The notes under the pieces were generated by a model that searched no databases, had not been told where the DNA came from, and saw nothing but the letters and a program-made list of their open reading frames with translations. This document shows, one piece after another, positions 1 through 64,000 of a stretch of 64,000 nt of DNA (the stretch's first letter is position 1; each line of letters begins with the position of its first letter). The position numbers and the translations under genes were made by a program. The stretch covers positions 992,001-1,056,000 of the forward strand of contig NZ_BRPL01000002.1 in the NCBI RefSeq assembly GCF_027923585.1. The letters are read 5' to 3'. Source of the DNA: Philodulcilactobacillus myokonensis (GTDB lineage: Bacteria > Bacillota > Bacilli > Lactobacillales > Lactobacillaceae).

Positions 1-268
1 TTTGGAAATAACCCTCATAAATGGTTAAACCAATCCCAATCAGCATCCAAACTATAACAATGTATGGCATAATTGAATAACCATGGACATTCAATGTTAA
101 TCTATAAATAAAATATAATAAAAATGGTGGAAGAAGATCCATTAAACGAATTGAATAAATAAATTTTGACTTTTTAGAAATTATTTTTTTTAGAATTGAT
201 AATATAATAATTATTATAATTTGAATACAGACTGCTAATAATAAGTTAAAGAAATGAAACAATTTCAT
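1..268 (-). CDS. DUF3397-like membrane protein (partial, 3' end off left edge)
   Basis: The first 89 codons of a very hydrophobic protein are visible, starting at an ATG (complement of 266-268) and reading off the left edge. At least three membrane segments can be seen, beginning about 5 residues after the start. The motif around 'RLMDLLPPFLLY' and the overall pattern recall the DUF3397 family, which in lactobacilli usually sits just before mraZ at the head of the division and cell-wall cluster. That neighbour would lie outside the window. The function of the family is unknown. The family call is by eye only. Confidence 0.6.
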   Translation of the reverse strand, partial: MKLFHFFNLLLAVCIQIIIIIILSILKKIISKKSKFIYSIRLMDLLPPFLLYFIYRLTLNVHGYSIMPYIVIVWMLIGIGLTIYEGYFQ

Positions 269-350
269 GACCTACTTTCTTTTAAAAATTTACTATGTAA
301 TAATATAATAGTTGTTAAATACATATAATTAAGTTTAAGGTGGTGATACT

Positions 351-461
351 TTGAAAAAGAAAAAGAGCACCTTTCAAAAAATAACGTACTTTTTCATTTG
401 GATGATGGTTATTTTAAGTATTTTATCAGTTGTCTTAGGGGCTGCTGCAGCATTCCAATAA
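351..461 (+). CDS. small DUF4044-type membrane peptide, 36 aa
   Basis: A TTG start follows a strong ribosome binding site (AAGGTGGTGA, about 7 bases upstream). The product has a lysine-rich N-terminus (MKKKKSTFQK) and one membrane helix ending in GAAAAFQ. This matches the short DUF4044 proteins that accompany DUF3397 in lactobacilli. Function is unknown. It is transcribed away from the DUF3397-like gene and ends at the hairpin at 486-522. A TTG start and 36 codons put it below most gene-caller thresholds, but the binding site and composition argue that it is real. Confidence 0.65.
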   Translation: MKKKKSTFQKITYFFIWMMVILSILSVVLGAAAAFQ

Positions 462-485
462 AACAAAATCAGTTCATCTTTAAAT

Positions 486-522
486 AAAAAATCCTATTAT
501 CATTATGATAATAGGATTTTTT
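486..522. terminator. bidirectional terminator
   Basis: A near-perfect inverted repeat (AAAAAATCCTATTAT and its complement) has A/T runs on both flanks. It separates the converging small peptide gene and trmL, so it probably serves both strands. Confidence 0.85.
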
Positions 523-524
523 AT

Positions 525-1049
525 TTAAAATTTATCCTTTAATTTATCATGAGGATAACGATGAACACGCTCCAAATCATTAAAATTTTGCTGACGCAAG
601 ACTTCAAAAATAACGATTGCACACGAATTAGATAGGTTCAGAGCTCTAATATGTGTATCATCTTGTGGAATTCGAATTGCCTTTTCTTGATTCTTTCTCA
701 TAAATGGTTCTGGCAATCCAGTTGTTTCCTTTCCAAACATGAAGTAATAGTCGCCATCGATATGATTACTATAATTATTTTCAGTGTAATCTTTTTCAGC
801 AAATTTAGATACTAAAAATAGTTTAGATTTTGGCTTCATCGATTTCATAAAAGCAGGTAAATTATCATGATAGTGAATATTAACTTTATTCCAATAATCT
901 AATCCGGCTCTTTTTAAATGCTTATCATCGACTGAAAAACCAAGTGGTTTAATTAAATCTAAAACAGTATCCGTTCCAGCACATGTTCTTGCTATGTTAC
1001 CAGTGTTTGATGGCATTAATGGTTCAAATAATACAATGTGATTGGTCAA
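525..1049 (-). CDS. trmL: tRNA (cytidine(34)-2'-O)-methyltransferase TrmL
   Basis: A 174-aa SPOUT-class methylase that transfers a methyl group from SAM to the ribose of the wobble base of tRNA-Leu species. Diagnostic stretches are the N-terminal FEPLMPSNTGNIARTC, the central FGKETTGLPEPF and the C-terminal LNLSNSCAIVIFEVLRQ, which form the knotted cofactor site. Length is normal for the family. The start is a TTG preceded by a GAGAGG binding site. It lies 23 bp after the pseudouridine synthase gene and closes the relQ-nadK-rluA-trmL run, so transfer-RNA and ribosomal RNA modification genes are grouped here. Confidence 0.93.
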   Translation of the reverse strand: MTNHIVLFEPLMPSNTGNIARTCAGTDTVLDLIKPLGFSVDDKHLKRAGLDYWNKVNIHYHDNLPAFMKSMKPKSKLFLVSKFAEKDYTENNYSNHIDGDYYFMFGKETTGLPEPFMRKNQEKAIRIPQDDTHIRALNLSNSCAIVIFEVLRQQNFNDLERVHRYPHDKLKDKF

Positions 1050-1072
1050 CTAAAAAATTCCTCTCTTAAATA

Positions 1073-1957
1073 TTAAATTTTATTAATTAAGCATTGAATA
1101 TCAAATGGTAAATTAGAATGACATTGAATAAATTGATTTGTAAGCGGATCATTAAATTTAACTTCAAAACAATGTAGTCCCTGACGTCTTAAATGTTTAT
1201 CACTAGGATTATACAACCAATCACCAACTAATGGATGACCAATTGCGCTTAGGTGCACTCTAATTTGATGAGTTCTACCCGTGTGTAAACAAACTTTAAT
1301 GACTGCCATTGATAAATTTTGTCTTAGTACCCAAAATTCAGTTTTTGAAAATTTTCCGTTTGAATCAATTTTCCGCTTAATATATGAATTTTGATCCCTT
1401 TCAATGGGTAAATCAATTTCATAATGATTGCTACTAAAATGACCACATACGACCGCAATATAATATTTCTTTAATTGGTGATGTTTTAATTCATAATCTA
1501 AAATTGAATGAGCATAGTGATGTTTAGCAAATATTACAATTCCACTTGTATCACCATCTAGTCTGGTCACAATATGGGTTTTACAACTTAAATGATGATC
1601 AATTAAGTACCCCTTAACCCGATTAATCAACGAATCATTATCATCCTGAGCAGATGGCATTGAATGCAAATAAGGTGGCTTATTGACAACTAAAAAATTA
1701 TTATTTTCAAAAATAACGTTAATTGATTGATGTGAAGCAATTAAATTACGATTAGGATTTTCTTTTGGTAAATAAACACTAATCAAATCATTATGATGAA
1801 TAAAATATGAGGGAAACTGTGGTTCACGATTTACCATTAGCCTACCTCCATGAAATTTAATTTGTTTCAATAGTGATTTGCTTATTAATTTTGAAAACAA
1901 AAAATTCCTTAGTCGCTTTTGATCGTATCCTTTGTATCTAAAAGAAAATTTGATCAT
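1073..1957 (-). CDS. RluA-family pseudouridine synthase
   Basis: A 294-aa enzyme of the RluA/RluD group that isomerises uridine to pseudouridine in rRNA or tRNA. The catalytic aspartate is D134 in the motif TRLDGDTSG. Further family blocks are VNKPPYLHSMPS (about residues 92-102) and GRTHQIRVHLSAIGHPLVGD. The ATG start overlaps the nadK stop codon by four bases (ATGA), which indicates translational coupling. The order relQ-nadK-rluA matches yjbM-yjbN-yjbO of Bacillus, so it is the YjbO-type paralogue. The exact target nucleotide cannot be read from sequence. Confidence 0.9.
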   Translation of the reverse strand: MIKFSFRYKGYDQKRLRNFLFSKLISKSLLKQIKFHGGRLMVNREPQFPSYFIHHNDLISVYLPKENPNRNLIASHQSINVIFENNNFLVVNKPPYLHSMPSAQDDNDSLINRVKGYLIDHHLSCKTHIVTRLDGDTSGIVIFAKHHYAHSILDYELKHHQLKKYYIAVVCGHFSSNHYEIDLPIERDQNSYIKRKIDSNGKFSKTEFWVLRQNLSMAVIKVCLHTGRTHQIRVHLSAIGHPLVGDWLYNPSDKHLRRQGLHCFEVKFNDPLTNQFIQCHSNLPFDIQCLINKI

Positions 1958-2760
1958 TTTTTATTCACACCAATGAATGAATTACTGACCCGATTCCAAA
2001 AATGAGAATGACGATATTTAGCAAAATAAATACGGTGTTTAGATATTTGATAGGAAATTGAACGAATTGGTCGATCTTTAATTAAAAGCTGGTCACAAGT
2101 CAAAATATTATGATAAATGTCATCAGGAATTAATGTTACCCATTCTTCCGGTGGAATAATAATCGGTGATCCCATTGTTCTGAAAACACGATTATTAATT
2201 GAAGCAATTTCAGAAATTTGCATTGCATTCAAGCGTGGATCAATAATTGCACCACCAACAGCTTTGTTATAGGCAGTCGAACCGGTTGGTGTCGATATAC
2301 AGAGTCCATCCCCTCTAAATTTTTCAAAGAAAACGTCTTTAATATAAACATCGGTTACCATCGTTGTACTAACTCGTTTTAATGCCGATTCATTTAAAGC
2401 TAAAATTTGATCCGAACTACCACCATCAGCATAATGAATTTTGATTTTTAATAATGGATAACTAACACTTTGTCGATTATCCATTTCTAAACTTTTAATT
2501 AACTGATCAACTTCATAGTCACGCCAATCAGTATAAAATCCTAAGTGACCAGTATGAATGCCAACAAAACGAATATGATCGATTGCATCATTAAAATGAT
2601 GAAAAGCAGATAATAATGTTCCATCCCCGCCAACTGAAATGACAATTTCAGGATTTAATCCATCAAAAGTTAATTTTTTTGATGCATCGATTTTTTTACG
2701 CAATTGAACGGTAACGTCACTAGAAGCGCCAACCATGTTACTAAAAATTGCTACTCTCAT
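1954..2760 (-). CDS. nadK: NAD kinase
   Basis: A 268-aa cytosolic NAD kinase that makes NADP from NAD and ATP or polyphosphate. The GGDGTLL phosphate-binding motif is at residues 44-50. The downstream NE-ALKR and PTGSTAYNKAVGGAII motifs that build the NAD pocket are intact. Length is typical of Gram-positive PpnK enzymes. The start ATG lies 12 bp after the relQ stop and the stop overlaps the next gene by four bases, so it is the middle gene of a tight operon. Confidence 0.95.
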   Translation of the reverse strand: MRVAIFSNMVGASSDVTVQLRKKIDASKKLTFDGLNPEIVISVGGDGTLLSAFHHFNDAIDHIRFVGIHTGHLGFYTDWRDYEVDQLIKSLEMDNRQSVSYPLLKIKIHYADGGSSDQILALNESALKRVSTTMVTDVYIKDVFFEKFRGDGLCISTPTGSTAYNKAVGGAIIDPRLNAMQISEIASINNRVFRTMGSPIIIPPEEWVTLIPDDIYHNILTCDQLLIKDRPIRSISYQISKHRIYFAKYRHSHFWNRVSNSFIGVNKK

Positions 2761-2772
2761 CTTATCATCTTC

Positions 2773-3396
2773 CTAATTATCAATTGATTTATTTTGCGGC
2801 TGTTTTGTCTGACGCAGTTTAGCTCTAATGTTAGACATATTTTGGTCTAATTGATATGCTAAATCAGCAGATTTTTGAAGTTTCTTTTCTAGATAATCAG
2901 GAAATATACCATCATATTTATAATGCAATGAATGTTCAACCGTTGCCCAGAAATTCATTGCTAAAGTTCTAATTTGAATTTCAACTAAAATCTTTTTTTG
3001 TCCAGTAATCATTGGAACGGAATAATGAAAAATCATGTGATAGGAACGGTATCCACTAGTTTTATTATTTTTAACATAATCACGTTCTTCAACTGCTTCT
3101 AAATCATCACGTTTTCTTAGAATATTAACAACTTTATAAATGTCTTCGATAAATGGACATATAATTCTTAATCCAGCAATATCTTCCATATCTTGTGAAA
3201 GACGATCATCTGAAATATAACGCCGTTTCATTTTTTCTTTAATGCTTGGAATAGTTTTTACCCTACCAATTACAAATTCAATTGGTGATTGTTGTTGTAA
3301 ATTTAAATATTGGGATCTAATTCCCCTTAATTTGATTTTTAACTCGTTAACTGCTTGCTGATACGGTTGTAAAAAAGATTTCCAGTTTCGTTCCAT
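2773..3396 (-). CDS. relQ: small alarmone synthetase RelQ (GTP pyrophosphokinase)
   Basis: A 207-aa single-domain (p)ppGpp synthetase (SAS1/RelQ, YjbM type) that moves pyrophosphate from ATP to GDP or GTP. It lacks the hydrolase and regulatory domains of long Rel. Seen are the substrate motif around VKTIPSIKEKMKRR, the metal-binding block DIAGLRIICPF, the YRSYHMIFHY block and EIQIRTLAMNFWATVEHSLHYK-type helix. The start ATG follows AGGAGATGATATGA. It heads the operon relQ-nadK-rluA-trmL and is divergent from the yjbH gene, the same arrangement as in Bacillus. Confidence 0.93.
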   Translation of the reverse strand: MERNWKSFLQPYQQAVNELKIKLRGIRSQYLNLQQQSPIEFVIGRVKTIPSIKEKMKRRYISDDRLSQDMEDIAGLRIICPFIEDIYKVVNILRKRDDLEAVEERDYVKNNKTSGYRSYHMIFHYSVPMITGQKKILVEIQIRTLAMNFWATVEHSLHYKYDGIFPDYLEKKLQKSADLAYQLDQNMSNIRAKLRQTKQPQNKSIDN

Positions 3397-3507
3397 TCAT
3401 ATCATCTCCTAAAAACAACACTCTCGTATTATAACCTATTCGGATATTAAAGAAAAAGAATATTACAACATTTTTAATAAAAATGCAAATTAACATAAGC
3501 AAAATAA

Positions 3508-3535
3508 TTGTATTTTAAGTCGGATTTGGTATTCT
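3508..3535 (+). promoter_or_regulatory. candidate promoter of yjbH/spxH
   Basis: TTGTAT and TATTCT are separated by 16 bases, about 60 bases ahead of the gene start. The boxes are imperfect, so this is a moderate call. Confidence 0.4.
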
Positions 3536-3594
3536 ATATTTAAGTTATAAGACGTTTAGACACTTTATGGTTAATTAAAACAGGGGGAAGCATT

Positions 3595-4209
3595 TTGCTT
3601 GAAGCATATTTATTTGTTAATCCATTATGCCAGCAATGCATTCAATCTGAAAAAACCGTTTTAAAATTGGCAGATACATTACAATGTAAATTTTCATTTC
3701 GATTCGTACCAATGTTAAATGTTAGCATTATTCATGAAAATATTAAGGAATTAGAAAATCAAATGGATTTAGATATCTCGGTTAATCAAAGCTATAAAAT
3801 TCATTACGATTTGGTTTTAGACTATAAAGCTGCTTCATTTCAAGGCAAAAAATGCGGTCGTAATTTTCTAATGACATTGCAGGACAGTATTTTAAATCAA
3901 AACCGACCTTATAGTGATAGATTAGTACTATCAATTGCTAAAAAATCAAAATTAGATTTAAAAATGTTCAAGGATGATCGACAGTCATCATTAGCAAAAA
4001 ACGCTTTTAAATATGATCAGGAACTAACAAATGAAATGAAAATTCAAAAGCCTTCTTCAGCGGTTATTTTTAATTGTGATTCATCAGATTGTGGCATTTT
4101 GATTGACGAAATCAATTATCAATATTTATTAAGTGTGTGTTCGAAGAATGGTAAACATTCGTTTTATAAGCACCCAGAAGATTTTAGAAGAAATTTTCAT
4201 TGTATTTAA
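3595..4209 (+). CDS. spxH: YjbH/SpxH-type ClpXP adaptor (DsbA/thioredoxin-fold)
   Basis: A 204-aa protein of the DsbA-like YjbH family, which in Bacillus and Staphylococcus delivers the redox regulator Spx to ClpXP for degradation. The N-terminus AYLFVNPLCQQCIQSEK carries the CxxC pair at the first helix of a thioredoxin fold. The TTG start is preceded by AGGGGGAAGC. It is divergent from relQ and faces coiA across a shared terminator, the classical yjbH neighbourhood. Sequence identity to the Bacillus protein looks low, so the adaptor role is inferred from family and context. Confidence 0.8.
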   Translation: MLEAYLFVNPLCQQCIQSEKTVLKLADTLQCKFSFRFVPMLNVSIIHENIKELENQMDLDISVNQSYKIHYDLVLDYKAASFQGKKCGRNFLMTLQDSILNQNRPYSDRLVLSIAKKSKLDLKMFKDDRQSSLAKNAFKYDQELTNEMKIQKPSSAVIFNCDSSDCGILIDEINYQYLLSVCSKNGKHSFYKHPEDFRRNFHCI

Positions 4210-4225
4210 ATTATTTTTAAGTCAA

Positions 4226-4264
4226 ATAAAAAATCACTTCTTTTAATTGAAGTGATTTTTTATT
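4226..4264. terminator. bidirectional terminator between yjbH and coiA
   Basis: The stem AAAAATCACTTC / GAAGTGATTTTT has A and T runs on both sides. Its left half lies beyond coiA and its right half overlaps the last codons of coiA, so gene end and terminator share sequence. Confidence 0.85.
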
Positions 4265-5331
4265 TGGCTTGTTTTATCAAAATAGTCTAAATACCATTTA
4301 AATTCCTTTAATTGAAATAATCGGTAATGTTTGATCTTAATATAATGAAAACAAATTAATAATTTTATAAAATGAATAAATATTGATTTATACATTATTT
4401 CAACATTTTTAATCATAATCCAATCATTTTTTGCATCCAATTTTTCAAATGTTTTTTGATAAAGTTCCTTTAATGGTATACCTGAATCTAAATTTAAAAT
4501 AATTAAAATATGCCATTTTAAAATTTGATGCCCTAAAATTGGCATTTCAGCCAATGGATAATGGCAAATAAAAGGACAAGTTACCATTGAATGACCGTTT
4601 TGATAACAAATCATTTGAAATTGTATCGTCTTTAAATCATGGTGCATTAATTTTATTTGAATTTGTTTAATTTGTTTTAATATATCTGAAGGATGGCAGT
4701 GAGGACTTTTTATGTGATTACTATTCCAAAATAATTTAAATTGCTTGTAATTATATAAGATTATTTTTCTAAAATTAAATTTACCACTTTGTTCAGTAAT
4801 TTGATAGTGAATTTCTAAACCACACCGGGTAGTTGACCAATACATAATGTAAAATCCAAAATTTTTGGAATATTTTATAAACTGAATCATTTGTTTTAAT
4901 GATAAATGACGGTTTAAATATGGTGACCCTAGAATCCAAAATGACGTCATCCCTAATTGATGATAACCAGATATCCTTTGTTTTAAACGTTGGCTAGAAA
5001 TTGGGCTACATTGAAATTCAAATGCTATCTTTGAGCACAAAATATCAGGTCGTTGACGAATCGTTGGTAAATAAGATTCTAATTTAATATTTTTTAAACC
5101 TCCGTTGATCAAGAAATCGTGAATTTGTTGTTTACCCAATAAATGTTCATTTGTTTCCCCTTCACTAAAAGAATGGCAGCAATTATTTTGATCATGCGCA
5201 AAATGAGCCATTTTTTTAGATCCTTTTTTCAAAATAACTTTATTTTGACATGATGGACAAAAATATAAATTTTTCTTATGAGCAAATTCAGCATTGATTA
5301 AGTTATGATTTCGATCAACTGCAATCAGCAA
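4243..5331 (-). CDS. coiA: competence protein CoiA
   Basis: A 362-aa CoiA family protein, a nuclease-like factor needed in competent streptococci and bacilli to process or recombine incoming DNA. The N-terminal part has a zinc-ribbon pair (CPSCQNKV, about residues 25-32) and the AHFAHD motif. The central PD-(D/E)XK-like core is RPDILCSKIAFEFQCSPIS, with the acidic and glutamine residues intact. The long C-terminal half is poorly conserved, as usual. The last codons overlap the terminator hairpin. It sits beside mecA, which controls competence turnover in Bacillus, and beside yjbH. Confidence 0.9.
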   Translation of the reverse strand: MLIAVDRNHNLINAEFAHKKNLYFCPSCQNKVILKKGSKKMAHFAHDQNNCCHSFSEGETNEHLLGKQQIHDFLINGGLKNIKLESYLPTIRQRPDILCSKIAFEFQCSPISSQRLKQRISGYHQLGMTSFWILGSPYLNRHLSLKQMIQFIKYSKNFGFYIMYWSTTRCGLEIHYQITEQSGKFNFRKIILYNYKQFKLFWNSNHIKSPHCHPSDILKQIKQIQIKLMHHDLKTIQFQMICYQNGHSMVTCPFICHYPLAEMPILGHQILKWHILIILNLDSGIPLKELYQKTFEKLDAKNDWIMIKNVEIMYKSIFIHFIKLLICFHYIKIKHYRLFQLKEFKWYLDYFDKTSQIKNHFN

Positions 5332-5356
5332 TTCTAATCACCCTAAAATAATTACG

Positions 5357-5393
5357 AAAAAAAGGCAGATGAGATTTAATTCATCCGCCTTTG
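5357..5393 (-). terminator. terminator in the coiA-mecA gap
   Basis: On the minus strand the stem AAAGGCGGATGA / TCATCTGCCTTT is followed by a T run. It lies just downstream of mecA and would end its transcript before coiA. Confidence 0.8.
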
Positions 5394-5402
5394 TTATTAT
5401 TT

Positions 5403-6068
5403 TTATCTAAAATAGTACCTAGTAAGCTCTAAAGCACTTGTATCCATGATTCGTTTACCATATTCTAATAGAATATCAGAGGTAACATTGGTATGATCAC
5501 CATATTCATATGCAAATGCTAATTTATCTTTAATATCATCACTAGAAGTTCCATCAACATTAAGAAAGAAAGTTAAGTGCAAATAATATTTACCCTTGTA
5601 TTTATAAAGATCAGAAGTTCCATTATTAATTTTCAATACTTTTGAAATGGATATAAAATCTTCAAAATGATCCAATTTAATTACGTATTGTTGGGTAGAT
5701 GAATCATAATGATCAGAAGTTCCTTCTGAATCCCAATGATGATTATCTAAATCAATATTCTTATCATCATCTAAATTATTTTGATCTTGCATAAGTTCAT
5801 CCGTATTTTTAATTGCATCATGGCTGCCTTTATCACCCTTAGTGATAATTAATTCTAATCCATTTTTGTTTGGTAGAACTTGAAATACAACTGATTTATC
5901 ATCAATAAATTGATGCTTTGTATCTACTTCTTTCAAAATATCATAAAAGAAATCTTTAATTTGATCGCGTTTTCCCAATAAATCTAGTACAGTGATGCCA
6001 CGCTCACTTAGGTCGCTATTGCTTACTAATACTTTAATGGTATCGTCATTAATTCTTCTAATTTCCAT
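5403..6068 (-). CDS. mecA: adaptor protein MecA
   Basis: A 221-aa adaptor that recruits substrates to the ClpC unfoldase. The N-terminal substrate-binding domain begins MEIRRINDDTIKVLVSNSDL, followed by an acidic linker (about residues 90-125, rich in D, N and E) and a C-terminal ClpC-binding domain. I chose the ATG at 6068 because the family starts with MEIRRI and a GAAAGG binding site lies about 10 bases upstream. A longer reading frame would add 19 unrelated residues. A hairpin separates it from coiA, so it is probably monocistronic. Confidence 0.92.
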   Translation of the reverse strand: MEIRRINDDTIKVLVSNSDLSERGITVLDLLGKRDQIKDFFYDILKEVDTKHQFIDDKSVVFQVLPNKNGLELIITKGDKGSHDAIKNTDELMQDQNNLDDDKNIDLDNHHWDSEGTSDHYDSSTQQYVIKLDHFEDFISISKVLKINNGTSDLYKYKGKYYLHLTFFLNVDGTSSDDIKDKLAFAYEYGDHTNVTSDILLEYGKRIMDTSALELTRYYFR

Positions 6069-6087
6069 AAGTAAGCACACCCTTTCA

Positions 6088-6117
6088 AATATACTAATTA
6101 GTAATGTTAAATGACAA
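6088..6117 (-). promoter_or_regulatory. mecA promoter
   Basis: On the minus strand TTGTCA and TATATT are separated by 18 bases, giving a start point about 13 bases upstream of the ATG region. It lies in the gap between the hydrolase gene and mecA. Confidence 0.6.
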
Positions 6118-6128
6118 TGAATCAATTA

Positions 6129-6869
6129 TCAAATATTTACCTTTTTGTTCAATGTCGCAATTTCAACATTAACGTGACTGCCAGCACTTTCTTTAGTTTC
6201 AGAAAGTAATTGTTTTAAATTGCCAAATTGAGGCAAATGTGAAATTAATAAATGTTTGCAATTAGATCTTTTAGCTAGAAAGCCGGATTCAGTAGAGGTC
6301 ATGTGCCATTTCTGACCGGTTTTATTAGAATAGAAATTAGTATCTGTTAACAATAAATCGGCATTTTTAGCGAAATCAATTAACCCATCAAAATAATTAG
6401 TATCAGATGTAAATACCAATATTTTATGGGTAGATAATTCCTCAATTCTCATTGCAAATGCAGGAACTGGATGATGGGTCTTTTTAAATGTAATTTTAAA
6501 CGGACCTAAATGCAAAACACTAAATTCATTATATCCATATCCCTTAGTAGAATGCATCCAAGTTAATCCACCAAAATTAAGCGGATCTTCAGTATTACCA
6601 TAAATTGGTAATACCGGTTCCCTTCTATTCTTAGGATGTAATTGCCAATAGTACTGTAAAACACCCACATCAGCAGTATGATCATGATGATAATGAGATA
6701 AAATGACTGCATTTAATTTTAACGGATCTAATTGCTTTTCAAGATTTAATAAAATTCCACTACCACAATCCATTAACAAATTATAATCATGACTTTGGAT
6801 TAAATAACCGCTGGTTCCAATTCCATTGAATGGAAAACCACCATAATATCCTAATACTGTTAATTTCAA
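6129..6869 (-). CDS. MBL-fold metallo-hydrolase (YhfI-like)
   Basis: A 246-aa metallo-beta-lactamase-fold hydrolase. The metal-binding motif SHYHHDHTADVG fits HxHxDH, and further ligands appear in FTSDTN and SHLPQF. The N-terminus KLTVLGYYGGFPFNGIGTSG resembles RNase Z-like and YhfI proteins of Firmicutes. The preferred start is the TTG at 6869, directly after GGAGTGATAA. The longer frame to 6920 adds 17 residues with no homology signal. The substrate is unknown (a phosphodiester is plausible for this subgroup). It is divergent from the HmoB-like gene. Confidence 0.85.
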   Translation of the reverse strand: MKLTVLGYYGGFPFNGIGTSGYLIQSHDYNLLMDCGSGILLNLEKQLDPLKLNAVILSHYHHDHTADVGVLQYYWQLHPKNRREPVLPIYGNTEDPLNFGGLTWMHSTKGYGYNEFSVLHLGPFKITFKKTHHPVPAFAMRIEELSTHKILVFTSDTNYFDGLIDFAKNADLLLTDTNFYSNKTGQKWHMTSTESGFLAKRSNCKHLLISHLPQFGNLKQLLSETKESAGSHVNVEIATLNKKVNI

Positions 6870-6947
6870 AATTATCACTCCATTTATATTCATTATCAAT
6901 GCATTTAAGTCTAATTTCAAATATAATTAATTTAAGAGGTGAAAAGC

Positions 6948-7433
6948 ATGAAACAAATTAATATCACATTTGGTAGCAAGTATATTGTTAAACAAATCAT
7001 TAAAAAACATCCAGAAAGGAAATTATTTACTTTTTCATCAACTGGTCAAGATGATAACATTATGATAATGGATTTTTCTAATTTAAAACCAATTTTTAAA
7101 AATCCAATTAAATTTATAGTTAATGATTCAATTATTAAAAATCACTCTAAGCCCTTTATTAGTGTAACGAGTATGATTTTAAATGAGGATGATTTAAAAC
7201 AATTTGATTCACAGTTCATAAATTTACATCATCACCATTTTCAAAATGGATTTATGGGAATTTATAACTTAAGATCCGCTGATAATTCTTTTAAAGTAAC
7301 TATTTTAAATATTTGGAATTCCTATAATAATTATAAGAAATCTGAAAAAAATGATCCTTATTTAGACATTAATCGCTATGATAAAAGCAATAATTATTTT
7401 TATCAAAAAAATTATATTGCATTAAATTTATGA
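6948..7433 (+). CDS. HmoB-like dimeric alpha-beta barrel (ABM) protein, catalytic residues not seen
   Basis: A 161-aa protein whose start (INITFGSKYIVKQIIKKHPE) and C-terminal half (GFMGIYNLRSADNSFKVTIL, then IWNSYNNYKKSEKNDPYL) line up by eye with Bacillus HmoB/YhgC. HmoB is a heme-degrading monooxygenase of the antibiotic-biosynthesis-monooxygenase fold. The core tryptophan seems kept, but the asparagine and the heme-ligand histidine expected in such enzymes are not evident: serine/threonine and asparagine stand there instead. A heme activity is therefore doubtful. The ATG at 6948 has AAGAGGTGAA upstream. It ends at the terminator shared with the tRNA operon. Confidence 0.6.
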   Translation: MKQINITFGSKYIVKQIIKKHPERKLFTFSSTGQDDNIMIMDFSNLKPIFKNPIKFIVNDSIIKNHSKPFISVTSMILNEDDLKQFDSQFINLHHHHFQNGFMGIYNLRSADNSFKVTILNIWNSYNNYKKSEKNDPYLDINRYDKSNNYFYQKNYIALNL

Positions 7434-7441
7434 TAAATAAA

Positions 7442-7470
7442 AAAGTTCCGAAAAAATTTCGGAACTTTAA
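7442..7470. terminator. terminator of the rRNA-tRNA operon and the HmoB-like gene
   Basis: A perfect 12-bp stem (AAAGTTCCGAAA / TTTCGGAACTTT) with a three-base loop lies between the converging gene and the last tRNA. A and T runs flank both sides. Confidence 0.85.
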
Positions 7471-7473
7471 TTA

Positions 7474-7548
7474 CGGTCCGTGCGAGGCTCGAACCCGCGA
7501 CCTCCTGCGTGACAGGCAGGCGTCTTAAACCAACTGGACCAACGGACC
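7474..7548 (-). tRNA. tRNA-Asp(GTC), copy 2 of the array
   Basis: Complete cloverleaf with anticodon loop CTGTCAC, seven-pair acceptor GGTCCGT/ACGGACC and discriminator G. No CCA is encoded. It is nearly identical to the copy at 8082-8156 and is the last gene of the operon. Confidence 0.95.
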
Positions 7549-7553
7549 ATTAA

Positions 7554-7627
<74 letters not shown>

Positions 7628-7645
7628 ATAATGTATAATATTTAA

Positions 7646-7718
7646 TGACCCGTACGGGATTCGAACCCATGTTACTGCCGTGAAAGGGCAGTGTCTTAAA
7701 CCGCTTGACTAACGGGTC
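7646..7718 (-). tRNA. tRNA-Glu(TTC)
   Basis: Anticodon loop CTTTCAC within the stem CTGCC/GGCAG. Acceptor GACCCGT/ACGGGTC with A73. No encoded CCA. Confidence 0.95.
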
Positions 7719-7724
7719 ATATAA

Positions 7725-7812
7725 CGGAGAAGGAGGGATTCGAACCCTCGCGCCGAATAAACGACCTATACCCTTAGCAGGGGCACCTCTTCAGCCACTT
7801 GAGTACTTCTCC
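7725..7812 (-). tRNA. tRNA-Ser(GCT)
   Basis: Class II tRNA with a long variable arm. Anticodon loop CTGCTAA, acceptor GGAGAAG/CTTCTCC, discriminator G. No CCA. Confidence 0.95.
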
Positions 7813-7816
7813 ATAA

Positions 7817-7890
7817 TGGGCCTAGCTGGACTCGAACCATCGACCTCACGCTTATCAGGCGTGCGCTCTGACCAACTGAGCTATAGGCCC
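7817..7890 (-). tRNA. tRNA-Ile(GAT)
   Basis: Anticodon loop CTGATAA in the stem CACGC/GCGTG. Acceptor GGGCCTA/TAGGCCC, A73. No CCA. Confidence 0.95.
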
Positions 7891-7902
7891 ATAAAATATA
7901 AA

Positions 7903-7973
7903 AGCGGGTAACGAGAATCGGACTCGCGACAACAGCTTGGAAGGCTGTGGTTTTACCACTAAACTATACCCGC
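7903..7973 (-). tRNA. tRNA-Gly(TCC)
   Basis: Anticodon loop CTTCCAA in the stem ACAGC/GCTGT. Acceptor GCGGGTA/TACCCGC, discriminator U as usual for glycine. No CCA. Confidence 0.95.
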
Positions 7974-7993
7974 ATAAAAATATTTTTATTTAA

Positions 7994-8066
7994 TGGCTCG
8001 GGACAGAATCGAACTGCCGACACACGAAGCTTCAATCCGTTGCTCTACCAACTGAGCTACCGAGCC
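7994..8066 (-). tRNA. tRNA-Phe(GAA)
   Basis: Anticodon loop TTGAAGC, stem ACGGA/TTCGT with one G-U pair. Acceptor GGCTCGG/CCGAGCC, A73. No CCA. Confidence 0.94.
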
Positions 8067-8081
8067 ATATATTACATTAGA

Positions 8082-8156
8082 CGGTCCGTGCGAGACTCGA
8101 ACCCGCGACCTCCTGCGTGACAGGCAGGCGTCTTAAACCAACTGGACCAACGGACC
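8082..8156 (-). tRNA. tRNA-Asp(GTC), copy 1
   Basis: Same sequence as 7474-7548 except for one base in the T arm (GAGTCTCG against GAGCCTCG), where the change alters one T-stem or T-loop flank position. Confidence 0.95.
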
Positions 8157-8161
8157 ATTAA

Positions 8162-8235
<74 letters not shown>

Positions 8236-8241
8236 ATAATA

Positions 8242-8329
8242 AGGAGGATGAGGGATTCGAACCCTCGCGCGGTTTGACCCGCCTAACGGTTTTCAGGACC
8301 GTCCTCTTCAGCCACTTGAGTAATCCTCC
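8242..8329 (-). tRNA. tRNA-Ser(TGA)
   Basis: Class II tRNA with a long variable arm and anticodon loop CCTGAAA. Acceptor GGAGGAT/ATCCTCC. The base after the acceptor stem reads U, not the G73 usual for serine tRNAs. It is the first tRNA downstream of the internal promoter at 8346-8374. Confidence 0.93.
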
Positions 8330-8345
8330 ATAAAACACATATAGT

Positions 8346-8374
8346 ATTATAACAATAAAGGCCGACTATGTCCA
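8346..8374 (-). promoter_or_regulatory. strong promoter candidate inside the tRNA array
   Basis: On the minus strand TGGACA and a perfect TATAAT are exactly 17 bases apart, in a 49-bp gap between tRNA-Ile2 and tRNA-Ser(TGA). All other gaps in the array are much shorter or lack such boxes. It would drive the ten tRNAs from Ser(TGA) to Asp independently of the rRNA promoters. Confidence 0.65.
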
Positions 8375-8378
8375 TCGA

Positions 8379-8452
8379 TGGACCTTGTAGGACTCGAACC
8401 TACGACCTGACGGTTATGGGCCGTCTGCTCTAACCAACTGAGCTAAAGGTCC
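8379..8452 (-). tRNA. tRNA(CAT), probable tRNA-Ile2, with C33
   Basis: Anticodon CAT. The acceptor GGACCTT/AAGGTCC has the C4-G69 and C5-G68 pairs used by the lysidine synthetase TilS, and the body resembles Bacillus tRNA-Ile2, so it most likely decodes AUA after lysidine modification. The loop reads CCCATAA, with C at position 33 where almost all tRNAs have U. No CCA. A Met identity is the alternative. Confidence 0.8.
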
Positions 8453-8462
8453 AAGACCCTTA

Positions 8463-8536
8463 TCGCGGCGGAGGGAATCGAACCCACGACCTCCCGGGTA
8501 TGAACCGGACGCTCTAGCCTGCTGAGCTACACCGCG
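8463..8536 (-). tRNA. elongator tRNA-Met(CAT)
   Basis: Anticodon loop TTCATAC. The D-arm and body (GTAGCTCAGCAGGCTAGAGC) match Firmicutes elongator Met. A paired C1-G72 end distinguishes it from the initiator. Discriminator A, no CCA. Confidence 0.9.
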
Positions 8537-8560
8537 ATATAATGAAAACATTTCCATTAA

Positions 8561-8634
8561 TCGGGAAGACAGGATTCGAACCTGCGACCTCCTGGTCCCA
8601 AACCAGGCGCTCTACCAAGCTGAGCTACTTCCCG
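8561..8634 (-). tRNA. tRNA-Pro(TGG)
   Basis: Anticodon loop TTTGGGA in the stem CCTGG/CCAGG. Acceptor CGGGAAG/CTTCCCG, A73. No CCA. Confidence 0.95.
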
Positions 8635-8639
8635 TTAAA

Positions 8640-8713
8640 TGCACCCAGTAGGGCTCGAACCTACAACCTTCTGATTCGTAGTCAGACACTCTATCCAGTT
8701 GCGCTATGGGTGC
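8640..8713 (-). tRNA. tRNA-Arg(ACG)
   Basis: Anticodon loop CTACGAA in the stem TCTGA/TCAGA. A34 is presumably edited to inosine. Acceptor GCACCCA, A73. No CCA. Confidence 0.95.
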
Positions 8714-8725
8714 AAAAAATTAATA

Positions 8726-8811
8726 TGCCGAGGATCGGGCTCGAACCGATACGGTTATCACTAACCGCGGGATTTTAAGTCCCGTGCGTCTGCCAATTCC
8801 GCCACCCCGGC
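8726..8811 (-). tRNA. tRNA-Leu(TAA)
   Basis: Class II tRNA. Anticodon loop CTTAAAA in the stem CGGGA/TCCCG, long variable arm, A73. No CCA. Confidence 0.95.
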
Positions 8812-8841
8812 AAAATATATATCATTATATTATTTGTGATA

Positions 8842-8913
8842 AGCGGAAGACGAGATTCGAACTCGCGACCCCCACCATGGCAAGGTGATGTTCTACCACT
8901 GAACTACTTCCGC
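8842..8913 (-). tRNA. tRNA-Gly(GCC)
   Basis: Anticodon loop TTGCCAT. Acceptor GCGGAAG/CTTCCGC, discriminator U. No CCA. Confidence 0.95.
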
Positions 8914-8917
8914 AAAA

Positions 8918-8991
8918 TGCCGACTAGAAGACTCGAACTTCCGACCCCCTGTTTACAAGACAGGTGCTCTAGCCAACTGAGCTAAGTCGGC
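8918..8991 (-). tRNA. tRNA-Thr(TGT)
   Basis: Anticodon loop CTTGTAA in the stem CCTGT/ACAGG. Acceptor GCCGACT/AGTCGGC, A73. No CCA. Confidence 0.95.
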
Positions 8992-9009
8992 ATAATATTA
9001 TAATGATAA

Positions 9010-9082
9010 TGAGCCGTGGCGGGTTCGAACCGCCGACCCTCTGATTAAAAGTCAGATGCTCTACCAACTGAGCTAACGGCTC
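9010..9082 (-). tRNA. tRNA-Lys(TTT)
   Basis: Anticodon loop CTTTTAA in the stem TCTGA/TCAGA. Acceptor GAGCCGT/ACGGCTC, A73. No CCA. Confidence 0.95.
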
Positions 9083-9090
9083 AATTTAAA

Positions 9091-9163
9091 TGGAGGATAC
9101 AGGGCTCGAACCTGTGACCTCCTGCTTGTAAGGCAGATGCTCTCCCAGCTGAGCTAATCCTCC
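9091..9163 (-). tRNA. tRNA-Val(TAC)
   Basis: Anticodon loop CTTACAA. Acceptor GGAGGAT/ATCCTCC, A73. No CCA. First tRNA after the 5S gene. Its anticodon and discriminator match the proposed specifier and T-box of the brnQ leader. Confidence 0.95.
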
Positions 9164-9169
9164 ATATAA

Positions 9170-9287
9170 GTGTGGCAACGTCCTATCTTCGCAAGGGGCG
9201 ATCCCCCAACTATTTTTGGCGTTTAGAAGCTTAACTACTGTGTTCGGCATGGTTACAGGTGTATCCTTCTAGCTATCGCCACCACAC
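9170..9287 (-). rRNA. rrf: 5S ribosomal RNA
   Basis: About 117 bases bounded by the complementary ends GTGTGG/CCACAC. The interior carries the conserved 5S stretches (for example the complement of CGAACACAG-type loop regions). It lies 80 bp after the 23S gene and just before tRNA-Val. Confidence 0.95.
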
Positions 9288-9366
9288 TATTTAATTGTTC
9301 AGAGAACTTCGTTCTCTCAAAACTAGCTAATATTAATTCCTAACTTCAACCGTTATCACCTTTTGT

Positions 9367-14082
<4,716 letters not shown>

Positions 14083-14266
14083 AAAATGAAAAGTTTAATA
14101 CAAAGCTCTTCTTAAAATAATTAAGAACGAATTAACTTCGTTCGCATAAGTTTGTTTGTTTTATATAAATATAAAACACCTTACACATCTTAGGTTGTTT
14201 AAATATCTTGTTCAGTTTTCAAAGACCTACTTGTTAGCATTGCATCTCTGCAACGCAACATTAATT

Positions 14267-14295
14267 ATCATATCACTTGGTAATCAATATGTCAA
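14267..14295 (-). promoter_or_regulatory. rRNA operon promoter, nearest to 16S
   Basis: Perfect TTGACA and TATGAT separated by 17 bases on the minus strand, about 185 bases before the 16S start. Confidence 0.85.
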
Positions 14296-14353
14296 CAACT
14301 AATTTGATTAATTAATTATTGAAACATTGCTTAACTCGTAAGCAGCATTTATT

Positions 14354-14382
14354 ATAATAGCATAACCATTATTAAATAGCAA
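14354..14382 (-). promoter_or_regulatory. rRNA operon promoter, middle
   Basis: TTGCTA and TATTAT with a 17-base spacer on the minus strand. Weaker -35 box than its neighbours, but the same geometry. Confidence 0.55.
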
Positions 14383-14443
14383 CATTTAATTAATAGAAAT
14401 AAAAGTTAAGCTGATATGTCATCTCTAAATGACAACGTGTATA

Positions 14444-14472
14444 ATCATATCAAGCATTTTAAAATTAGTCAA
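14444..14472 (-). promoter_or_regulatory. rRNA operon promoter, distal
   Basis: TTGACT and TATGAT separated by 17 bases on the minus strand. It starts about 20 bases beyond the ltaS terminator. The rest of the 14083-14536 gap is AT-rich leader without a gene. Confidence 0.75.
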
Positions 14473-14491
14473 CCTATTTTTAAAAATTATG

Positions 14492-14524
14492 TAAAAAAAT
14501 AAGCAAAATTAAACAATTTTGCTT
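14492..14524 (-). terminator. ltaS terminator
   Basis: On the minus strand the stem AAGCAAAATT / AATTTTGCTT with loop GTTT is followed by ATTTTTTTA. It insulates the LTA genes from the rRNA promoters. Confidence 0.85.
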
Positions 14525-14536
14525 ATCATTTATTAT

Positions 14537-16597
14537 TTATTTTAATTCTGGAGCATTAGTTTTATACAAACCTAAAGTAGATCTATTATGATTCTTTGCC
14601 TCTAAACTAGAGTGATTTTCTTGATCAAGCTTGTTTAAACTTGCCATCCCATAATTATATTTATAATTATAGTCTTTCTTATTTACCTTCTTAAAGCCTT
14701 TTGGAGTATAGAATCGTAAAAGATCCCCTAAAATAACATGATCAGACATGGAAAGTTCTTTATAAACATGACTTTGCATTGAATCAATTTGCTTCTTTTG
14801 CTGTGCATTCGGCGTAATTTGTTTACCATTCTTCGTTAGATAAACATTGCTTCCCATTACAATATACTCAGGAGAAACAAAATCACCATTCCTAAACGGA
14901 ACAATTTGATTTCGATGTTTGGACAATAAATCATTTCCAAATTGAACAGTATTGTTGTCTTTCATCCCAAGCAAATGCATAATTGTTGGAAGAACATCAA
15001 TTTCTCCTCCATAAGTATGATTAATTCCACCTTTAGCATGATTATAATGAATCATAAACGGAACTTTCTGAAATTGTGCTAGATCATAACTATCAATATT
15101 CTTTTTATGCAATAATTGTGCAATTGCTGGTCGATGATTATTTGAAATTCCATAATGATCACCATATAAAACAATCATACTATTCTTGGATAATCCACTC
15201 TTATTCAAATAGTTCATGAATTCACCAAAAGCTTGGTCTAAATAATTAGCGGTTTTTACATATGGATCAACTGTATTATCACCAGTTTTAGTTGCTGGGA
15301 AGTTACTATCCTCTTTACCAATTTCATAAGGATAATGATTAGTTAATGTAATAAATTTAGCATAAAATGGCTGTGGTAATCTTTGAAGGTACTGGGCAGT
15401 ATCCCTTAAGAAAATTTTATCCTTTAAACCATAACCAACATTATAAGATGGTTTAATCTTATAATAATTAGAATCAAAGAAATATTGATAGCCCCATGAC
15501 TTATAGGTATTATCACGATTCCAAAAACTAGGAACATCCCCGTGAAATGCGGCGGTTGTATAGCCGTGTTGATCTAACATAGCTGGAGCAGCTTGATAAG
15601 TATTTTGTGTTCCATAGGTTTCCATTGCGGAGCCTTGCTGTAATCCAAACAGTGAATTTTCTAGCATCATTTCAGCATCAGATGTTTTTCCTTGGGCAAC
15701 TTGATGGTAAAAGTTATCAAATGAAATTGTGTGTTGATTATGGTAAAAACGATTTAAATTAGGTGTAACTTCTTTTCCGTCAACTTTATAATCAATCAAA
15801 AATTGTTGAAAGCTTTCTAAATGAATGATAAAAACATTTTTACCCTTAGCCTTACCATAATATTGAATATTAGGTTTTGATCGATTAGCATTAATATATT
15901 TTAAAACATTTTGAATATCCTTCGGCTTTGCTTCAGAACGGGTGGCACTTTCCTTTTGGGTTTGATAAGCATCAAATGCAGCATATTCGTTCAAGCCCAA
16001 ATATTTAACAATATAATTATTATCAAACGTTCTCGTTAATAAACCAGAACGATTTGCATTAGCCATCCCAAATTCAGCAAACATTAGAATAAAAGATAAG
16101 GCGCTGATAACAAATGCATTCCTAATTTTAAACGGGCGATGATCAATTTTAACAATTCTAAAAACAAATAGTAAAATCAAAATAATTACATCCAGAAATG
16201 CAATAAAATCAGTTGGATGAATAATTTGAGCTAAACTTTTACCAAGATTATTCTGAACATCACCTGATCCTTTAATGATACTCATTGATAGGAAATCAGA
16301 AAATTCACGATAATATAAAATATTAGCAAAAATCCAAATTGAATCTAATGCATCGATCAAAATCATTAACCAGTATGATAACCTGCCTCTAAAGTATAAA
16401 GCAATCCCTAAAAGCAAAAGGCCAGCCGGTAATGGATTAACAAATAGAAGAAATTGTTGGACACTTCCTTTTACCCCTAGCGTAAAGTCAGTCCGATAAA
16501 TATAATAAGTTTTCATCCAAAACAGAAATAACACTAAAAGAAAAAAGCCAAATTTAGTGTTTAAAAAATTTCTAATTCTGCTTTTATGATTAGACAT
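14537..16597 (-). CDS. ltaS: lipoteichoic acid synthase LtaS-type
   Basis: A 686-aa membrane enzyme that polymerises glycerol phosphate from phosphatidylglycerol onto the glycolipid anchor, outside the cell. About five membrane helices fill the first 175 residues, followed by an extracellular sulfatase-type domain. E261 (HLESFQQ) and the nucleophile T305 in GKTSDAE are present, as is the YGDH metal motif. A possible processing site lies near FGMANANRSG, after the last helix. It is the last gene of the run with the two glycosyltransferases and the YbhN-like protein, with a 28-bp gap, so anchor synthesis and chain synthesis are linked. Confidence 0.95.
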   Translation of the reverse strand: MSNHKSRIRNFLNTKFGFFLLVLFLFWMKTYYIYRTDFTLGVKGSVQQFLLFVNPLPAGLLLLGIALYFRGRLSYWLMILIDALDSIWIFANILYYREFSDFLSMSIIKGSGDVQNNLGKSLAQIIHPTDFIAFLDVIILILLFVFRIVKIDHRPFKIRNAFVISALSFILMFAEFGMANANRSGLLTRTFDNNYIVKYLGLNEYAAFDAYQTQKESATRSEAKPKDIQNVLKYINANRSKPNIQYYGKAKGKNVFIIHLESFQQFLIDYKVDGKEVTPNLNRFYHNQHTISFDNFYHQVAQGKTSDAEMMLENSLFGLQQGSAMETYGTQNTYQAAPAMLDQHGYTTAAFHGDVPSFWNRDNTYKSWGYQYFFDSNYYKIKPSYNVGYGLKDKIFLRDTAQYLQRLPQPFYAKFITLTNHYPYEIGKEDSNFPATKTGDNTVDPYVKTANYLDQAFGEFMNYLNKSGLSKNSMIVLYGDHYGISNNHRPAIAQLLHKKNIDSYDLAQFQKVPFMIHYNHAKGGINHTYGGEIDVLPTIMHLLGMKDNNTVQFGNDLLSKHRNQIVPFRNGDFVSPEYIVMGSNVYLTKNGKQITPNAQQKKQIDSMQSHVYKELSMSDHVILGDLLRFYTPKGFKKVNKKDYNYKYNYGMASLNKLDQENHSSLEAKNHNRSTLGLYKTNAPELK

Positions 16598-16624
16598 TTA
16601 AATAGCCTCCAAAACAATTTTTAT

Positions 16625-17644
16625 TTAACGTTTTTTAATTTTATCAGATTTCATCATGAAAGCAATTATTCCTAAGAAGATTCCAAGATAATAAGTTAAG
16701 AATCGCCATAAAATCATTGCTAACACCAATTCACTATTATTCGACATATAGCTTTTGAATAACATTTCAAAACTATATTCGGCCCCACCAGAACCACCTG
16801 GAATTGGGAAAAGTGAAATGATCATGAAAATTAAAACGTGCAAACTGATTACCATGATAATATTTGCGTTATATATACCTAAAGATAGCATAATAAAATA
16901 TGGAATTAAATAATAAAAAAATAGTTGCAAGAAAGTCACTAAAAAGATTTTTAAAATTAAGCGCCATTTTCTAGCTAATTTAACACTCTCATTATGAAAT
17001 GTCGTAATTTTTTCATCAAGAGTAGCTTGAATTGAAGCATAGTGCTTCGGTTTCAAAAATAATTTTAACGGAGCAATAATCGTTAAAACTAATTTTCTAG
17101 TGAACGAATACCAATACATAATCAATAATAAAGCACTAATAACAAATAAATGAATAATAAATCCAAAGATGACAAATAATGATAAATAACTCATCTTTTC
17201 AGCAATGTAATGAAATCCAATGATTAAACTAATTAAAAAATTAATTACAATTGTGCCTTGAAAAACGACAAATTTCATTAAAAGAACGGAGCTAGCACGC
17301 CCGCCATCAACACCACTCCTAATCATGACAATCAATTGGCCGGGCTGTCCGCCAGAAGAAAATGGTGTAATTCCATTAAAAAGCTGTTCAACTAATGGAA
17401 CCCTAATTGCATCCCGAAAGGAAAAATTTTTGACACCATCGCGATCAACCAAAATTTTAGTAACAACCGCTTCTAAACCAAAGTAAAGTAAAATGCAAGC
17501 AAGTGCAACCAGCATCCACCACCAATTAATCGCAAAAAATTCATGTTTTAAAACACCCAAATTAATATCATGAATAGAATATCCAAAAATATAAATACCA
17601 ATGCACAACATTACTATCAATGAAATCACGTTACGTTTTGACAT
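16625..17644 (-). CDS. YbhN/MprF-type flippase-domain membrane protein (LafC-like)
   Basis: A 339-aa protein with about eight membrane helices and the UPF0104 / lysylphosphatidylglycerol-synthase membrane domain. Conserved points are the PFSSGGQPGQLI region (about residues 95-107) and FPIPGGSGGAEYSFE near residue 285. It lacks the synthetase domain of MprF. In Listeria a comparable membrane protein, LafC, is encoded beside the glycolipid glycosyltransferases. Position between the glycosyltransferase and ltaS suggests it moves glycolipid or lipid precursor across the membrane, which is inference. It starts 3 bp after the upstream gene. Confidence 0.8.
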   Translation of the reverse strand: MSKRNVISLIVMLCIGIYIFGYSIHDINLGVLKHEFFAINWWWMLVALACILLYFGLEAVVTKILVDRDGVKNFSFRDAIRVPLVEQLFNGITPFSSGGQPGQLIVMIRSGVDGGRASSVLLMKFVVFQGTIVINFLISLIIGFHYIAEKMSYLSLFVIFGFIIHLFVISALLLIMYWYSFTRKLVLTIIAPLKLFLKPKHYASIQATLDEKITTFHNESVKLARKWRLILKIFLVTFLQLFFYYLIPYFIMLSLGIYNANIIMVISLHVLIFMIISLFPIPGGSGGAEYSFEMLFKSYMSNNSELVLAMILWRFLTYYLGIFLGIIAFMMKSDKIKKR

Positions 17645-17647
17645 TGT

Positions 17648-18670
17648 TTATTCCTTTCCAGCTTGCGCGATATAAAATGAGTGCCAAATTTTAGCTAAAT
17701 GATCTTCTGAATAATATTGAGAAGCCTCTAAGGCTAATTTACTAAGCTTTTTTAAATAATCAGGTTGATCTTCTAAAATTTTCACTTGACGATTTAAGCC
17801 ATAAAAATCATCGAATGAAGCATAGTAACCACCAATAATTTGTTTATATAAATCTAAATCACGAAGTAAAACTGGTGTTCCGCATGAAAATGCTTCTAAA
17901 ACTGACATCGGAAATAGTTCATTAAAAGATGGTAATAAAAACAAGCTTGCTAAATTATAGAAATCAATTAGTTTACTTCGTTCAACAATTCCAGGAAAAT
18001 ATAAATTCTTTGGTGGATGATCCACAATCCGTTTCAATTGTTTATAACCATCAGTAATTTGACCAAATGAAAATCCGCCTGCCCAGATAAACTTTATTTG
18101 GGGATTAGCTTTAGCTAACCTGGTAAAATCAAGAATTCCCTTTCTTGTCTGAATTTGACCAGTTCCAAGCACGATAAAATCATTTGGTGAATATCCATAT
18201 TCTTCCCGCAAAAGTTTCTTTTCTTCAACGCTTGACGGATAAAATTCCTTTTTACTTACAAAATTAGGAATATATGTAATTTTTCTCTTTGGAATTCCAT
18301 AGGTTTCTAATTTAGGAATAAACGTTGGATTTACAACCACAATATGATCCATCCGTTTATAAAAGGCAATGACGTATTTGTAAAAAATAATTTTAAATAA
18401 AAATGGTAGTTTTAAACTATCATCTAATGTTTCTGGTAAAAAATGAACATAACCAATTTTCACCCCGCGTTTTTTAGAAAACGTTGAAAAATAAAATGGC
18501 AAATTAATTGTGTGATAATGACTAATATCAGAAGTATTATACTGATTAATTTCAATTTGAAAATCTTTTGGAAAATGTTCTTTTAACATTCCAATCAGTT
18601 CATCATAAGCACTACCGACTCCTTGCCCTTTTACCTTATCCGCCGTTGAAAACATGTCAATTCTTAACAA
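17648..18670 (-). CDS. GT4 glycosyltransferase, LafB-like (second glycolipid sugar)
   Basis: A 340-aa GT-B glycosyltransferase of family 4. The donor-binding E-x7-E region is FNELFPMSVLEAFSCGTPVL (about residues 260-280). By position after the LafA-like gene it probably adds the second sugar to monoglycosyl-diacylglycerol, forming the LTA anchor and membrane glycolipid. Substrate sugar is unknown. It begins 11 bp after the preceding gene and ends 3 bp before the YbhN-like gene, so the four genes form one transcript. Confidence 0.82.
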   Translation of the reverse strand: MLRIDMFSTADKVKGQGVGSAYDELIGMLKEHFPKDFQIEINQYNTSDISHYHTINLPFYFSTFSKKRGVKIGYVHFLPETLDDSLKLPFLFKIIFYKYVIAFYKRMDHIVVVNPTFIPKLETYGIPKRKITYIPNFVSKKEFYPSSVEEKKLLREEYGYSPNDFIVLGTGQIQTRKGILDFTRLAKANPQIKFIWAGGFSFGQITDGYKQLKRIVDHPPKNLYFPGIVERSKLIDFYNLASLFLLPSFNELFPMSVLEAFSCGTPVLLRDLDLYKQIIGGYYASFDDFYGLNRQVKILEDQPDYLKKLSKLALEASQYYSEDHLAKIWHSFYIAQAGKE

Positions 18671-18681
18671 GAATAATCCTC

Positions 18682-19866
18682 CTAAAAATCAATTTCGCCT
18701 AAATGACTCTTTTTGTCTTCATACATCAATTGCGAAGCATGATAAAAATTAATGACGCGATTGCCGAAACATTCTGCCGAAATTTCCTTCAGTTTATGTT
18801 GTCTTAAAATCGGATTAGTTAATTTATACCTTTCCGGGAATTTAATATATTTAATCACATCATTAACGTATTCATCTTCAGTCGAAAATGTTCGACCTAA
18901 AGTTTTATCATTTAAAAGACTATCAGTATAAGGCGTTTTAACCACAATAACTTTTAATCCAGCAGCCATCGCCTCAATATAAGTCAAGCCCTGTGATTCT
19001 GAATTAGAAGTAGATACAAAAACATTTGCCATATGATAATATTCATTCACATGATCATTACTAATTTCACCAGTAAAGATAACAAATTGATTTAATTGCA
19101 TTCTATCTACCTGATGTTCTAAATCACTTTTAGCGGGTCCATCACCCACAATCACCAGCTTAACATTCGGAACCTTTTCAATAATTCTAGGCATTGCATC
19201 AATTAATTCATGGATGTTCTTTTCGTATGCAACCCGACTTACTGATAATAAAACTTTCTCTGATTTAGAAATCTTCAATTTTGGTCGAACATTAACATAG
19301 TGTTTTTGATCATACTGATTCACATCAATACCAGTTGGAATAACTCTAATTGGGCTTTTAACCCCATAGTTAGTTAATGTATTTAAAACTCGCTTACTGG
19401 GAGCAATTACCCCAGACATATTATGACAAAAAGCTAGGGTAGCTTCCTTAACGTGAATTGGCTTAACGAGTTTACCATTAGCAATATAGTGGAGATAGTC
19501 CTCATACATCGTATGATAAGTGTGTAAACATGGAACGCTTAACTTTCTAGCAACATATTTACCAATGATTCCCATTGAAAATTCAGTCTGGGTGTGAATA
19601 ATATTCAAATTTAATTTTTTAGCAATTTGATATGCCCGAAATAATCCACGATAAGCAATTCGTCGATCGGTAAAAGAAATAAAAGGAATGCTAGAGAAGC
19701 GAAAAATGTTTCTTTCATACTCTTTTTTATCGACATGGGGATCGGTTGTTGTAAAAATATAAACCTGATGACCATGTTTTTCCAGTTGATTCTTCAAAGT
19801 TTTAATTGAAGTTGCAACACCACTCACCTGGGGAAAATATGTATCAGTAAAAATTCCAATATTCAA
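18682..19866 (-). CDS. 1,2-diacylglycerol glycosyltransferase, LafA-like
   Basis: A 394-aa GT4 enzyme beginning MNIGIFTDTYFPQVSGVATS, the hallmark of diacylglycerol glucosyltransferases such as Lactobacillus and Listeria LafA. The catalytic E-x7-E block reads SNSESQGLTYIEAMAAGL (about residues 288-305). It should transfer glucose from UDP-glucose to diacylglycerol on the inner membrane face. It is the promoter-proximal gene of the LTA locus, with a GGAAGG binding site. Confidence 0.88.
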   Translation of the reverse strand: MNIGIFTDTYFPQVSGVATSIKTLKNQLEKHGHQVYIFTTTDPHVDKKEYERNIFRFSSIPFISFTDRRIAYRGLFRAYQIAKKLNLNIIHTQTEFSMGIIGKYVARKLSVPCLHTYHTMYEDYLHYIANGKLVKPIHVKEATLAFCHNMSGVIAPSKRVLNTLTNYGVKSPIRVIPTGIDVNQYDQKHYVNVRPKLKISKSEKVLLSVSRVAYEKNIHELIDAMPRIIEKVPNVKLVIVGDGPAKSDLEHQVDRMQLNQFVIFTGEISNDHVNEYYHMANVFVSTSNSESQGLTYIEAMAAGLKVIVVKTPYTDSLLNDKTLGRTFSTEDEYVNDVIKYIKFPERYKLTNPILRQHKLKEISAECFGNRVINFYHASQLMYEDKKSHLGEIDF

Positions 19867-19907
19867 TCGATTTCCTTCCTTCCAATATTTCTAATAAATC
19901 AGTTTGT

Positions 19908-19936
19908 ATTATATGTTGTTGAATTATTCATTGCAA
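19908..19936 (-). promoter_or_regulatory. promoter of the lafA-lafB-ltaS locus
   Basis: TTGCAA and TATAAT with a 17-base spacer on the minus strand, start point about 35 bases upstream of the first gene. Confidence 0.75.
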
Positions 19937-19960
19937 CTTTTGATAAAATGATAAAACAAA

Positions 19961-19994
19961 TAGGAGCTAAAAAGAATCAGCATTTTAGCTCCTA
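19961..19994 (-). terminator. ptsHI terminator
   Basis: The stem TAGGAGCTAAAA / TTTTAGCTCCTA lies just downstream of ptsI, followed on the minus strand by a T-rich stretch. Confidence 0.8.
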
Positions 19995-20014
19995 TTATTT
20001 AAGTAGTTTAAAAA

Positions 20015-21739
20015 TCAATATTGAAATGAAACCATGCTTTTTACCATTTCAATGACGTCCTCGCTAGTATTAGCGGAATGAACAACTTTAGTAGCCAATT
20101 TAGCCATTTTATTCGTATCAAGTTTTTTCATCAAAGACCGAATCTTTAAGATTGAACTAGAACTCATTGAAAATTCATCGAGCCCCATTCCTAACAAGAT
20201 TGGCATTGCAATTGGATCACTAGCCATCTCACCACACATTCTGGCAGGTTTATGTTCATGATGACAAGCGTCAATCACATGTTTAATTAATCTTAAAACA
20301 GCTGGATGATAAGGCTGATATAAATTAGCAACATAATTATTACCACGATCAGCGGCCATTGTATATTGAATTAAGTCGTTGGTTCCAATGCTCATTAAAT
20401 CAACTTCTTTGGCAAATTGATCAGCTAAAATAGCAGCTGATGGGACTTCTACCATAATGCCAATTTTAATTTTACCAACAGGTTGATTTTGATTAATCAT
20501 TTTTTGACGTTCTTCATTATAAATGGATTTAGCAGCCCTAAATTCACCCAACGTTGAAACCATTGGGAAAATAATTGATAAATCACCATAGTTAGACGCT
20601 CGCAAAAGTGCCCTTAGCTGGGTTCTAAAAATATCTTCCTTATTTAAACTAAAACGGATGGCTCGATAACCCAAGAAAGGATTATCTTCCTTTGGCATTT
20701 GCATGTATGGTAATTGTTTATCCCCACCAATATCTAATGTTCTGATGATCACCGGTTTATTCTTCATCCGTTGCAGAACGGTTTTATAGGATTGAAATTG
20801 TTCATCTTCGGTCGGTAGTCGATCAGAATTCATGTATAAAAATTCAGTTCGGTATAAGCCAATTCCTTCAGCACCATTTTTTAATGCTGTGGTAGCATCA
20901 TTATGCGTCCCAATATTAGCGGAAAGCATAACCCTTTTTTTATCTTTAGTTACCGTTTTTCGTTGTTTTAAATTATTTAAACTATTTAATTTCTGATTTT
21001 GTAATTTTAATTTTTTTTGATAAATGCTAACTTGTTTGTGGGTAGGATTAACAATTACAATTCCAGAATCACCATCAACAATAATTTGATCATTATTAGA
21101 AACAAGGTTAGTAATTTTTTGAGTATTGACAATTGCAGGCATCGCTAATATTCGTGCCATAATTGCAGAATGAGAAGTTCTCCCACCCTGATCGGCAACA
21201 ATTCCCTTTACATACTTAGTATTTAACTGAGCGGTATCGCTAGGTGTTAAATCATGCGTAACAACTACTACTGGTTTATTAATTAGGGATAAATCAGGTA
21301 ATTTTTTACCAAGAAGATGACTCATGATTCTTTTAGAGATATCAACAATGTCGTTTTTTCGTTCTTGCATATAATGATTATTAACCATCATATCAAAGTA
21401 TCTAACGGATCTGTCGGATACTTTTTTTAATGCATACTCAGCATTAATATGGTTGTTTTTAATTTGATTAATAATTGGATTGACAAATTCTGGATCTCTC
21501 ATCATTACGATGTGAGCTTGAAAAACTTGTGCAGCCTTATCTCCTAGTAAAGATAAGACCCGTTTTTTAATTGAAATTAACTCTTTGCCTGAAGATCTTA
21601 AAGCATCTTCAAAACGGTCAATCTCTTTTTCTGGGTTCTTAATTGTTCTCTTTTTAAAAGAAAGATCAGAATCTACTAGTTTATAAACAGTTGCAATTGC
21701 AATTCCATCATTAGCAGATACCCCAGTTAATTTCTTCAT
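20015..21739 (-). CDS. ptsI: phosphotransferase system enzyme I
   Basis: A 574-aa cytosolic kinase that passes phosphate from phosphoenolpyruvate to HPr. The active-site histidine is in GGRTSHSAIMAR (about residue 190). The PEP-binding domain shows GIGLYRTEFLYM, RTLDIGGDKQLPY, and MVEVPSAA near the C-terminus, with the catalytic cysteine region HHEHKPARMCGEMASD. Length is normal. It lies 2 bp after ptsH, in the usual ptsHI pair. Confidence 0.97.
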   Translation of the reverse strand: MKKLTGVSANDGIAIATVYKLVDSDLSFKKRTIKNPEKEIDRFEDALRSSGKELISIKKRVLSLLGDKAAQVFQAHIVMMRDPEFVNPIINQIKNNHINAEYALKKVSDRSVRYFDMMVNNHYMQERKNDIVDISKRIMSHLLGKKLPDLSLINKPVVVVTHDLTPSDTAQLNTKYVKGIVADQGGRTSHSAIMARILAMPAIVNTQKITNLVSNNDQIIVDGDSGIVIVNPTHKQVSIYQKKLKLQNQKLNSLNNLKQRKTVTKDKKRVMLSANIGTHNDATTALKNGAEGIGLYRTEFLYMNSDRLPTEDEQFQSYKTVLQRMKNKPVIIRTLDIGGDKQLPYMQMPKEDNPFLGYRAIRFSLNKEDIFRTQLRALLRASNYGDLSIIFPMVSTLGEFRAAKSIYNEERQKMINQNQPVGKIKIGIMVEVPSAAILADQFAKEVDLMSIGTNDLIQYTMAADRGNNYVANLYQPYHPAVLRLIKHVIDACHHEHKPARMCGEMASDPIAMPILLGMGLDEFSMSSSSILKIRSLMKKLDTNKMAKLATKVVHSANTSEDVIEMVKSMVSFQY

Positions 21740-21741
21740 GA

Positions 21742-22008
21742 CTACTTAGACAAACCCTCTTTTTCCATTGTTTCACTAACTGCATTTAATGCATCTTTTT
21801 CGTCATCACCATTGGCATTAATCACAATTTTAGCATTGTGACCAACTCCTAGTGACATGACCCCCATAATTGATTTTAAATCAACAGATTTTCCTTGATA
21901 TTCTAAAGTTACCTTAGAATTATATTTGGTTGCCGTCTGAACCAATAATGTTGCTGGTCTTGCATGAATGCCAGCTTCTGAAATAATTTTAAATTGACGT
22001 TTTACCAT
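21742..22008 (-). CDS. ptsH: phosphocarrier protein HPr
   Basis: An 88-aa HPr. H15 in GIHARPAT takes phosphate from enzyme I, and S46 in KSIMGVMS is the site of HPr kinase, which makes HPr a CcpA cofactor in Firmicutes. I chose the ATG at 22008, twelve bases after AAGGAGA. An upstream ATG in the same frame (22017) touches the binding site and would break the H15 and S46 numbering. Confidence 0.97.
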
Positions 22009-22095
22009 AATAATCATTCTCCTTAATAATTCTTACCTTAATTTTTAGATTATCAATTAATGCCTTAAAATACAAGGCTTTACACTATAAAACCA

Positions 22096-22281
22096 TTAAT
22101 GTTGATAAACATAAGTTATTTTACCTTGTTGATGTGCCGTTCCAATGATTCGTTTTCTTGTTGGAAATTTCATAAACGCAACCTGAAATTGTTTAAAATT
22201 ATCAGGAGTAATATGCAAAGATTTAATTTGACCATCTTTTAGTTGGTTCAATAATTTTGTATATTGGCTTGATGAGTCCAT
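22096..22281 (-). CDS. small hypothetical protein, 61 aa
   Basis: A 61-aa soluble protein starting MDSSSQYTKLLNQLKDGQ and ending in GKITYVYQH. No membrane segment or known motif is recognised. The start ATG at 22281 has a strong site, AAGGAGGGAG. A longer open frame to 22458 would add 59 residues that overlap the clpE promoter and is unlikely to be real. It lies between ptsH and the divergent clpE. Similar small proteins occur at this site in lactobacilli, but no function is known to me. Confidence 0.65.
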   Translation of the reverse strand: MDSSSQYTKLLNQLKDGQIKSLHITPDNFKQFQVAFMKFPTRKRIIGTAHQQGKITYVYQH

Positions 22282-22414
22282 GATAACTCCCTCCTTACTA
22301 TTTCGATTACACATATTTATATTATACAATATAAGGTAAACAAAATTCTTGTTGTTGCTCATAAAATGTACTAATTTATTGTAAAACAATCTTTTAAAGA
22401 TTAAATCATAATTC

Positions 22415-22442
22415 TTGCACCATAAACATGAAGTTGTATAAT
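22415..22442 (+). promoter_or_regulatory. clpE promoter
   Basis: TTGCAC and TATAAT with a 16-base spacer, about 85 bases before the clpE start. The CtsR box follows directly. Confidence 0.8.
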
Positions 22443-22452
22443 ATTTTTGAAA

Positions 22453-22469
22453 GGTCAATAAAGGTCAAA
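22453..22469 (+). promoter_or_regulatory. CtsR operator
   Basis: The tandem heptads GGTCAAT-AAA-GGTCAAA fit the CtsR consensus (two A/GGTCAAA repeats with a 3-base gap) with one mismatch. It covers the likely transcription start of clpE, so heat or protein stress should relieve repression. Confidence 0.9.
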
Positions 22470-22527
22470 CAATATTTAAAAAATATGAAAATAATTAATT
22501 GTTAAAAATTTAGAAAGGAGTTCAAAA

Positions 22528-24777
22528 ATGCTGTGTCAAAATTGTCATAAAAATAGAGCCACAATCCATTTATATGTCAATGTAAATGGTAAAAGACAGC
22601 GAATTGATTTATGTCAACATTGTTATCAACTCCTGACAAATCGACAACAAGGTTTTAATTCTAATCATAACGGAGGTGCCAATAATATGGGACAAGATCC
22701 ATTTGGATTCGATAATTTCGATGATATATTTAGAGCAATGGGCGGTAATTTAAATAATAACCGCTTTAATGGTCAACAAATGAATGGAAATAACGGTGGT
22801 CGTTTTAACGGCAACGGTAGACAAAATACTGGTGGCGTTTTATCACAATATGGAATCAATATGACTGAATTAGCTAAACAGGGTAAAATTGATCCAGTCA
22901 TTGGTCGAGATAAAGAAATTTCAAGAGTAATTGAAATTTTAAACCGCAGAACTAAAAACAATCCAGTTTTAATCGGTGAAGCTGGTGTTGGTAAAACTGC
23001 CGTCGTTGAAGGTTTAGCTTTAAGAATTGCTTCGGGCAACGTTCCAGAAAAATTATTGCATAAGGAAATCATTCGTTTGGACGTTGTCTCCTTAGTTCAA
23101 GGAACTGGAATCAGAGGACAATTTGAAAAGCGAATGCGCCAATTAATTAAAGAGGTCCAAGCTAATCCTAACATTATCCTCTTCATTGATGAAATTCATG
23201 AAATCATGGGTGCCGGAAATGCTAAGGGTGGCATGGATGCCGGAAACGTTTTGAAACCAGCACTTGCCCGTGGTGAATTTCAATTACTAGGTGCCACGAC
23301 TATGAAAGAATACCGTGACATTGAAAAAGATTCAGCATTAGCAAGAAGATTCCAAACCGTTATTGTTAACGAGCCTTCTCCTGAAGAAGCAATCCAAATC
23401 TTAAAGGGAATTCAAAAGAAATATGAAGATTATCACCATGTTAAATATACTGATGATGCCATTAAGGCAGCTGTTAAACTATCCGATCGTTATATTCAAG
23501 ACCGATTCTTACCAGATAAAGCCATTGATTTAATTGATGAAGCTGGCTCTAGAAAGAATCTAACCTTAAATGTTACCGATCCCCAAACAGTTGAAAAGCA
23601 GATCAAAAATGCTGAGCAACAAAAACAAGCTGCTTTAAAACAGGAAGATTATGAAAAAGCTGCCTACTACCGCGATCAAGAAACTAAATTAAATAAAATC
23701 AAGGCAAATGGGAATGTTAAGGATACTAAGACTCCAAAGGTAACTTCTAAGGACATGGAACAAATTGTTGAAGAAATTACTAACATCCCCGTTGGTGAAC
23801 TTCAATCTAAAGAACAACAGCAACTAAGAAATCTTGCCCCTGACTTAAAGAAAAACGTTATTGGTCAAGATCAAGCAGTTGATAAAGTTGCTCAAGCAAT
23901 CAAGCGAAGCCGTATTGGTTTTAATGGAACTGGCCGACCAGTTGGTTCATTCCTATTTGTTGGAACTACCGGTGTTGGTAAAACTGAACTAGCTAAACAA
24001 TTAGCTCGTCAATTGTTTGGAACCAAAGACGCAATGATCAGATTAGATATGTCAGAATATCGCGAACCACAATCAGTTGCTAAATTAATTGGTTCTGCTC
24101 CTGGTTACGTTGGTTATAACGAAGGTGGTCAATTAACCGAAAAGGTTAGAAGACATCCATATAGTTTAATTCTATTGGATGAAGTTGAAAAAGCCCACCC
24201 TGACGTCTTACATGATTTCTTACAAGTCTTGGATGATGGCCGTTTAACTGATTCCCAGGGACGCACGGTTTCATTTAAAGATACTGTCATCATCATGACT
24301 AGTAATGCTGGAACCGGTGACTCAGAAGCTAACGTTGGTTTTGGCGCTAGTGCTAAGGGTGATACCCATTCGGTTATTAATCATCTAACTGATTACTTTA
24401 AGCCTGAATTTCTAAACCGTTTTGATGATATTATCCAATTCAATCAATTAAATAAGACTGATCTAAGAAAGATTGTTAACTTAATGTTATCAAGAGTTAA
24501 CAAAATGCTTGCTCAACAGGGATTCCATATTGATACAACTCCTGCCGCTCAAAAGAAGATTGTTGATTTAGGCTATAATCCTTCCATGGGTGCTCGTCCA
24601 TTAAGACGTGTTATTCAGGAACAGATCGAAGATAAGGTTGCTGATTATTACTTAGATCATAAAAATCATACTAATTTAATTGCCGATGTTGACAGTAAGA
24701 ACAACATTTATATTAAATCAGATGATGATAAAACTAATGATCCGACCGCATCCGATCCTCAAAATTCAAAAGAATAG
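22528..24777 (+). CDS. clpE: ATP-dependent Clp protease ATP-binding subunit ClpE
   Basis: A 749-aa HSP100 unfoldase that feeds ClpP. The N-terminus has the ClpE-type zinc finger (C3, C6 and the pair in LCQHC near residue 33), then a glycine- and asparagine-rich linker (about residues 45-105). The two AAA+ modules have Walker A motifs GEAGVGKT and GTTGVGKTE, with a UVR-like coiled segment between them ([20 protein letters not shown], near residue 370). It starts at an ATG after GAAAGGAG. It is a single-gene unit under a CtsR box. Confidence 0.97.
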
Positions 24778-24799
24778 CTAAAACTTAAATTAAAATCAA

Positions 24800-24838
24800 A
24801 TAACCTCATCATTAATCAAATGATGGGGTTATTTTTTT
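24800..24838 (+). terminator. clpE terminator
   Basis: The stem AATAACCTCATCATT / AATGATGGGGTTATT is followed by a T run. It also marks where the tenA fragment on the other strand stops short. Confidence 0.85.
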
Positions 24839-24851
24839 ACACTTTATTAAA

Positions 24852-25061
24852 CTAAATTCTATTAATCAATTGTCGTTCTTTAATATCGATGTCTGTAATA
24901 TGATATAACGCATTAAAAACACCGTTCATAAAATCAATATTGTTAGCAAAAATTAAAGCTTCCCTTCTCACATTCCCATTACCAATTTCCTTAACAAACG
25001 GATGCTTTTCAATTGCATTTAAAATTGGTTGCGCATTATCAACTAATTGATTGCTAAACAT
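24852..25061 (-). pseudogene. tenA-like thiaminase II, N-terminal fragment
   Basis: A 69-aa frame starting MFSNQLVDNAQPILNAIEKH and continuing PFVKEIGNGNVRREAL. This matches by eye the first quarter of TenA/thiaminase II (family length about 215-230 aa), including the HPFV-I-G block. The frame ends at a stop, and the clpE terminator begins right after, so the catalytic part has been lost. The ATG at 25061 has a perfect GGGAGG site. It lies behind a TPP riboswitch, which agrees with the thiamine link. A short intact family of its own is the alternative. Confidence 0.6.
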
Positions 25062-25087
25062 AATCTGCCTCCCAATACTACCACCAA

Positions 25088-25124
25088 AAAAATACTCCTT
25101 TGCAATTAGCAAATGAGTATTTTT
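25088..25124 (-). terminator. riboswitch-controlled terminator before the tenA fragment
   Basis: On the minus strand the hairpin AAAAATACTC..TTTGC / GCAAA..GAGTATTTTT is followed by seven T. It lies between the TPP aptamer and the start codon and is the likely expression platform. A frame reading through it is not coding. Confidence 0.8.
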
Positions 25125-25147
25125 ATTCATCATTAATTATGATTGAT

Positions 25148-25230
25148 AAGTGCCAGGCTTCCTTCGCTAGTATTAACTAGATCAGGTTCAATGGGTATTT
25201 CTCAGCTATTAAAGCACCCCAGTGGACAGT
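25148..25230 (-). promoter_or_regulatory. TPP riboswitch (THI element)
   Basis: The minus strand reads CACTGGGGTGC, GCTGAGA, ACCC, TTGAACCTGATCTAGTTAAT and CTAGCGAAGGAAG in the order of the TPP aptamer, with the P1 closing region at its ends. It should bind thiamine pyrophosphate and favour the terminator at 25088-25124. The gene it now controls is only a fragment. Confidence 0.95.
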
Positions 25231-25297
25231 ATTTATATTTAGTTTTGTAATTAAATTATGATTTTAATACAACACTTCATCGTAATAATTAAAACCA

Positions 25298-26725
25298 TTA
25301 AAGATTTTTATCCATATTGTAAGTCAATTTAGATAAAGTTAATCCTTCTTCCATCAAATGATGGCAGAAGTCGGTTGTCTTCTTGTTCATGTGTTGAACA
25401 ATTTTATGATTTTGTTTAGTCAAAAAGTCAGTTAATTCTTGACCAGATAATTTGTTAGCTTTTTGATTAGTTTCTTCAACGTGGCGTAACATTTCTTCTC
25501 TAGAATCCGTTAAATAATCAACGTCCTCCTGTTCAAATTTATTGTAATGAGATTCAACTAACATGGATAGTTTACGATATAACCAGTAAGCACTCTGGTC
25601 ATCCATTTTTACAGGAGTATTAACGTATGATGGATCAGTATCGGTAGCATTAGCGAAGAATGGAACGTATGGACTAAATGCGGGAACACCAAAGCATAGC
25701 CACATGATTGCTGATTGTCCAGCATTTACATCGTTTCTAATCTGTAAAACATGTGAATTCTGGGTTCGATTCATAGAAACCGGTCTAAATTTAAGTTTTT
25801 TATCCCTTGGACCATTGCCTAACGGATCATAATCAGTTTCGTTAAAATGGGAACCTAAGATATATTCGATGTCATTCACATTGATTTTATGTTCAGTATG
25901 ACAGATAAATGGCAATTCAGTTGACATTGGATCCTGCTTAATTTCAGGATTGAAGTAACGTTGGCCAAACCATACCCGTGGCGTATTATAATGACGATCC
26001 TTTTTATTACTGGTTCCAAAAATATGCCTAAAATTAAAACCATGGTGATCAGTATTCAAATGATGTTTTTTGACGAAATCTTGAATTCCATCTGAAAACA
26101 TAAAATGATCAGGATCATCAAAATCAACCTGTTGGATTGAAACCCGGTTAGAAGCCACTGCATAAGCATCATCTGGGATTCGTTCAGCTACCCAGTGGTG
26201 TCCAGTGACAATTTCCATGTACCAAATTTCATCATTATCACTAAAAATAACGCCATTGCCTTCTGGAGAACCGTACTTCTTAATTAATTGCCCTAAATAT
26301 TGAACCCCATGTTTAGCAGAATGGATATATGGCAAAACCATGGATTGAAGTGAATCTTCAGCCAGGCCGTTTTTAATCCATGGATCGAATGCTAGTGCAC
26401 GATCATTACCATAAACACTTTCAGTTGCACTCATTGCAACGTTTTTTTCGTTAAAACCACTTTCGGCAAAAACACCCTCTTTATCAACTTCAACGTTTGG
26501 TGTTAAAGAATAACGGTAGCCATTTTCAGGCATTGGTGCTTTAAAACCGTTTTGATTTGATTTCCAAATCAATCCCGTTTGATGATGGTACGCTGGTTTA
26601 ACAAAAAATCTTTGTGGGGTTAGTGGTAAAAATGTATCATCGTTTCTGGCAATCATCGTTGAGCCATCAATTGATGCTTTTTTACCAACTAGAACCGTTG
26701 TACATGCGGATAAATGTTTGCTCAT
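25298..26725 (-). CDS. C69-family dipeptidase (PepD type)
   Basis: A 475-aa Ntn-hydrolase of peptidase family C69, common in lactobacilli as PepD or PepDA, which cleaves dipeptides in the cytosol. The likely nucleophile is C8 in SKHLSACTTVLVGKKAS, followed by the DGSTMIARNDD block and later NRVSIQ and SHFNETDYDPLG. The start ATG at 26725 has AGAAAGG 12 bases upstream. A GTG three codons earlier sits on the binding site and is rejected. It stands alone, with no partner gene. Confidence 0.9.
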   Translation of the reverse strand: MSKHLSACTTVLVGKKASIDGSTMIARNDDTFLPLTPQRFFVKPAYHHQTGLIWKSNQNGFKAPMPENGYRYSLTPNVEVDKEGVFAESGFNEKNVAMSATESVYGNDRALAFDPWIKNGLAEDSLQSMVLPYIHSAKHGVQYLGQLIKKYGSPEGNGVIFSDNDEIWYMEIVTGHHWVAERIPDDAYAVASNRVSIQQVDFDDPDHFMFSDGIQDFVKKHHLNTDHHGFNFRHIFGTSNKKDRHYNTPRVWFGQRYFNPEIKQDPMSTELPFICHTEHKINVNDIEYILGSHFNETDYDPLGNGPRDKKLKFRPVSMNRTQNSHVLQIRNDVNAGQSAIMWLCFGVPAFSPYVPFFANATDTDPSYVNTPVKMDDQSAYWLYRKLSMLVESHYNKFEQEDVDYLTDSREEMLRHVEETNQKANKLSGQELTDFLTKQNHKIVQHMNKKTTDFCHHLMEEGLTLSKLTYNMDKNL

Positions 26726-26808
26726 TTCAAACACCCTTTCTAAAAAATCATAGTTTAATTATAGCATCATTTGAATTATTCAAATCATTAAAAGTTTAAA
26801 TCCTAAAA

Positions 26809-26837
26809 AATTCCATGGAAATAATTTCCGTGGAATT
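26809..26837 (-). terminator. prfC terminator
   Basis: On the minus strand the stem AATTCCACGGAAA / TTTCCATGGAATT is followed by a T run directly after the prfC stop. Confidence 0.85.
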
Positions 26838-26845
26838 AATTTTAA

Positions 26846-28423
26846 TTATAGTTTAGCTGTTAACTTAACATCCGGGTACTTGTCCTTAAACCAACGTTCA
26901 GCAAAATGATTTTCAAATAAGAACAATGGATCATTATGTTGATCTTTAACCAATATATTTCTTGATGAAGACATTTTTTCATCTAATTGGTCAGGATCAA
27001 TCCATCTTGCAATCTTGTGCCCCAATGGTTTCATAATAATATCAGAATGATATTCGTTCTTCATCCGGAATTGGAAAACTTCAAATTGCAATTGACCAAC
27101 AGCACCTAAAATATATTCATTCGTTGAATAAGAAGTATATAGTTGAACCGCACCTTCTTCAACTAATTGCCGAATGCCCTTATGAAATGTCTTTTGTTTC
27201 ATAACATTCTTAGCAGCAACTTTAACAAATAATTCCGGAGTAAATTGTGGCAATTTCTGGAATTTAATATTTTGTTTGCCAGTATAAATGGTATCGCCAA
27301 TTCTAAAATTACCGGTATCATATAAACCAATAATATCACCAGCAACGGCAGTTTGAACATTTTCCCTCGTATTTGCAATAAATTCAGTCACGTTGGATAA
27401 TCTAATTTTACGTTGGGTTCTTTCAAGAGTTACGTCCATCCCACGTTTAAATTCACCGGAACAAATTCTAACGAAAGCAATTCGATCACGGTGTCTAGGA
27501 TTCATATTAGCTTGAATTTTAAAAACAAATCCTGAAAAATTAGCATCATCAGGTTGCACAACTTGATCGTCCTGGGTAGTATGTTCTTCCGGTTGAGGTG
27601 CAAAATCAAGGTAAGCATCTAAAAAGGTTTGAACCCCGAAATCAGCTAAAGCTGAGCCGAAGAAAACCGGGGTTTGATCACCACGCATGATTTTATCGCG
27701 ATCAAATTGATTTCCAGCAACCTGGATCAAATCCATGTTCTCCTTTGCTTCTTTGTAAATATCATCATCTTGAATTGGATTAGATTGCTTTAAATTACCA
27801 TCATCATCTAATTTCAAGTATGGATGTTCAGGATCTTTTGCATGATATAAAGCAACTCTGTCATTATAACGATCATATAGCCCTTTAAAAATTTTACCGG
27901 AGCCAATTGGCCAGTTCATTGGGTAGCCTTCAATTCCTAAAACATCCTCAAGTTGGGCAATCAACTCCATTGGATCACGACTATCACGATCTAATTTGTT
28001 CATAAAGGTAAAAATCGGAATACCACGCATTTTACAAATTTTAAATAATTTTTTAGTTTGCGGTTCGATTCCCTTAGCAGAATCAATTACCATGACCGCA
28101 GAATCAACAGCCATTAGGGTTCGATAGGTATCTTCTGAAAAATCTTGATGCCCAGGGGTATCTAAAATATTGATTCGTTTGCCACCATAATCAAATTGCA
28201 TCACAGAACTTGTAACTGAAATTCCACGTTTCTTTTCAATTGCCATCCAATCTGATTTAGCAAAATTACCGGTTTTTCTAGCCTTAACACTACCGGCCTT
28301 CCTTATAATGCCACCATAAAGTAATAACTGCTCAGTAATCGTAGTCTTACCTGCATCCGGATGGGAAATAATTGCAAAAGTTCGTCTTTTATCAACGGCT
28401 TGGTCTAATTTTTTGTTTTCCAT
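26846..28423 (-). CDS. prfC: peptide chain release factor 3
   Basis: A 525-aa translational GTPase that recycles RF1 and RF2 from the ribosome. G-domain motifs are visible: [13 protein letters not shown] (P-loop, about residue 20), [19 protein letters not shown] beta-barrel domain and the RF3-specific C-terminal region follow. Length is typical. It follows the tagD terminator and ends in its own hairpin, so it is a single-gene unit. Confidence 0.96.
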
Positions 28424-28470
28424 GCTCTCGTCCTTTCGTCATTTACAAAACTAATGATGTTCACAAAAAG

Positions 28471-28497
28471 ACCCTTAGTTTTAATTAAACTAAGGGT
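28471..28497 (-). terminator. tagD terminator
   Basis: On the minus strand the stem ACCCTTAGTTT / AAACTAAGGGT is followed by CTTTTTG, just downstream of tagD and upstream of prfC. Confidence 0.8.
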
Positions 28498-28508
28498 GGT
28501 TAGTTTCA

Positions 28509-28925
28509 TTATTTATTTACTTTCCATTTTTTAGCGTCTTTTTCACCTAAATCTTCCTTAATTTTTGTGGTTGAAATACCCTTAGTTCTTGGTAAGTAAA
28601 TAACTTGACAATAAGGTTTCAAAAAGTCAAATTTACCTTTCCAATCATCACCCATAACGAAGATATCAATATGATTCTTTTTAACATCATTAATTTTTTG
28701 ATTCCAACTTTTTTCTGGAATGACCTTATCAACATAGCGAATTGCTTCTAAAACATATTTACGGTCCTCATATGACATATATGCTTTTTTACCTTTTTCG
28801 GCATTAAATTCATCGGTAGAAAGGCCCACCGTTAAACTATCGCCCAATGCTCTTGCACGTTTTAACAATCTAACGTGACCCTTATGTAAAAGATCAAACG
28901 TTCCATAAGTAATTACTTTTTTCAT
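28509..28925 (-). CDS. tagD: glycerol-3-phosphate cytidylyltransferase
   Basis: A 138-aa nucleotidyltransferase that makes CDP-glycerol from CTP and glycerol 3-phosphate, the precursor of poly-glycerolphosphate wall teichoic acid. Motifs are YGTFDLLHKGHVRLL (HxGH, about residues 6-20) and RTKGISTTKIK near the C-terminus. The C-terminal tail is slightly longer than in Bacillus TagD. No other wall teichoic acid polymerase gene lies next to it. Confidence 0.95.
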   Translation of the reverse strand: MKKVITYGTFDLLHKGHVRLLKRARALGDSLTVGLSTDEFNAEKGKKAYMSYEDRKYVLEAIRYVDKVIPEKSWNQKINDVKKNHIDIFVMGDDWKGKFDFLKPYCQVIYLPRTKGISTTKIKEDLGEKDAKKWKVNK

Positions 28926-29004
28926 AATTTTCTCCTACTTCGTTTTAAAATAAATTATTTTTATTTTTAAAATTATCAAATTGATAATTAATTAAACATA
29001 GTTA

Positions 29005-29032
29005 ATAGTATCATAATCAAAAAGAACGTCAA
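29005..29032 (-). promoter_or_regulatory. tagD promoter candidate
   Basis: TTGACG and TACTAT with a 16-base spacer on the minus strand, just after the stop of the transporter gene upstream. It would let tagD be expressed separately. Confidence 0.55.
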
Positions 29033-30160
29033 TTATAATTTAAATTTATTTAGATCGTGTTCATGTTGGATCTGCCAAATATTATAAAGATATTGAATAA
29101 TCACTTTAATTACTGCATAAACTGGAATAACTAGAATCATTCCCAATAGACCAGCAATATTACCAGAAGCCAGCAATAAAATAATAATGGTTAATGGGTG
29201 AATTTGCAAACTTTTACCAATTACATTCGGATAGATTAAATTCCCATCAATCTGTTGAACAATAATAACAATGATAATTACATAAATGGTTTGGGTAATA
29301 CTCATTGACAAGGCAACTAAAATTGAAGGAATAATTCCAACATAGGGACCCACGTATGGCATAATATTACAAATCCCAGCAAAAACGCCAAGTAACAATG
29401 CATATTTTTGACCAATTAAGAAATATCCTAGCGAAACAAAGGTTCCAACAAAAAGACATTCAATCATTTGACCACCAATATAATGAGAAATGGTATCACT
29501 CATCTTTCTCAATAATTTAATGGTTTGGCTTCTATGTTTCTTTGGAATAAAGCGTTCAATACTTGGAATAAACTTATACCCATCTTTTAACATGTAAAAT
29601 AAAATCACCGGAACCGTTACAATCATAACAACAACACTAGTTGCCATTGAAATAATTTTTCCAACGCTATTTGCAAAACCACTTAAAAATGTTTGAGCAT
29701 ATCCATATAAGTAATTTTGAATCTTACTAGCAAATTGCCCCACATATGGATTTCGATTATTTTTGGAAATTTTACTAACGGTTGTTTCTGTCATTTTAGT
29801 AAAATGCGGAATATTAGCAATTAAATTACTAACTTGTGAGATTAAATGTGGCAAAAATGATAACAAAATATAAATAATGATTCCAATCATCAATAAGAAA
29901 ACAATTGTAACGGCCCAATTTCTAGAAACGTGTTTTCGTTTACTAATTTTAATTTTCATCAATAATTTAATAATGGGATTCAACATATAATATAAAAATC
30001 CAGAAATTAAAATTGGTGTAAAAATTGCTGAAATAAAAATACCAATGGGCGAAAAAATAAAATGCATTTTAGTACAAAGGTAAATAATTGCAACAACAAT
30101 TAAAAGTTCTAAAGACCACATGATGATTGGCGTTTGCTTCAATTTATTAAAAATATCCAA
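29033..30160 (-). CDS. AI-2E family (UPF0118) membrane transporter
   Basis: A 375-aa protein with about eight membrane helices and the AI-2E/UPF0118 signature in the C-terminal half (GQMIECLFVGTFVSLGYFLI, then GICNIMPYVGPYVG and QQIDGNLIYPNVIG). Members have been linked to autoinducer-2 export or to ion transport, so the substrate here is unknown. It starts 8 bp after recX, which suggests co-transcription. Confidence 0.88.
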   Translation of the reverse strand: MDIFNKLKQTPIIMWSLELLIVVAIIYLCTKMHFIFSPIGIFISAIFTPILISGFLYYMLNPIIKLLMKIKISKRKHVSRNWAVTIVFLLMIGIIIYILLSFLPHLISQVSNLIANIPHFTKMTETTVSKISKNNRNPYVGQFASKIQNYLYGYAQTFLSGFANSVGKIISMATSVVVMIVTVPVILFYMLKDGYKFIPSIERFIPKKHRSQTIKLLRKMSDTISHYIGGQMIECLFVGTFVSLGYFLIGQKYALLLGVFAGICNIMPYVGPYVGIIPSILVALSMSITQTIYVIIIVIIVQQIDGNLIYPNVIGKSLQIHPLTIIILLLASGNIAGLLGMILVIPVYAVIKVIIQYLYNIWQIQHEHDLNKFKL

Positions 30161-30168
30161 TCCCTCCG

Positions 30169-30969
30169 TTAATTTTGAACGATTCGATCAATCCAGGAAT
30201 TGATATCATCCATCAAAAATCCCCTTCGATAAAGTTTCTGCTTTGTTTTTAAAATTCGTTTTGATAAATCATAACCGCGGTTTTGATGCCAAATTTGTTG
30301 GCCCTTTTGATTCAATAGTTGTCGTTGGTGATCATCATCTGGCTGAAATTCAATTTGAGTCATAATTTCATCAATTTGTGGATACGAAAAGCCCTTTCTG
30401 ACCATTCCAATTTTAGTCTTCTGGATTCGTTTTCGAAATGCATCATGTTGGTGTTTTTTAAAAATCCGTTCAGCTTGATAAACTCCATTATCAATCAATT
30501 GATGATGTTCATAATTATTATCGATTGCTTCATCAATCAAATTTTCATCGATGTGTTTCAGCTTTAGCTGTTCAATAATTTTGTTCGGTCCAAAAGCATT
30601 AATTCTCATTTTAGTCCGAACATAACTATTGGCATAATTCCTGTCATCAACTAGTTTTTCATTTTTTAAATGTTGAACGACCATTTCAATTGCATCAGGA
30701 TCATCAGTAATTGACTTTAATTTTACACGGATTTCGTTCTCAGTCCGAAGCTGATTGGCCAAATAATCAATTGCCCGGTTATAAAGTTTTGAAATATTAT
30801 CAGCATGTTCTAATTTCTGCTTTAATTTTTCATCAACTTCCATCCCTTTAAAAACACGGTACTTAATCATCACACTTTCACTGATTGGAAAAGCATAGTG
30901 TTGATTAATATAAACATTGTAGCGGCCCTTTCTCTTTTGAGCCTTAATTTTAGTAATTTTATTAGCCAA
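30169..30969 (-). CDS. recX: recombination regulator RecX
   Basis: A 266-aa member of the RecX family, which binds RecA filaments and modulates strand exchange. The protein shows several three-helix repeats, for example YLANQLRTENEIRVKLKS and NEKLVDDRNYANSYVRTKM (family signature DxxYA). Length fits the long Gram-positive RecX. It is divergent from the flavodoxin gene and has the binding site AAGGTGG. Confidence 0.9.
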   Translation of the reverse strand: MANKITKIKAQKRKGRYNVYINQHYAFPISESVMIKYRVFKGMEVDEKLKQKLEHADNISKLYNRAIDYLANQLRTENEIRVKLKSITDDPDAIEMVVQHLKNEKLVDDRNYANSYVRTKMRINAFGPNKIIEQLKLKHIDENLIDEAIDNNYEHHQLIDNGVYQAERIFKKHQHDAFRKRIQKTKIGMVRKGFSYPQIDEIMTQIEFQPDDDHQRQLLNQKGQQIWHQNRGYDLSKRILKTKQKLYRRGFLMDDINSWIDRIVQN

Positions 30970-31064
30970 TTGACCACCTTCTTAATTTATAAATTAACGT
31001 TCCAATTGAATTCTGCTATACTTATTTTTAAAAACAATCCCAAATTAAGGAGTTATTAAATAAA

Positions 31065-31523
31065 ATGATCAGAGCTCACGTAGTATTTGCAACCATCACC
31101 GGAAATAATGAGGATGTCGCTGATATTGTCGATGAAGGACTAGAAGATTTAGGCATTCAAGTTAAAGAATCCGAAATATCACAAACAGACGCTAGCGACT
31201 TAAAAGATGCTGACATCTGTGTTGTTTGTGCTTATACCTATAATGGCGGTTCACTTCCAGAAGAAGGAATGGATTTTTTCGATGATTTAAATCAATTAAA
31301 TCTATCTGGAAAAATATATGGTGTTGCAGGATCTGGTGATACCTATTATCAAGAATACTACAACGTTGCCGTTGATGCTTTTGATAAAGCCTTCCAAAAA
31401 GCTAATGCCATTAAGGGATCAGCTAACGTCAAAATTAATTTAGAACCTGAAGCTAAGGATATTAAAACACTAGATCAATTTAGTGCCAATTTAGTCCAAA
31501 AGTATAAGGACCTCCAAAAATAA
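31065..31523 (+). CDS. flavodoxin
   Basis: A 152-aa flavodoxin-fold FMN electron carrier. The phosphate-binding loop is ATITGNNEDVAD at residues 6-17, and the flavin-contact regions are AYTYNGGSLPE and GSGDTYYQEY. It is acidic, as expected. The start ATG follows AAGGAGTTATTAAATAAA. The electron partner is not encoded nearby. Confidence 0.93.
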   Translation: MIRAHVVFATITGNNEDVADIVDEGLEDLGIQVKESEISQTDASDLKDADICVVCAYTYNGGSLPEEGMDFFDDLNQLNLSGKIYGVAGSGDTYYQEYYNVAVDAFDKAFQKANAIKGSANVKINLEPEAKDIKTLDQFSANLVQKYKDLQK

Positions 31524-31550
31524 TTGTTGAATATTCAACGATTATTTTTT
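31521..31550. terminator. bidirectional terminator
   Basis: The inverted repeat AATAATTGTTGAAT / ATTCAACGATTATT with a T run lies between the converging flavodoxin and YihY genes and overlaps the last codons of the latter. Confidence 0.75.
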
Positions 31551-32408
31551 TAGTTTTAATTTTGAACTTGAATCAATAATCTTTTGAAACGATCGGCTTT
31601 CAGTAATCTTACCGGTCATTAATTCTTGAAAAGAAGCATTAACAACCGCACCGAATAAAACGATGATTCCAAGAAAGTATAGCCAAAACATTAAAATAAT
31701 AAATGCACCTAATGTTTTATAAGCATCTAAACCGTGACTAAAGTAAACGATAAACGTTGAAAACAACCTTGAAAGTAATAATGAACCAATCCCACTAATC
31801 AGAGCGCCAATCCAAACGTACCTTATTTTAGTTGATACACTCGGAATAAAGTAAAATATTAGAAGGTTAACTCCAAATAAAATGATTAAAAACAGTGGCC
31901 ATTTCATCGTTCTAAATACAAATGAAATAATAGAATTAGGGATAATATGATTTAAAATTGATTGACCAAATTCAAGAAATAAAATTAAGGCCATTGATGA
32001 AATTGCTGTTAAAAGCAATAATACAAATGAAATGATTCGGTTAATAATCGTATTATAGCCCTTAATTCCATAAATTTTATTAATAACCCGTTTAAATGCC
32101 GCAATTCCACGACTAGCTGACCAAATCAAAATTAAAATATTAATCGATAATTGACCTTCATCACCGGAATGTTCGGCTGAATTAATCATCGGCATCACAA
32201 TTTGAATAATTCTCGGTGGTAATATCATTTTAATGTATGTAAAAAATGACTGAAAATCAATACCGACTAGGTGCAAAATAGCAATTGTCATCATTAAAAT
32301 TGGAATTAATGACAGTAAAATATAGTAAGCGAGCACGACTGAAGAATCGGATATTTCACCCATTTGATAATGATTTAAAAGAATTTTTAAAAATTTTTTA
32401 AATTTCAT
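31542..32408 (-). CDS. YihY/BrkB-family membrane protein
   Basis: A 288-aa protein with about six membrane helices of the YihY (formerly RNase BN) family. The conserved SVVLAYYILLSLIPIL near residues 22-37 and the WSASRGIAAF block are present. Function is unknown; the old ribonuclease label is wrong for this family. Its start overlaps the stop of the epimerase gene by one base (TAATG), so translation is probably coupled. Confidence 0.9.
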   Translation of the reverse strand: MKFKKFLKILLNHYQMGEISDSSVVLAYYILLSLIPILMMTIAILHLVGIDFQSFFTYIKMILPPRIIQIVMPMINSAEHSGDEGQLSINILILIWSASRGIAAFKRVINKIYGIKGYNTIINRIISFVLLLLTAISSMALILFLEFGQSILNHIIPNSIISFVFRTMKWPLFLIILFGVNLLIFYFIPSVSTKIRYVWIGALISGIGSLLLSRLFSTFIVYFSHGLDAYKTLGAFIILMFWLYFLGIIVLFGAVVNASFQELMTGKITESRSFQKIIDSSSKLKLKK

Positions 32409-33538
32409 TAATTAATATCATTTCCTTTAAAAGTGCTATAAATTGCATTTAAGATTCGAATCGAAGCCTTTCCGTCTCCATAGGGATTTTTAGCTAACGC
32501 CATCTTTCGGTATTCATCAGGATGGTCCAACAATTGTTCCATGTTGAATTTTATTTTATCCGGATCAGTTCCAACTAATTTTAAAGTCCCGGCTTTAACC
32601 CCTTCTGGACGTTCTGTTTCTTCTCTTAAAACTAATACCGGCTTTTCTAGTGATGGTGCTTCTTCCTGAACCCCACCGGAATCGGTCATAATAAAGTAAC
32701 TCCTGGCGGCGAGGTTATGAAAATCAACAACGTCAAGTGGAGCAGTTAAATGAACCCGTTTAACATGGTCAAATTCTTCATGGGCCACTTTTTGAACTGC
32801 CGGACTTAAGTGAACCGGATAAACAATTTCTACGTCTGGATGCTTAGCTAATTCAGCTTTAATTGCTTTAAATGTCCTTTTCATTGGTTCCCCATGGTTT
32901 TCTCTCCGGTGCATCGTAAGCAAAATCATTCGGTGATTTTTATCAACATGATTTAAAACCTCGTGGGAGTAATTTTTACTAACCGTTTGATCCAGTGCAT
33001 CAATTGCCGTATTCCCGGTAATAAAAATATGATTTCTATCATGATGTTCTTTTAATAAATTTTGCCGGCTTAACTTAGTTGGTGCAAAATATAAGTCTGC
33101 TAAAACATCAGTTAATTGCCGATTCATCTCCTCTGGATAAGGTGAATATTTATCCCAGGTTCTTAACCCCGCTTCAACATGCCCTAGTTTAATCTGATGG
33201 TAAAAGCTGCTGACAGCCGCGGCAAAAGTAGTTGTCGTATCACCGTGAACTAAGATAATGTCAGGCTTGTTATCATCTAAAATTCGATCTAATTTACTAA
33301 TCACGGTCGTTGTAATCTGACTTAACGTCTGATTATTTTTCATGATATTCAAATCATAATCCGGTACGATGTGAAAAACATGCAAAACCTGATCAAGCAT
33401 CTCACGATGTTGAGCCGTTACCAACGTAATGGGTTTAAATTTTCCCGGATTTTGTTTCATTTTTAAAATGATCGGCGCCATTTTAATGGCTTCTGGTCGC
33501 GTTCCAAAAATCGTCATAACTTTGATTGGAGCAGTCAT
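32408..33538 (-). CDS. mnaA: UDP-N-acetylglucosamine 2-epimerase
   Basis: A 376-aa non-hydrolysing epimerase that interconverts UDP-GlcNAc and UDP-ManNAc, a precursor for teichoic acid linkage units. The motifs FGTRPEAIKMAPI (N-terminus), HVEAGLRTW and PEEMNRQ, and MTDSGGVQEEAP are complete. It is followed by the yihY gene with one-base overlap and is divergent from the glycosyltransferase gene, in keeping with an envelope role. Confidence 0.95.
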   Translation of the reverse strand: MTAPIKVMTIFGTRPEAIKMAPIILKMKQNPGKFKPITLVTAQHREMLDQVLHVFHIVPDYDLNIMKNNQTLSQITTTVISKLDRILDDNKPDIILVHGDTTTTFAAAVSSFYHQIKLGHVEAGLRTWDKYSPYPEEMNRQLTDVLADLYFAPTKLSRQNLLKEHHDRNHIFITGNTAIDALDQTVSKNYSHEVLNHVDKNHRMILLTMHRRENHGEPMKRTFKAIKAELAKHPDVEIVYPVHLSPAVQKVAHEEFDHVKRVHLTAPLDVVDFHNLAARSYFIMTDSGGVQEEAPSLEKPVLVLREETERPEGVKAGTLKLVGTDPDKIKFNMEQLLDHPDEYRKMALAKNPYGDGKASIRILNAIYSTFKGNDIN

Positions 33539-33700
33539 TTATAAAACCTCCAAATATAAACAATAGTTAATTTAATTATAACAAAACTTAAGTAGTGATA
33601 ACATATTATTGATGATTTAAATTATCATTGGCTAATTTATGTTAAAATAATAATGTTTTTCTAAACCATTAATTCAATTAATTAAGGAGAATTAAATAAA

Positions 33701-34639
33701 GTGGAAAAAATCGGTTTAATCGTTCCTTGTTATAACGAAGAACAGTCAATCAAATTATTTTATAAGACAACTGATCAAGTCTTTCAAAAGATGAACCAAG
33801 ATGAAAAGAAATATGAGCCCGAATATTTATTCATTAATGACGGATCTAGTGACAATACACTAAAAATCATGAAGGATTTACAAAGGGAACATCCTGAATA
33901 TGTTCACTACGTTTCATTTTCTAGAAATTTTGGTAAAGAATCGGCAATGGCTGCCGGATTAAATAATATTAACGGTGATTACGTTGCAGTCATGGACGTT
34001 GATTTGCAAGATCCGCCGGCTTTATTACCTAAAATGTTAAAGATCATTCAGACTCAGGACTATGATTGCGTTGGATGCATTCAAACTAGCCGGAAACAAA
34101 ATCCAGTTAGAGCATTTTTGTCATCACAATTTTATAAGGTCATGGATTGGTTATCAGACGTTCAAGTTAAACCCAACGTTCGTGACTATCGTCTAATGAC
34201 CAGACAATTTGTCGATGCCGTTTTAGAGCTTCATGAATATAATCGTTTTACCAAGGGTATTTTCACATGGGTTGGTTTTAACACCACCTATATTAAATAT
34301 CCGGGACAAAAACGTGCTGCCGGCCATTCACACTGGTCAATGTATCAACTATTAGAATATTCACTTGAAGGCATTATTGATTTTTCTGATGCTCCTCTAA
34401 AATTTGCAACCCTAGTTGGTGGAATTTCTTGCTTTTTATCAATCATCGGATTACTATTTGTTGTTATTCGTGCTATCTTCTACCAAGATTCGGTTGCGGG
34501 ATGGCCATCCCTCGTTTCAATCATTCTTTTAATTGGTGGCATCCAACTATTCTGCTTAGGGATTGTCGGTAATTACATTGGCAAAATCTATTTAGAATCC
34601 AAGAATCGACCAAAATACATCATAAAGGAAAAGAAATAG
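33701..34639 (+). CDS. GT2 membrane glycosyltransferase (CsbB/GtrB-like)
   Basis: A 312-aa GT-A enzyme. The N-terminal catalytic domain has VPCYNEEQSI, FINDGSSDNT and the metal motif VMDVDLQDPP. Two membrane helices close the protein (about residues 235-295). CsbB- and GtrB-type enzymes load a sugar onto undecaprenyl phosphate, which is flipped by GtrA-type proteins and used to decorate teichoic acids. The following gene is GtrA-like and starts 3 bp downstream, which supports this role. The sugar is unknown. Confidence 0.9.
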   Translation: MEKIGLIVPCYNEEQSIKLFYKTTDQVFQKMNQDEKKYEPEYLFINDGSSDNTLKIMKDLQREHPEYVHYVSFSRNFGKESAMAAGLNNINGDYVAVMDVDLQDPPALLPKMLKIIQTQDYDCVGCIQTSRKQNPVRAFLSSQFYKVMDWLSDVQVKPNVRDYRLMTRQFVDAVLELHEYNRFTKGIFTWVGFNTTYIKYPGQKRAAGHSHWSMYQLLEYSLEGIIDFSDAPLKFATLVGGISCFLSIIGLLFVVIRAIFYQDSVAGWPSLVSIILLIGGIQLFCLGIVGNYIGKIYLESKNRPKYIIKEKK

Positions 34640-34642
34640 TGT

Positions 34643-35080
34643 ATGAAAAAATTAATTAATTTGTATCAACAAAATAAGCAAGTAATTTCATATCTATTTT
34701 GGGGTGTACTAACAACCATTGTTAGTATTGCTGTTTATGAACTACTAATTTTTAGCCTTCCCCAAATCAAATTTAGGATTACAATCATTGGCGCCATTTC
34801 ACAATTTGCTGGAATTGTTTTTGCATATTTCACCAACCGAAAGTATGTTTTTTATTCTAATGCCCACAATTTGGCCGAACAGATAAAAGAATTTTGGTAC
34901 TTTTTCTTGGGCAGAGCTGGTGCCTCAGCAATTGAAATTATTCTTGTTGACATTCTAGTTAACGTTGGGATGCAATCTAAAATTGAGGAATCAATTGCGA
35001 ATATTATTGGTAATGTCTTTGTTGTGATTGCTAATTATTTCTGGTCAAAATTAGTTGTCTTCAAAAAAACATCAAAATAG
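34643..35080 (+). CDS. GtrA-family membrane protein
   Basis: A 145-aa protein with four membrane helices of the GtrA/DPMS family. Typical stretches are SYLFWGVLTTIVSIAVYELL at the first helix and FTNRKYVF after the second. It probably helps flip undecaprenyl-phosphate sugar made by the GT2 enzyme encoded 3 bp upstream. No hairpin is obvious after it. The next transcript starts from its own promoter at 35101. Confidence 0.9.
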   Translation: MKKLINLYQQNKQVISYLFWGVLTTIVSIAVYELLIFSLPQIKFRITIIGAISQFAGIVFAYFTNRKYVFYSNAHNLAEQIKEFWYFFLGRAGASAIEIILVDILVNVGMQSKIEESIANIIGNVFVVIANYFWSKLVVFKKTSK

Positions 35081-35100
35081 AATCATAATTTTATTTTAGA

Positions 35101-35129
35101 TTGACTTTTAAAATCACAGAATTTATAAT
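35101..35129 (+). promoter_or_regulatory. promoter of the brnQ T-box transcript
   Basis: TTGACT and TATAAT with a 17-base spacer. A start near 35137 puts the whole T-box leader in the transcript. Confidence 0.85.
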
Positions 35130-35136
35130 AATGTTA

Positions 35137-35425
35137 ATTTAAATTTAATCGTGTTAAAAACATTGAGCGGAGTAGTAGCTTTTTCATTAGAAATCTAAGC
35201 GAATCCTAGGTCGGTGAAATAGGATATTTCAAAAAAAGCAAAGTAAACCGTGAGTTGTGGATATGATTTTAATTGTAGTAGCCACTGGGATTGCGCCCAT
35301 TACAGCAATGGAGTATCACTTACCAAGTAAGTCGTACTCTTTAAGCAGTCGATGTTTCGTCATCGAAATCAAGGTGGTACCGCGCAAAAGGCGTCCTTAG
35401 TTAAAAACTAAGGACGCCTTTTTTG
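35137..35425 (+). promoter_or_regulatory. T-box riboswitch upstream of brnQ, probably Val (GUA)
   Basis: The leader has the canonical T-box stretch AAGGTGGTACCGCG (35371-35384) and a long terminator stem GGCGTCCTTAGTT / AACTAAGGACGCC with six T. In stem I the helix GCTTTTT/AAAAAGC borders AGTAGTA on one side and AAAGTAAACC on the other, so the specifier reads most simply as GUA (valine). The UGGU element pairs with A73, which tRNA-Val(TAC) at 9091 has. Uncharged tRNA should allow brnQ transcription. Confidence 0.85.
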
Positions 35426-35462
35426 TTTTTACATAGTTTAAATTAATAAGGAGGAATTATGA

Positions 35463-36809
35463 ATGAATATTCATCTATCAAAGAAACAGTACATCATTTT
35501 ATCATCATTACTATTCGGCCTGTTCTTTGGCGCTGGTAATTTAATTTTTCCAATCCACCTTGGTCAGTTAAGTAACACGAACTGGATTTTTGCAACGATT
35601 GGATTCTTATTGTCGTCAATCCTTTTACCATTACTCTCCATTCAAGCCATCAGTAAAACGGAAAGCAATAGCATGTTTGATCTAGCACTACCAACTGGCT
35701 CCATTTTTGCTTTTATTTTTATGGCTTTGACCCACTTATCATTAGGGGTTCTAATTGCGTCTCCTAGAACAGCAACTGTAACATATTCCATGGGAATTCA
35801 GCCATTACTTCCAACTCGTGATAATCAAATTGGTCTCTTCATTTTTTCATTAATTTTCTTCGGGGGTTCATATTGGCTCGCATTTAAATCAAATCAAATT
35901 ACTAAATACGTTGGTAAATTTTTGAATCCGGTATTTATTCTATTGATTCTCTTTCTTTTTATCCTTGCTTTCGTTATTAAGGGTGACTTTAGAAATCTTC
36001 CCATCATTAGTCATAATGGTCAAAATGCAAGTAATTTAGCAACCGGATTTTTGCAGGGATACAACACAATGGATGCCTTAGCTGGATTAGGGTTTGGGGT
36101 TGCTATTATCGCATCGTTAAAATTTTTTGGATTAAAAACAAAACGACAACGATCAAAAGCCGTTTCTAAAATTGGCATGCTGACAATGGGATTCGAAGCA
36201 TTGATTTATATCTTTTTAATTGCATTAGGTGTCATCAGTTTAAAATATACTTCAATCAGTGCTAATGGTGGGATTGCCTTTACCGAAATTATGAAGCACT
36301 ATACCGGTGTATTTGGTGCTGCATTATTAGCTACTCTGACATTATTGGCATGTTTAACAACTGAAATTGGATTAATTAGTTCCCTTTCCCAAGATTGGGC
36401 TAATCGATTTCCCAAGTTGGGTTATCATTTCTTTTTAACACTTTCAACAATCGGATCATTTATTATTGCTAATTTTGGTTTAACTAAAATTATTACGTAT
36501 TCATCACCAATATTAGAATTATTATATCCAATTGCAATTGCTTTGATTATTTTAGGCGTTTTAAATCGATATCTCGAACAAAATCAAATCATCTACAAAA
36601 CAACGATTATTTTCACAGCCATTCCAGCAATTCTAGATTTCATCCATAGTTTGCCTGCACCGATTAATCAAACCGCTTTTGTCTATCATTTAAGCCAATG
36701 GTGTAATTCATCCATTCCATTATTCAACGTTGGATTGGATTTTATCCCATTTATGTTATTCGGACTTATAATTAGTTTTATCTGGGTAAAAATAAGAAAA
36801 ATAGCTTAA
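35463..36809 (+). CDS. brnQ: branched-chain amino acid permease BrnQ
   Basis: A 448-aa carrier with about twelve membrane helices of the LIVCS family, which imports leucine, isoleucine and valine with sodium or protons. The start YIILSSLLFGLFFGAGNLIF is the family signature. The start ATG at 35463 lies 12 bases after AAGGAGG. Control by the T-box at 35137-35425 links uptake to tRNA charging. Confidence 0.95.
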   Translation: MNIHLSKKQYIILSSLLFGLFFGAGNLIFPIHLGQLSNTNWIFATIGFLLSSILLPLLSIQAISKTESNSMFDLALPTGSIFAFIFMALTHLSLGVLIASPRTATVTYSMGIQPLLPTRDNQIGLFIFSLIFFGGSYWLAFKSNQITKYVGKFLNPVFILLILFLFILAFVIKGDFRNLPIISHNGQNASNLATGFLQGYNTMDALAGLGFGVAIIASLKFFGLKTKRQRSKAVSKIGMLTMGFEALIYIFLIALGVISLKYTSISANGGIAFTEIMKHYTGVFGAALLATLTLLACLTTEIGLISSLSQDWANRFPKLGYHFFLTLSTIGSFIIANFGLTKIITYSSPILELLYPIAIALIILGVLNRYLEQNQIIYKTTIIFTAIPAILDFIHSLPAPINQTAFVYHLSQWCNSSIPLFNVGLDFIPFMLFGLIISFIWVKIRKIA

Positions 36810-36818
36810 AATAAAAAG

Positions 36819-36856
36819 CACACAATCCTCGGCAAATTAAACAAGGTTTGTGTGCT
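36819..36856. terminator. terminator between brnQ and the GlcU-type gene
   Basis: The stem AGCACACAA / TTGTGTGCT is flanked by A and T runs and separates two converging genes. Confidence 0.75.
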
Positions 36857-36867
36857 CTATTAATTAT

Positions 36868-37740
36868 TTATTGAATATTACCGGTCATGATTCCACCAAT
36901 TACAACCAGAATCAATCCTAAAATGACGAACGTTAATTCACGCTTACTCTTGTGTTCACCGATAATAAAGATTCCACTTAAGGTTGATACGATGACACAC
37001 ATTTGAGAAATTGTGAATCCCGTTGCGACCCCATTCAAATGGGTCGAAATTAAATAAACAAATGCAGCTAATCCAAATAAAAATCCGGTCGACATATTCA
37101 AAATTGAATGCCTGCTGAACAGTGAATCCTTAACTGGATTTTGTTTTGATAATCCAATTGAAAAAATAACCGCCGTAATCAGCATCCCTAAAATCTGCGG
37201 AAAGAGTGCACTCCAGCCATCAGCGTTAGCAATCCTCGGAAAGGCAGAATATCCTGCATAACCAAAAGTACCAAATAGCAGTAATAATACCCCCTCTTTT
37301 AAAGCAGCAGAATTAATTTTATTATCGCTATCCGTTTTAGTGGTTAAAGCAATTCCAATGATAATTAAAACAATGGCAGAGAATCCAATGATTTTAAATT
37401 CAATTGAATTCCATTCACCAAAAAATAAAACACCAATCAGTGAATTACCAACTAGTTGCATGCCAGTTGATATTGGCATTGCCGTTGAAACCCCAATTTT
37501 TGTAAATGAAGTGTACTGGGTCAATTGACCAAAAGTCCAAAAAATGCCAGAAAGCAAACACCACCAAAAAGTACTTGCTGATATCTCAGGCCTTTTAATT
37601 AAATATACAATTAGAGCAATAATGAAAGCACCATACGTCGTTCCAATTAATTGATTAATGGGACGCCCACCAGATTTATTAACGGCAACTGGCATTAGCC
37701 CCCATAAAAGAGCCGGAATTAAGCCAATTAAAATATTCAT
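36868..37740 (-). CDS. GRP-type sugar transporter (GlcU/RbsU family), paralogue 1
   Basis: A 290-aa protein with ten predicted membrane helices of the GRP (glucose/ribose porter) family, which imports sugar with protons and without phosphorylation. The start is MNILIGLIPALLWGLMPVAV, then GGRPINQLIGTTYG. The ATG at 37740 has AAAGGTGATTTT upstream. The ATG five codons earlier overlaps the binding site. It is divergent from a second GRP gene, and the two products look clearly related. Whether glucose or ribose is the substrate is not readable. Confidence 0.85.
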   Translation of the reverse strand: MNILIGLIPALLWGLMPVAVNKSGGRPINQLIGTTYGAFIIALIVYLIKRPEISASTFWWCLLSGIFWTFGQLTQYTSFTKIGVSTAMPISTGMQLVGNSLIGVLFFGEWNSIEFKIIGFSAIVLIIIGIALTTKTDSDNKINSAALKEGVLLLLFGTFGYAGYSAFPRIANADGWSALFPQILGMLITAVIFSIGLSKQNPVKDSLFSRHSILNMSTGFLFGLAAFVYLISTHLNGVATGFTISQMCVIVSTLSGIFIIGEHKSKRELTFVILGLILVVIGGIMTGNIQ

Positions 37741-37762
37741 AAAATCACCTTTCATATAAAAA

Positions 37763-37776
37763 TAACAACGATTTCA
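37763..37776 (-). promoter_or_regulatory. cre-like site in the leader of paralogue 1
   Basis: The minus strand TGAAATCGTTGTTA matches the catabolite response consensus TGWAANCGNTNWCA at all fixed positions but one. It sits 23 bases ahead of the start codon, a position suited to CcpA repression. Confidence 0.5.
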
Positions 37777-37890
37777 TTTTAATTGTTTTGAGCCTTAATA
37801 TCACGCAATTTAAACTAAAACTATTCAAAGAAAATTAAATATATTATAATGAATATAATTTCTTTGATTTTACTAGTCTAAGAAAAATGT

Positions 37891-37896
37891 TATAAT
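37891..37896 (+). promoter_or_regulatory. -10 box of GRP paralogue 2 promoter
   Basis: TATAAT ahead of the palindrome and cre site. No good -35 box is seen at 17 bases, so an activator or extended contact may be needed. Confidence 0.5.
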
Positions 37897-37898
37897 AG

Positions 37899-37919
37899 TA
37901 ACACGTGTTAGCGCTTACA
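37899..37919 (+). promoter_or_regulatory. palindrome plus cre-like site before GRP paralogue 2
   Basis: A perfect 12-base palindrome TAACACGTGTTA (37899-37910) overlaps a cre-like TGTTAGCGCTTACA (37906-37919), which matches the CcpA consensus with one mismatch. Both lie just past the -10 box, where a repressor would block initiation. Confidence 0.65.
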
Positions 37920-37958
37920 ATATCATCATAATAATATCTAACATAGGAGGAATTATTA

Positions 37959-38840
37959 ATGAAAACTCTAGCATTACTTGTTGGGTTAGGCCCATTAATC
38001 GGATGGGGTGTTTATCCGACAGTTGCTTCTAAGTTTGGTGGCAAGCCAACTAATCAAATTTTAGGATCAACAATTGGAACTTTTATTTTTGCTTTGTTCT
38101 TCGCCTTAATTCAGGGGGTTAACCTTGTTTCTGGCGCAAGTTTAATTCTATCAATACTATCTGGTGCTGGTTGGGCATTTGGCCAAATCATGTCATTCAA
38201 ATCATTCACCCTGGTTGGATCATCAAGAGTAATGCCGATTACAACGGCACTTCAATTGATTGTAACTGCCCTTTGGGGAGTTTTTGCACTTGGTAATTGG
38301 CCAACATTTTCTGATAAAATAATTGGATTTATTGCTTTAATTGTTATCATTATTGGTGCAACAATGACAGCTTGGACAGAACATAAGACCAAGGAAAATT
38401 CCAGTAATTTAAGAAAAGCTGTTTTGTTCCTAGTTATTGGTGTCATTGGATACTGGGCATATTCAGCTGCTCCGCAAGCAGCCCATGTTGATGGGATGCA
38501 TGCATTTTTACCACAATCGGTTGGAATGGTAATCACCGCTGTTATCTATTGCCTATTAAAAGTAAAAGAAAATAACGTCTTTAAACAATCAGTTTCATAT
38601 AAACAAATCATTTCAGGTTTCTTCTTTGCCTTTGCAGCACTAACATACTTAATTTCAGCTCAACCCAACATGAATGGACTAGCAACTGGATTTGTACTAT
38701 CACAAACTTCCGTTGTCTTAGCAACATTAACCGGGGTATACTTCTTACATGAAACTAAGACTAAAAAGGAAACAATTATTACCATTATCGGTTTAATTTT
38801 AATCGTTGCTTCTGCCTCTGTTACAGCATTTATTAGATAA
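37959..38840 (+). CDS. GRP-type sugar transporter (GlcU/RbsU family), paralogue 2
   Basis: A 293-aa protein with ten membrane helices. MKTLALLVGLGPLIGWGVYP and FGGKPTNQILGSTIGTF align with paralogue 1. Length and topology fit the GRP family, which carries glucose or ribose. Start ATG after AGGAGGAATTATTA. It has its own promoter with a cre-like site. The two divergent copies suggest a duplication with separate regulation. The substrate is unknown. Confidence 0.85.
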   Translation: MKTLALLVGLGPLIGWGVYPTVASKFGGKPTNQILGSTIGTFIFALFFALIQGVNLVSGASLILSILSGAGWAFGQIMSFKSFTLVGSSRVMPITTALQLIVTALWGVFALGNWPTFSDKIIGFIALIVIIIGATMTAWTEHKTKENSSNLRKAVLFLVIGVIGYWAYSAAPQAAHVDGMHAFLPQSVGMVITAVIYCLLKVKENNVFKQSVSYKQIISGFFFAFAALTYLISAQPNMNGLATGFVLSQTSVVLATLTGVYFLHETKTKKETIITIIGLILIVASASVTAFIR

Positions 38841-38872
38841 TTTAAGCATTAAATTTAATTAAATCTATAAAT

Positions 38873-38917
38873 AAAAAAGCTTCAGGTATAAATACATAAA
38901 TACCTGAAGCTTTTTAT
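38873..38917. terminator. terminator between GRP paralogue 2 and tRNA-Arg
   Basis: The long stem AAAAAGCTTCAGGTAT / ATACCTGAAGCTTTTT ends the sugar transporter transcript and probably the tRNA transcript coming from the other side. Confidence 0.85.
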
Positions 38918-38930
38918 ATTCCAATGATTA

Positions 38931-39003
38931 TGGTCCCACTCGGATTTGAACCGAGATCAGCCGCTTAGGAGGCGGACGCACTATCCTGTTATGCTATGGG
39001 ACC
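38931..39003 (-). tRNA. tRNA-Arg(CCT)
   Basis: Anticodon loop CTCCTAA in the stem CCGC/GCGG. Acceptor GGTCCCA/TGGGACC, A73. No CCA. It lies directly downstream of the DEAD-box helicase gene on the same strand, apart from the main array. A weak TTTACG-17-TATACA promoter lies just upstream. Confidence 0.95.
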
Positions 39004-39050
39004 ACAACAATTGTATATTTTCTCACGATTAAATCGTAAAGTAAAGGAAT

Positions 39051-40379
39051 TTATTTAGAGTGATGCTTTTGATCCTCTTTCATCCACTTATGACGCATTC
39101 CTTTATTTTTGGTATGTTTTTTATTACGGTGCTTTTTGACCCGTTTGCTAATCATCGGATGATTTTTCTTCTTGTGATTAACTTTTTTATAAGAAACATT
39201 TTGGTGATGGTTAATTATATTTTGCTTTGCTTTTGGTGACGATTTTTCCTTTGTCTTAGATTGATGACCAATATAATCAACAAGGTGGTTATGATAGTAA
39301 TAAATCGGCTGAAAATGATATTCAGTTTCAGCTAACATATGGCGAAGATCTCTAAAATCATGGTCATCACCAAAATTAAGAACTAAACCAGGTTCTCCCA
39401 TCCGACCGGTTCTCCCAACACGATGAATGTATTGATTCGATTCAGTTGGCAAATCATAATTAACAACTGCCGGCAACTTTTTAATATCTAATCCCCGGGC
39501 GGCAATATCAGTGGTTAATAATAATTTAACCTGTCCCAATCGAAACTGTTTCAATGCATGCTGACGTTTAACTTGATTCAAATCACCTGTTAACTTAGCA
39601 ACATTATTAACATGATTATGTGTGAAATAGCTATAAGCGTGGTTTAAATCGCGCATTTCATTGAAGAAAACTAATCCTTTAAAAGAAGTTACATGTAAGA
39701 GGCGGTTCAACATTTGATTTCGTTTAGCACGTGATACCTTTAAAAGACCATGTTTAACTTGTCCCCTCGTATCATCAATTTTTCTAACATCGATTCGTTC
39801 AGCATCACGGCCAAACCATTTCTTCAAGTGATGTAATATTTCGGTATCAGTGGCTGAAAAATACATTAATTGAGCATCAGAAGGCCCTTCATTCAAAGCA
39901 TCACGAACTGATTCTAAAGTATCACCCTGAAGTAAATCATCAGCTTCGTCAATGACGACCATCTTTAAACCATCCAATTTTAACTTATGATCTTCAGCTA
40001 AATTTAAAATTCGCCCTGGGGTTCCAATAATTATCTTAGGATGCTGTTTCTTTAATTTTTCAACTTGACGTTTAACATTCGCACTCCCAATTAATGCAAG
40101 TGGTTTAATATTAAATATCTTGCTCCACTGTCTAATAACCTGGGTCACCTGCATTGCTAATTCCTGGGAAGGTTCAAAAATCATAACCCTCGTCTTTTCA
40201 AGATTATCATTAGACAAACGATCTAAAATTGGCAAAGCAAATGCCAATGTCTTTCCGGATCCAGTTGGTGATAATCCTAATACATCCTTACCATTTAAAA
40301 TTGGTTGATAAACTTTACTTTGAATCGCGGTTGGTTTTTGATATAAATGATTAAAACGTTGTTCTAACTTTGGATTCAT
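39051..40379 (-). CDS. DEAD-box RNA helicase (CshB-like)
   Basis: A 442-aa ATP-dependent RNA helicase. Visible motifs are the Q-motif region KPTAIQSKVYQPI, SPTGSGKT (Walker A, near residue 37), GTPGRIL, VIDEADD (DEAD box), FSAT, TTDIAARGLD and HRVGRTGR. A strongly basic lysine- and histidine-rich tail (about residues 375-442) probably contacts RNA. By tail and length it is closest to Bacillus CshB, a cold-adaptation and ribosome-assembly helicase, but the subtype is inference. It is followed by tRNA-Arg. Confidence 0.92.
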   Translation of the reverse strand: MNPKLEQRFNHLYQKPTAIQSKVYQPILNGKDVLGLSPTGSGKTLAFALPILDRLSNDNLEKTRVMIFEPSQELAMQVTQVIRQWSKIFNIKPLALIGSANVKRQVEKLKKQHPKIIIGTPGRILNLAEDHKLKLDGLKMVVIDEADDLLQGDTLESVRDALNEGPSDAQLMYFSATDTEILHHLKKWFGRDAERIDVRKIDDTRGQVKHGLLKVSRAKRNQMLNRLLHVTSFKGLVFFNEMRDLNHAYSYFTHNHVNNVAKLTGDLNQVKRQHALKQFRLGQVKLLLTTDIAARGLDIKKLPAVVNYDLPTESNQYIHRVGRTGRMGEPGLVLNFGDDHDFRDLRHMLAETEYHFQPIYYYHNHLVDYIGHQSKTKEKSSPKAKQNIINHHQNVSYKKVNHKKKNHPMISKRVKKHRNKKHTKNKGMRHKWMKEDQKHHSK

Positions 40380-40393
40380 ACTTATAATTTCCC

Positions 40394-41158
40394 CTAATCT
40401 TGGTTTGATTGACTAACATTTTGATCGATAAAACGATTCCATTGCGTCTTATTTCCATTAAATGCCGATTGTGTTACATTTTGCGATTGTCCATCCAATT
40501 GAAGTGATTCATTAGCCTGAAGTTCAATTAAGGTCGCATCTTTTGAACCTTCTTTTAAACTGGATCCATTTAGCCAAAGAAAGCATTTAACATGACGGCG
40601 AGTAATTTGAGTGTATATTGATTGAGTCGTCCAAACCATCACGGAACGATGATAACGTTGTTTAATATCTTGAATAAAATGTAATAAATTACTTAATTGA
40701 CTGTGATTTAGATTACCACCATTGTTGGAAACTTTAATTCCAATTGGCATGGATCCGGTATTTCCGCTTACTTCACGATTAAAATTCACTTCTTGATCAT
40801 GAATATTACTATCAAAACTAAAAATATGATAGACCCCAATTAACATGTTTGAACCTTCACAACGCTGATAATTATTATTAAAATCGTCATCACTATAAAT
40901 AGATCCCTGGGTGGCTCTAATATAAATAAATTTTTGATTAGTGTTAGCTAAAGACACAAAATCTAAATAACCGTCCTGTTGATCAACACTAACTCCCCTA
41001 ATGGGATACACATCCAAACGGGTTTGTTGATACTTACGATACATCGAAAAAGAGAGTATCAAAATGATAATTATAAAAATAAAAGCTAACCATTTGAGGA
41101 TTAGATGATGTTTATGAATGTATTGCGGACCAATTTGACTTCTTTTCACATAAAACAT
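40394..41158 (-). CDS. membrane-anchored GH25-like protein, catalytic acids not seen
   Basis: A 254-aa protein with one membrane anchor (about residues 22-42) and an extracellular domain of GH25 lysozyme type: VSVDQQDGYLDFVSLANTNQ and FIYIRATQGSIYSDDDF align with the first half of the barrel, and GVYHIFSF with the YHF block. The aspartate of the first motif (usually DVS) reads SVD, and the DxE usually seen after PIA reads GIKVS, so lysozyme activity is uncertain. Similar proteins occur in lactobacilli. It begins just upstream of the helicase gene on the same strand. Confidence 0.7.
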   Translation of the reverse strand: MFYVKRSQIGPQYIHKHHLILKWLAFIFIIIILILSFSMYRKYQQTRLDVYPIRGVSVDQQDGYLDFVSLANTNQKFIYIRATQGSIYSDDDFNNNYQRCEGSNMLIGVYHIFSFDSNIHDQEVNFNREVSGNTGSMPIGIKVSNNGGNLNHSQLSNLLHFIQDIKQRYHRSVMVWTTQSIYTQITRRHVKCFLWLNGSSLKEGSKDATLIELQANESLQLDGQSQNVTQSAFNGNKTQWNRFIDQNVSQSNQD

Positions 41159-41224
41159 CCTATCTGCATTTAATATATAAGTAATTATAACACTTAATTA
41201 CACCTTCATTTTTATCAGAAATAC

Positions 41225-41253
41225 TTGAATAGACAAAATGTTTTAAATATAAT
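41225..41253 (+). promoter_or_regulatory. gluconokinase promoter candidate
   Basis: TTGAAT and TATAAT with a 17-base spacer, about 130 bases upstream of the start. The leader between them holds no cre box that I can see. Confidence 0.6.
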
Positions 41254-41385
41254 GAAACATAGTATTCGTTAATTCAAACGATTATATTGATTTCAAATTC
41301 ATTCATCTAAAATTGGACGAATATTAAAAATAAACAATAATTTGGCGCATCAAATTAAATTTCTCTATTTGAAAGGAAGTTGGGC

Positions 41386-42933
41386 ATGGATTATATCATC
41401 GGTGTCGACATTGGAACCACCAGTGTAAAAGTTGTTTTATATAACACCCAAGGGCAAGTAAAAGGATATGCGAATAACGGATATCCATTATATCAAGATA
41501 CATCTGACATGGCAGAAGAAGATCCCGAACAAATCTTTTCGGCAATGGTCAATGGAATCAGAACACTATCCAAAAAAATGCATTTAAGCAAGGGAGATAA
41601 CCTAAAGGGAGTTTCATTTTCATGTGCAATGCATAGTTTGATTTTGCTAGACGATCATCACAACCCAATTACAAGGGCAATTACATGGGGTGATAACCGT
41701 GCAGTTAAATATGCTGATGAATTAAAAGAAAATGGAATTGGAAAAGAATTATACCAAAAGACTGGTACTCCGATTCATCCAATGACACCGTTAACTAAGA
41801 TTATTTGGTTCAAGCACGAACAACCTGATTTATATCATAAGGCACGTTGGTTCGTCGGAATTAAAGAATACGTAATTTACCGACTATTTGGCGTTTTAAA
41901 GGAAGATTATTCAATTGCTAACGCAACTGGCATGTTTAATATCTATAAAATGGACTGGGATGATCAAGCACTTCAATTAACGGGTGTCAAACGTGATCAA
42001 TTGCCTGAATTAGTGGATACAACCTACCAATTAAAGGGCTTAAAGGAAGATTATGCCAAACTAATGAGAATTGACAAAGATACCCCATTCGTAATTGGTG
42101 CATCCGATGGTCCATTAGCTAACCTTGGTGTTAATGCTATCAAGCCTGGTGTCGAAGCAGTTACAATCGGTACATCCGGTGCCGTTAGAATTGTTACCGA
42201 TAAACCAAAAATTGATCCTAAGGGTCGGGTATTCTGCTACTACCTTTACAAAAATATGTGGGTAATTGGTGGACCGGTTAACAATGGTGGAATCGTCTTC
42301 CGCTGGGTTCGTGATCAATTATGTGCCCCCGAAAAAGTTACCGCAGAACAATTAAAAATGGATCCGTACGATCTATTAACTAAAATTGCATCTAAAGTTC
42401 CAGCTGGATCAGATGGTTTGATTTTCCATCCATTCTTAGGTGGGGAAAGAGCCCCAATTTGGGATGCTAATGCTCGTGGATCATTCTTTGGCTTGACCAG
42501 AATTCATACCCGTGCTCACATGATCAGATCCGCCTTAGAAGGAATTGTCTATAATTTATATACAGTTAGTTTAGCATTAGAAGAAGTTTGTGGTACTCCT
42601 AAGAGTATTCAAGCTACCGGTGGTTTTGCCCGTTCACCATTATGGCGACAAATGTTAGCCGATATTTTTGAACAAGATGTCACCATTCCAGAAAGCTTTG
42701 AAGGAACTGCTTTAGGTGCTGCTACTTTAGGAATGTATAGTCTTGGCATCATCGATCATTTAAGCGATGTTAAGAATTTTGTTGGGGTTACCCATTCACA
42801 TAAACCCAATCCAAAGAACTATCAAGTTTACCGTGAATTAATGCCAATTTACATTCGCCTAAGCCGCCATTTACAAACTGAGTACAAAAACATTGCTGAC
42901 TTCCAAAGACGTCACGAAGTTAATAAAAAATAG
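41386..42933 (+). CDS. gntK: gluconokinase (FGGY family)
   Basis: A 515-aa sugar kinase that phosphorylates gluconate to 6-phosphogluconate, feeding the oxidative pentose-phosphate or phosphoketolase route. The N-terminal ATP motif IIGVDIGTTSVKVVLYN, the central HPMTPLTKIIWF and the C-terminal FGGY-like ATGGFARSPLWRQMLADIF are intact. Length is normal. The start ATG at 41386 follows GAAAGGAAGTTGGGC. An in-frame TTG two codons earlier is too near the binding site. No gluconate permease or gntZ lies beside it. Confidence 0.93.
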   Translation: MDYIIGVDIGTTSVKVVLYNTQGQVKGYANNGYPLYQDTSDMAEEDPEQIFSAMVNGIRTLSKKMHLSKGDNLKGVSFSCAMHSLILLDDHHNPITRAITWGDNRAVKYADELKENGIGKELYQKTGTPIHPMTPLTKIIWFKHEQPDLYHKARWFVGIKEYVIYRLFGVLKEDYSIANATGMFNIYKMDWDDQALQLTGVKRDQLPELVDTTYQLKGLKEDYAKLMRIDKDTPFVIGASDGPLANLGVNAIKPGVEAVTIGTSGAVRIVTDKPKIDPKGRVFCYYLYKNMWVIGGPVNNGGIVFRWVRDQLCAPEKVTAEQLKMDPYDLLTKIASKVPAGSDGLIFHPFLGGERAPIWDANARGSFFGLTRIHTRAHMIRSALEGIVYNLYTVSLALEEVCGTPKSIQATGGFARSPLWRQMLADIFEQDVTIPESFEGTALGAATLGMYSLGIIDHLSDVKNFVGVTHSHKPNPKNYQVYRELMPIYIRLSRHLQTEYKNIADFQRRHEVNKK

Positions 42934-42964
42934 CTAATTTTAATTTAATATTATAAAATAATAA

Positions 42965-42995
42965 AAGACACATCTATTTACTAGATGTGTCTTTA
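42965..42995. terminator. bidirectional terminator of gluconokinase and the HTH regulator
   Basis: The stem AAAGACACATCTA / TAGATGTGTCTTT with T runs lies between two converging genes and overlaps the end of the regulator gene. Confidence 0.8.
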
Positions 42996-43852
42996 TTATT
43001 TGGATATTGTTTTTTAAATTCAGAAATATTCTTTAACATTACCGGATCATGGGTAAATTTACTAAAATGTTGAGCATGATCTAAGTATTCAAATGCCTGA
43101 TTATTGTTGTGTAACGTATATAAATTAGTACCCGCAATAAAGTAATAATGCTGGACATTATGCATCACATTTCTTCGTTTGGCTAAATTAATGGCCTGAT
43201 TACAAATATATATGGCTCGTTGTCTTTCCCCTAATTTTAGGTAAAATTTAGCAATTTTAATAAACATTTTAGAAATTAAATTATAATCCACACTATGGTA
43301 TTCATAAAAATTAGTAAAATTACGAAATGCCTCACCCAAATAATCAAGTGATGCTTTTTTATGATCAAGATAGTAATAAGACATTGCCATCCCAACTTGG
43401 CACCATATTTTATAAAAGCAATTTGAATCAAGACGACAGTGGTCAAAAAGAAAATTAAAGTAGTGAATGGCGAAAGGATAATCTTTTTTAACATAGATTT
43501 GCAAAATTCCACCATAGCAATAATATCTTCCCCGTGATTCAGCATCATCTAACTTATGCTGATCAATCTTTTCCCATCTTTTTAGAGCTTCTTTATAATG
43601 CTCTTTCCAAATCTGTTCTTCAATGTATTCCAAAACATCTTTATTGTACTTAGAATGTTTTTCAATCTTATCAATTGGTAAATTCAATCGTTTACAAATT
43701 GGGTACAGCAATTTAAAACTAGTACACGTATTATTTCTTTCAAGTAAACTAATTGTTGCCTGCGTACATATTTTATTAGCTAAATCTTTTTGAGACATTT
43801 TCATTTTTAAACGTCTCTTCTTAATTAATTCTCCATTAATTTCCAATATCAT
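42974..43852 (-). CDS. HTH and TPR-like regulator (RNPP/Rgg-like)
   Basis: A 292-aa putative transcription regulator. The N-terminal helix-turn-helix (about residues 5-60) reads LIKKRRLKMKMSQKDLANKI and QATISLLERN. The rest is a run of helical hairpins with the spacing of TPR repeats, for example YLKLGERQRAIYICNQAINL and NNNQAFEYLDHAQHF. This layout is that of peptide-sensing RNPP/Rgg regulators. No peptide gene is known to me. An inverted repeat and a short open frame lie in its promoter region (see findings). Confidence 0.75.
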   Translation of the reverse strand: MILEINGELIKKRRLKMKMSQKDLANKICTQATISLLERNNTCTSFKLLYPICKRLNLPIDKIEKHSKYNKDVLEYIEEQIWKEHYKEALKRWEKIDQHKLDDAESRGRYYCYGGILQIYVKKDYPFAIHYFNFLFDHCRLDSNCFYKIWCQVGMAMSYYYLDHKKASLDYLGEAFRNFTNFYEYHSVDYNLISKMFIKIAKFYLKLGERQRAIYICNQAINLAKRRNVMHNVQHYYFIAGTNLYTLHNNNQAFEYLDHAQHFSKFTHDPVMLKNISEFKKQYPNNKDTSSK

Positions 43853-43880
43853 TATCCCTTTTATATAAATTTTTAAAGGT

Positions 43881-43896
43881 GAAGCAACAATGCTTC
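43881..43896. promoter_or_regulatory. inverted repeat GAAGCA-ACAA-TGCTTC upstream of the HTH-TPR gene
   Basis: A perfect 6-bp inverted repeat with a 4-base centre lies between the regulator gene and its extended -10 region (TGATATAAT, complement of about 43919-43927). It is a natural candidate operator for self-control. Confidence 0.55.
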
Positions 43897-43938
43897 CGTA
43901 TAAAATAAGTATTTTATTATTATATCATATCTAATCAA

Positions 43939-44511
43939 TTAATCGTATTCTTTTTTAATTTGATTGTGTCGAAAACACGTTATGAGGTGATCATTGACCA
44001 CCCCAATCGATTGAAGGTAAGAATATAAAGTTTTAGGTCCAACACGCTTAAAGCCTTGTTTTTTAAATAATTTAACATATTTTTTGATTAATTCATTAGC
44101 ATTAGGTTCTTGTCCCGGCTTCAAATGATGATCAATTGGTTTAAAATTAACTGGTTGCCAAGTTAATTTTGATAATGTCATTCCATTTTGATGCATTTTT
44201 TGAAGCATCTTCGCATTATGAATGGTTGCTATAATTTTAGCCCGATTTCTAATAATACTTGCATCAGACATCAATCTTGAATAATCATTCTGATTAAATT
44301 GACTTACTTGTTCAATCTTAAATTGATCAAAAACATTTTTAAAAGCAGGCCGTTTCTTTAAAATTAAATTCCATGTTAATCCAGCTTGAAACATTTCAAG
44401 CGATAAACATTCAAATAATTCCCGTTCGTTTGTTTTGGGAACTCCCCATTCACTGTCATGATAATCTATTAAAAGATTACTTTTGGTTGCCCAAGGACAT
44501 CTTATTAACAT
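43939..44511 (-). CDS. tag: DNA-3-methyladenine glycosylase I
   Basis: A 190-aa base-excision enzyme that removes 3-methyladenine from DNA. The start MLIRCPWATKSNLLIDYHDS holds the zinc-binding cysteine and histidine region, then WGVPKTNERELFECLSLEMFQAGLTW. The conserved C-terminal block GFKRVGPKTLYSYLQSIG supplies the helix-hairpin-helix, followed by the second metal site DHLITCFRH. I chose the ATG at 44511, after GGGGGTGAAAG. A longer frame adds 16 unrelated residues. Confidence 0.93.
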   Translation of the reverse strand: MLIRCPWATKSNLLIDYHDSEWGVPKTNERELFECLSLEMFQAGLTWNLILKKRPAFKNVFDQFKIEQVSQFNQNDYSRLMSDASIIRNRAKIIATIHNAKMLQKMHQNGMTLSKLTWQPVNFKPIDHHLKPGQEPNANELIKKYVKLFKKQGFKRVGPKTLYSYLQSIGVVNDHLITCFRHNQIKKEYD

Positions 44512-44552
44512 TTTTCTTTCACCCCCTATCAATAAATACGTTGTTAAATAAA

Positions 44553-44582
44553 AAAACATCCATTAAAAGGATGTTTTTTTGA
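44553..44582. terminator. bidirectional terminator between tag and ddl
   Basis: Stem AAAAACATCC / GGATGTTTTT with T runs. On the minus strand it lies downstream of ddl and would end the ddl transcript; tag starts beyond it on the same strand. Confidence 0.75.
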
Positions 44583-44597
44583 TTTAATTTAAAATCT

Positions 44598-45704
44598 TTA
44601 ATCTAATGGTTCAAAATCATGACGTAATTTAGATTGACGATCAAATTCTTGGTAAGCAAGTTTAATTAAACGTTCAATCAAATCACTGTAACTAATCCCA
44701 GATGCTTTCCATAATTGTGGATACAAACTAATATTAGTGAAACCAGGTAAAGTATTAACTTCACCCAAGTATGGTTCACCTGAACTAGATACTAGGAAAT
44801 CAGCTCTTGCCATGCCCTTTAATCCTAATACTTTGTAGGCATCCAGTGCCATTTTAGTGATTCGATCGGTTAATTTTTGAGAAACCTTAACTGGAATTTC
44901 AAAATGAACCTGACTAGCATCAACAAATTTATTTTGATAGGTATAAAATTTATCTTGTTTTGGTACTTTAATTGCACCCAACTGAGATGCAATTGGATGT
45001 TCATTCCCTAAAATTGAAATTTCAATTTCTTCTGGGCCTTCAATCGCTTGTTCAGCAAGAATTTTATAATCATACTTAAAAGCATCTTTTAAACCACTTT
45101 CAAATTCACTTTGATTATGAATTTGATGAATTCCGACTGATGAACCTTGATTAGCTGGCTTTAAGAAAATTAATTTTCCCAACTGATGGCTTAATTTTGC
45201 ATAATTCCACTGTTTATAATTAGCAGGCGTTAACAAAATATACTTTGTATTTTGAATCCCATGGTAAGTTAATAATTGCTTTGTAATATCCTTATCAAAG
45301 CCCATTGCCGATTCTAAAATGCCACTACCAACATAAGGCTTTTTCAACAAACGTAATAAACCTTGAATCGTTCCATCTTCACCCAAATTACCATGAATAA
45401 TTGGGAAAAAGACATCAATGTCATTGACGCTATTTAAATTAGAAATATTTGCTAATGGTTTCGAAAAATCAATTTTTTTCATTTCATTAGCAACAACCTT
45501 ATTTTCATCAGCACCATCAAAAATTTTTCTGGATGCTTGACTACTTAATACAACCCCATTTTTAGCAATTAAAAACAAATCAACAACATATTTATTTTTA
45601 TCCATTGCATCATAAATATTGTGAGCCGATCTTTTAGAAACATCGTGTTCAGATGAATTACCACCAAATAAAAGACCAACGTGTAGCTTTTTTGTATTCT
45701 TCAA
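44598..45704 (-). CDS. ddl: D-alanine--D-alanine ligase
   Basis: A 368-aa ATP-grasp enzyme that makes the D-Ala dipeptide for peptidoglycan precursors. The GGNSSEHDVSKRSA motif near residue 14, the ATP loop LKPANQGSSVGI, and the GMARADFLVSSSGEPYLGEVNTLPGFT region with metal ligands are complete. A phenylalanine or tyrosine in the pocket that would tell D-Ala from D-Lac specificity was not assigned. Length is typical. It is a single gene with its own hairpin. Confidence 0.95.
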   Translation of the reverse strand: MKNTKKLHVGLLFGGNSSEHDVSKRSAHNIYDAMDKNKYVVDLFLIAKNGVVLSSQASRKIFDGADENKVVANEMKKIDFSKPLANISNLNSVNDIDVFFPIIHGNLGEDGTIQGLLRLLKKPYVGSGILESAMGFDKDITKQLLTYHGIQNTKYILLTPANYKQWNYAKLSHQLGKLIFLKPANQGSSVGIHQIHNQSEFESGLKDAFKYDYKILAEQAIEGPEEIEISILGNEHPIASQLGAIKVPKQDKFYTYQNKFVDASQVHFEIPVKVSQKLTDRITKMALDAYKVLGLKGMARADFLVSSSGEPYLGEVNTLPGFTNISLYPQLWKASGISYSDLIERLIKLAYQEFDRQSKLRHDFEPLD

Positions 45705-45761
45705 TGAAAATCCCGTCCTATACTTATTATTGAAACTATATTATACCATAATTATTATTCG

Positions 45762-46586
45762 TTAGTCGGGATCTTTAGATGGTAAAACGGCACCTTTATA
45801 TTTAGATTTAATCCATTTTTGGGTTGATTTAGATTGTAAAGCGTTCATTAATTTTTTAATATTTTGATTATTCCGTTCACTTTTTCTAACCGCCACAATA
45901 TTATTATATGGAGAATTAGGATCCGATTTTTGAAGCGCGATTGAATCACGTTTAGGGATTAAGCCAGCCTGAACAGCATAATTAGAATTAATGGCAACGG
46001 CATCCCCTTCATTATTTTTATAAATATCAGTCATTAATTTCGGGTCATAGCTATCTTCGAATTGAAGATGTCTAGGATTTTTTTCAATGTCGCTAAAGTT
46101 AGCGTTGGCAACGTTAACACCCGGTTTCATTGTAATTAATCCCGCCTTTTGAAACAGATCTAAAATTCGTCCATAATCAGGGACGTTATCACTAACTAAA
46201 ATTTTAGAATTCGGTTTCAAATCTTGTAATTTCTTAACTTTCTTAGAGTAAATCCCAATTGGTTCTAAATGAACGGAACCAACACTAATTAAATGACCAC
46301 CATAATTAGCATTCCAGCGATCTAAAAAGGCAGTGGTCTGGAAATAATTGGCATCTAATTCTTTTTCAGCTAATGCTTCATTAGGCATAATATAATCTTG
46401 GAAAACAGTGACTTTCAGATGAACGCCTTCTTTTGCTAGTTGGGGTTCAACATGTTTCAAGATTTGAGCATGCGGAATACTGGATGCACCAATTCGAATT
46501 GTATTCTTCGATTGTTTTCCACAACCAACTAATAAAATTGCCAGTAAAGCAACGGTTAAAAAACTAAGGACATGGAATTTCTTCAT
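45762..46586 (-). CDS. metQ: methionine-type ABC transporter substrate-binding lipoprotein MetQ
   Basis: A 274-aa NlpA/MetQ-family lipoprotein. The signal peptide ends in the lipobox LLVGC, so C22 is the likely lipid anchor. The body is KNTIRIGASSIPHAQILKHV followed by the NlpA fold. It binds methionine or a related amino acid outside the membrane. It is the third gene after metN and metI, with 12 bp between metI and metQ. Confidence 0.92.
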   Translation of the reverse strand: MKKFHVLSFLTVALLAILLVGCGKQSKNTIRIGASSIPHAQILKHVEPQLAKEGVHLKVTVFQDYIMPNEALAEKELDANYFQTTAFLDRWNANYGGHLISVGSVHLEPIGIYSKKVKKLQDLKPNSKILVSDNVPDYGRILDLFQKAGLITMKPGVNVANANFSDIEKNPRHLQFEDSYDPKLMTDIYKNNEGDAVAINSNYAVQAGLIPKRDSIALQKSDPNSPYNNIVAVRKSERNNQNIKKLMNALQSKSTQKWIKSKYKGAVLPSKDPD

Positions 46587-46598
46587 AAAATCACTTCC

Positions 46599-47291
46599 CT
46601 AAAGATTTCTCTTATCACATCGTTTAGCCCATTTATCACCCAAGAATTGAATGATTAAGACAAATAATAAGATGATGATGGTAGCAACCAATGTGACCGT
46701 ATTATTATTTGATTCGAATCCTTCAATGTAAGCTAATTGACCTAATCCACCCGATCCAATGGCACCAGCCATTGCAGTGTATGAAATCAATGAAATGGCA
46801 GTAACGGTTCCATCAGCAATTAATGCCGGTGTACTTTCGGGTAATAGTACCTTCCAGATTACGTCCCATCGATTAGCACCCATTGAACGAACGGCTTCAA
46901 TGACACCAGAATCAACTTCTCTAAGGTCAGCTTCAATCATTCGAGCATAGAATGGAGTTGCAGAAATGATTAATGATGGTAATGCAGCCTCTGGTCCAAT
47001 GATGGTATGAACAATAGCTTTAGTAAATGGTAGCAATAGAACAATTAAAATGATGAATGGAATTGATCGAAAGATATTAACTAAGAATGAAACAACAATG
47101 TTAATTAAGTGACTCCAAAAGCCACCTTTATTTTTAGTTTCAAATAAAATCAAACCTAGAATGATGCCGAAGATTGCTACTAAAATCATTGAAATCACCG
47201 TCATCCAAACTGTTTCACCGGTTGCATTCCAAATATCATCCCAATTAACAGAATTAAACTTAAAATAAGATCCTAAACCTTGATTACTCAT
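46599..47291 (-). CDS. metI: methionine ABC transporter permease MetI
   Basis: A 230-aa inner-membrane permease with five or six helices. The EAA loop, ESTPALIADG near residue 155 with the preceding VRSMGANRWDVIWKVLLP, contacts the ATPase MetN. Start ATG overlaps the metN stop by 8 bases, so translation is coupled. Confidence 0.94.
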   Translation of the reverse strand: MSNQGLGSYFKFNSVNWDDIWNATGETVWMTVISMILVAIFGIILGLILFETKNKGGFWSHLINIVVSFLVNIFRSIPFIILIVLLLPFTKAIVHTIIGPEAALPSLIISATPFYARMIEADLREVDSGVIEAVRSMGANRWDVIWKVLLPESTPALIADGTVTAISLISYTAMAGAIGSGGLGQLAYIEGFESNNNTVTLVATIIILLFVLIIQFLGDKWAKRCDKRNL

Positions 47292-48321
47292 GATAAATCA
47301 CCTCAGTTTCAATTTGTAATTTCTGCAAATATTCAATTACTTTTTCTTGTTCATCATGATTACCAATCAATTGAATAATCAATGAACCAATCGCACCATT
47401 CCTGGTTTGTTTAACATTTCCCTGAATAATACTAATTTGAATTTGATACTTTTTACTAATTGATGAAACGACGGGATCTCCCGATTGAGAACCATTAAAA
47501 ATCAACCTGATGATTGCATTTTTGGGATCGGAATGAATAACATTATCCAACGTTGACTGGAGTTCCTTTTCATCACCATTTGCTTCTTTATTCACAAATT
47601 GTTTGGTAACTTCATTTTTAGGGTGGGTAAAGATATCAATTAACGATCCTTTTTCAACGATGCGGCCCGCTTTCATTACTGCAACTTTAGAAGCCACCTT
47701 TCTAACTGCGTGCATTTCATGGGTAATTAAAATAATCGTAATTCCTAAGCGTTTATTAATATCAGTTAATAAATCAAGAATATCATCAGTTGTTTCTGGA
47801 TCTAGTGCACTGGTTGCTTCATCAGAAATTAAAATTTTAGGATCATTAGCCAGCGCCCTAGCAATACCGACCCTTTGTTTCTGGCCACCGGATAATTCAG
47901 AAGGATAATCGTTTCCCCTGTTTTCTAAGCCAACCAGTGATAGTAATTTTCTAGCTTTTTGAAGACGCTTTTCCTTACTAACCCCAGCAATTTCTAATGG
48001 CAGAGCCACATTCTTTAAAACGGTTCTTGACCATAATAAATTGAAATGTTGAAAAATCATTCCGATCTTTTTTCGCTGAATTCTTAATTGACTGGTACTA
48101 AGGTCACTAATATTATGCTTACCAATTAAAATTTGACCTGTAGTCGGTGTTTCTAATCCATTTAGCATTCTTACAAGGGTACTTTTACCAGCTCCTGAAT
48201 ACCCAATAATTCCATAAATTTCGCCATTATTAATCTTTAAGTTAACATTCTGGACAGCTTTCAAATTTTTATCTTTTAACTTAAAAATTTTTGAAACATT
48301 TTTAAATTCAATCATTATCAA
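47284..48321 (-). CDS. metN: methionine ABC transporter ATP-binding protein MetN
   Basis: A 345-aa ATPase of the methionine uptake complex. Walker A is GYSGAGKST (about residue 38), the signature LSGGQKQR, and Walker B ILISDEATSALD. The C-terminal NIL/ACT-type domain (about residues 265-340) is where methionine exerts feedback inhibition in homologues. The start ATG lies beyond the Met T-box terminator. The three genes metN-metI-metQ form one operon. Confidence 0.95.
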   Translation of the reverse strand: MIMIEFKNVSKIFKLKDKNLKAVQNVNLKINNGEIYGIIGYSGAGKSTLVRMLNGLETPTTGQILIGKHNISDLSTSQLRIQRKKIGMIFQHFNLLWSRTVLKNVALPLEIAGVSKEKRLQKARKLLSLVGLENRGNDYPSELSGGQKQRVGIARALANDPKILISDEATSALDPETTDDILDLLTDINKRLGITIILITHEMHAVRKVASKVAVMKAGRIVEKGSLIDIFTHPKNEVTKQFVNKEANGDEKELQSTLDNVIHSDPKNAIIRLIFNGSQSGDPVVSSISKKYQIQISIIQGNVKQTRNGAIGSLIIQLIGNHDEQEKVIEYLQKLQIETEVIYHE

Positions 48322-48337
48322 ATTTCACCCCTTTAAA

Positions 48338-48621
48338 ATAAATAAAAAAGCCTTTCATCTTAACCCAATCTAAAAAAGATTAGGAAAGGACGAAAAGCTT
48401 TCGTGATGCCACCTTTATTCACTATTACCTCACGATAATAGTCTCAATAAGTATCATTTATTAATACTTAACGAAATAATGGTCGTTAACCATTCATTAA
48501 TTAAATTAATGAATAAAATCACACTTTGAGACCATCATTCAACTAAATCCGCTTACCCTTTTCACCAAACGGGTTCTCTGTTAAAACATCATTAGTTTAC
48601 TCATCTCAATATCATCAATTA
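48338..48621 (-). promoter_or_regulatory. Met-type T-box riboswitch of metNIQ
   Basis: The minus-strand leader has stem I with an apical loop (ACCCGTTTGGTGAAAAGGGT), a specifier region TTGAATGATGG beside AGTAAACTAA, from which AUG can be read, and an atypical T-box AAGGTGGCATCACG. A terminator stem (48342-48395) with a T run follows. The UGGC element would prefer a G73 tRNA although Met tRNAs here have A73. Control by uncharged tRNA-Met fits the transporter. Confidence 0.85.
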
Positions 48622-48627
48622 TTCAAA

Positions 48628-48656
48628 ATTATATATATAATGATTATAATTGTCAA
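48628..48656 (-). promoter_or_regulatory. metNIQ promoter
   Basis: Perfect TTGACA and TATAAT with a 17-base spacer on the minus strand, start near 48621. Confidence 0.9.
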
Positions 48657-48659
48657 ACA

Positions 48660-49859
48660 TTAAGAAAAATCGCGATTTTGACTAAACATATAAGAACGAT
48701 TATGGAATTGCATCGACATAATCAATCCAATTCCCATCATATTACCAATTAACGCTGAACCACCTTGGCTAATAAATGGTAATGGAATTCCAGTTAATGG
48801 AAGTAAACCAGTATTCATACCGATACTTTCAAAAACATGAAATAGAATCATCATGATAACGCCAGTTGAAATATAAGCGTAAAAGATATTTCTGGTTTCA
48901 AAAGTAACCTTAATCATTTGATAAATTAATAGTAAATATAAAAGGATTAAAGCACATCCACCAACAAAACCAAAATTTTCACCAATAACTGAGAAAATCA
49001 TATCTGATTCTCGAACGGGAACGTAAACATGTGAGACATTAAAACCAGTTCCAGTTAATCCACCAGATCCAATTGCTTTCATACTTTGCCACAATTGATA
49101 ACTATTACTGTTAGTATTTTTAGATGGATCTAACCATGAATCGATTCGAGCAAATTGGTATGCTTGAAATCCAAAATGACCCAAGATTTTACGTCCTTCA
49201 CTTGTTGCAACTAATGCCATCGCACTAATTCCTAAAATAGCTCCAGCAACACCAACTGGTGTAATAATTTTCCAACTAACGCCTGAAATAACAATGAATC
49301 CACATAAAATGGCAAAGAAAACCAACATTGTCCCAAAATCAGGTTGTAATCTCAAAAGAACGCAAATTGGAATTGTCCATAAAAATAACTTACCGATTAA
49401 TAACCAGTCATTATGAAGCGTATGCGCATATTGATTATTATGTTCAGCAACAATTTTGGCCATCATTAAAATATACGCTGGTTTCATAACTTCTGCCGGT
49501 TGAAATGTTAAAGACCCAATTTGAAACCAACTTTTAGTATTAGTTAAAGTTGCATAACTACGACTATAAAAAACAAGTACAGCAACTAACAGAAAAATTC
49601 CGAAGCCATAAGCTAATGGAGCTAATTTCCATAGTTGTTCAGAATCAAATTGCATGATAACAACGATGGCAGCCGTTCCAATTGCATACCATATAAATTG
49701 AGAAACTAGTAATTTTACAATATTAGTAGAACTAGTATCGTGTGACCCGGCAACATAAATTGCTGCTAGTCCAATTAATGCCAATAAAAGCACGCAAAAT
49801 ATAATTCCCCAGTCAATTCGGTTTTCGGTATTATTTACATTTTGTGTATCTCTACCCAA
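48660..49859 (-). CDS. rodA: rod-shape SEDS glycosyltransferase RodA
   Basis: A 399-aa SEDS-family protein with about ten membrane helices that polymerises peptidoglycan glycan strands for cell elongation. Typical regions are PDFGTMLVFFAILCG, then GFVGGCALILLYLLLIYQM and the C-terminal GLLPLTGIPLPFISQGGSAL. It is RodA rather than FtsW by position after mreB, yidD and DUF2969 genes. Length is normal for the family. Confidence 0.92.
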   Translation of the reverse strand: MGRDTQNVNNTENRIDWGIIFCVLLLALIGLAAIYVAGSHDTSSTNIVKLLVSQFIWYAIGTAAIVVIMQFDSEQLWKLAPLAYGFGIFLLVAVLVFYSRSYATLTNTKSWFQIGSLTFQPAEVMKPAYILMMAKIVAEHNNQYAHTLHNDWLLIGKLFLWTIPICVLLRLQPDFGTMLVFFAILCGFIVISGVSWKIITPVGVAGAILGISAMALVATSEGRKILGHFGFQAYQFARIDSWLDPSKNTNSNSYQLWQSMKAIGSGGLTGTGFNVSHVYVPVRESDMIFSVIGENFGFVGGCALILLYLLLIYQMIKVTFETRNIFYAYISTGVIMMILFHVFESIGMNTGLLPLTGIPLPFISQGGSALIGNMMGIGLIMSMQFHNRSYMFSQNRDFS

Positions 49860-49892
49860 AGCACCTGTCCCCTTAATTAGAAAAATAATCGA

Positions 49893-50114
49893 CTATTTAT
49901 GTAAATTATATTCACTAAGAAGTAATTCAATTCCCCTACTCATATCTTGAGCATGGTACTGATTACCACGGCTTGAATTGGCAATTATTTTTCCATCATT
50001 TTTCTTAAGTTTACCAACAATTTGTTTTCTTACTTTTAATAAAGTGATCTGCTTGCCATCTGAATCTTTTGAATCTTCAAGTTGAACTTGAATGTTCTTT
50101 TTATTTCTTGCCAT
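49893..50114 (-). CDS. DUF2969 protein
   Basis: A 73-aa acidic and basic soluble protein beginning MARNKKNIQVQLEDS, matching the DUF2969 family of lactobacilli. The ATG at 50114 has TTGGAGGTAG upstream. The longer frame begins four residues earlier on a weaker context. It sits between yidD and rodA in the mreB cell-shape cluster. Function unknown. Confidence 0.85.
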   Translation of the reverse strand: MARNKKNIQVQLEDSKDSDGKQITLLKVRKQIVGKLKKNDGKIIANSSRGNQYHAQDMSRGIELLLSEYNLHK

Positions 50115-50134
50115 AACTACCTCCAAAACAATTT

Positions 50135-50410
50135 CTACTTAAGATGGATTGAATGCCGATATTTATTTTCAGCTACTTTATTTCTGAATACCGTAAAATG
50201 ATCAGGAACCGGATCGTAACCACCCTTCACAAAGGGCTGGCAACGCAAAATTCTAGCAATTCCCATTATGATTCCACTAAGCCCGTGCTTTTTTAAAGCA
50301 CCCACCATATAATGTGAGCAAGTTGGATAATAACGGCAACTTGGTGGAAATAGTGGTGAAATGAATTCTTGATAACCTTTAACCATTTTTAATAATAACT
50401 TCGTTAACAT
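50135..50410 (-). CDS. yidD: membrane protein insertion efficiency factor YidD
   Basis: A 91-aa YidD-family protein. The motif [20 protein letters not shown] and [17 protein letters not shown] are diagnostic, with the conserved cysteines. It assists YidC-dependent membrane insertion. The gene lies between mreB and the DUF2969 gene. Tight spacing (18 and 21 bp to its neighbours) puts it in the cell-shape operon. Confidence 0.95.
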
Positions 50411-50428
50411 TCAAACTCACCCAATAAT

Positions 50429-51460
50429 CTACTTAGACTTTTTACTACCAAAAAAGCCAACATGTTCTTTACCATCATGATTACTAATATGATTAAGTAA
50501 AGCACCAGCACCTTTAGCTACATTATCTAGTGGATTTTCAGATATGATTACTGGAACTGTCAAGGCATTTGAAATAACTTGATCAATATTCTTAAGTAAT
50601 GAACCACCACCAGTTAGCATAATACCACGGTCAACAATGTCTGATGCTAATTCAGGCGGGGTAATCTCTAAAACATCCTTTGCTGCGCTGACAATGCTTT
50701 GAACAATACTATGAATTGCATCCGCAATTTCATTACTAGTAATTGTGACAGACTTAGGCATTCCTTCTAAAGTATCTCGCCCACGAACATCCATCGTCTT
50801 AATATTTTCTTTATCTGATTTAGTTGCAGAGCCAATTTTAATTTTAATTCGTTCGGCAGTATGTTCACCAATAATTAAATTATGATGATCCTTAATGTAA
50901 TTAATAATTGCAAGGTTAGTTTTATCACCAGCAACGCGAATGGATTTACTTGCAACAATATCACCTAATGATAGGACGGCAATATCACTAGTACCACCAC
51001 CAATATCAATGACCATGTTACCACGGGGTTGGAAAATATCCATCCCAGCGCCAATTGCTGCAACTTTGGGTTCTTCTTCTAAATAAACTTGGCCACCACC
51101 TGATTTTTCAGCAGCTTGAACGATTGCTTTCCGTTCAATATTAGTAATATTAGTTGGTGCACAGATCATTGTCTTGGGCTTAGACATAAATCCTTTTACA
51201 TCCAATTTATTGATGAAGTAAGTAAGCATTTTTTCGGTTACATCAAAATCCGAAATAACACCATCCTTTAATGGACGAATAGCTCTAATATCACTAGGTG
51301 TTCTACCAACCATGCGATATGCTTCAGATCCGACCGCTAATACCTTATTTGATTTTACATCCACAGCGACAACTGAGGGTTCATTTAAAACGATTCCTTT
51401 TCCGACAACATAAATTAAAACATTTGCTGTCCCTAAATCGATGCCAATATCTTTTGCCAT
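50429..51460 (-). CDS. mreB: rod-shape-determining protein MreB/Mbl
   Basis: A 343-aa actin-like filament protein that guides elongation by the RodA-PBP complex. The ATG at 51460 gives MAKDIGIDLGTANVLIYVVG, the first phosphate loop. IDIGGGTSDIAVLS is phosphate loop 2, and GIMLTGGGSLLKNIDQ the adenosine motif. A nine-residue longer frame starts within the binding site AGGAGGAAATATACTG. Whether MreB or Mbl is meant cannot be decided by eye. Confidence 0.92.
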   Translation of the reverse strand: MAKDIGIDLGTANVLIYVVGKGIVLNEPSVVAVDVKSNKVLAVGSEAYRMVGRTPSDIRAIRPLKDGVISDFDVTEKMLTYFINKLDVKGFMSKPKTMICAPTNITNIERKAIVQAAEKSGGGQVYLEEEPKVAAIGAGMDIFQPRGNMVIDIGGGTSDIAVLSLGDIVASKSIRVAGDKTNLAIINYIKDHHNLIIGEHTAERIKIKIGSATKSDKENIKTMDVRGRDTLEGMPKSVTITSNEIADAIHSIVQSIVSAAKDVLEITPPELASDIVDRGIMLTGGGSLLKNIDQVISNALTVPVIISENPLDNVAKGAGALLNHISNHDGKEHVGFFGSKKSK

Positions 51461-51548
51461 CAGTATATTTCCTCCTGATTTAAACATTTAATTTCAAAGA
51501 TATATTATAACATACGTCGTTGAATTTATTTTAAGAAAACTATAATAA

Positions 51549-51782
51549 TTATGATTTAAAAATATAAATTAAATCCCTTAAACTATCCATTAAAGATAAA
51601 ACAAAGGAACTTAACAAATATCCTGATACAATTGAAAGAATGACAATTAACAATTTTCCCTGCATTTCATGCATTTTTAAATGACGTTCCAAATGAAGAT
51701 CTTGAATGCACCAAAATGACATAAAAATAAAAAAGAGGTAGCAAACAATTGTTATCAATGATTGATATCCAATGAATTTCAT
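51549..51782 (-). CDS. DUF1146 (YwzB-like) membrane protein
   Basis: A 77-aa protein with two membrane helices (about residues 8-27 and 45-68) of the DUF1146 family. It follows the ATP synthase operon and precedes mreB, the common place in lactobacilli. Function unknown. The terminator hairpin at about 51800-51845 lies ahead of it. Confidence 0.85.
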   Translation of the reverse strand: MKFIGYQSLITIVCYLFFIFMSFWCIQDLHLERHLKMHEMQGKLLIVILSIVSGYLLSSFVLSLMDSLRDLIYIFKS

Positions 51783-51799
51783 GCAATAAAGCCTCCAAT

Positions 51800-51845
51800 G
51801 TAAAATAAAAGCAGACTAAACATTTAAAATGCAAAGCCTGCCTTT
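51800..51845 (-). terminator. atp operon terminator
   Basis: On the minus strand an imperfect stem (AAAGGCAGGCTTTGC.. / ..TTTAGTCTGCTTTT) with a T run lies after atpC. Confidence 0.65.
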
Positions 51846-51860
51846 ATTCTACTATTTAAA

Positions 51861-52283
51861 TTAATGACTAGCCACTTTAATGCGGTTAAGTGCTCTTCTT
51901 AATGCAACTTCACTACGTTGGATTGCTTTGTCATCATGAGCATTCTTAGCTTTTTGAATTACATTTTGAGCACGTTGTTGAGCACGTTTAGCACGGTCAA
52001 CATCAATATCGTTTTTATTTTCAGCACTATCAGCAACAATTGTGACGGCATTATCTGAAAATTCAATGAATCCACCATTAACAGCAACTTCATCAGTTGC
52101 ATTATCATGGTTGACCCTCACTTCATCAACTTCTAATGAAGCGATAACTGGAACGTGATTAGGCATGATTCCTAATTGGCCACTTTTAGTTGTAACAATA
52201 ACTAAACTTGCAGCTTTTTGTTCATATACCTTACCATCAGGAGTAACGATACTAACGGTTAATACTGAATTGCTATCAGCCAA
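51861..52283 (-). CDS. atpC: F0F1 ATP synthase epsilon subunit
   Basis: A 140-aa central-stalk subunit. The beta sandwich is SIVTPDGKVYEQKAASLVI and GQLGIMPNHVPVIASL, followed by two C-terminal helices (about residues 85-138) that inhibit ATPase action. It is the last gene of the operon, 15 bp after atpD. Confidence 0.96.
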   Translation of the reverse strand: MADSNSVLTVSIVTPDGKVYEQKAASLVIVTTKSGQLGIMPNHVPVIASLEVDEVRVNHDNATDEVAVNGGFIEFSDNAVTIVADSAENKNDIDVDRAKRAQQRAQNVIQKAKNAHDDKAIQRSEVALRRALNRIKVASH

Positions 52284-52298
52284 TTAGAACCCTCCTTT

Positions 52299-53726
<1,428 letters not shown>

Positions 53727-53729
53727 TCA

Positions 53730-54641
53730 TTAATGTTTCAAAGCTTCTTGACCACCAACAATTTCAGTAATTTCAGTGGTAATAGCAGCTTGTCTAGCAC
53801 GATTATATTTCAACTGCAAAGAAGAAATCAAATCATTAGCATTATCAGAAGCAGAACTCATTGCAGTGGAACTTGAAGCATGTTCAGAGGTCTTAGCATC
53901 TAAAATGGCACCAAATACTAAACTTTCAGTATATTGTGGAATAATAACATTTAAAACTGATGAAGCATCAGGTTCAACATCATATTCTGCACTAATTTTT
54001 GCAGGTTTGACATCTCCACTTTGCCCATTTTCAAATGCTTTACTATCCATTGGCAACATTTTTTCAGCACGGAAGTCTGATCGCATCCGATTTACAAAGT
54101 GACTGTAACATACATATAATTCATCAAAAACATGATTATCAAACATAGAAGAAATGGTTTTAACAATCGTTTTGATTTCACTAAATGTTGGAATATCAGA
54201 AACACCGCTATATTCATAAGCAACGTTAACATTGCGTTTCTTATAGAATTCGGCACCATTCTTACCAACTGCTAGAACCATGTAATCATTAGAATTAGGG
54301 GTATGTTTTTCAATAAATCGGTTAGTTCCACGAATGACATTACTATTATAACTTCCAACCATACCACGATCAGACGTAATAACTAGATATGCAACCTTCT
54401 TAGCAGAATTAGACTGCTTTGAATTAGCATTACTTGAGGAGTTTAATTGATCTAATAAATGAGACTGAGCTAAATGCATTACAACTGCTTTAACTTGAGA
54501 AACATATGCTTCATATGAAACAGAATGTTTTTGAATTTGATTCAACTTTGCAGTTGAAACCATTTCCATTGCGGTCGTAATTTGTCTAGTCTGTTTTGTA
54601 GAAGCAATACGATGCTTAACATCATTCATTGATTCAGCCAT
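53730..54641 (-). CDS. atpG: F0F1 ATP synthase gamma subunit
   Basis: A 303-aa rotor shaft protein with long N- and C-terminal helices (VKHRIASTKQTRQITTAMEM and the end QLKYNRARQAAITTEITEI). The central region (about residues 195-225) is longer and less conserved than the family average. It lies between atpA and atpD. Confidence 0.96.
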   Translation of the reverse strand: MAESMNDVKHRIASTKQTRQITTAMEMVSTAKLNQIQKHSVSYEAYVSQVKAVVMHLAQSHLLDQLNSSSNANSKQSNSAKKVAYLVITSDRGMVGSYNSNVIRGTNRFIEKHTPNSNDYMVLAVGKNGAEFYKKRNVNVAYEYSGVSDIPTFSEIKTIVKTISSMFDNHVFDELYVCYSHFVNRMRSDFRAEKMLPMDSKAFENGQSGDVKPAKISAEYDVEPDASSVLNVIIPQYTESLVFGAILDAKTSEHASSSTAMSSASDNANDLISSLQLKYNRARQAAITTEITEIVGGQEALKH

Positions 54642-54666
54642 TATTTCTCACCGTCCTTCAAGTTAG

Positions 54667-56760
<2,094 letters not shown>

Positions 56761-56771
<11 letters not shown>

Positions 56772-57309
56772 TTTGCTTTCCCAACCCTTCAATGTAAGAA
56801 TTAATTAACTTCTTTTGATCGTCAGCTTTCAATTCTTTTTGAATGATTTTAGAAGCAATTTCAATAGATAAATCTGCCACATCATTTTTAGCGTTAGATA
56901 AAGCATCTTGTCTTTCTTGAGCAATATCCTTTTTAGCAGAAGCTTTTAGATTCTTAGAATCTTCATTAGCGGCATTAATAATATCGGTTCTTTGTTGTTG
57001 TCCAGCACTTTTAGCATCATTAACAATCTTAGTTGCATCAGCATGGGATCTGCTTAATGCATCACGACGTTGACTAGCTAAATCATCAGCTTCTTTGTGA
57101 AGTTTTTCGGCAGAATCCATATCATTAGTGATCTTGTCAGAACGTTTCTTAAGCATTTCATTCAATGGCTTCCATGCAACGAGTTTGACAAGCCACATTA
57201 AAATAATGAATAGGACAGCAATATATACAGCATCACCAATATATAAGCCATTACTTGTTCCGCTAACTAATGAATGGCTTAAACTGCTTAAAAACAAATG
57301 TGAAAGCAT
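56761..57309 (-). CDS. atpF: F0F1 ATP synthase subunit b
   Basis: A 182-aa peripheral-stalk subunit with one N-terminal membrane helix (about residues 25-46) and a long charged coiled coil. Start after AGGAGGTGTCAATAG. It ends inside the next gene. Confidence 0.93.
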
Positions 57310-57352
57310 CTATTGACACCTCCTTTTTGCATCATTTTAAACACTTTTGAAA

Positions 57353-57589
<237 letters not shown>

Positions 57590-57592
57590 TTA

Positions 57593-58303
57593 TTACTCAG
57601 ATTGAATTTTCTGAGAAATATATACAGATGTCAAAGTTACAAAGACAAATGCTTGGATACTACCTAGAAATACTGAAAAGCCTTGCCATGCCAATTCAAA
57701 TGGAGCCATAGCAACCATCATGATAATACCATGGGGAACAGCAAAGTTAGCAATGAGCTTTAAAAGCATTTCACCAGCGAAAATATTACCAAAAATACGA
57801 AGACCTAACGTTAGAAAGTTAGTAAATTCTTCGAAAACACTAATTGGCAACCACCATACGAATGGCTTGAAATAGGTATTTGTAAAATACTTTTTAAAGC
57901 CAAACTTCATAACTCCTGCAAAGTGAGCTAATGTAAGTGATATCAAGGCCAAAGTTAATGTGATAATTGGATCAGCCGTTGGACTTTTGATATATGTTTC
58001 TCCATTCCAAGCAACTTGAATAAATAAGCCCAGTTGATTAGAAATAAAGATGAAGAAGAATAATACAAATGCAAACAGATTAAATGCTTTTGCATTAGAT
58101 CCTTCGATAGAACCCTTAACGATTCCATTTGTAAAATCAGCCATCCATTCCAATACATTCTGACGCTTTGTCGGTCTTAATTGTAAATTTCTTGATAAAG
58201 CAAAAATAACAAGAAAAACAATTATGGCTGCTAAAGTAGCAGAAATCATATTAACACTAGTAAAGGTTAATCCAAACATCTTAAAGGTGGAAGGTACTTC
58301 CAA
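57593..58303 (-). CDS. atpB: F0F1 ATP synthase subunit a
   Basis: A 236-aa membrane subunit of the proton channel. The essential arginine is in TLGLRIFGNIFAGEML. The start is a TTG at 58303 following AGAGGTGATATC. The longer frame to 58360 adds 19 residues without similarity to AtpB. First gene of the complete atpBEFHAGDC operon. No atpI gene lies upstream. Confidence 0.92.
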   Translation of the reverse strand: MEVPSTFKMFGLTFTSVNMISATLAAIIVFLVIFALSRNLQLRPTKRQNVLEWMADFTNGIVKGSIEGSNAKAFNLFAFVLFFFIFISNQLGLFIQVAWNGETYIKSPTADPIITLTLALISLTLAHFAGVMKFGFKKYFTNTYFKPFVWWLPISVFEEFTNFLTLGLRIFGNIFAGEMLLKLIANFAVPHGIIMMVAMAPFELAWQGFSVFLGSIQAFVFVTLTSVYISQKIQSE

Positions 58304-58463
58304 AGATATCACCTCTTTTCGTAACCCCACCGGATATTTAGTGAGATACCCAGATGTCACAATCAGAATTAAATTCAGTATATCTATCTATCCAATAAAT
58401 ACACTAAAAAAATGTTACCATCATTTAAAATTAAATTCAAAGCAAAGGGTCCATTTAATAGAA

Positions 58464-58493
58464 AAAAAGTTGTCGAAATTAATTCGGCAACTA
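58464..58493 (-). terminator. upp terminator
   Basis: On the minus strand the stem AGTTGCCGAA / TTCGACAACT, overlapping the last upp codons, is followed by seven T. Confidence 0.85.
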
Positions 58494-59123
58494 TTTAGTT
58501 CCGTATAAACGATCACCGGCATCACCAAGTCCAGGAACAATGTATCCGTTTTCTAGATGATCATCTAATGCGGCAGCATAGATATTTAGTTTTGGATGGG
58601 CATTTTCTAAAGCTTTAACCCCTTCTGGTGCAGCAACAATACATACAAATTTAATATTAGATGGATTGGCACCGTGTTGAACAAGTGCGTTAATCGTCAT
58701 AATGGCGGTTCCACCAGTTGCAAGCATGGGATCAATAACAAAAATTTGTCGATCAGCAATATCAGATGGTAATTTGCAAAAATATTCATGTGGTTTAAAC
58801 GTTTTTTCATCACGATACATCCCAATAAAGCCCACTTTAGCTGCGGGAATTAAATCTAAAACACCATCGAGCATCCCAAGACCAGCTCTTAAAATTGGAA
58901 CAATGGCAACTTTCTTACCAGCTAGAGCTTTGGATTTAGCTATACCCATTGGTGTTTTTACTTGAACATTCTTTAAGGGCATTTCATGAGAAACTTCAAA
59001 TGCCAATAATCTGGAAATTTCATTAACGACTTCACGAAATTCTTTGGTTCCACAATCCTTATTCCTAATAATCGTTAACTTATGTTGAATCAATGGGTGA
59101 TTCATAACCCTGAAATTACTCAT
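58491..59123 (-). CDS. upp: uracil phosphoribosyltransferase
   Basis: A 210-aa enzyme that salvages uracil to UMP using PRPP. The PRPP loop is [14 protein letters not shown] and the uracil pocket [18 protein letters not shown] at the C-terminus. Length is typical. It follows tsaC by 16 bp and ends the tdk-prfA-prmC-tsaC-upp operon, ahead of the atp genes. Confidence 0.97.
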
Positions 59124-59139
59124 CTAATATCTAACCTTT

Positions 59140-60177
59140 CTATTTATTATGATCTTGTCCAAAATGAACTTGCCCTGCTGACTTATTTAAACGGTTCATG
59201 TATGCTTCACCTAAGCCATTTGCTTTAAATGCTTCAGCTAAAATGGATTTAACCTCTGGCTCATTGTCAAAATGACGTAAACCGGCAAATAATAAATGAC
59301 TTGCACTCTTTACATCAGAGCCTAAACTATATGTTTCAACATTATCAGGCCAATTAATTTGATTTAAAATGCTATCAATTGCCATTACACCAACTTTAAC
59401 ATTTTGTTCACCAGCCCAGTGAACAGCCTCATTAAACATATTAGGATGATCAACAACGTAAACTTGGGCGTTAGGAGCATAATGTTTATATTTCATGCCT
59501 GGTGCCTTTGGAATTTCTTTACTATTTTTAACACGATGCAATTTAGCGGTATCTTCCACCGGTCCAATTACTTTAGCAATTTCTCCAGCAGTAACAGCTC
59601 CCGGTCTTAAAATTGCTGGATTTTTAGATGACATATCCAAAACGGTTGATTCAACACCCACGTCGGTATGTCCGTCGTCCAAAATACCAGCAATCTTACC
59701 CTTTAAATCATGATAAACATGCTGCGCAGTCGTTGGGCTTGGTTTTCCAGATGTATTAGCTGAAGGCCCAACAATCGGTGTATCAGCCTCTTCAATTAAT
59801 CCTAAAGTAACTTTATTTCTAGGATTTCTAAAAGCAGCCGTCGTTAAACCACCTGTAACAACTTTTGATAGAACATTGGGTTTTAAATTAAAAATAATTG
59901 TTAAAGGTCCAGGCCAAAAAGTTTGAATTAATTTCTTAGCTTTATCAGATAACGGTTCAGCATACTTTTCAACCATCTTAATACTATCAACATGAACAAT
60001 TAATGGATTGTCTGCTGGGCGTCCCTTTGCTTTAAACACGTTTTTAACAGCTGAAACATTAGTAGCATCCGCTCCTAATCCATAAACGGTTTCGGTTGGG
60101 AACGAAACTAATTTACCATCCTTGATATCTTGAGCAGCTTGTTTTAGTTCGCTCGATTTATATATTCTAGTTTCCAA
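59140..60177 (-). CDS. tsaC: L-threonylcarbamoyladenylate synthase (YwlC/Sua5 type)
   Basis: A 345-aa two-domain Sua5-type enzyme that makes threonylcarbamoyl-AMP for the t6A37 modification of ANN-decoding tRNAs. The YrdC domain (about residues 10-200) shows SFPTETVYGLGADATN and KGRPADNPLIVHV, with the KRxR-like basic patch. A C-terminal Sua5 domain follows. Length indicates Sua5, not the short TsaC form. It lies between prmC and upp. Confidence 0.93.
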   Translation of the reverse strand: METRIYKSSELKQAAQDIKDGKLVSFPTETVYGLGADATNVSAVKNVFKAKGRPADNPLIVHVDSIKMVEKYAEPLSDKAKKLIQTFWPGPLTIIFNLKPNVLSKVVTGGLTTAAFRNPRNKVTLGLIEEADTPIVGPSANTSGKPSPTTAQHVYHDLKGKIAGILDDGHTDVGVESTVLDMSSKNPAILRPGAVTAGEIAKVIGPVEDTAKLHRVKNSKEIPKAPGMKYKHYAPNAQVYVVDHPNMFNEAVHWAGEQNVKVGVMAIDSILNQINWPDNVETYSLGSDVKSASHLLFAGLRHFDNEPEVKSILAEAFKANGLGEAYMNRLNKSAGQVHFGQDHNK

Positions 60178-60188
60178 AAAATAACCCC

Positions 60189-61031
60189 CTAATAGATAAT
60201 TCGAACCATTCTCGGATGATTGGAAATATCATTTTTATTTTCAATTTTAGCCTTAGGTAAATATTGCTTAAAAATTTGATTAACTGAATAACGCTGTTTA
60301 AAACCAATCTCTAAGAAAATATTAGCATGCTTTTTTGTATATAATTGAACATCCTTCGCTAATTTTTGATAAATGGCTAACCCATTATTCTGAGCAAATA
60401 GTGCTAAATTCGGTTCATGATTTAAAACGCTTTGGTCCATATATTTAATTTCATTATGAGCAACGTATGGTGGATTAGATATTACAATATCAAAATCATA
60501 AACATTAATTTGATTAAATAAATCACTTTTAAGAAATTGAATATCCGCATGGTGCTTTTTAGCATTTTGTTCTGCAACATTCAATGCTGGTTGTGATATA
60601 TCAGAAGCATACACACTCCATTGATTCCGCTTTAATTTTAAAGCAATTGCGATGGCGCCACTACCAGTTCCAATATCAATTACCTTCAGCGGACGGTTAT
60701 CAAATGATTTCAATAGCCAATCCACTAATTCTTCTGTTTCCATTCGCGGAATTAAAACATGACGATTAACAAAAAAATCATAACCATAGAACGGTGCATG
60801 ACCAATAATATATTGCGGTGGCTCACCATTTAGAAACCGCTTAATACCATCAAAATAAGTTCTTTTTTGATAATTAGACATAAACGTCCGATTGTGCATT
60901 AATAAATCTGTATTTGAAAAGTGAAATTGCTCACATAATAAATACCTTGCAACGTCAGGATCCAAATGATTAACTCGAATCAGATTAGCTGCTTTTTTTC
61001 TAGCCTGAAAAAAAGTAATTTGATTACTCAT
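60189..61031 (-). CDS. prmC: release factor glutamine methyltransferase PrmC
   Basis: A 280-aa SAM-dependent enzyme that methylates the GGQ glutamine of RF1 and RF2. The signature NPPY is present (DIVISNPPYVAHNE), with VIDIGTGSGAIAIALKL for SAM. Its start overlaps the prfA stop by 8 bases, so substrate and modifier are translated together. Confidence 0.95.
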   Translation of the reverse strand: MSNQITFFQARKKAANLIRVNHLDPDVARYLLCEQFHFSNTDLLMHNRTFMSNYQKRTYFDGIKRFLNGEPPQYIIGHAPFYGYDFFVNRHVLIPRMETEELVDWLLKSFDNRPLKVIDIGTGSGAIAIALKLKRNQWSVYASDISQPALNVAEQNAKKHHADIQFLKSDLFNQINVYDFDIVISNPPYVAHNEIKYMDQSVLNHEPNLALFAQNNGLAIYQKLAKDVQLYTKKHANIFLEIGFKQRYSVNQIFKQYLPKAKIENKNDISNHPRMVRIIY

Positions 61032-62115
61032 TGGTTAATTTATCTAATTTCTTAGCCTGATCAGATACGATTAATGCACTGATGATACCTTCTAAATCGC
61101 CATCCATCACTTTATCTAAATTATTAACAGTTAAACCGATTCGATGATCGGTAACCCTATTTTGAGGATAATTATAGGTTCTAATTCGTTCTGAACGATC
61201 ACCCGTTCCAATGGCAGATTTACGTTCCTGGTCATATTTAGCATCAGAAGCTTGTTTATAATAATTATAAACCCTGGATTTTAAAACTTGCATTGCTTTA
61301 GCACGATTCTGTTGCTGTGAACGTTCATCCTGCATGGCAACTACAATTCCAGTCGGTAGATGAGTCATCCGAACGGCTGAAGAAGTCTTATTAACATGTT
61401 GTCCACCAGCTCCTGATGAACGATAAACATCAGTTTTAATATCTTTTGGATTAATTTTAATATTAACATCCTGCTGTTCTGGCATTACACCAACGGTAGC
61501 AGTTGAAGTTTGTAAACGGCCTGACGATTCAGTAATTGGGACTCTTTGAACACGATGGGCACCATTTTCATACTTCAATTTTGAATATACCTTTTTTCCA
61601 CTAATCATGATATCAATTTCTTTGAATCCACCAACATCAGTTGGATTTTCATCAAGGACTTCAACTTTCCATCCCTGACTATCAGCATATTTGGTATACA
61701 TATTAAAAAGATCAGCAGCAAACAGGCTTCCTTCATCACCTCCAGCTGCTCCCCTAATTTCCATAATGATATTTTTATCATCATTTGGATCTTTAGGAAT
61801 TAACATCAATTTTAATTGATGCTCTAGCTGTTGTTTTTTATCAGTTAAACCGTTCAATTCATCCTTCACTAGGGATTCAAAATCACTGTCTAATTTTTCA
61901 TGCAACATCTCATCGTCATCATTAATTTGTTTTACAACGTCTTTATATTTTTTATATTCAGCCACAATATCACGAATACTACCCTCTTCTTTGGATAGTT
62001 TAGTAAACTTAGGTGTGTCCGCAATCACTTCTGGATCACTAATTAATTCGTTTAATTCGTTATAACGATCCACAACTGAATCTAATTTATCAAATATTTT
62101 ATCTAATTTACTCAC
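61024..62115 (-). CDS. prfA: peptide chain release factor 1
   Basis: A 363-aa class I release factor that reads UAA and UAG. The catalytic GGQ lies in SSGAGGQHVNKT (about residue 236). Length is typical. It lies between tdk and prmC, as in many Firmicutes. Confidence 0.97.
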   Translation of the reverse strand: MSKLDKIFDKLDSVVDRYNELNELISDPEVIADTPKFTKLSKEEGSIRDIVAEYKKYKDVVKQINDDDEMLHEKLDSDFESLVKDELNGLTDKKQQLEHQLKLMLIPKDPNDDKNIIMEIRGAAGGDEGSLFAADLFNMYTKYADSQGWKVEVLDENPTDVGGFKEIDIMISGKKVYSKLKYENGAHRVQRVPITESSGRLQTSTATVGVMPEQQDVNIKINPKDIKTDVYRSSGAGGQHVNKTSSAVRMTHLPTGIVVAMQDERSQQQNRAKAMQVLKSRVYNYYKQASDAKYDQERKSAIGTGDRSERIRTYNYPQNRVTDHRIGLTVNNLDKVMDGDLEGIISALIVSDQAKKLDKLTNE

Positions 62116-62124
62116 GTTTACATC

Positions 62125-62709
62125 TCACTTTCCGATTAAATCATGTGGTGGATTAAAATAGTGCCTTCTACAAACTGGATAATAGGATTCATTACCACCA
62201 ACTTGAATCTGTTCACCTTCATATACCGGTTTATGATCATGAAATCGTAAATTCATGATGGCCTTTCGATCACAGAACCAGCAAATGGTTTTCATTTCTT
62301 CAATTTTATCAGCATATAAAAGCAAATACTTAGAGCCCTCAAATAAATTATTTTGAAAGTCATTCTTTAAACCAAAAGTCATGACAGGAATATTCAACCC
62401 ATCAACCACCTTGGCAAATTCTATGATTTGCTTTTTATTTAAAAATTGAGCTTCATCCACTAAAATACAATGAGCATTTGGATTGACCTTTTTAACTACC
62501 TTTAATACATCCGTCTGATCGTAAATTGGGTAAGCAGAACGGCTTAAACCAATCCTTGATGTAATTGTACCAGGTTTTTCTCTAGTGTCCTTAGCGCTTG
62601 TCATAATAATAACTGGTTTGCCTTGTTCTTCATAATTATGTGCTACCTTAATAATATCAATTGTTTTACCACTATTCATTGCTCCATAGCGAAAAAATAA
62701 TTGAGCCAT
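62125..62709 (-). CDS. tdk: thymidine kinase
   Basis: A 194-aa type II thymidine kinase that salvages thymidine to dTMP. The P-loop is [10 protein letters not shown], then DEAQFL, and the zinc-binding pairs CWFC and CRRH lie near the C-terminus. I chose the ATG at 62709, after AGGAGG. A TTG two codons earlier is also possible. A longer frame of 22 residues upstream has no similarity. First gene of the operon. Confidence 0.95.
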
Positions 62710-62743
62710 ATTCAAATCATCCCTCCTGGAAACTCTATTTCTA

Positions 62744-62772
62744 ATTATAGTCGATTTAAAATCGAATTTCGA
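62744..62772 (-). promoter_or_regulatory. tdk operon promoter candidate with palindromic spacer
   Basis: TATAAT on the minus strand with a weak -35 TCGAAA 17 bases upstream. The spacer contains a perfect 15-base palindrome, TCGATTTTAAATCGA (62751-62765). Confidence 0.5.
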
Positions 62773-62866
62773 CATGTAAAGGAATGGTTTTAATAATATC
62801 TAAATGGAAACAAGCATGATTAGAACTATTCAGCTTAAATTATGGTAAAATTTTTTTGTTATCTTT

Positions 62867-62874
62867 GATATAAT
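62867..62874 (+). promoter_or_regulatory. extended -10 promoter of murT
   Basis: TGATATAAT gives a TGn extended -10 box about 50 bases upstream of the murT start. Confidence 0.55.
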
Positions 62875-62920
62875 GTTCATTTAATGTAATGTTATTCTAA
62901 CGGATGAAGGAGGAAATAGG

Positions 62921-64000
62921 ATGTCATTTAGAAGTTCACTTGCAGAAGTTGCGGGTAAATCTTCATATTGGATTTTACACAATTTTTTTCATGGTGGTAG
63001 CTCCTTTCCAGGAAAAATCACCACTCAAATTGACCCAAAGGTATTAAAGCATTTAGGCGCTAATTACAGGGTTATCATCGTCACAGGAACCAATGGCAAA
63101 ACATTAACAACAGCCATTACAACCCAGGTGTTAAAAAAGAAATTTAATCAAATCTTAACTAATCCGTCAGGCTCCAATATGGAACAGGGAATTGTAACCA
63201 CCTTTTTAGAGGCTAAGAAGCCTAAGACTCAAAAACCAGTGGCAGTACTTGAAGTCGATGAAGCTAACGTTGTTAAGGTCACCAAATATATTAAACCCAT
63301 TGCATTCGTTTTAACCAATATTTTTAGGGATCAAATGGATCGTTATGGTGAAATTTATACCACCTATAAAAAAATCATCAACGGAATTAAATTAGCACCG
63401 AAAGCAACCATTATTGCTAATGGCGATGCATCAATCTTTAATTCAGTTAAGCTTCCTAATCCTAAAATTTACTATGGATTTAAGAACCACGATGAATCAC
63501 AAGATATGAAGGCAAAGCCAAATACTGACGGTGTCATTTGTCCAAACTGTCATAATATTTTGCATTATCATTATATTTCGTACAGTAATCTTGGTGATTA
63601 TTTCTGCCCTCATTGTGGATATCATCGTCCCGAATTAAATTACCACCTAGATCAAATTGATCATTTAACCCCGACTTCATCCACGTTTGAAATTGACGGT
63701 CATCAATTAACAATCGATATTGGCGGAGTTTACAATATCTATAATGCGTTAGCTGCATATACAGTTGGTCGTTTTATGGGGGTTGAACCGGAAGCAATTC
63801 AACAAGCATTTCAAAGTAATGAACATGTCTTCGGTCGTCAGGAAGAGATTAATGTTAATGGTAAAAAAGTTACTATTATTTTAGTTAAAAATCCCGTTGG
63901 CCTAAATCAAGTCATTGATATGATATCAACTGATAAGGAACCATTTTCATTCATTGGATTATTAAATGCTAACTATGCTGATGGAATTGACACCAGCTGG
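62921..64000 (+). CDS. murT: lipid II isoglutaminyl synthase subunit MurT (partial, 3' end off right edge)
   Basis: The first 360 codons of the Mur-ligase-like subunit of the MurT-GatD amidase complex, which amidates the D-glutamate of lipid II. Seen are the ATP loop VTGTNGKTLTTA (about residue 50), DEANVVKV and a zinc-ribbon insert CPNC..CPHC (about residues 207-229), the mark of the MurT branch. Start ATG after GGAGGAAATAGG. gatD would be expected next, outside the window. Confidence 0.93.
   Translation, partial: MSFRSSLAEVAGKSSYWILHNFFHGGSSFPGKITTQIDPKVLKHLGANYRVIIVTGTNGKTLTTAITTQVLKKKFNQILTNPSGSNMEQGIVTTFLEAKKPKTQKPVAVLEVDEANVVKVTKYIKPIAFVLTNIFRDQMDRYGEIYTTYKKIINGIKLAPKATIIANGDASIFNSVKLPNPKIYYGFKNHDESQDMKAKPNTDGVICPNCHNILHYHYISYSNLGDYFCPHCGYHRPELNYHLDQIDHLTPTSSTFEIDGHQLTIDIGGVYNIYNALAAYTVGRFMGVEPEAIQQAFQSNEHVFGRQEEINVNGKKVTIILVKNPVGLNQVIDMISTDKEPFSFIGLLNANYADGIDTSW

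What the first reader, a model, noticed from the sequence alone, without database searches (positions are those of the whole stretch)
8379..8452. tRNA(CAT) with C at position 33
The anticodon loop of the probable tRNA-Ile2 reads CCCATAA. U33 is almost universal because it makes the U-turn. C33 is known mainly in eukaryotic initiators. The other two CAT tRNAs here keep U33 (loops CTCATAA and TTCATAC). If real, AUA decoding or TilS recognition may be affected.
Basis: seen in the sequence. Interest (0 to 1): 0.55.

Follow-up and report, generated by a model that had tools for sequence, protein, structure and literature searches.

The report
Many tRNAs lacking universal uridine 33

Summary
The tRNA at 8379-8452 (minus) is an intact tRNA-Ile2 with C33, the only Ile2 found in the genome, whose size and RNA counts match Philodulcilactobacillus myokoensis WR16-4. 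It is one case of something larger. Here 7 of 63 tRNA genes have C33 (Ile2, Ser-UGA, Ser-CGA, Tyr twice, Trp, Gln-CUG); in sister genome G034 (probably Acetilactobacillus) 9 of 69 do. Among 581 distinct tRNAs held from 48 other Lactobacillales, no regular elongator tRNA has C33; four genomes have it in the initiator. The change is always to C, and most other invariant tRNA positions hold.

Of 397 family genomes searched, the same two carry U1397 in 16S rRNA, five copies each. A published passage calls C1397 universally conserved. They also share U1196 and a swapped U940-A1343 pair. TilS looks intact and no extra TadA paralogue was found.

My reading: position 33 accepts either pyrimidine in this clade, plausibly linked to a changed decoding site. 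The causal link, and whether C33 is edited in RNA, are untested. Ile2 C33 alone recurs in other bacteria, and drift without ribosomal help remains a serious rival.

The parts
8379..8452 (-). tRNA-Ile2 (CAU, expected lysidine 34), loop CCCAUAA; C33 at window 8419
8242..8329 (-). tRNA-Ser(UGA), loop CCUGAAA; C33 at window 8296
12507..14082 (-). 16S rRNA gene with clade-specific changes near the decoding site (E. coli numbering: U940, U1196, A1343, U1397; this genome also U1383 and A1385)
12654..12654 (-). U1397 of 16S rRNA (C in E. coli and in the relatives compared)
12855..12855 (-). U1196 of 16S rRNA (A in E. coli, G027 and G018)
12708..12708 (-). A1343 of 16S rRNA, pairs with U940 (usual pair C940-G1343)
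13111..13111 (-). U940 of 16S rRNA, partner of A1343
12666..12666 (-). A1385 of 16S rRNA (usual G); not shared by the sister genome
8161..8236 (-). initiator tRNA-fMet, normal U33 (contrast)
7553..7628 (-). initiator tRNA-fMet second copy, normal U33 (contrast)
8462..8537 (-). elongator tRNA-Met, normal U33 (contrast)

Best explanation
The C33 tRNA-Ile2 is a working tRNA and the cell's only AUA reader. It belongs to a clade-wide shift in which position 33 may be either pyrimidine. On the branch leading to Philodulcilactobacillus and G034 (probably Acetilactobacillus), U33 became C33 in at least five tRNA species, and more followed in each line. C33 lacks the N3 hydrogen that U33 gives to the U-turn but has the same size and ribose (structural knowledge, recalled), so the loop can still turn, less firmly; purines never appear. 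I think the loss is tolerated because the 30S decoding site changed on the same branch (U1397, U1196, U940-A1343), either permitting C33 or compensating for it. Shown: the C33 set, its limit to two genomes among those examined, the pyrimidine-only pattern and the shared 16S changes. Inferred: that C33 stays unedited in the RNA, that the tRNAs work, and that ribosome and tRNA changes are causally linked.
For: C33 in 7 of 63 tRNA genes of G000 and 9 of 69 of G034, five species shared. Outside the clade, 581 distinct tRNAs of 48 genomes (parts of their tRNA sets) gave 7 non-U33: six initiators and one ARAGORN call with a four-base anticodon. G000 and G034 are sisters (support 0.996), and next-out G023 has U33 in Ile2 and Ser-UGA. 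All changes are T to C, although G000 is AT-rich (33.5% G+C). In the clade positions 8, 14, 53, 56, 58 and 61 are intact in every tRNA. U1397 occurs in the same 2 of 397 family genomes as Ile2 C33, in five 16S copies of each. At 319 strongly conserved 3' positions of 16S, the clade's shared departures are 940, 1196, 1343 and 1397; beyond two departures common to all family members compared, G027 has none and G018 one, and, over shorter stretches, G013 none of 184 and G008 one of 125. The 23S stretches printed at H69, P-loop, A-loop and PTC match E. coli or relatives. uS9 ends in SKR and a TruA-like frame is open in both.
Against: The two genomes are sisters, so the association of C33 with the 16S changes is one evolutionary event. 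U1196 occurs naturally in Thermus thermophilus, so it cannot alone require or permit C33. Ile2 C33 alone recurs in Sporolactobacillus, Solobacterium and others, whose 16S I did not examine, so a changed ribosome may not be needed. In yeast, a published test on tRNA-Gln(CUG), a species with C33 here, found that U33C and U33A gave the pseudohyphal phenotype tied to poor decoding while U33G did not differ from wild type (PMC3664417, passage): C33 can be costly, and purines are not always worse. No RNA data were available: the mature base at 33 is unknown. Four of the nine C33 species (Ser-CGA, Gln-CUG, Arg-CCU, Arg-CCG) have no outside control in what I held. Ribosomal proteins other than uS9 (uL13 seen only as a neighbour) and most tRNA-modification genes were not examined.
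Confidence: 0.5

Rival explanations
1. Near-neutral drift without ribosomal help. C33 is only mildly harmful, and this lineage on a long branch has fixed it in mostly single-copy tRNAs; the 16S changes are an unrelated coincidence.
For: C33 species are single copy in 8 of 9 cases against 17 of 34 (p = 0.057). Ile2 C33 arises alone elsewhere. A published passage describes a long branch for Acetilactobacillus.
Against: Tyr (40 per 1000 codons in G000 stretches) is not low demand and both copies changed. Only C appears, never A or G. Five C33 species are kept in both genomes, against AT bias in G000. Other invariant positions are not generally degraded. 16S identity to E. coli is like that of relatives (G034 74.6 and G000 76.3% against G018 75.5 and G027 77.0%), so rRNA is not simply decaying.
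Confidence: 0.3
2. C33 is edited to U33 in the RNA by a deaminase, as C8 is edited in Methanopyrus (recalled). The gene would look wrong while the tRNA is normal.
For: Only T to C changes occur, which editing would erase. Extra A34 tRNAs (Leu-AAG, Thr-AGT) suggest a TadA with several substrates, and G000 TadA has Asn at the residue equivalent (recalled) to E. coli D108.
Against: PF00383 gave 3 matches in G000 (TadA, a ComEB-like protein, a weak Cdd-like hit) and 2 in G034, within the 2 to 5 of 18 relatives; the G034 second match was judged by score only. G034 TadA keeps Asp. If editing were general, C33 should also appear in the many other tRNAs, where U33 is kept.
Confidence: 0.12
3. C33 is selected tRNA by tRNA, for example to lower misreading of stop codons by near-cognate tRNAs, or to escape an anticodon nuclease or bacteriocin.
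For: Six of nine C33 species (Tyr, Trp, Cys, Gln-CUG, Ser-UGA, Ser-CGA) read codons one base from a stop; A36 tRNAs are over-represented (5 of 9 against 4 of 34, p = 0.011 uncorrected).
Against: The near-cognate enrichment is not significant (p = 0.12) and the A36 value does not survive correction for the 15 tests made. Lys, Glu and Gln-UUG keep U33. No nuclease was looked for.
Confidence: 0.06
4. Sequencing error, assembly fault or pseudogene.
Against: Two assemblies agree, with two Tyr copies and five 16S copies consistent in each; scores and stems are normal.
Confidence: 0.02

Closest known systems
Metazoan initiator tRNA-Met with C33
   Same: C33 in a CAT tRNA (PMC9023262, passages)
   Different: An initiator; here nine elongator species carry C33 and the initiator keeps U33
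Sulfolobales tRNA-Cys(GCA) with C33
   Same: A natural elongator tRNA with C33 in an archaeal clade (PMC7668247, passages); Cys is also in the G034 set
   Different: The passage names one tRNA species; here nine species, in bacteria, with 16S changes
Candida tRNA-Ser(CAG) with G33 (recalled)
   Same: A natural departure from U33 with effects on decoding
   Different: A purine, one tRNA, tied to codon reassignment
Isolated Ile2 C33 in Sporolactobacillus, Solobacterium and other Erysipelotrichaceae, some Clostridia
   Same: Same base in the same tRNA
   Different: In 99 non-CAT tRNAs held, from 36 of the 65 named loci, only 2 departed from U33, both on one odd MAG contig (L064)
Thermus thermophilus 16S U1196
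   Same: Natural U at 1196 (PMC7357141, passages)
   Different: Whether it goes with U1397 or with C33 tRNAs was not tested

Membership tests
bacterial tRNA-Ile2 (AUA reader, TilS substrate) | CAU anticodon in an elongator body | tested here: met
bacterial tRNA-Ile2 (AUA reader, TilS substrate) | C4-G69 and C5-G68 acceptor pairs (recalled as TilS determinants) | tested here: met
   GGACC...GGTCC ends; determinant status recalled
bacterial tRNA-Ile2 (AUA reader, TilS substrate) | U33 in the anticodon loop | tested here: not met
   C33
bacterial tRNA-Ile2 (AUA reader, TilS substrate) | TilS encoded in the genome | tested here: met
   199.5 bits, open frame 472 codons
bacterial tRNA-Ile2 (AUA reader, TilS substrate) | lysidine or a similar base at 34 | not testable with these tools
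   needs tRNA analysis
C-to-U edited tRNA | dedicated deaminase in the genome | tested here: inconclusive
   no additional PF00383 paralogue common to both genomes; a deaminase outside this family was not sought, and TadA itself is not excluded
C-to-U edited tRNA | U33 in mature RNA | not testable with these tools
   no RNA data
tRNA pseudogene | broken stems, low score, companion normal gene | tested here: not met
   70.0 bits, full anticodon stem, sole Ile2 found
initiator-type C33 tRNA | initiator features (C1-A72 mismatch, three G-C pairs in the anticodon stem; recalled) | tested here: not met
   G1-C72 and stem GACGG/CCGTC

The most novel reading that the evidence does not exclude
A bacterial clade has remodelled its decoding centre: 16S rRNA changes at 1397, 1196 and 940-1343 and the loss of the universal U33 in nine tRNA species evolved together, so that the ribosome no longer depends on the uridine U-turn in these tRNAs.
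Probability: 0.3. Interest if true: 0.88.

Novelty: new variant of a known kind. Interest (0 to 1): 0.72.

Why it matters
U33 is among the most conserved bases in tRNA, and the need for it has been studied mostly with engineered mutants. A culturable bacterium from fermented vegetable extract and a sister lineage that do without it in nine tRNA species give a natural test of what U33 is for, and whether 16S rRNA can make up for its loss. They also carry a change at 16S C1397, described in print as universally conserved.

Tried and rejected
TilS loss or damage: rejected, intact in both genomes. Second, normal Ile2 gene: none found. TadA paralogue as editor: none found by PF00383; G000 TadA has Asn at a conserved Asp but G034 does not. 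uS9 tail or TruA loss: the SKR end is kept in both and a TruA-like frame (named by eye) is open in both; G000 uS9 has some substitutions a few residues before the end. General tRNA decay: rejected, positions 8, 14, 53, 56, 58 and 61 hold; C55 was also seen in relatives (G027 2 of 40, G008 3 of 46) and is not clade-specific; U37 and one C54 occur only in odd extra Asn and Lys genes. Rare-codon explanation: weakened by Tyr. Feature enrichment among C33 species: 15 tests (14, one), best p = 0.011 uncorrected. 23S rRNA: printed H69, P-loop, A-loop and PTC stretches are unremarkable; at base 2586 the clade agrees with E. coli where relatives have C. A p-value for C33 genes inside against outside the clade was computed but is not used, since related genes are not independent. 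Raw reads and RNA data: not available.

Literature searched: (open-access library only). None of the listings or passages I saw reports multi-species C33 in a bacterium or U1397; (the term C1397U) returned no paper. Passages, not whole texts, were seen of PMC10284405, PMC11938285, PMC8957270, PMC13134047, PMC7357141, PMC6239188, PMC11231383, PMC3664417, PMC9023262, PMC7668247 and PMC11096365.

Full report
OBSERVATION. The gene at 8379-8452 (minus) is a complete tRNA: 70.0 bits against RF00005, with a fully paired anticodon stem GACGG/CCGTC around the loop C-C-C-A-U-A-A. C33 is window base 8419. The body is tRNA-Ile2, and many relatives differ from it at only two bases, one being U33. A genome search gave one full match, the next being tRNA-Ile(GAU) at 78%.

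ORGANISM. The genome (G000) has 1,672,155 bases. A paper describing Philodulcilactobacillus myokoensis WR16-4 gives 1,672,155 bp, 63 tRNA genes, 15 rRNA genes and 33.5% G+C, with Acetilactobacillus jinshanensis as closest relative (PMC10284405, passages). I found 63 tRNA genes and five 16S matches. The sister genome G034 (1,616,430 bases) fits A. jinshanensis by size: 1.61 Mbp and 39.7% G+C are given for Acetilactobacillus in PMC8957270 (passages). Its name is inferred, not shown; the G034 stretches I fetched, rRNA included, have 41.7% G+C.

IT IS NOT ONE tRNA. All 63 tRNA genes of G000 were read: 7 have C33 (Ile2, Ser-UGA, Ser-CGA, Tyr twice, Trp, Gln-CUG), 56 have U33, none a purine. In G034, 9 of 69 have C33 (Ile2, Ser-UGA, Tyr twice, Trp, Gln-CUG, Cys, Arg-CCU, Arg-CCG), 60 U33. 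That is 9 of 43 species, five of them C33 in both genomes. Partial tRNA sets of relatives gave 0 of 40 (G027), 0 of 44 (G013), 0 of 46 (G008), 1 of 33 (G018) and 1 of 22 (G006), the last two being initiators. Over 48 other Lactobacillales genomes, of whose tRNAs I held only a part, 581 distinct tRNAs gave 7 without U33: six initiators in four genomes and one odd ARAGORN call with a four-base anticodon. For the C33 species in particular, outside the clade Ile2 was U33 in 51 of 51, Ser-UGA 27 of 27, Trp 11 of 11, Tyr 9 of 9 and Cys 9 of 9; Ser-CGA, Gln-CUG, Arg-CCU and Arg-CCG were absent from what I held, so they have no outside control.

EXTENT. An Ile2-C33 pattern matched 2 of 397 family genomes, G000 and G034; genomes whose Ile2 is not assembled, or departs from the pattern, would be missed, and in a first search of 60 relatives 10 gave no Ile2 match at the cut-off used. 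The C33 Tyr anticodon arm (a 17-mer) matched 1 of 395 genomes of the order, G000; G034 was not in that draw. A tree of TilS plus TadA from 19 genomes puts G000 and G034 together (0.996) with G023 next (0.951). G023 has U33 in Ile2 and Ser-UGA; its Tyr, Trp and Cys were not seen. So the change most likely began on the stem of this pair.

OTHER tRNA POSITIONS. In both genomes positions 8, 14, 53, 56, 58 and 61 are intact in every tRNA, and the D-loop GG in all but one, a doubtful Lys-CUU gene; base 54 is C in one odd Asn gene and base 37 is U in that Lys gene and four odd Asn genes. C55 appears in 3 of 63 and 6 of 69, but also in relatives (2 of 40, 3 of 46). The departure at 33 is therefore largely specific, and always U to C.

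RIBOSOME. Compared with E. coli and with relatives G027 and G018, both clade genomes share U940, U1196, A1343 and U1397 in 16S rRNA; G013 and G008, held only in part, are normal over the stretch printed, which covers 1343 and 1397. U940-A1343 is a swapped pair. Against the Rfam consensus, of 319 strongly conserved 3' positions G000 departs at 7, G034 at 8, G027 at 2, G018 at 3, E. coli at 8; over shorter stretches G013 departs at 2 of 184 and G008 at 3 of 125. Two (1432, 1516) are common to all the family members compared. The four shared by the clade alone are 940, 1196, 1343 and 1397; G000 adds 1385, and G034 adds 1091 and 1108. E. coli's own 8 departures show that such a count is not zero in normal ribosomes; none of its eight is at these four sites. 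The U1397 19-mer occurs in 2 of 397 family genomes, G000 (5 copies) and G034 (5 copies). Five is all the 16S genes of G000 if the paper's 15 rRNA genes are five sets; for G034 I did not count 16S genes otherwise. Genomes whose 16S gene is not assembled would be missed, and I did not count them. Published passages call C1397 universally conserved, a pawl that intercalates in mRNA (PMC6239188). They say A1196 is highly conserved, occasionally U as in Thermus (PMC7357141), and stacks on C1054, which stacks on the wobble base of A-site tRNA. The side chain of the modified C34 (ava2C) of tRNA-Ile2 fills a space lined by G530, C1054 and A1196 (PMC11938285). The 23S stretches printed at H69, P-loop, A-loop and PTC are unremarkable. 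uS9 ends in SKR and a TruA-like frame is open in both.

TilS, DEAMINASES, CODONS. TilS scores 199.5 bits in G000 and 198.9 in G034, with open frames of 472 and 460 codons. PF00383 gave TadA-like, ComEB-like and a weak Cdd-like match in G000, and two matches in G034 that by score and alignment are TadA-like and, for the second, not read, probably ComEB-like. AUA makes up 106 of 19,554 codons in G000 stretches and 12 of 7,228 in G034 stretches, so AUA must be read. Tyr codons are about 40 per 1000 in G000.

WHICH tRNAs. Of 15 features tested on 43 species, A36 gave the best value (5 of 9 against 4 of 34, p = 0.011 uncorrected); C34 gave p = 0.058 and single copy p = 0.057; nearness to stop codons gave p = 0.12, C or G at 34 p = 0.12. 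None survives correction. The scarcity of U34 and A34 among C33 tRNAs (1 of 9) would fit enzymes that need U33, but is not significant; a published test shows human Elongator needs U33 (PMC11096365, passages), and bacterial enzymes were not tested here. A yeast study found U33C and U33A, but not U33G, to give a phenotype in tRNA-Gln(CUG) (PMC3664417, passage), which tells against C33 being simply harmless.

ELSEWHERE. A scan of the named genome collection gave 65 stretches with a CAT tRNA bearing C33. Of these, 24 begin GGNCC as Ile2 does: five Sporolactobacillus, 13 Solobacterium or other Erysipelotrichaceae, and six others (Clostridia, other Bacillota, one Acidimicrobiales, one Hwanghaeella). 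In 49 genomes of this set, elongator Met with U33 is often matched beside the C33 gene, and among matches of that pattern no U33 CUCAUAA partner appears in the Firmicutes cases. Of 99 non-CAT tRNAs held from 36 of the 65 loci, 2 lacked U33, both on one contig, L064. So isolated Ile2 C33 is recurrent and need not come with a clade-wide change, and the multi-tRNA form is limited, as far as I could see, to this clade.

VERDICT. The C33 tRNA-Ile2 is real and the visible tip of a clade-wide change of a near-universal tRNA base, accompanied by rare 16S changes. I hold at 0.5 that unedited C33 is tolerated as a pyrimidine with ribosomal help, and at 0.3 that drift explains it without such help. RNA sequencing would settle editing at once.

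Noticed in passing
L245 (G018), L250 (G006), and initiators in G024 (L012) and G028 (L017): Bacterial initiator tRNA-fMet with C33 (loop CCCAUAA) in four Lactobacillaceae genomes, like metazoan initiators. Eight Erysipelotrichaceae loci hold a second CAT tRNA with C33 beside Ile2, acceptor CGCGAGG, probably the initiator.
   Followed up: partly
L197 (G000 TadA), L206 (G028 TadA): TadA carries Asn where 17 of 18 relatives have Asp (GAPNRKFG; G028 GAKNNKFG is the exception), the site recalled as E. coli D108, changed in adenine base editors.
   Followed up: partly
G000 and G034 tRNA sets (L137-L151, window; L152, L215-L233): Forty or more anticodon species in genomes of 1.6 Mb, with extra C34 tRNAs and A34 tRNAs Leu-AAG and Thr-AGT; Thr-AGT also in G013 and G018.
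   Followed up: no
L223 (G034:C1:537000-545000): Four low-scoring Asn-GUU tRNA genes in two tandem pairs with U37, an abnormal base next to the anticodon; possibly on a mobile element.
   Followed up: no
L149 (G000:C2:1203100-1203400): A second Lys-CUU gene with U37, no GG in the D-loop and a weak T stem; probably a pseudogene.
   Followed up: no
tRNAs of G000, G034, G027, G008: C at position 55 (normally U, made pseudouridine) in several tRNAs across the family, for example Gly-UCC.
   Followed up: partly
window 525-1049: TrmL-like tRNA ribose methyltransferase for position 34, scoring 182.9 bits, just under the NCBIfam cut-off of 190.6.
   Followed up: no
window 35154-35401: T-box leader upstream of a membrane transporter gene at 35463-36809 that looks like a branched-chain amino acid carrier by eye.
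   Followed up: no
window 4243-5331: 362-aa ORF with no NCBIfam match; by eye it resembles a CoiA-type competence nuclease.
   Followed up: no
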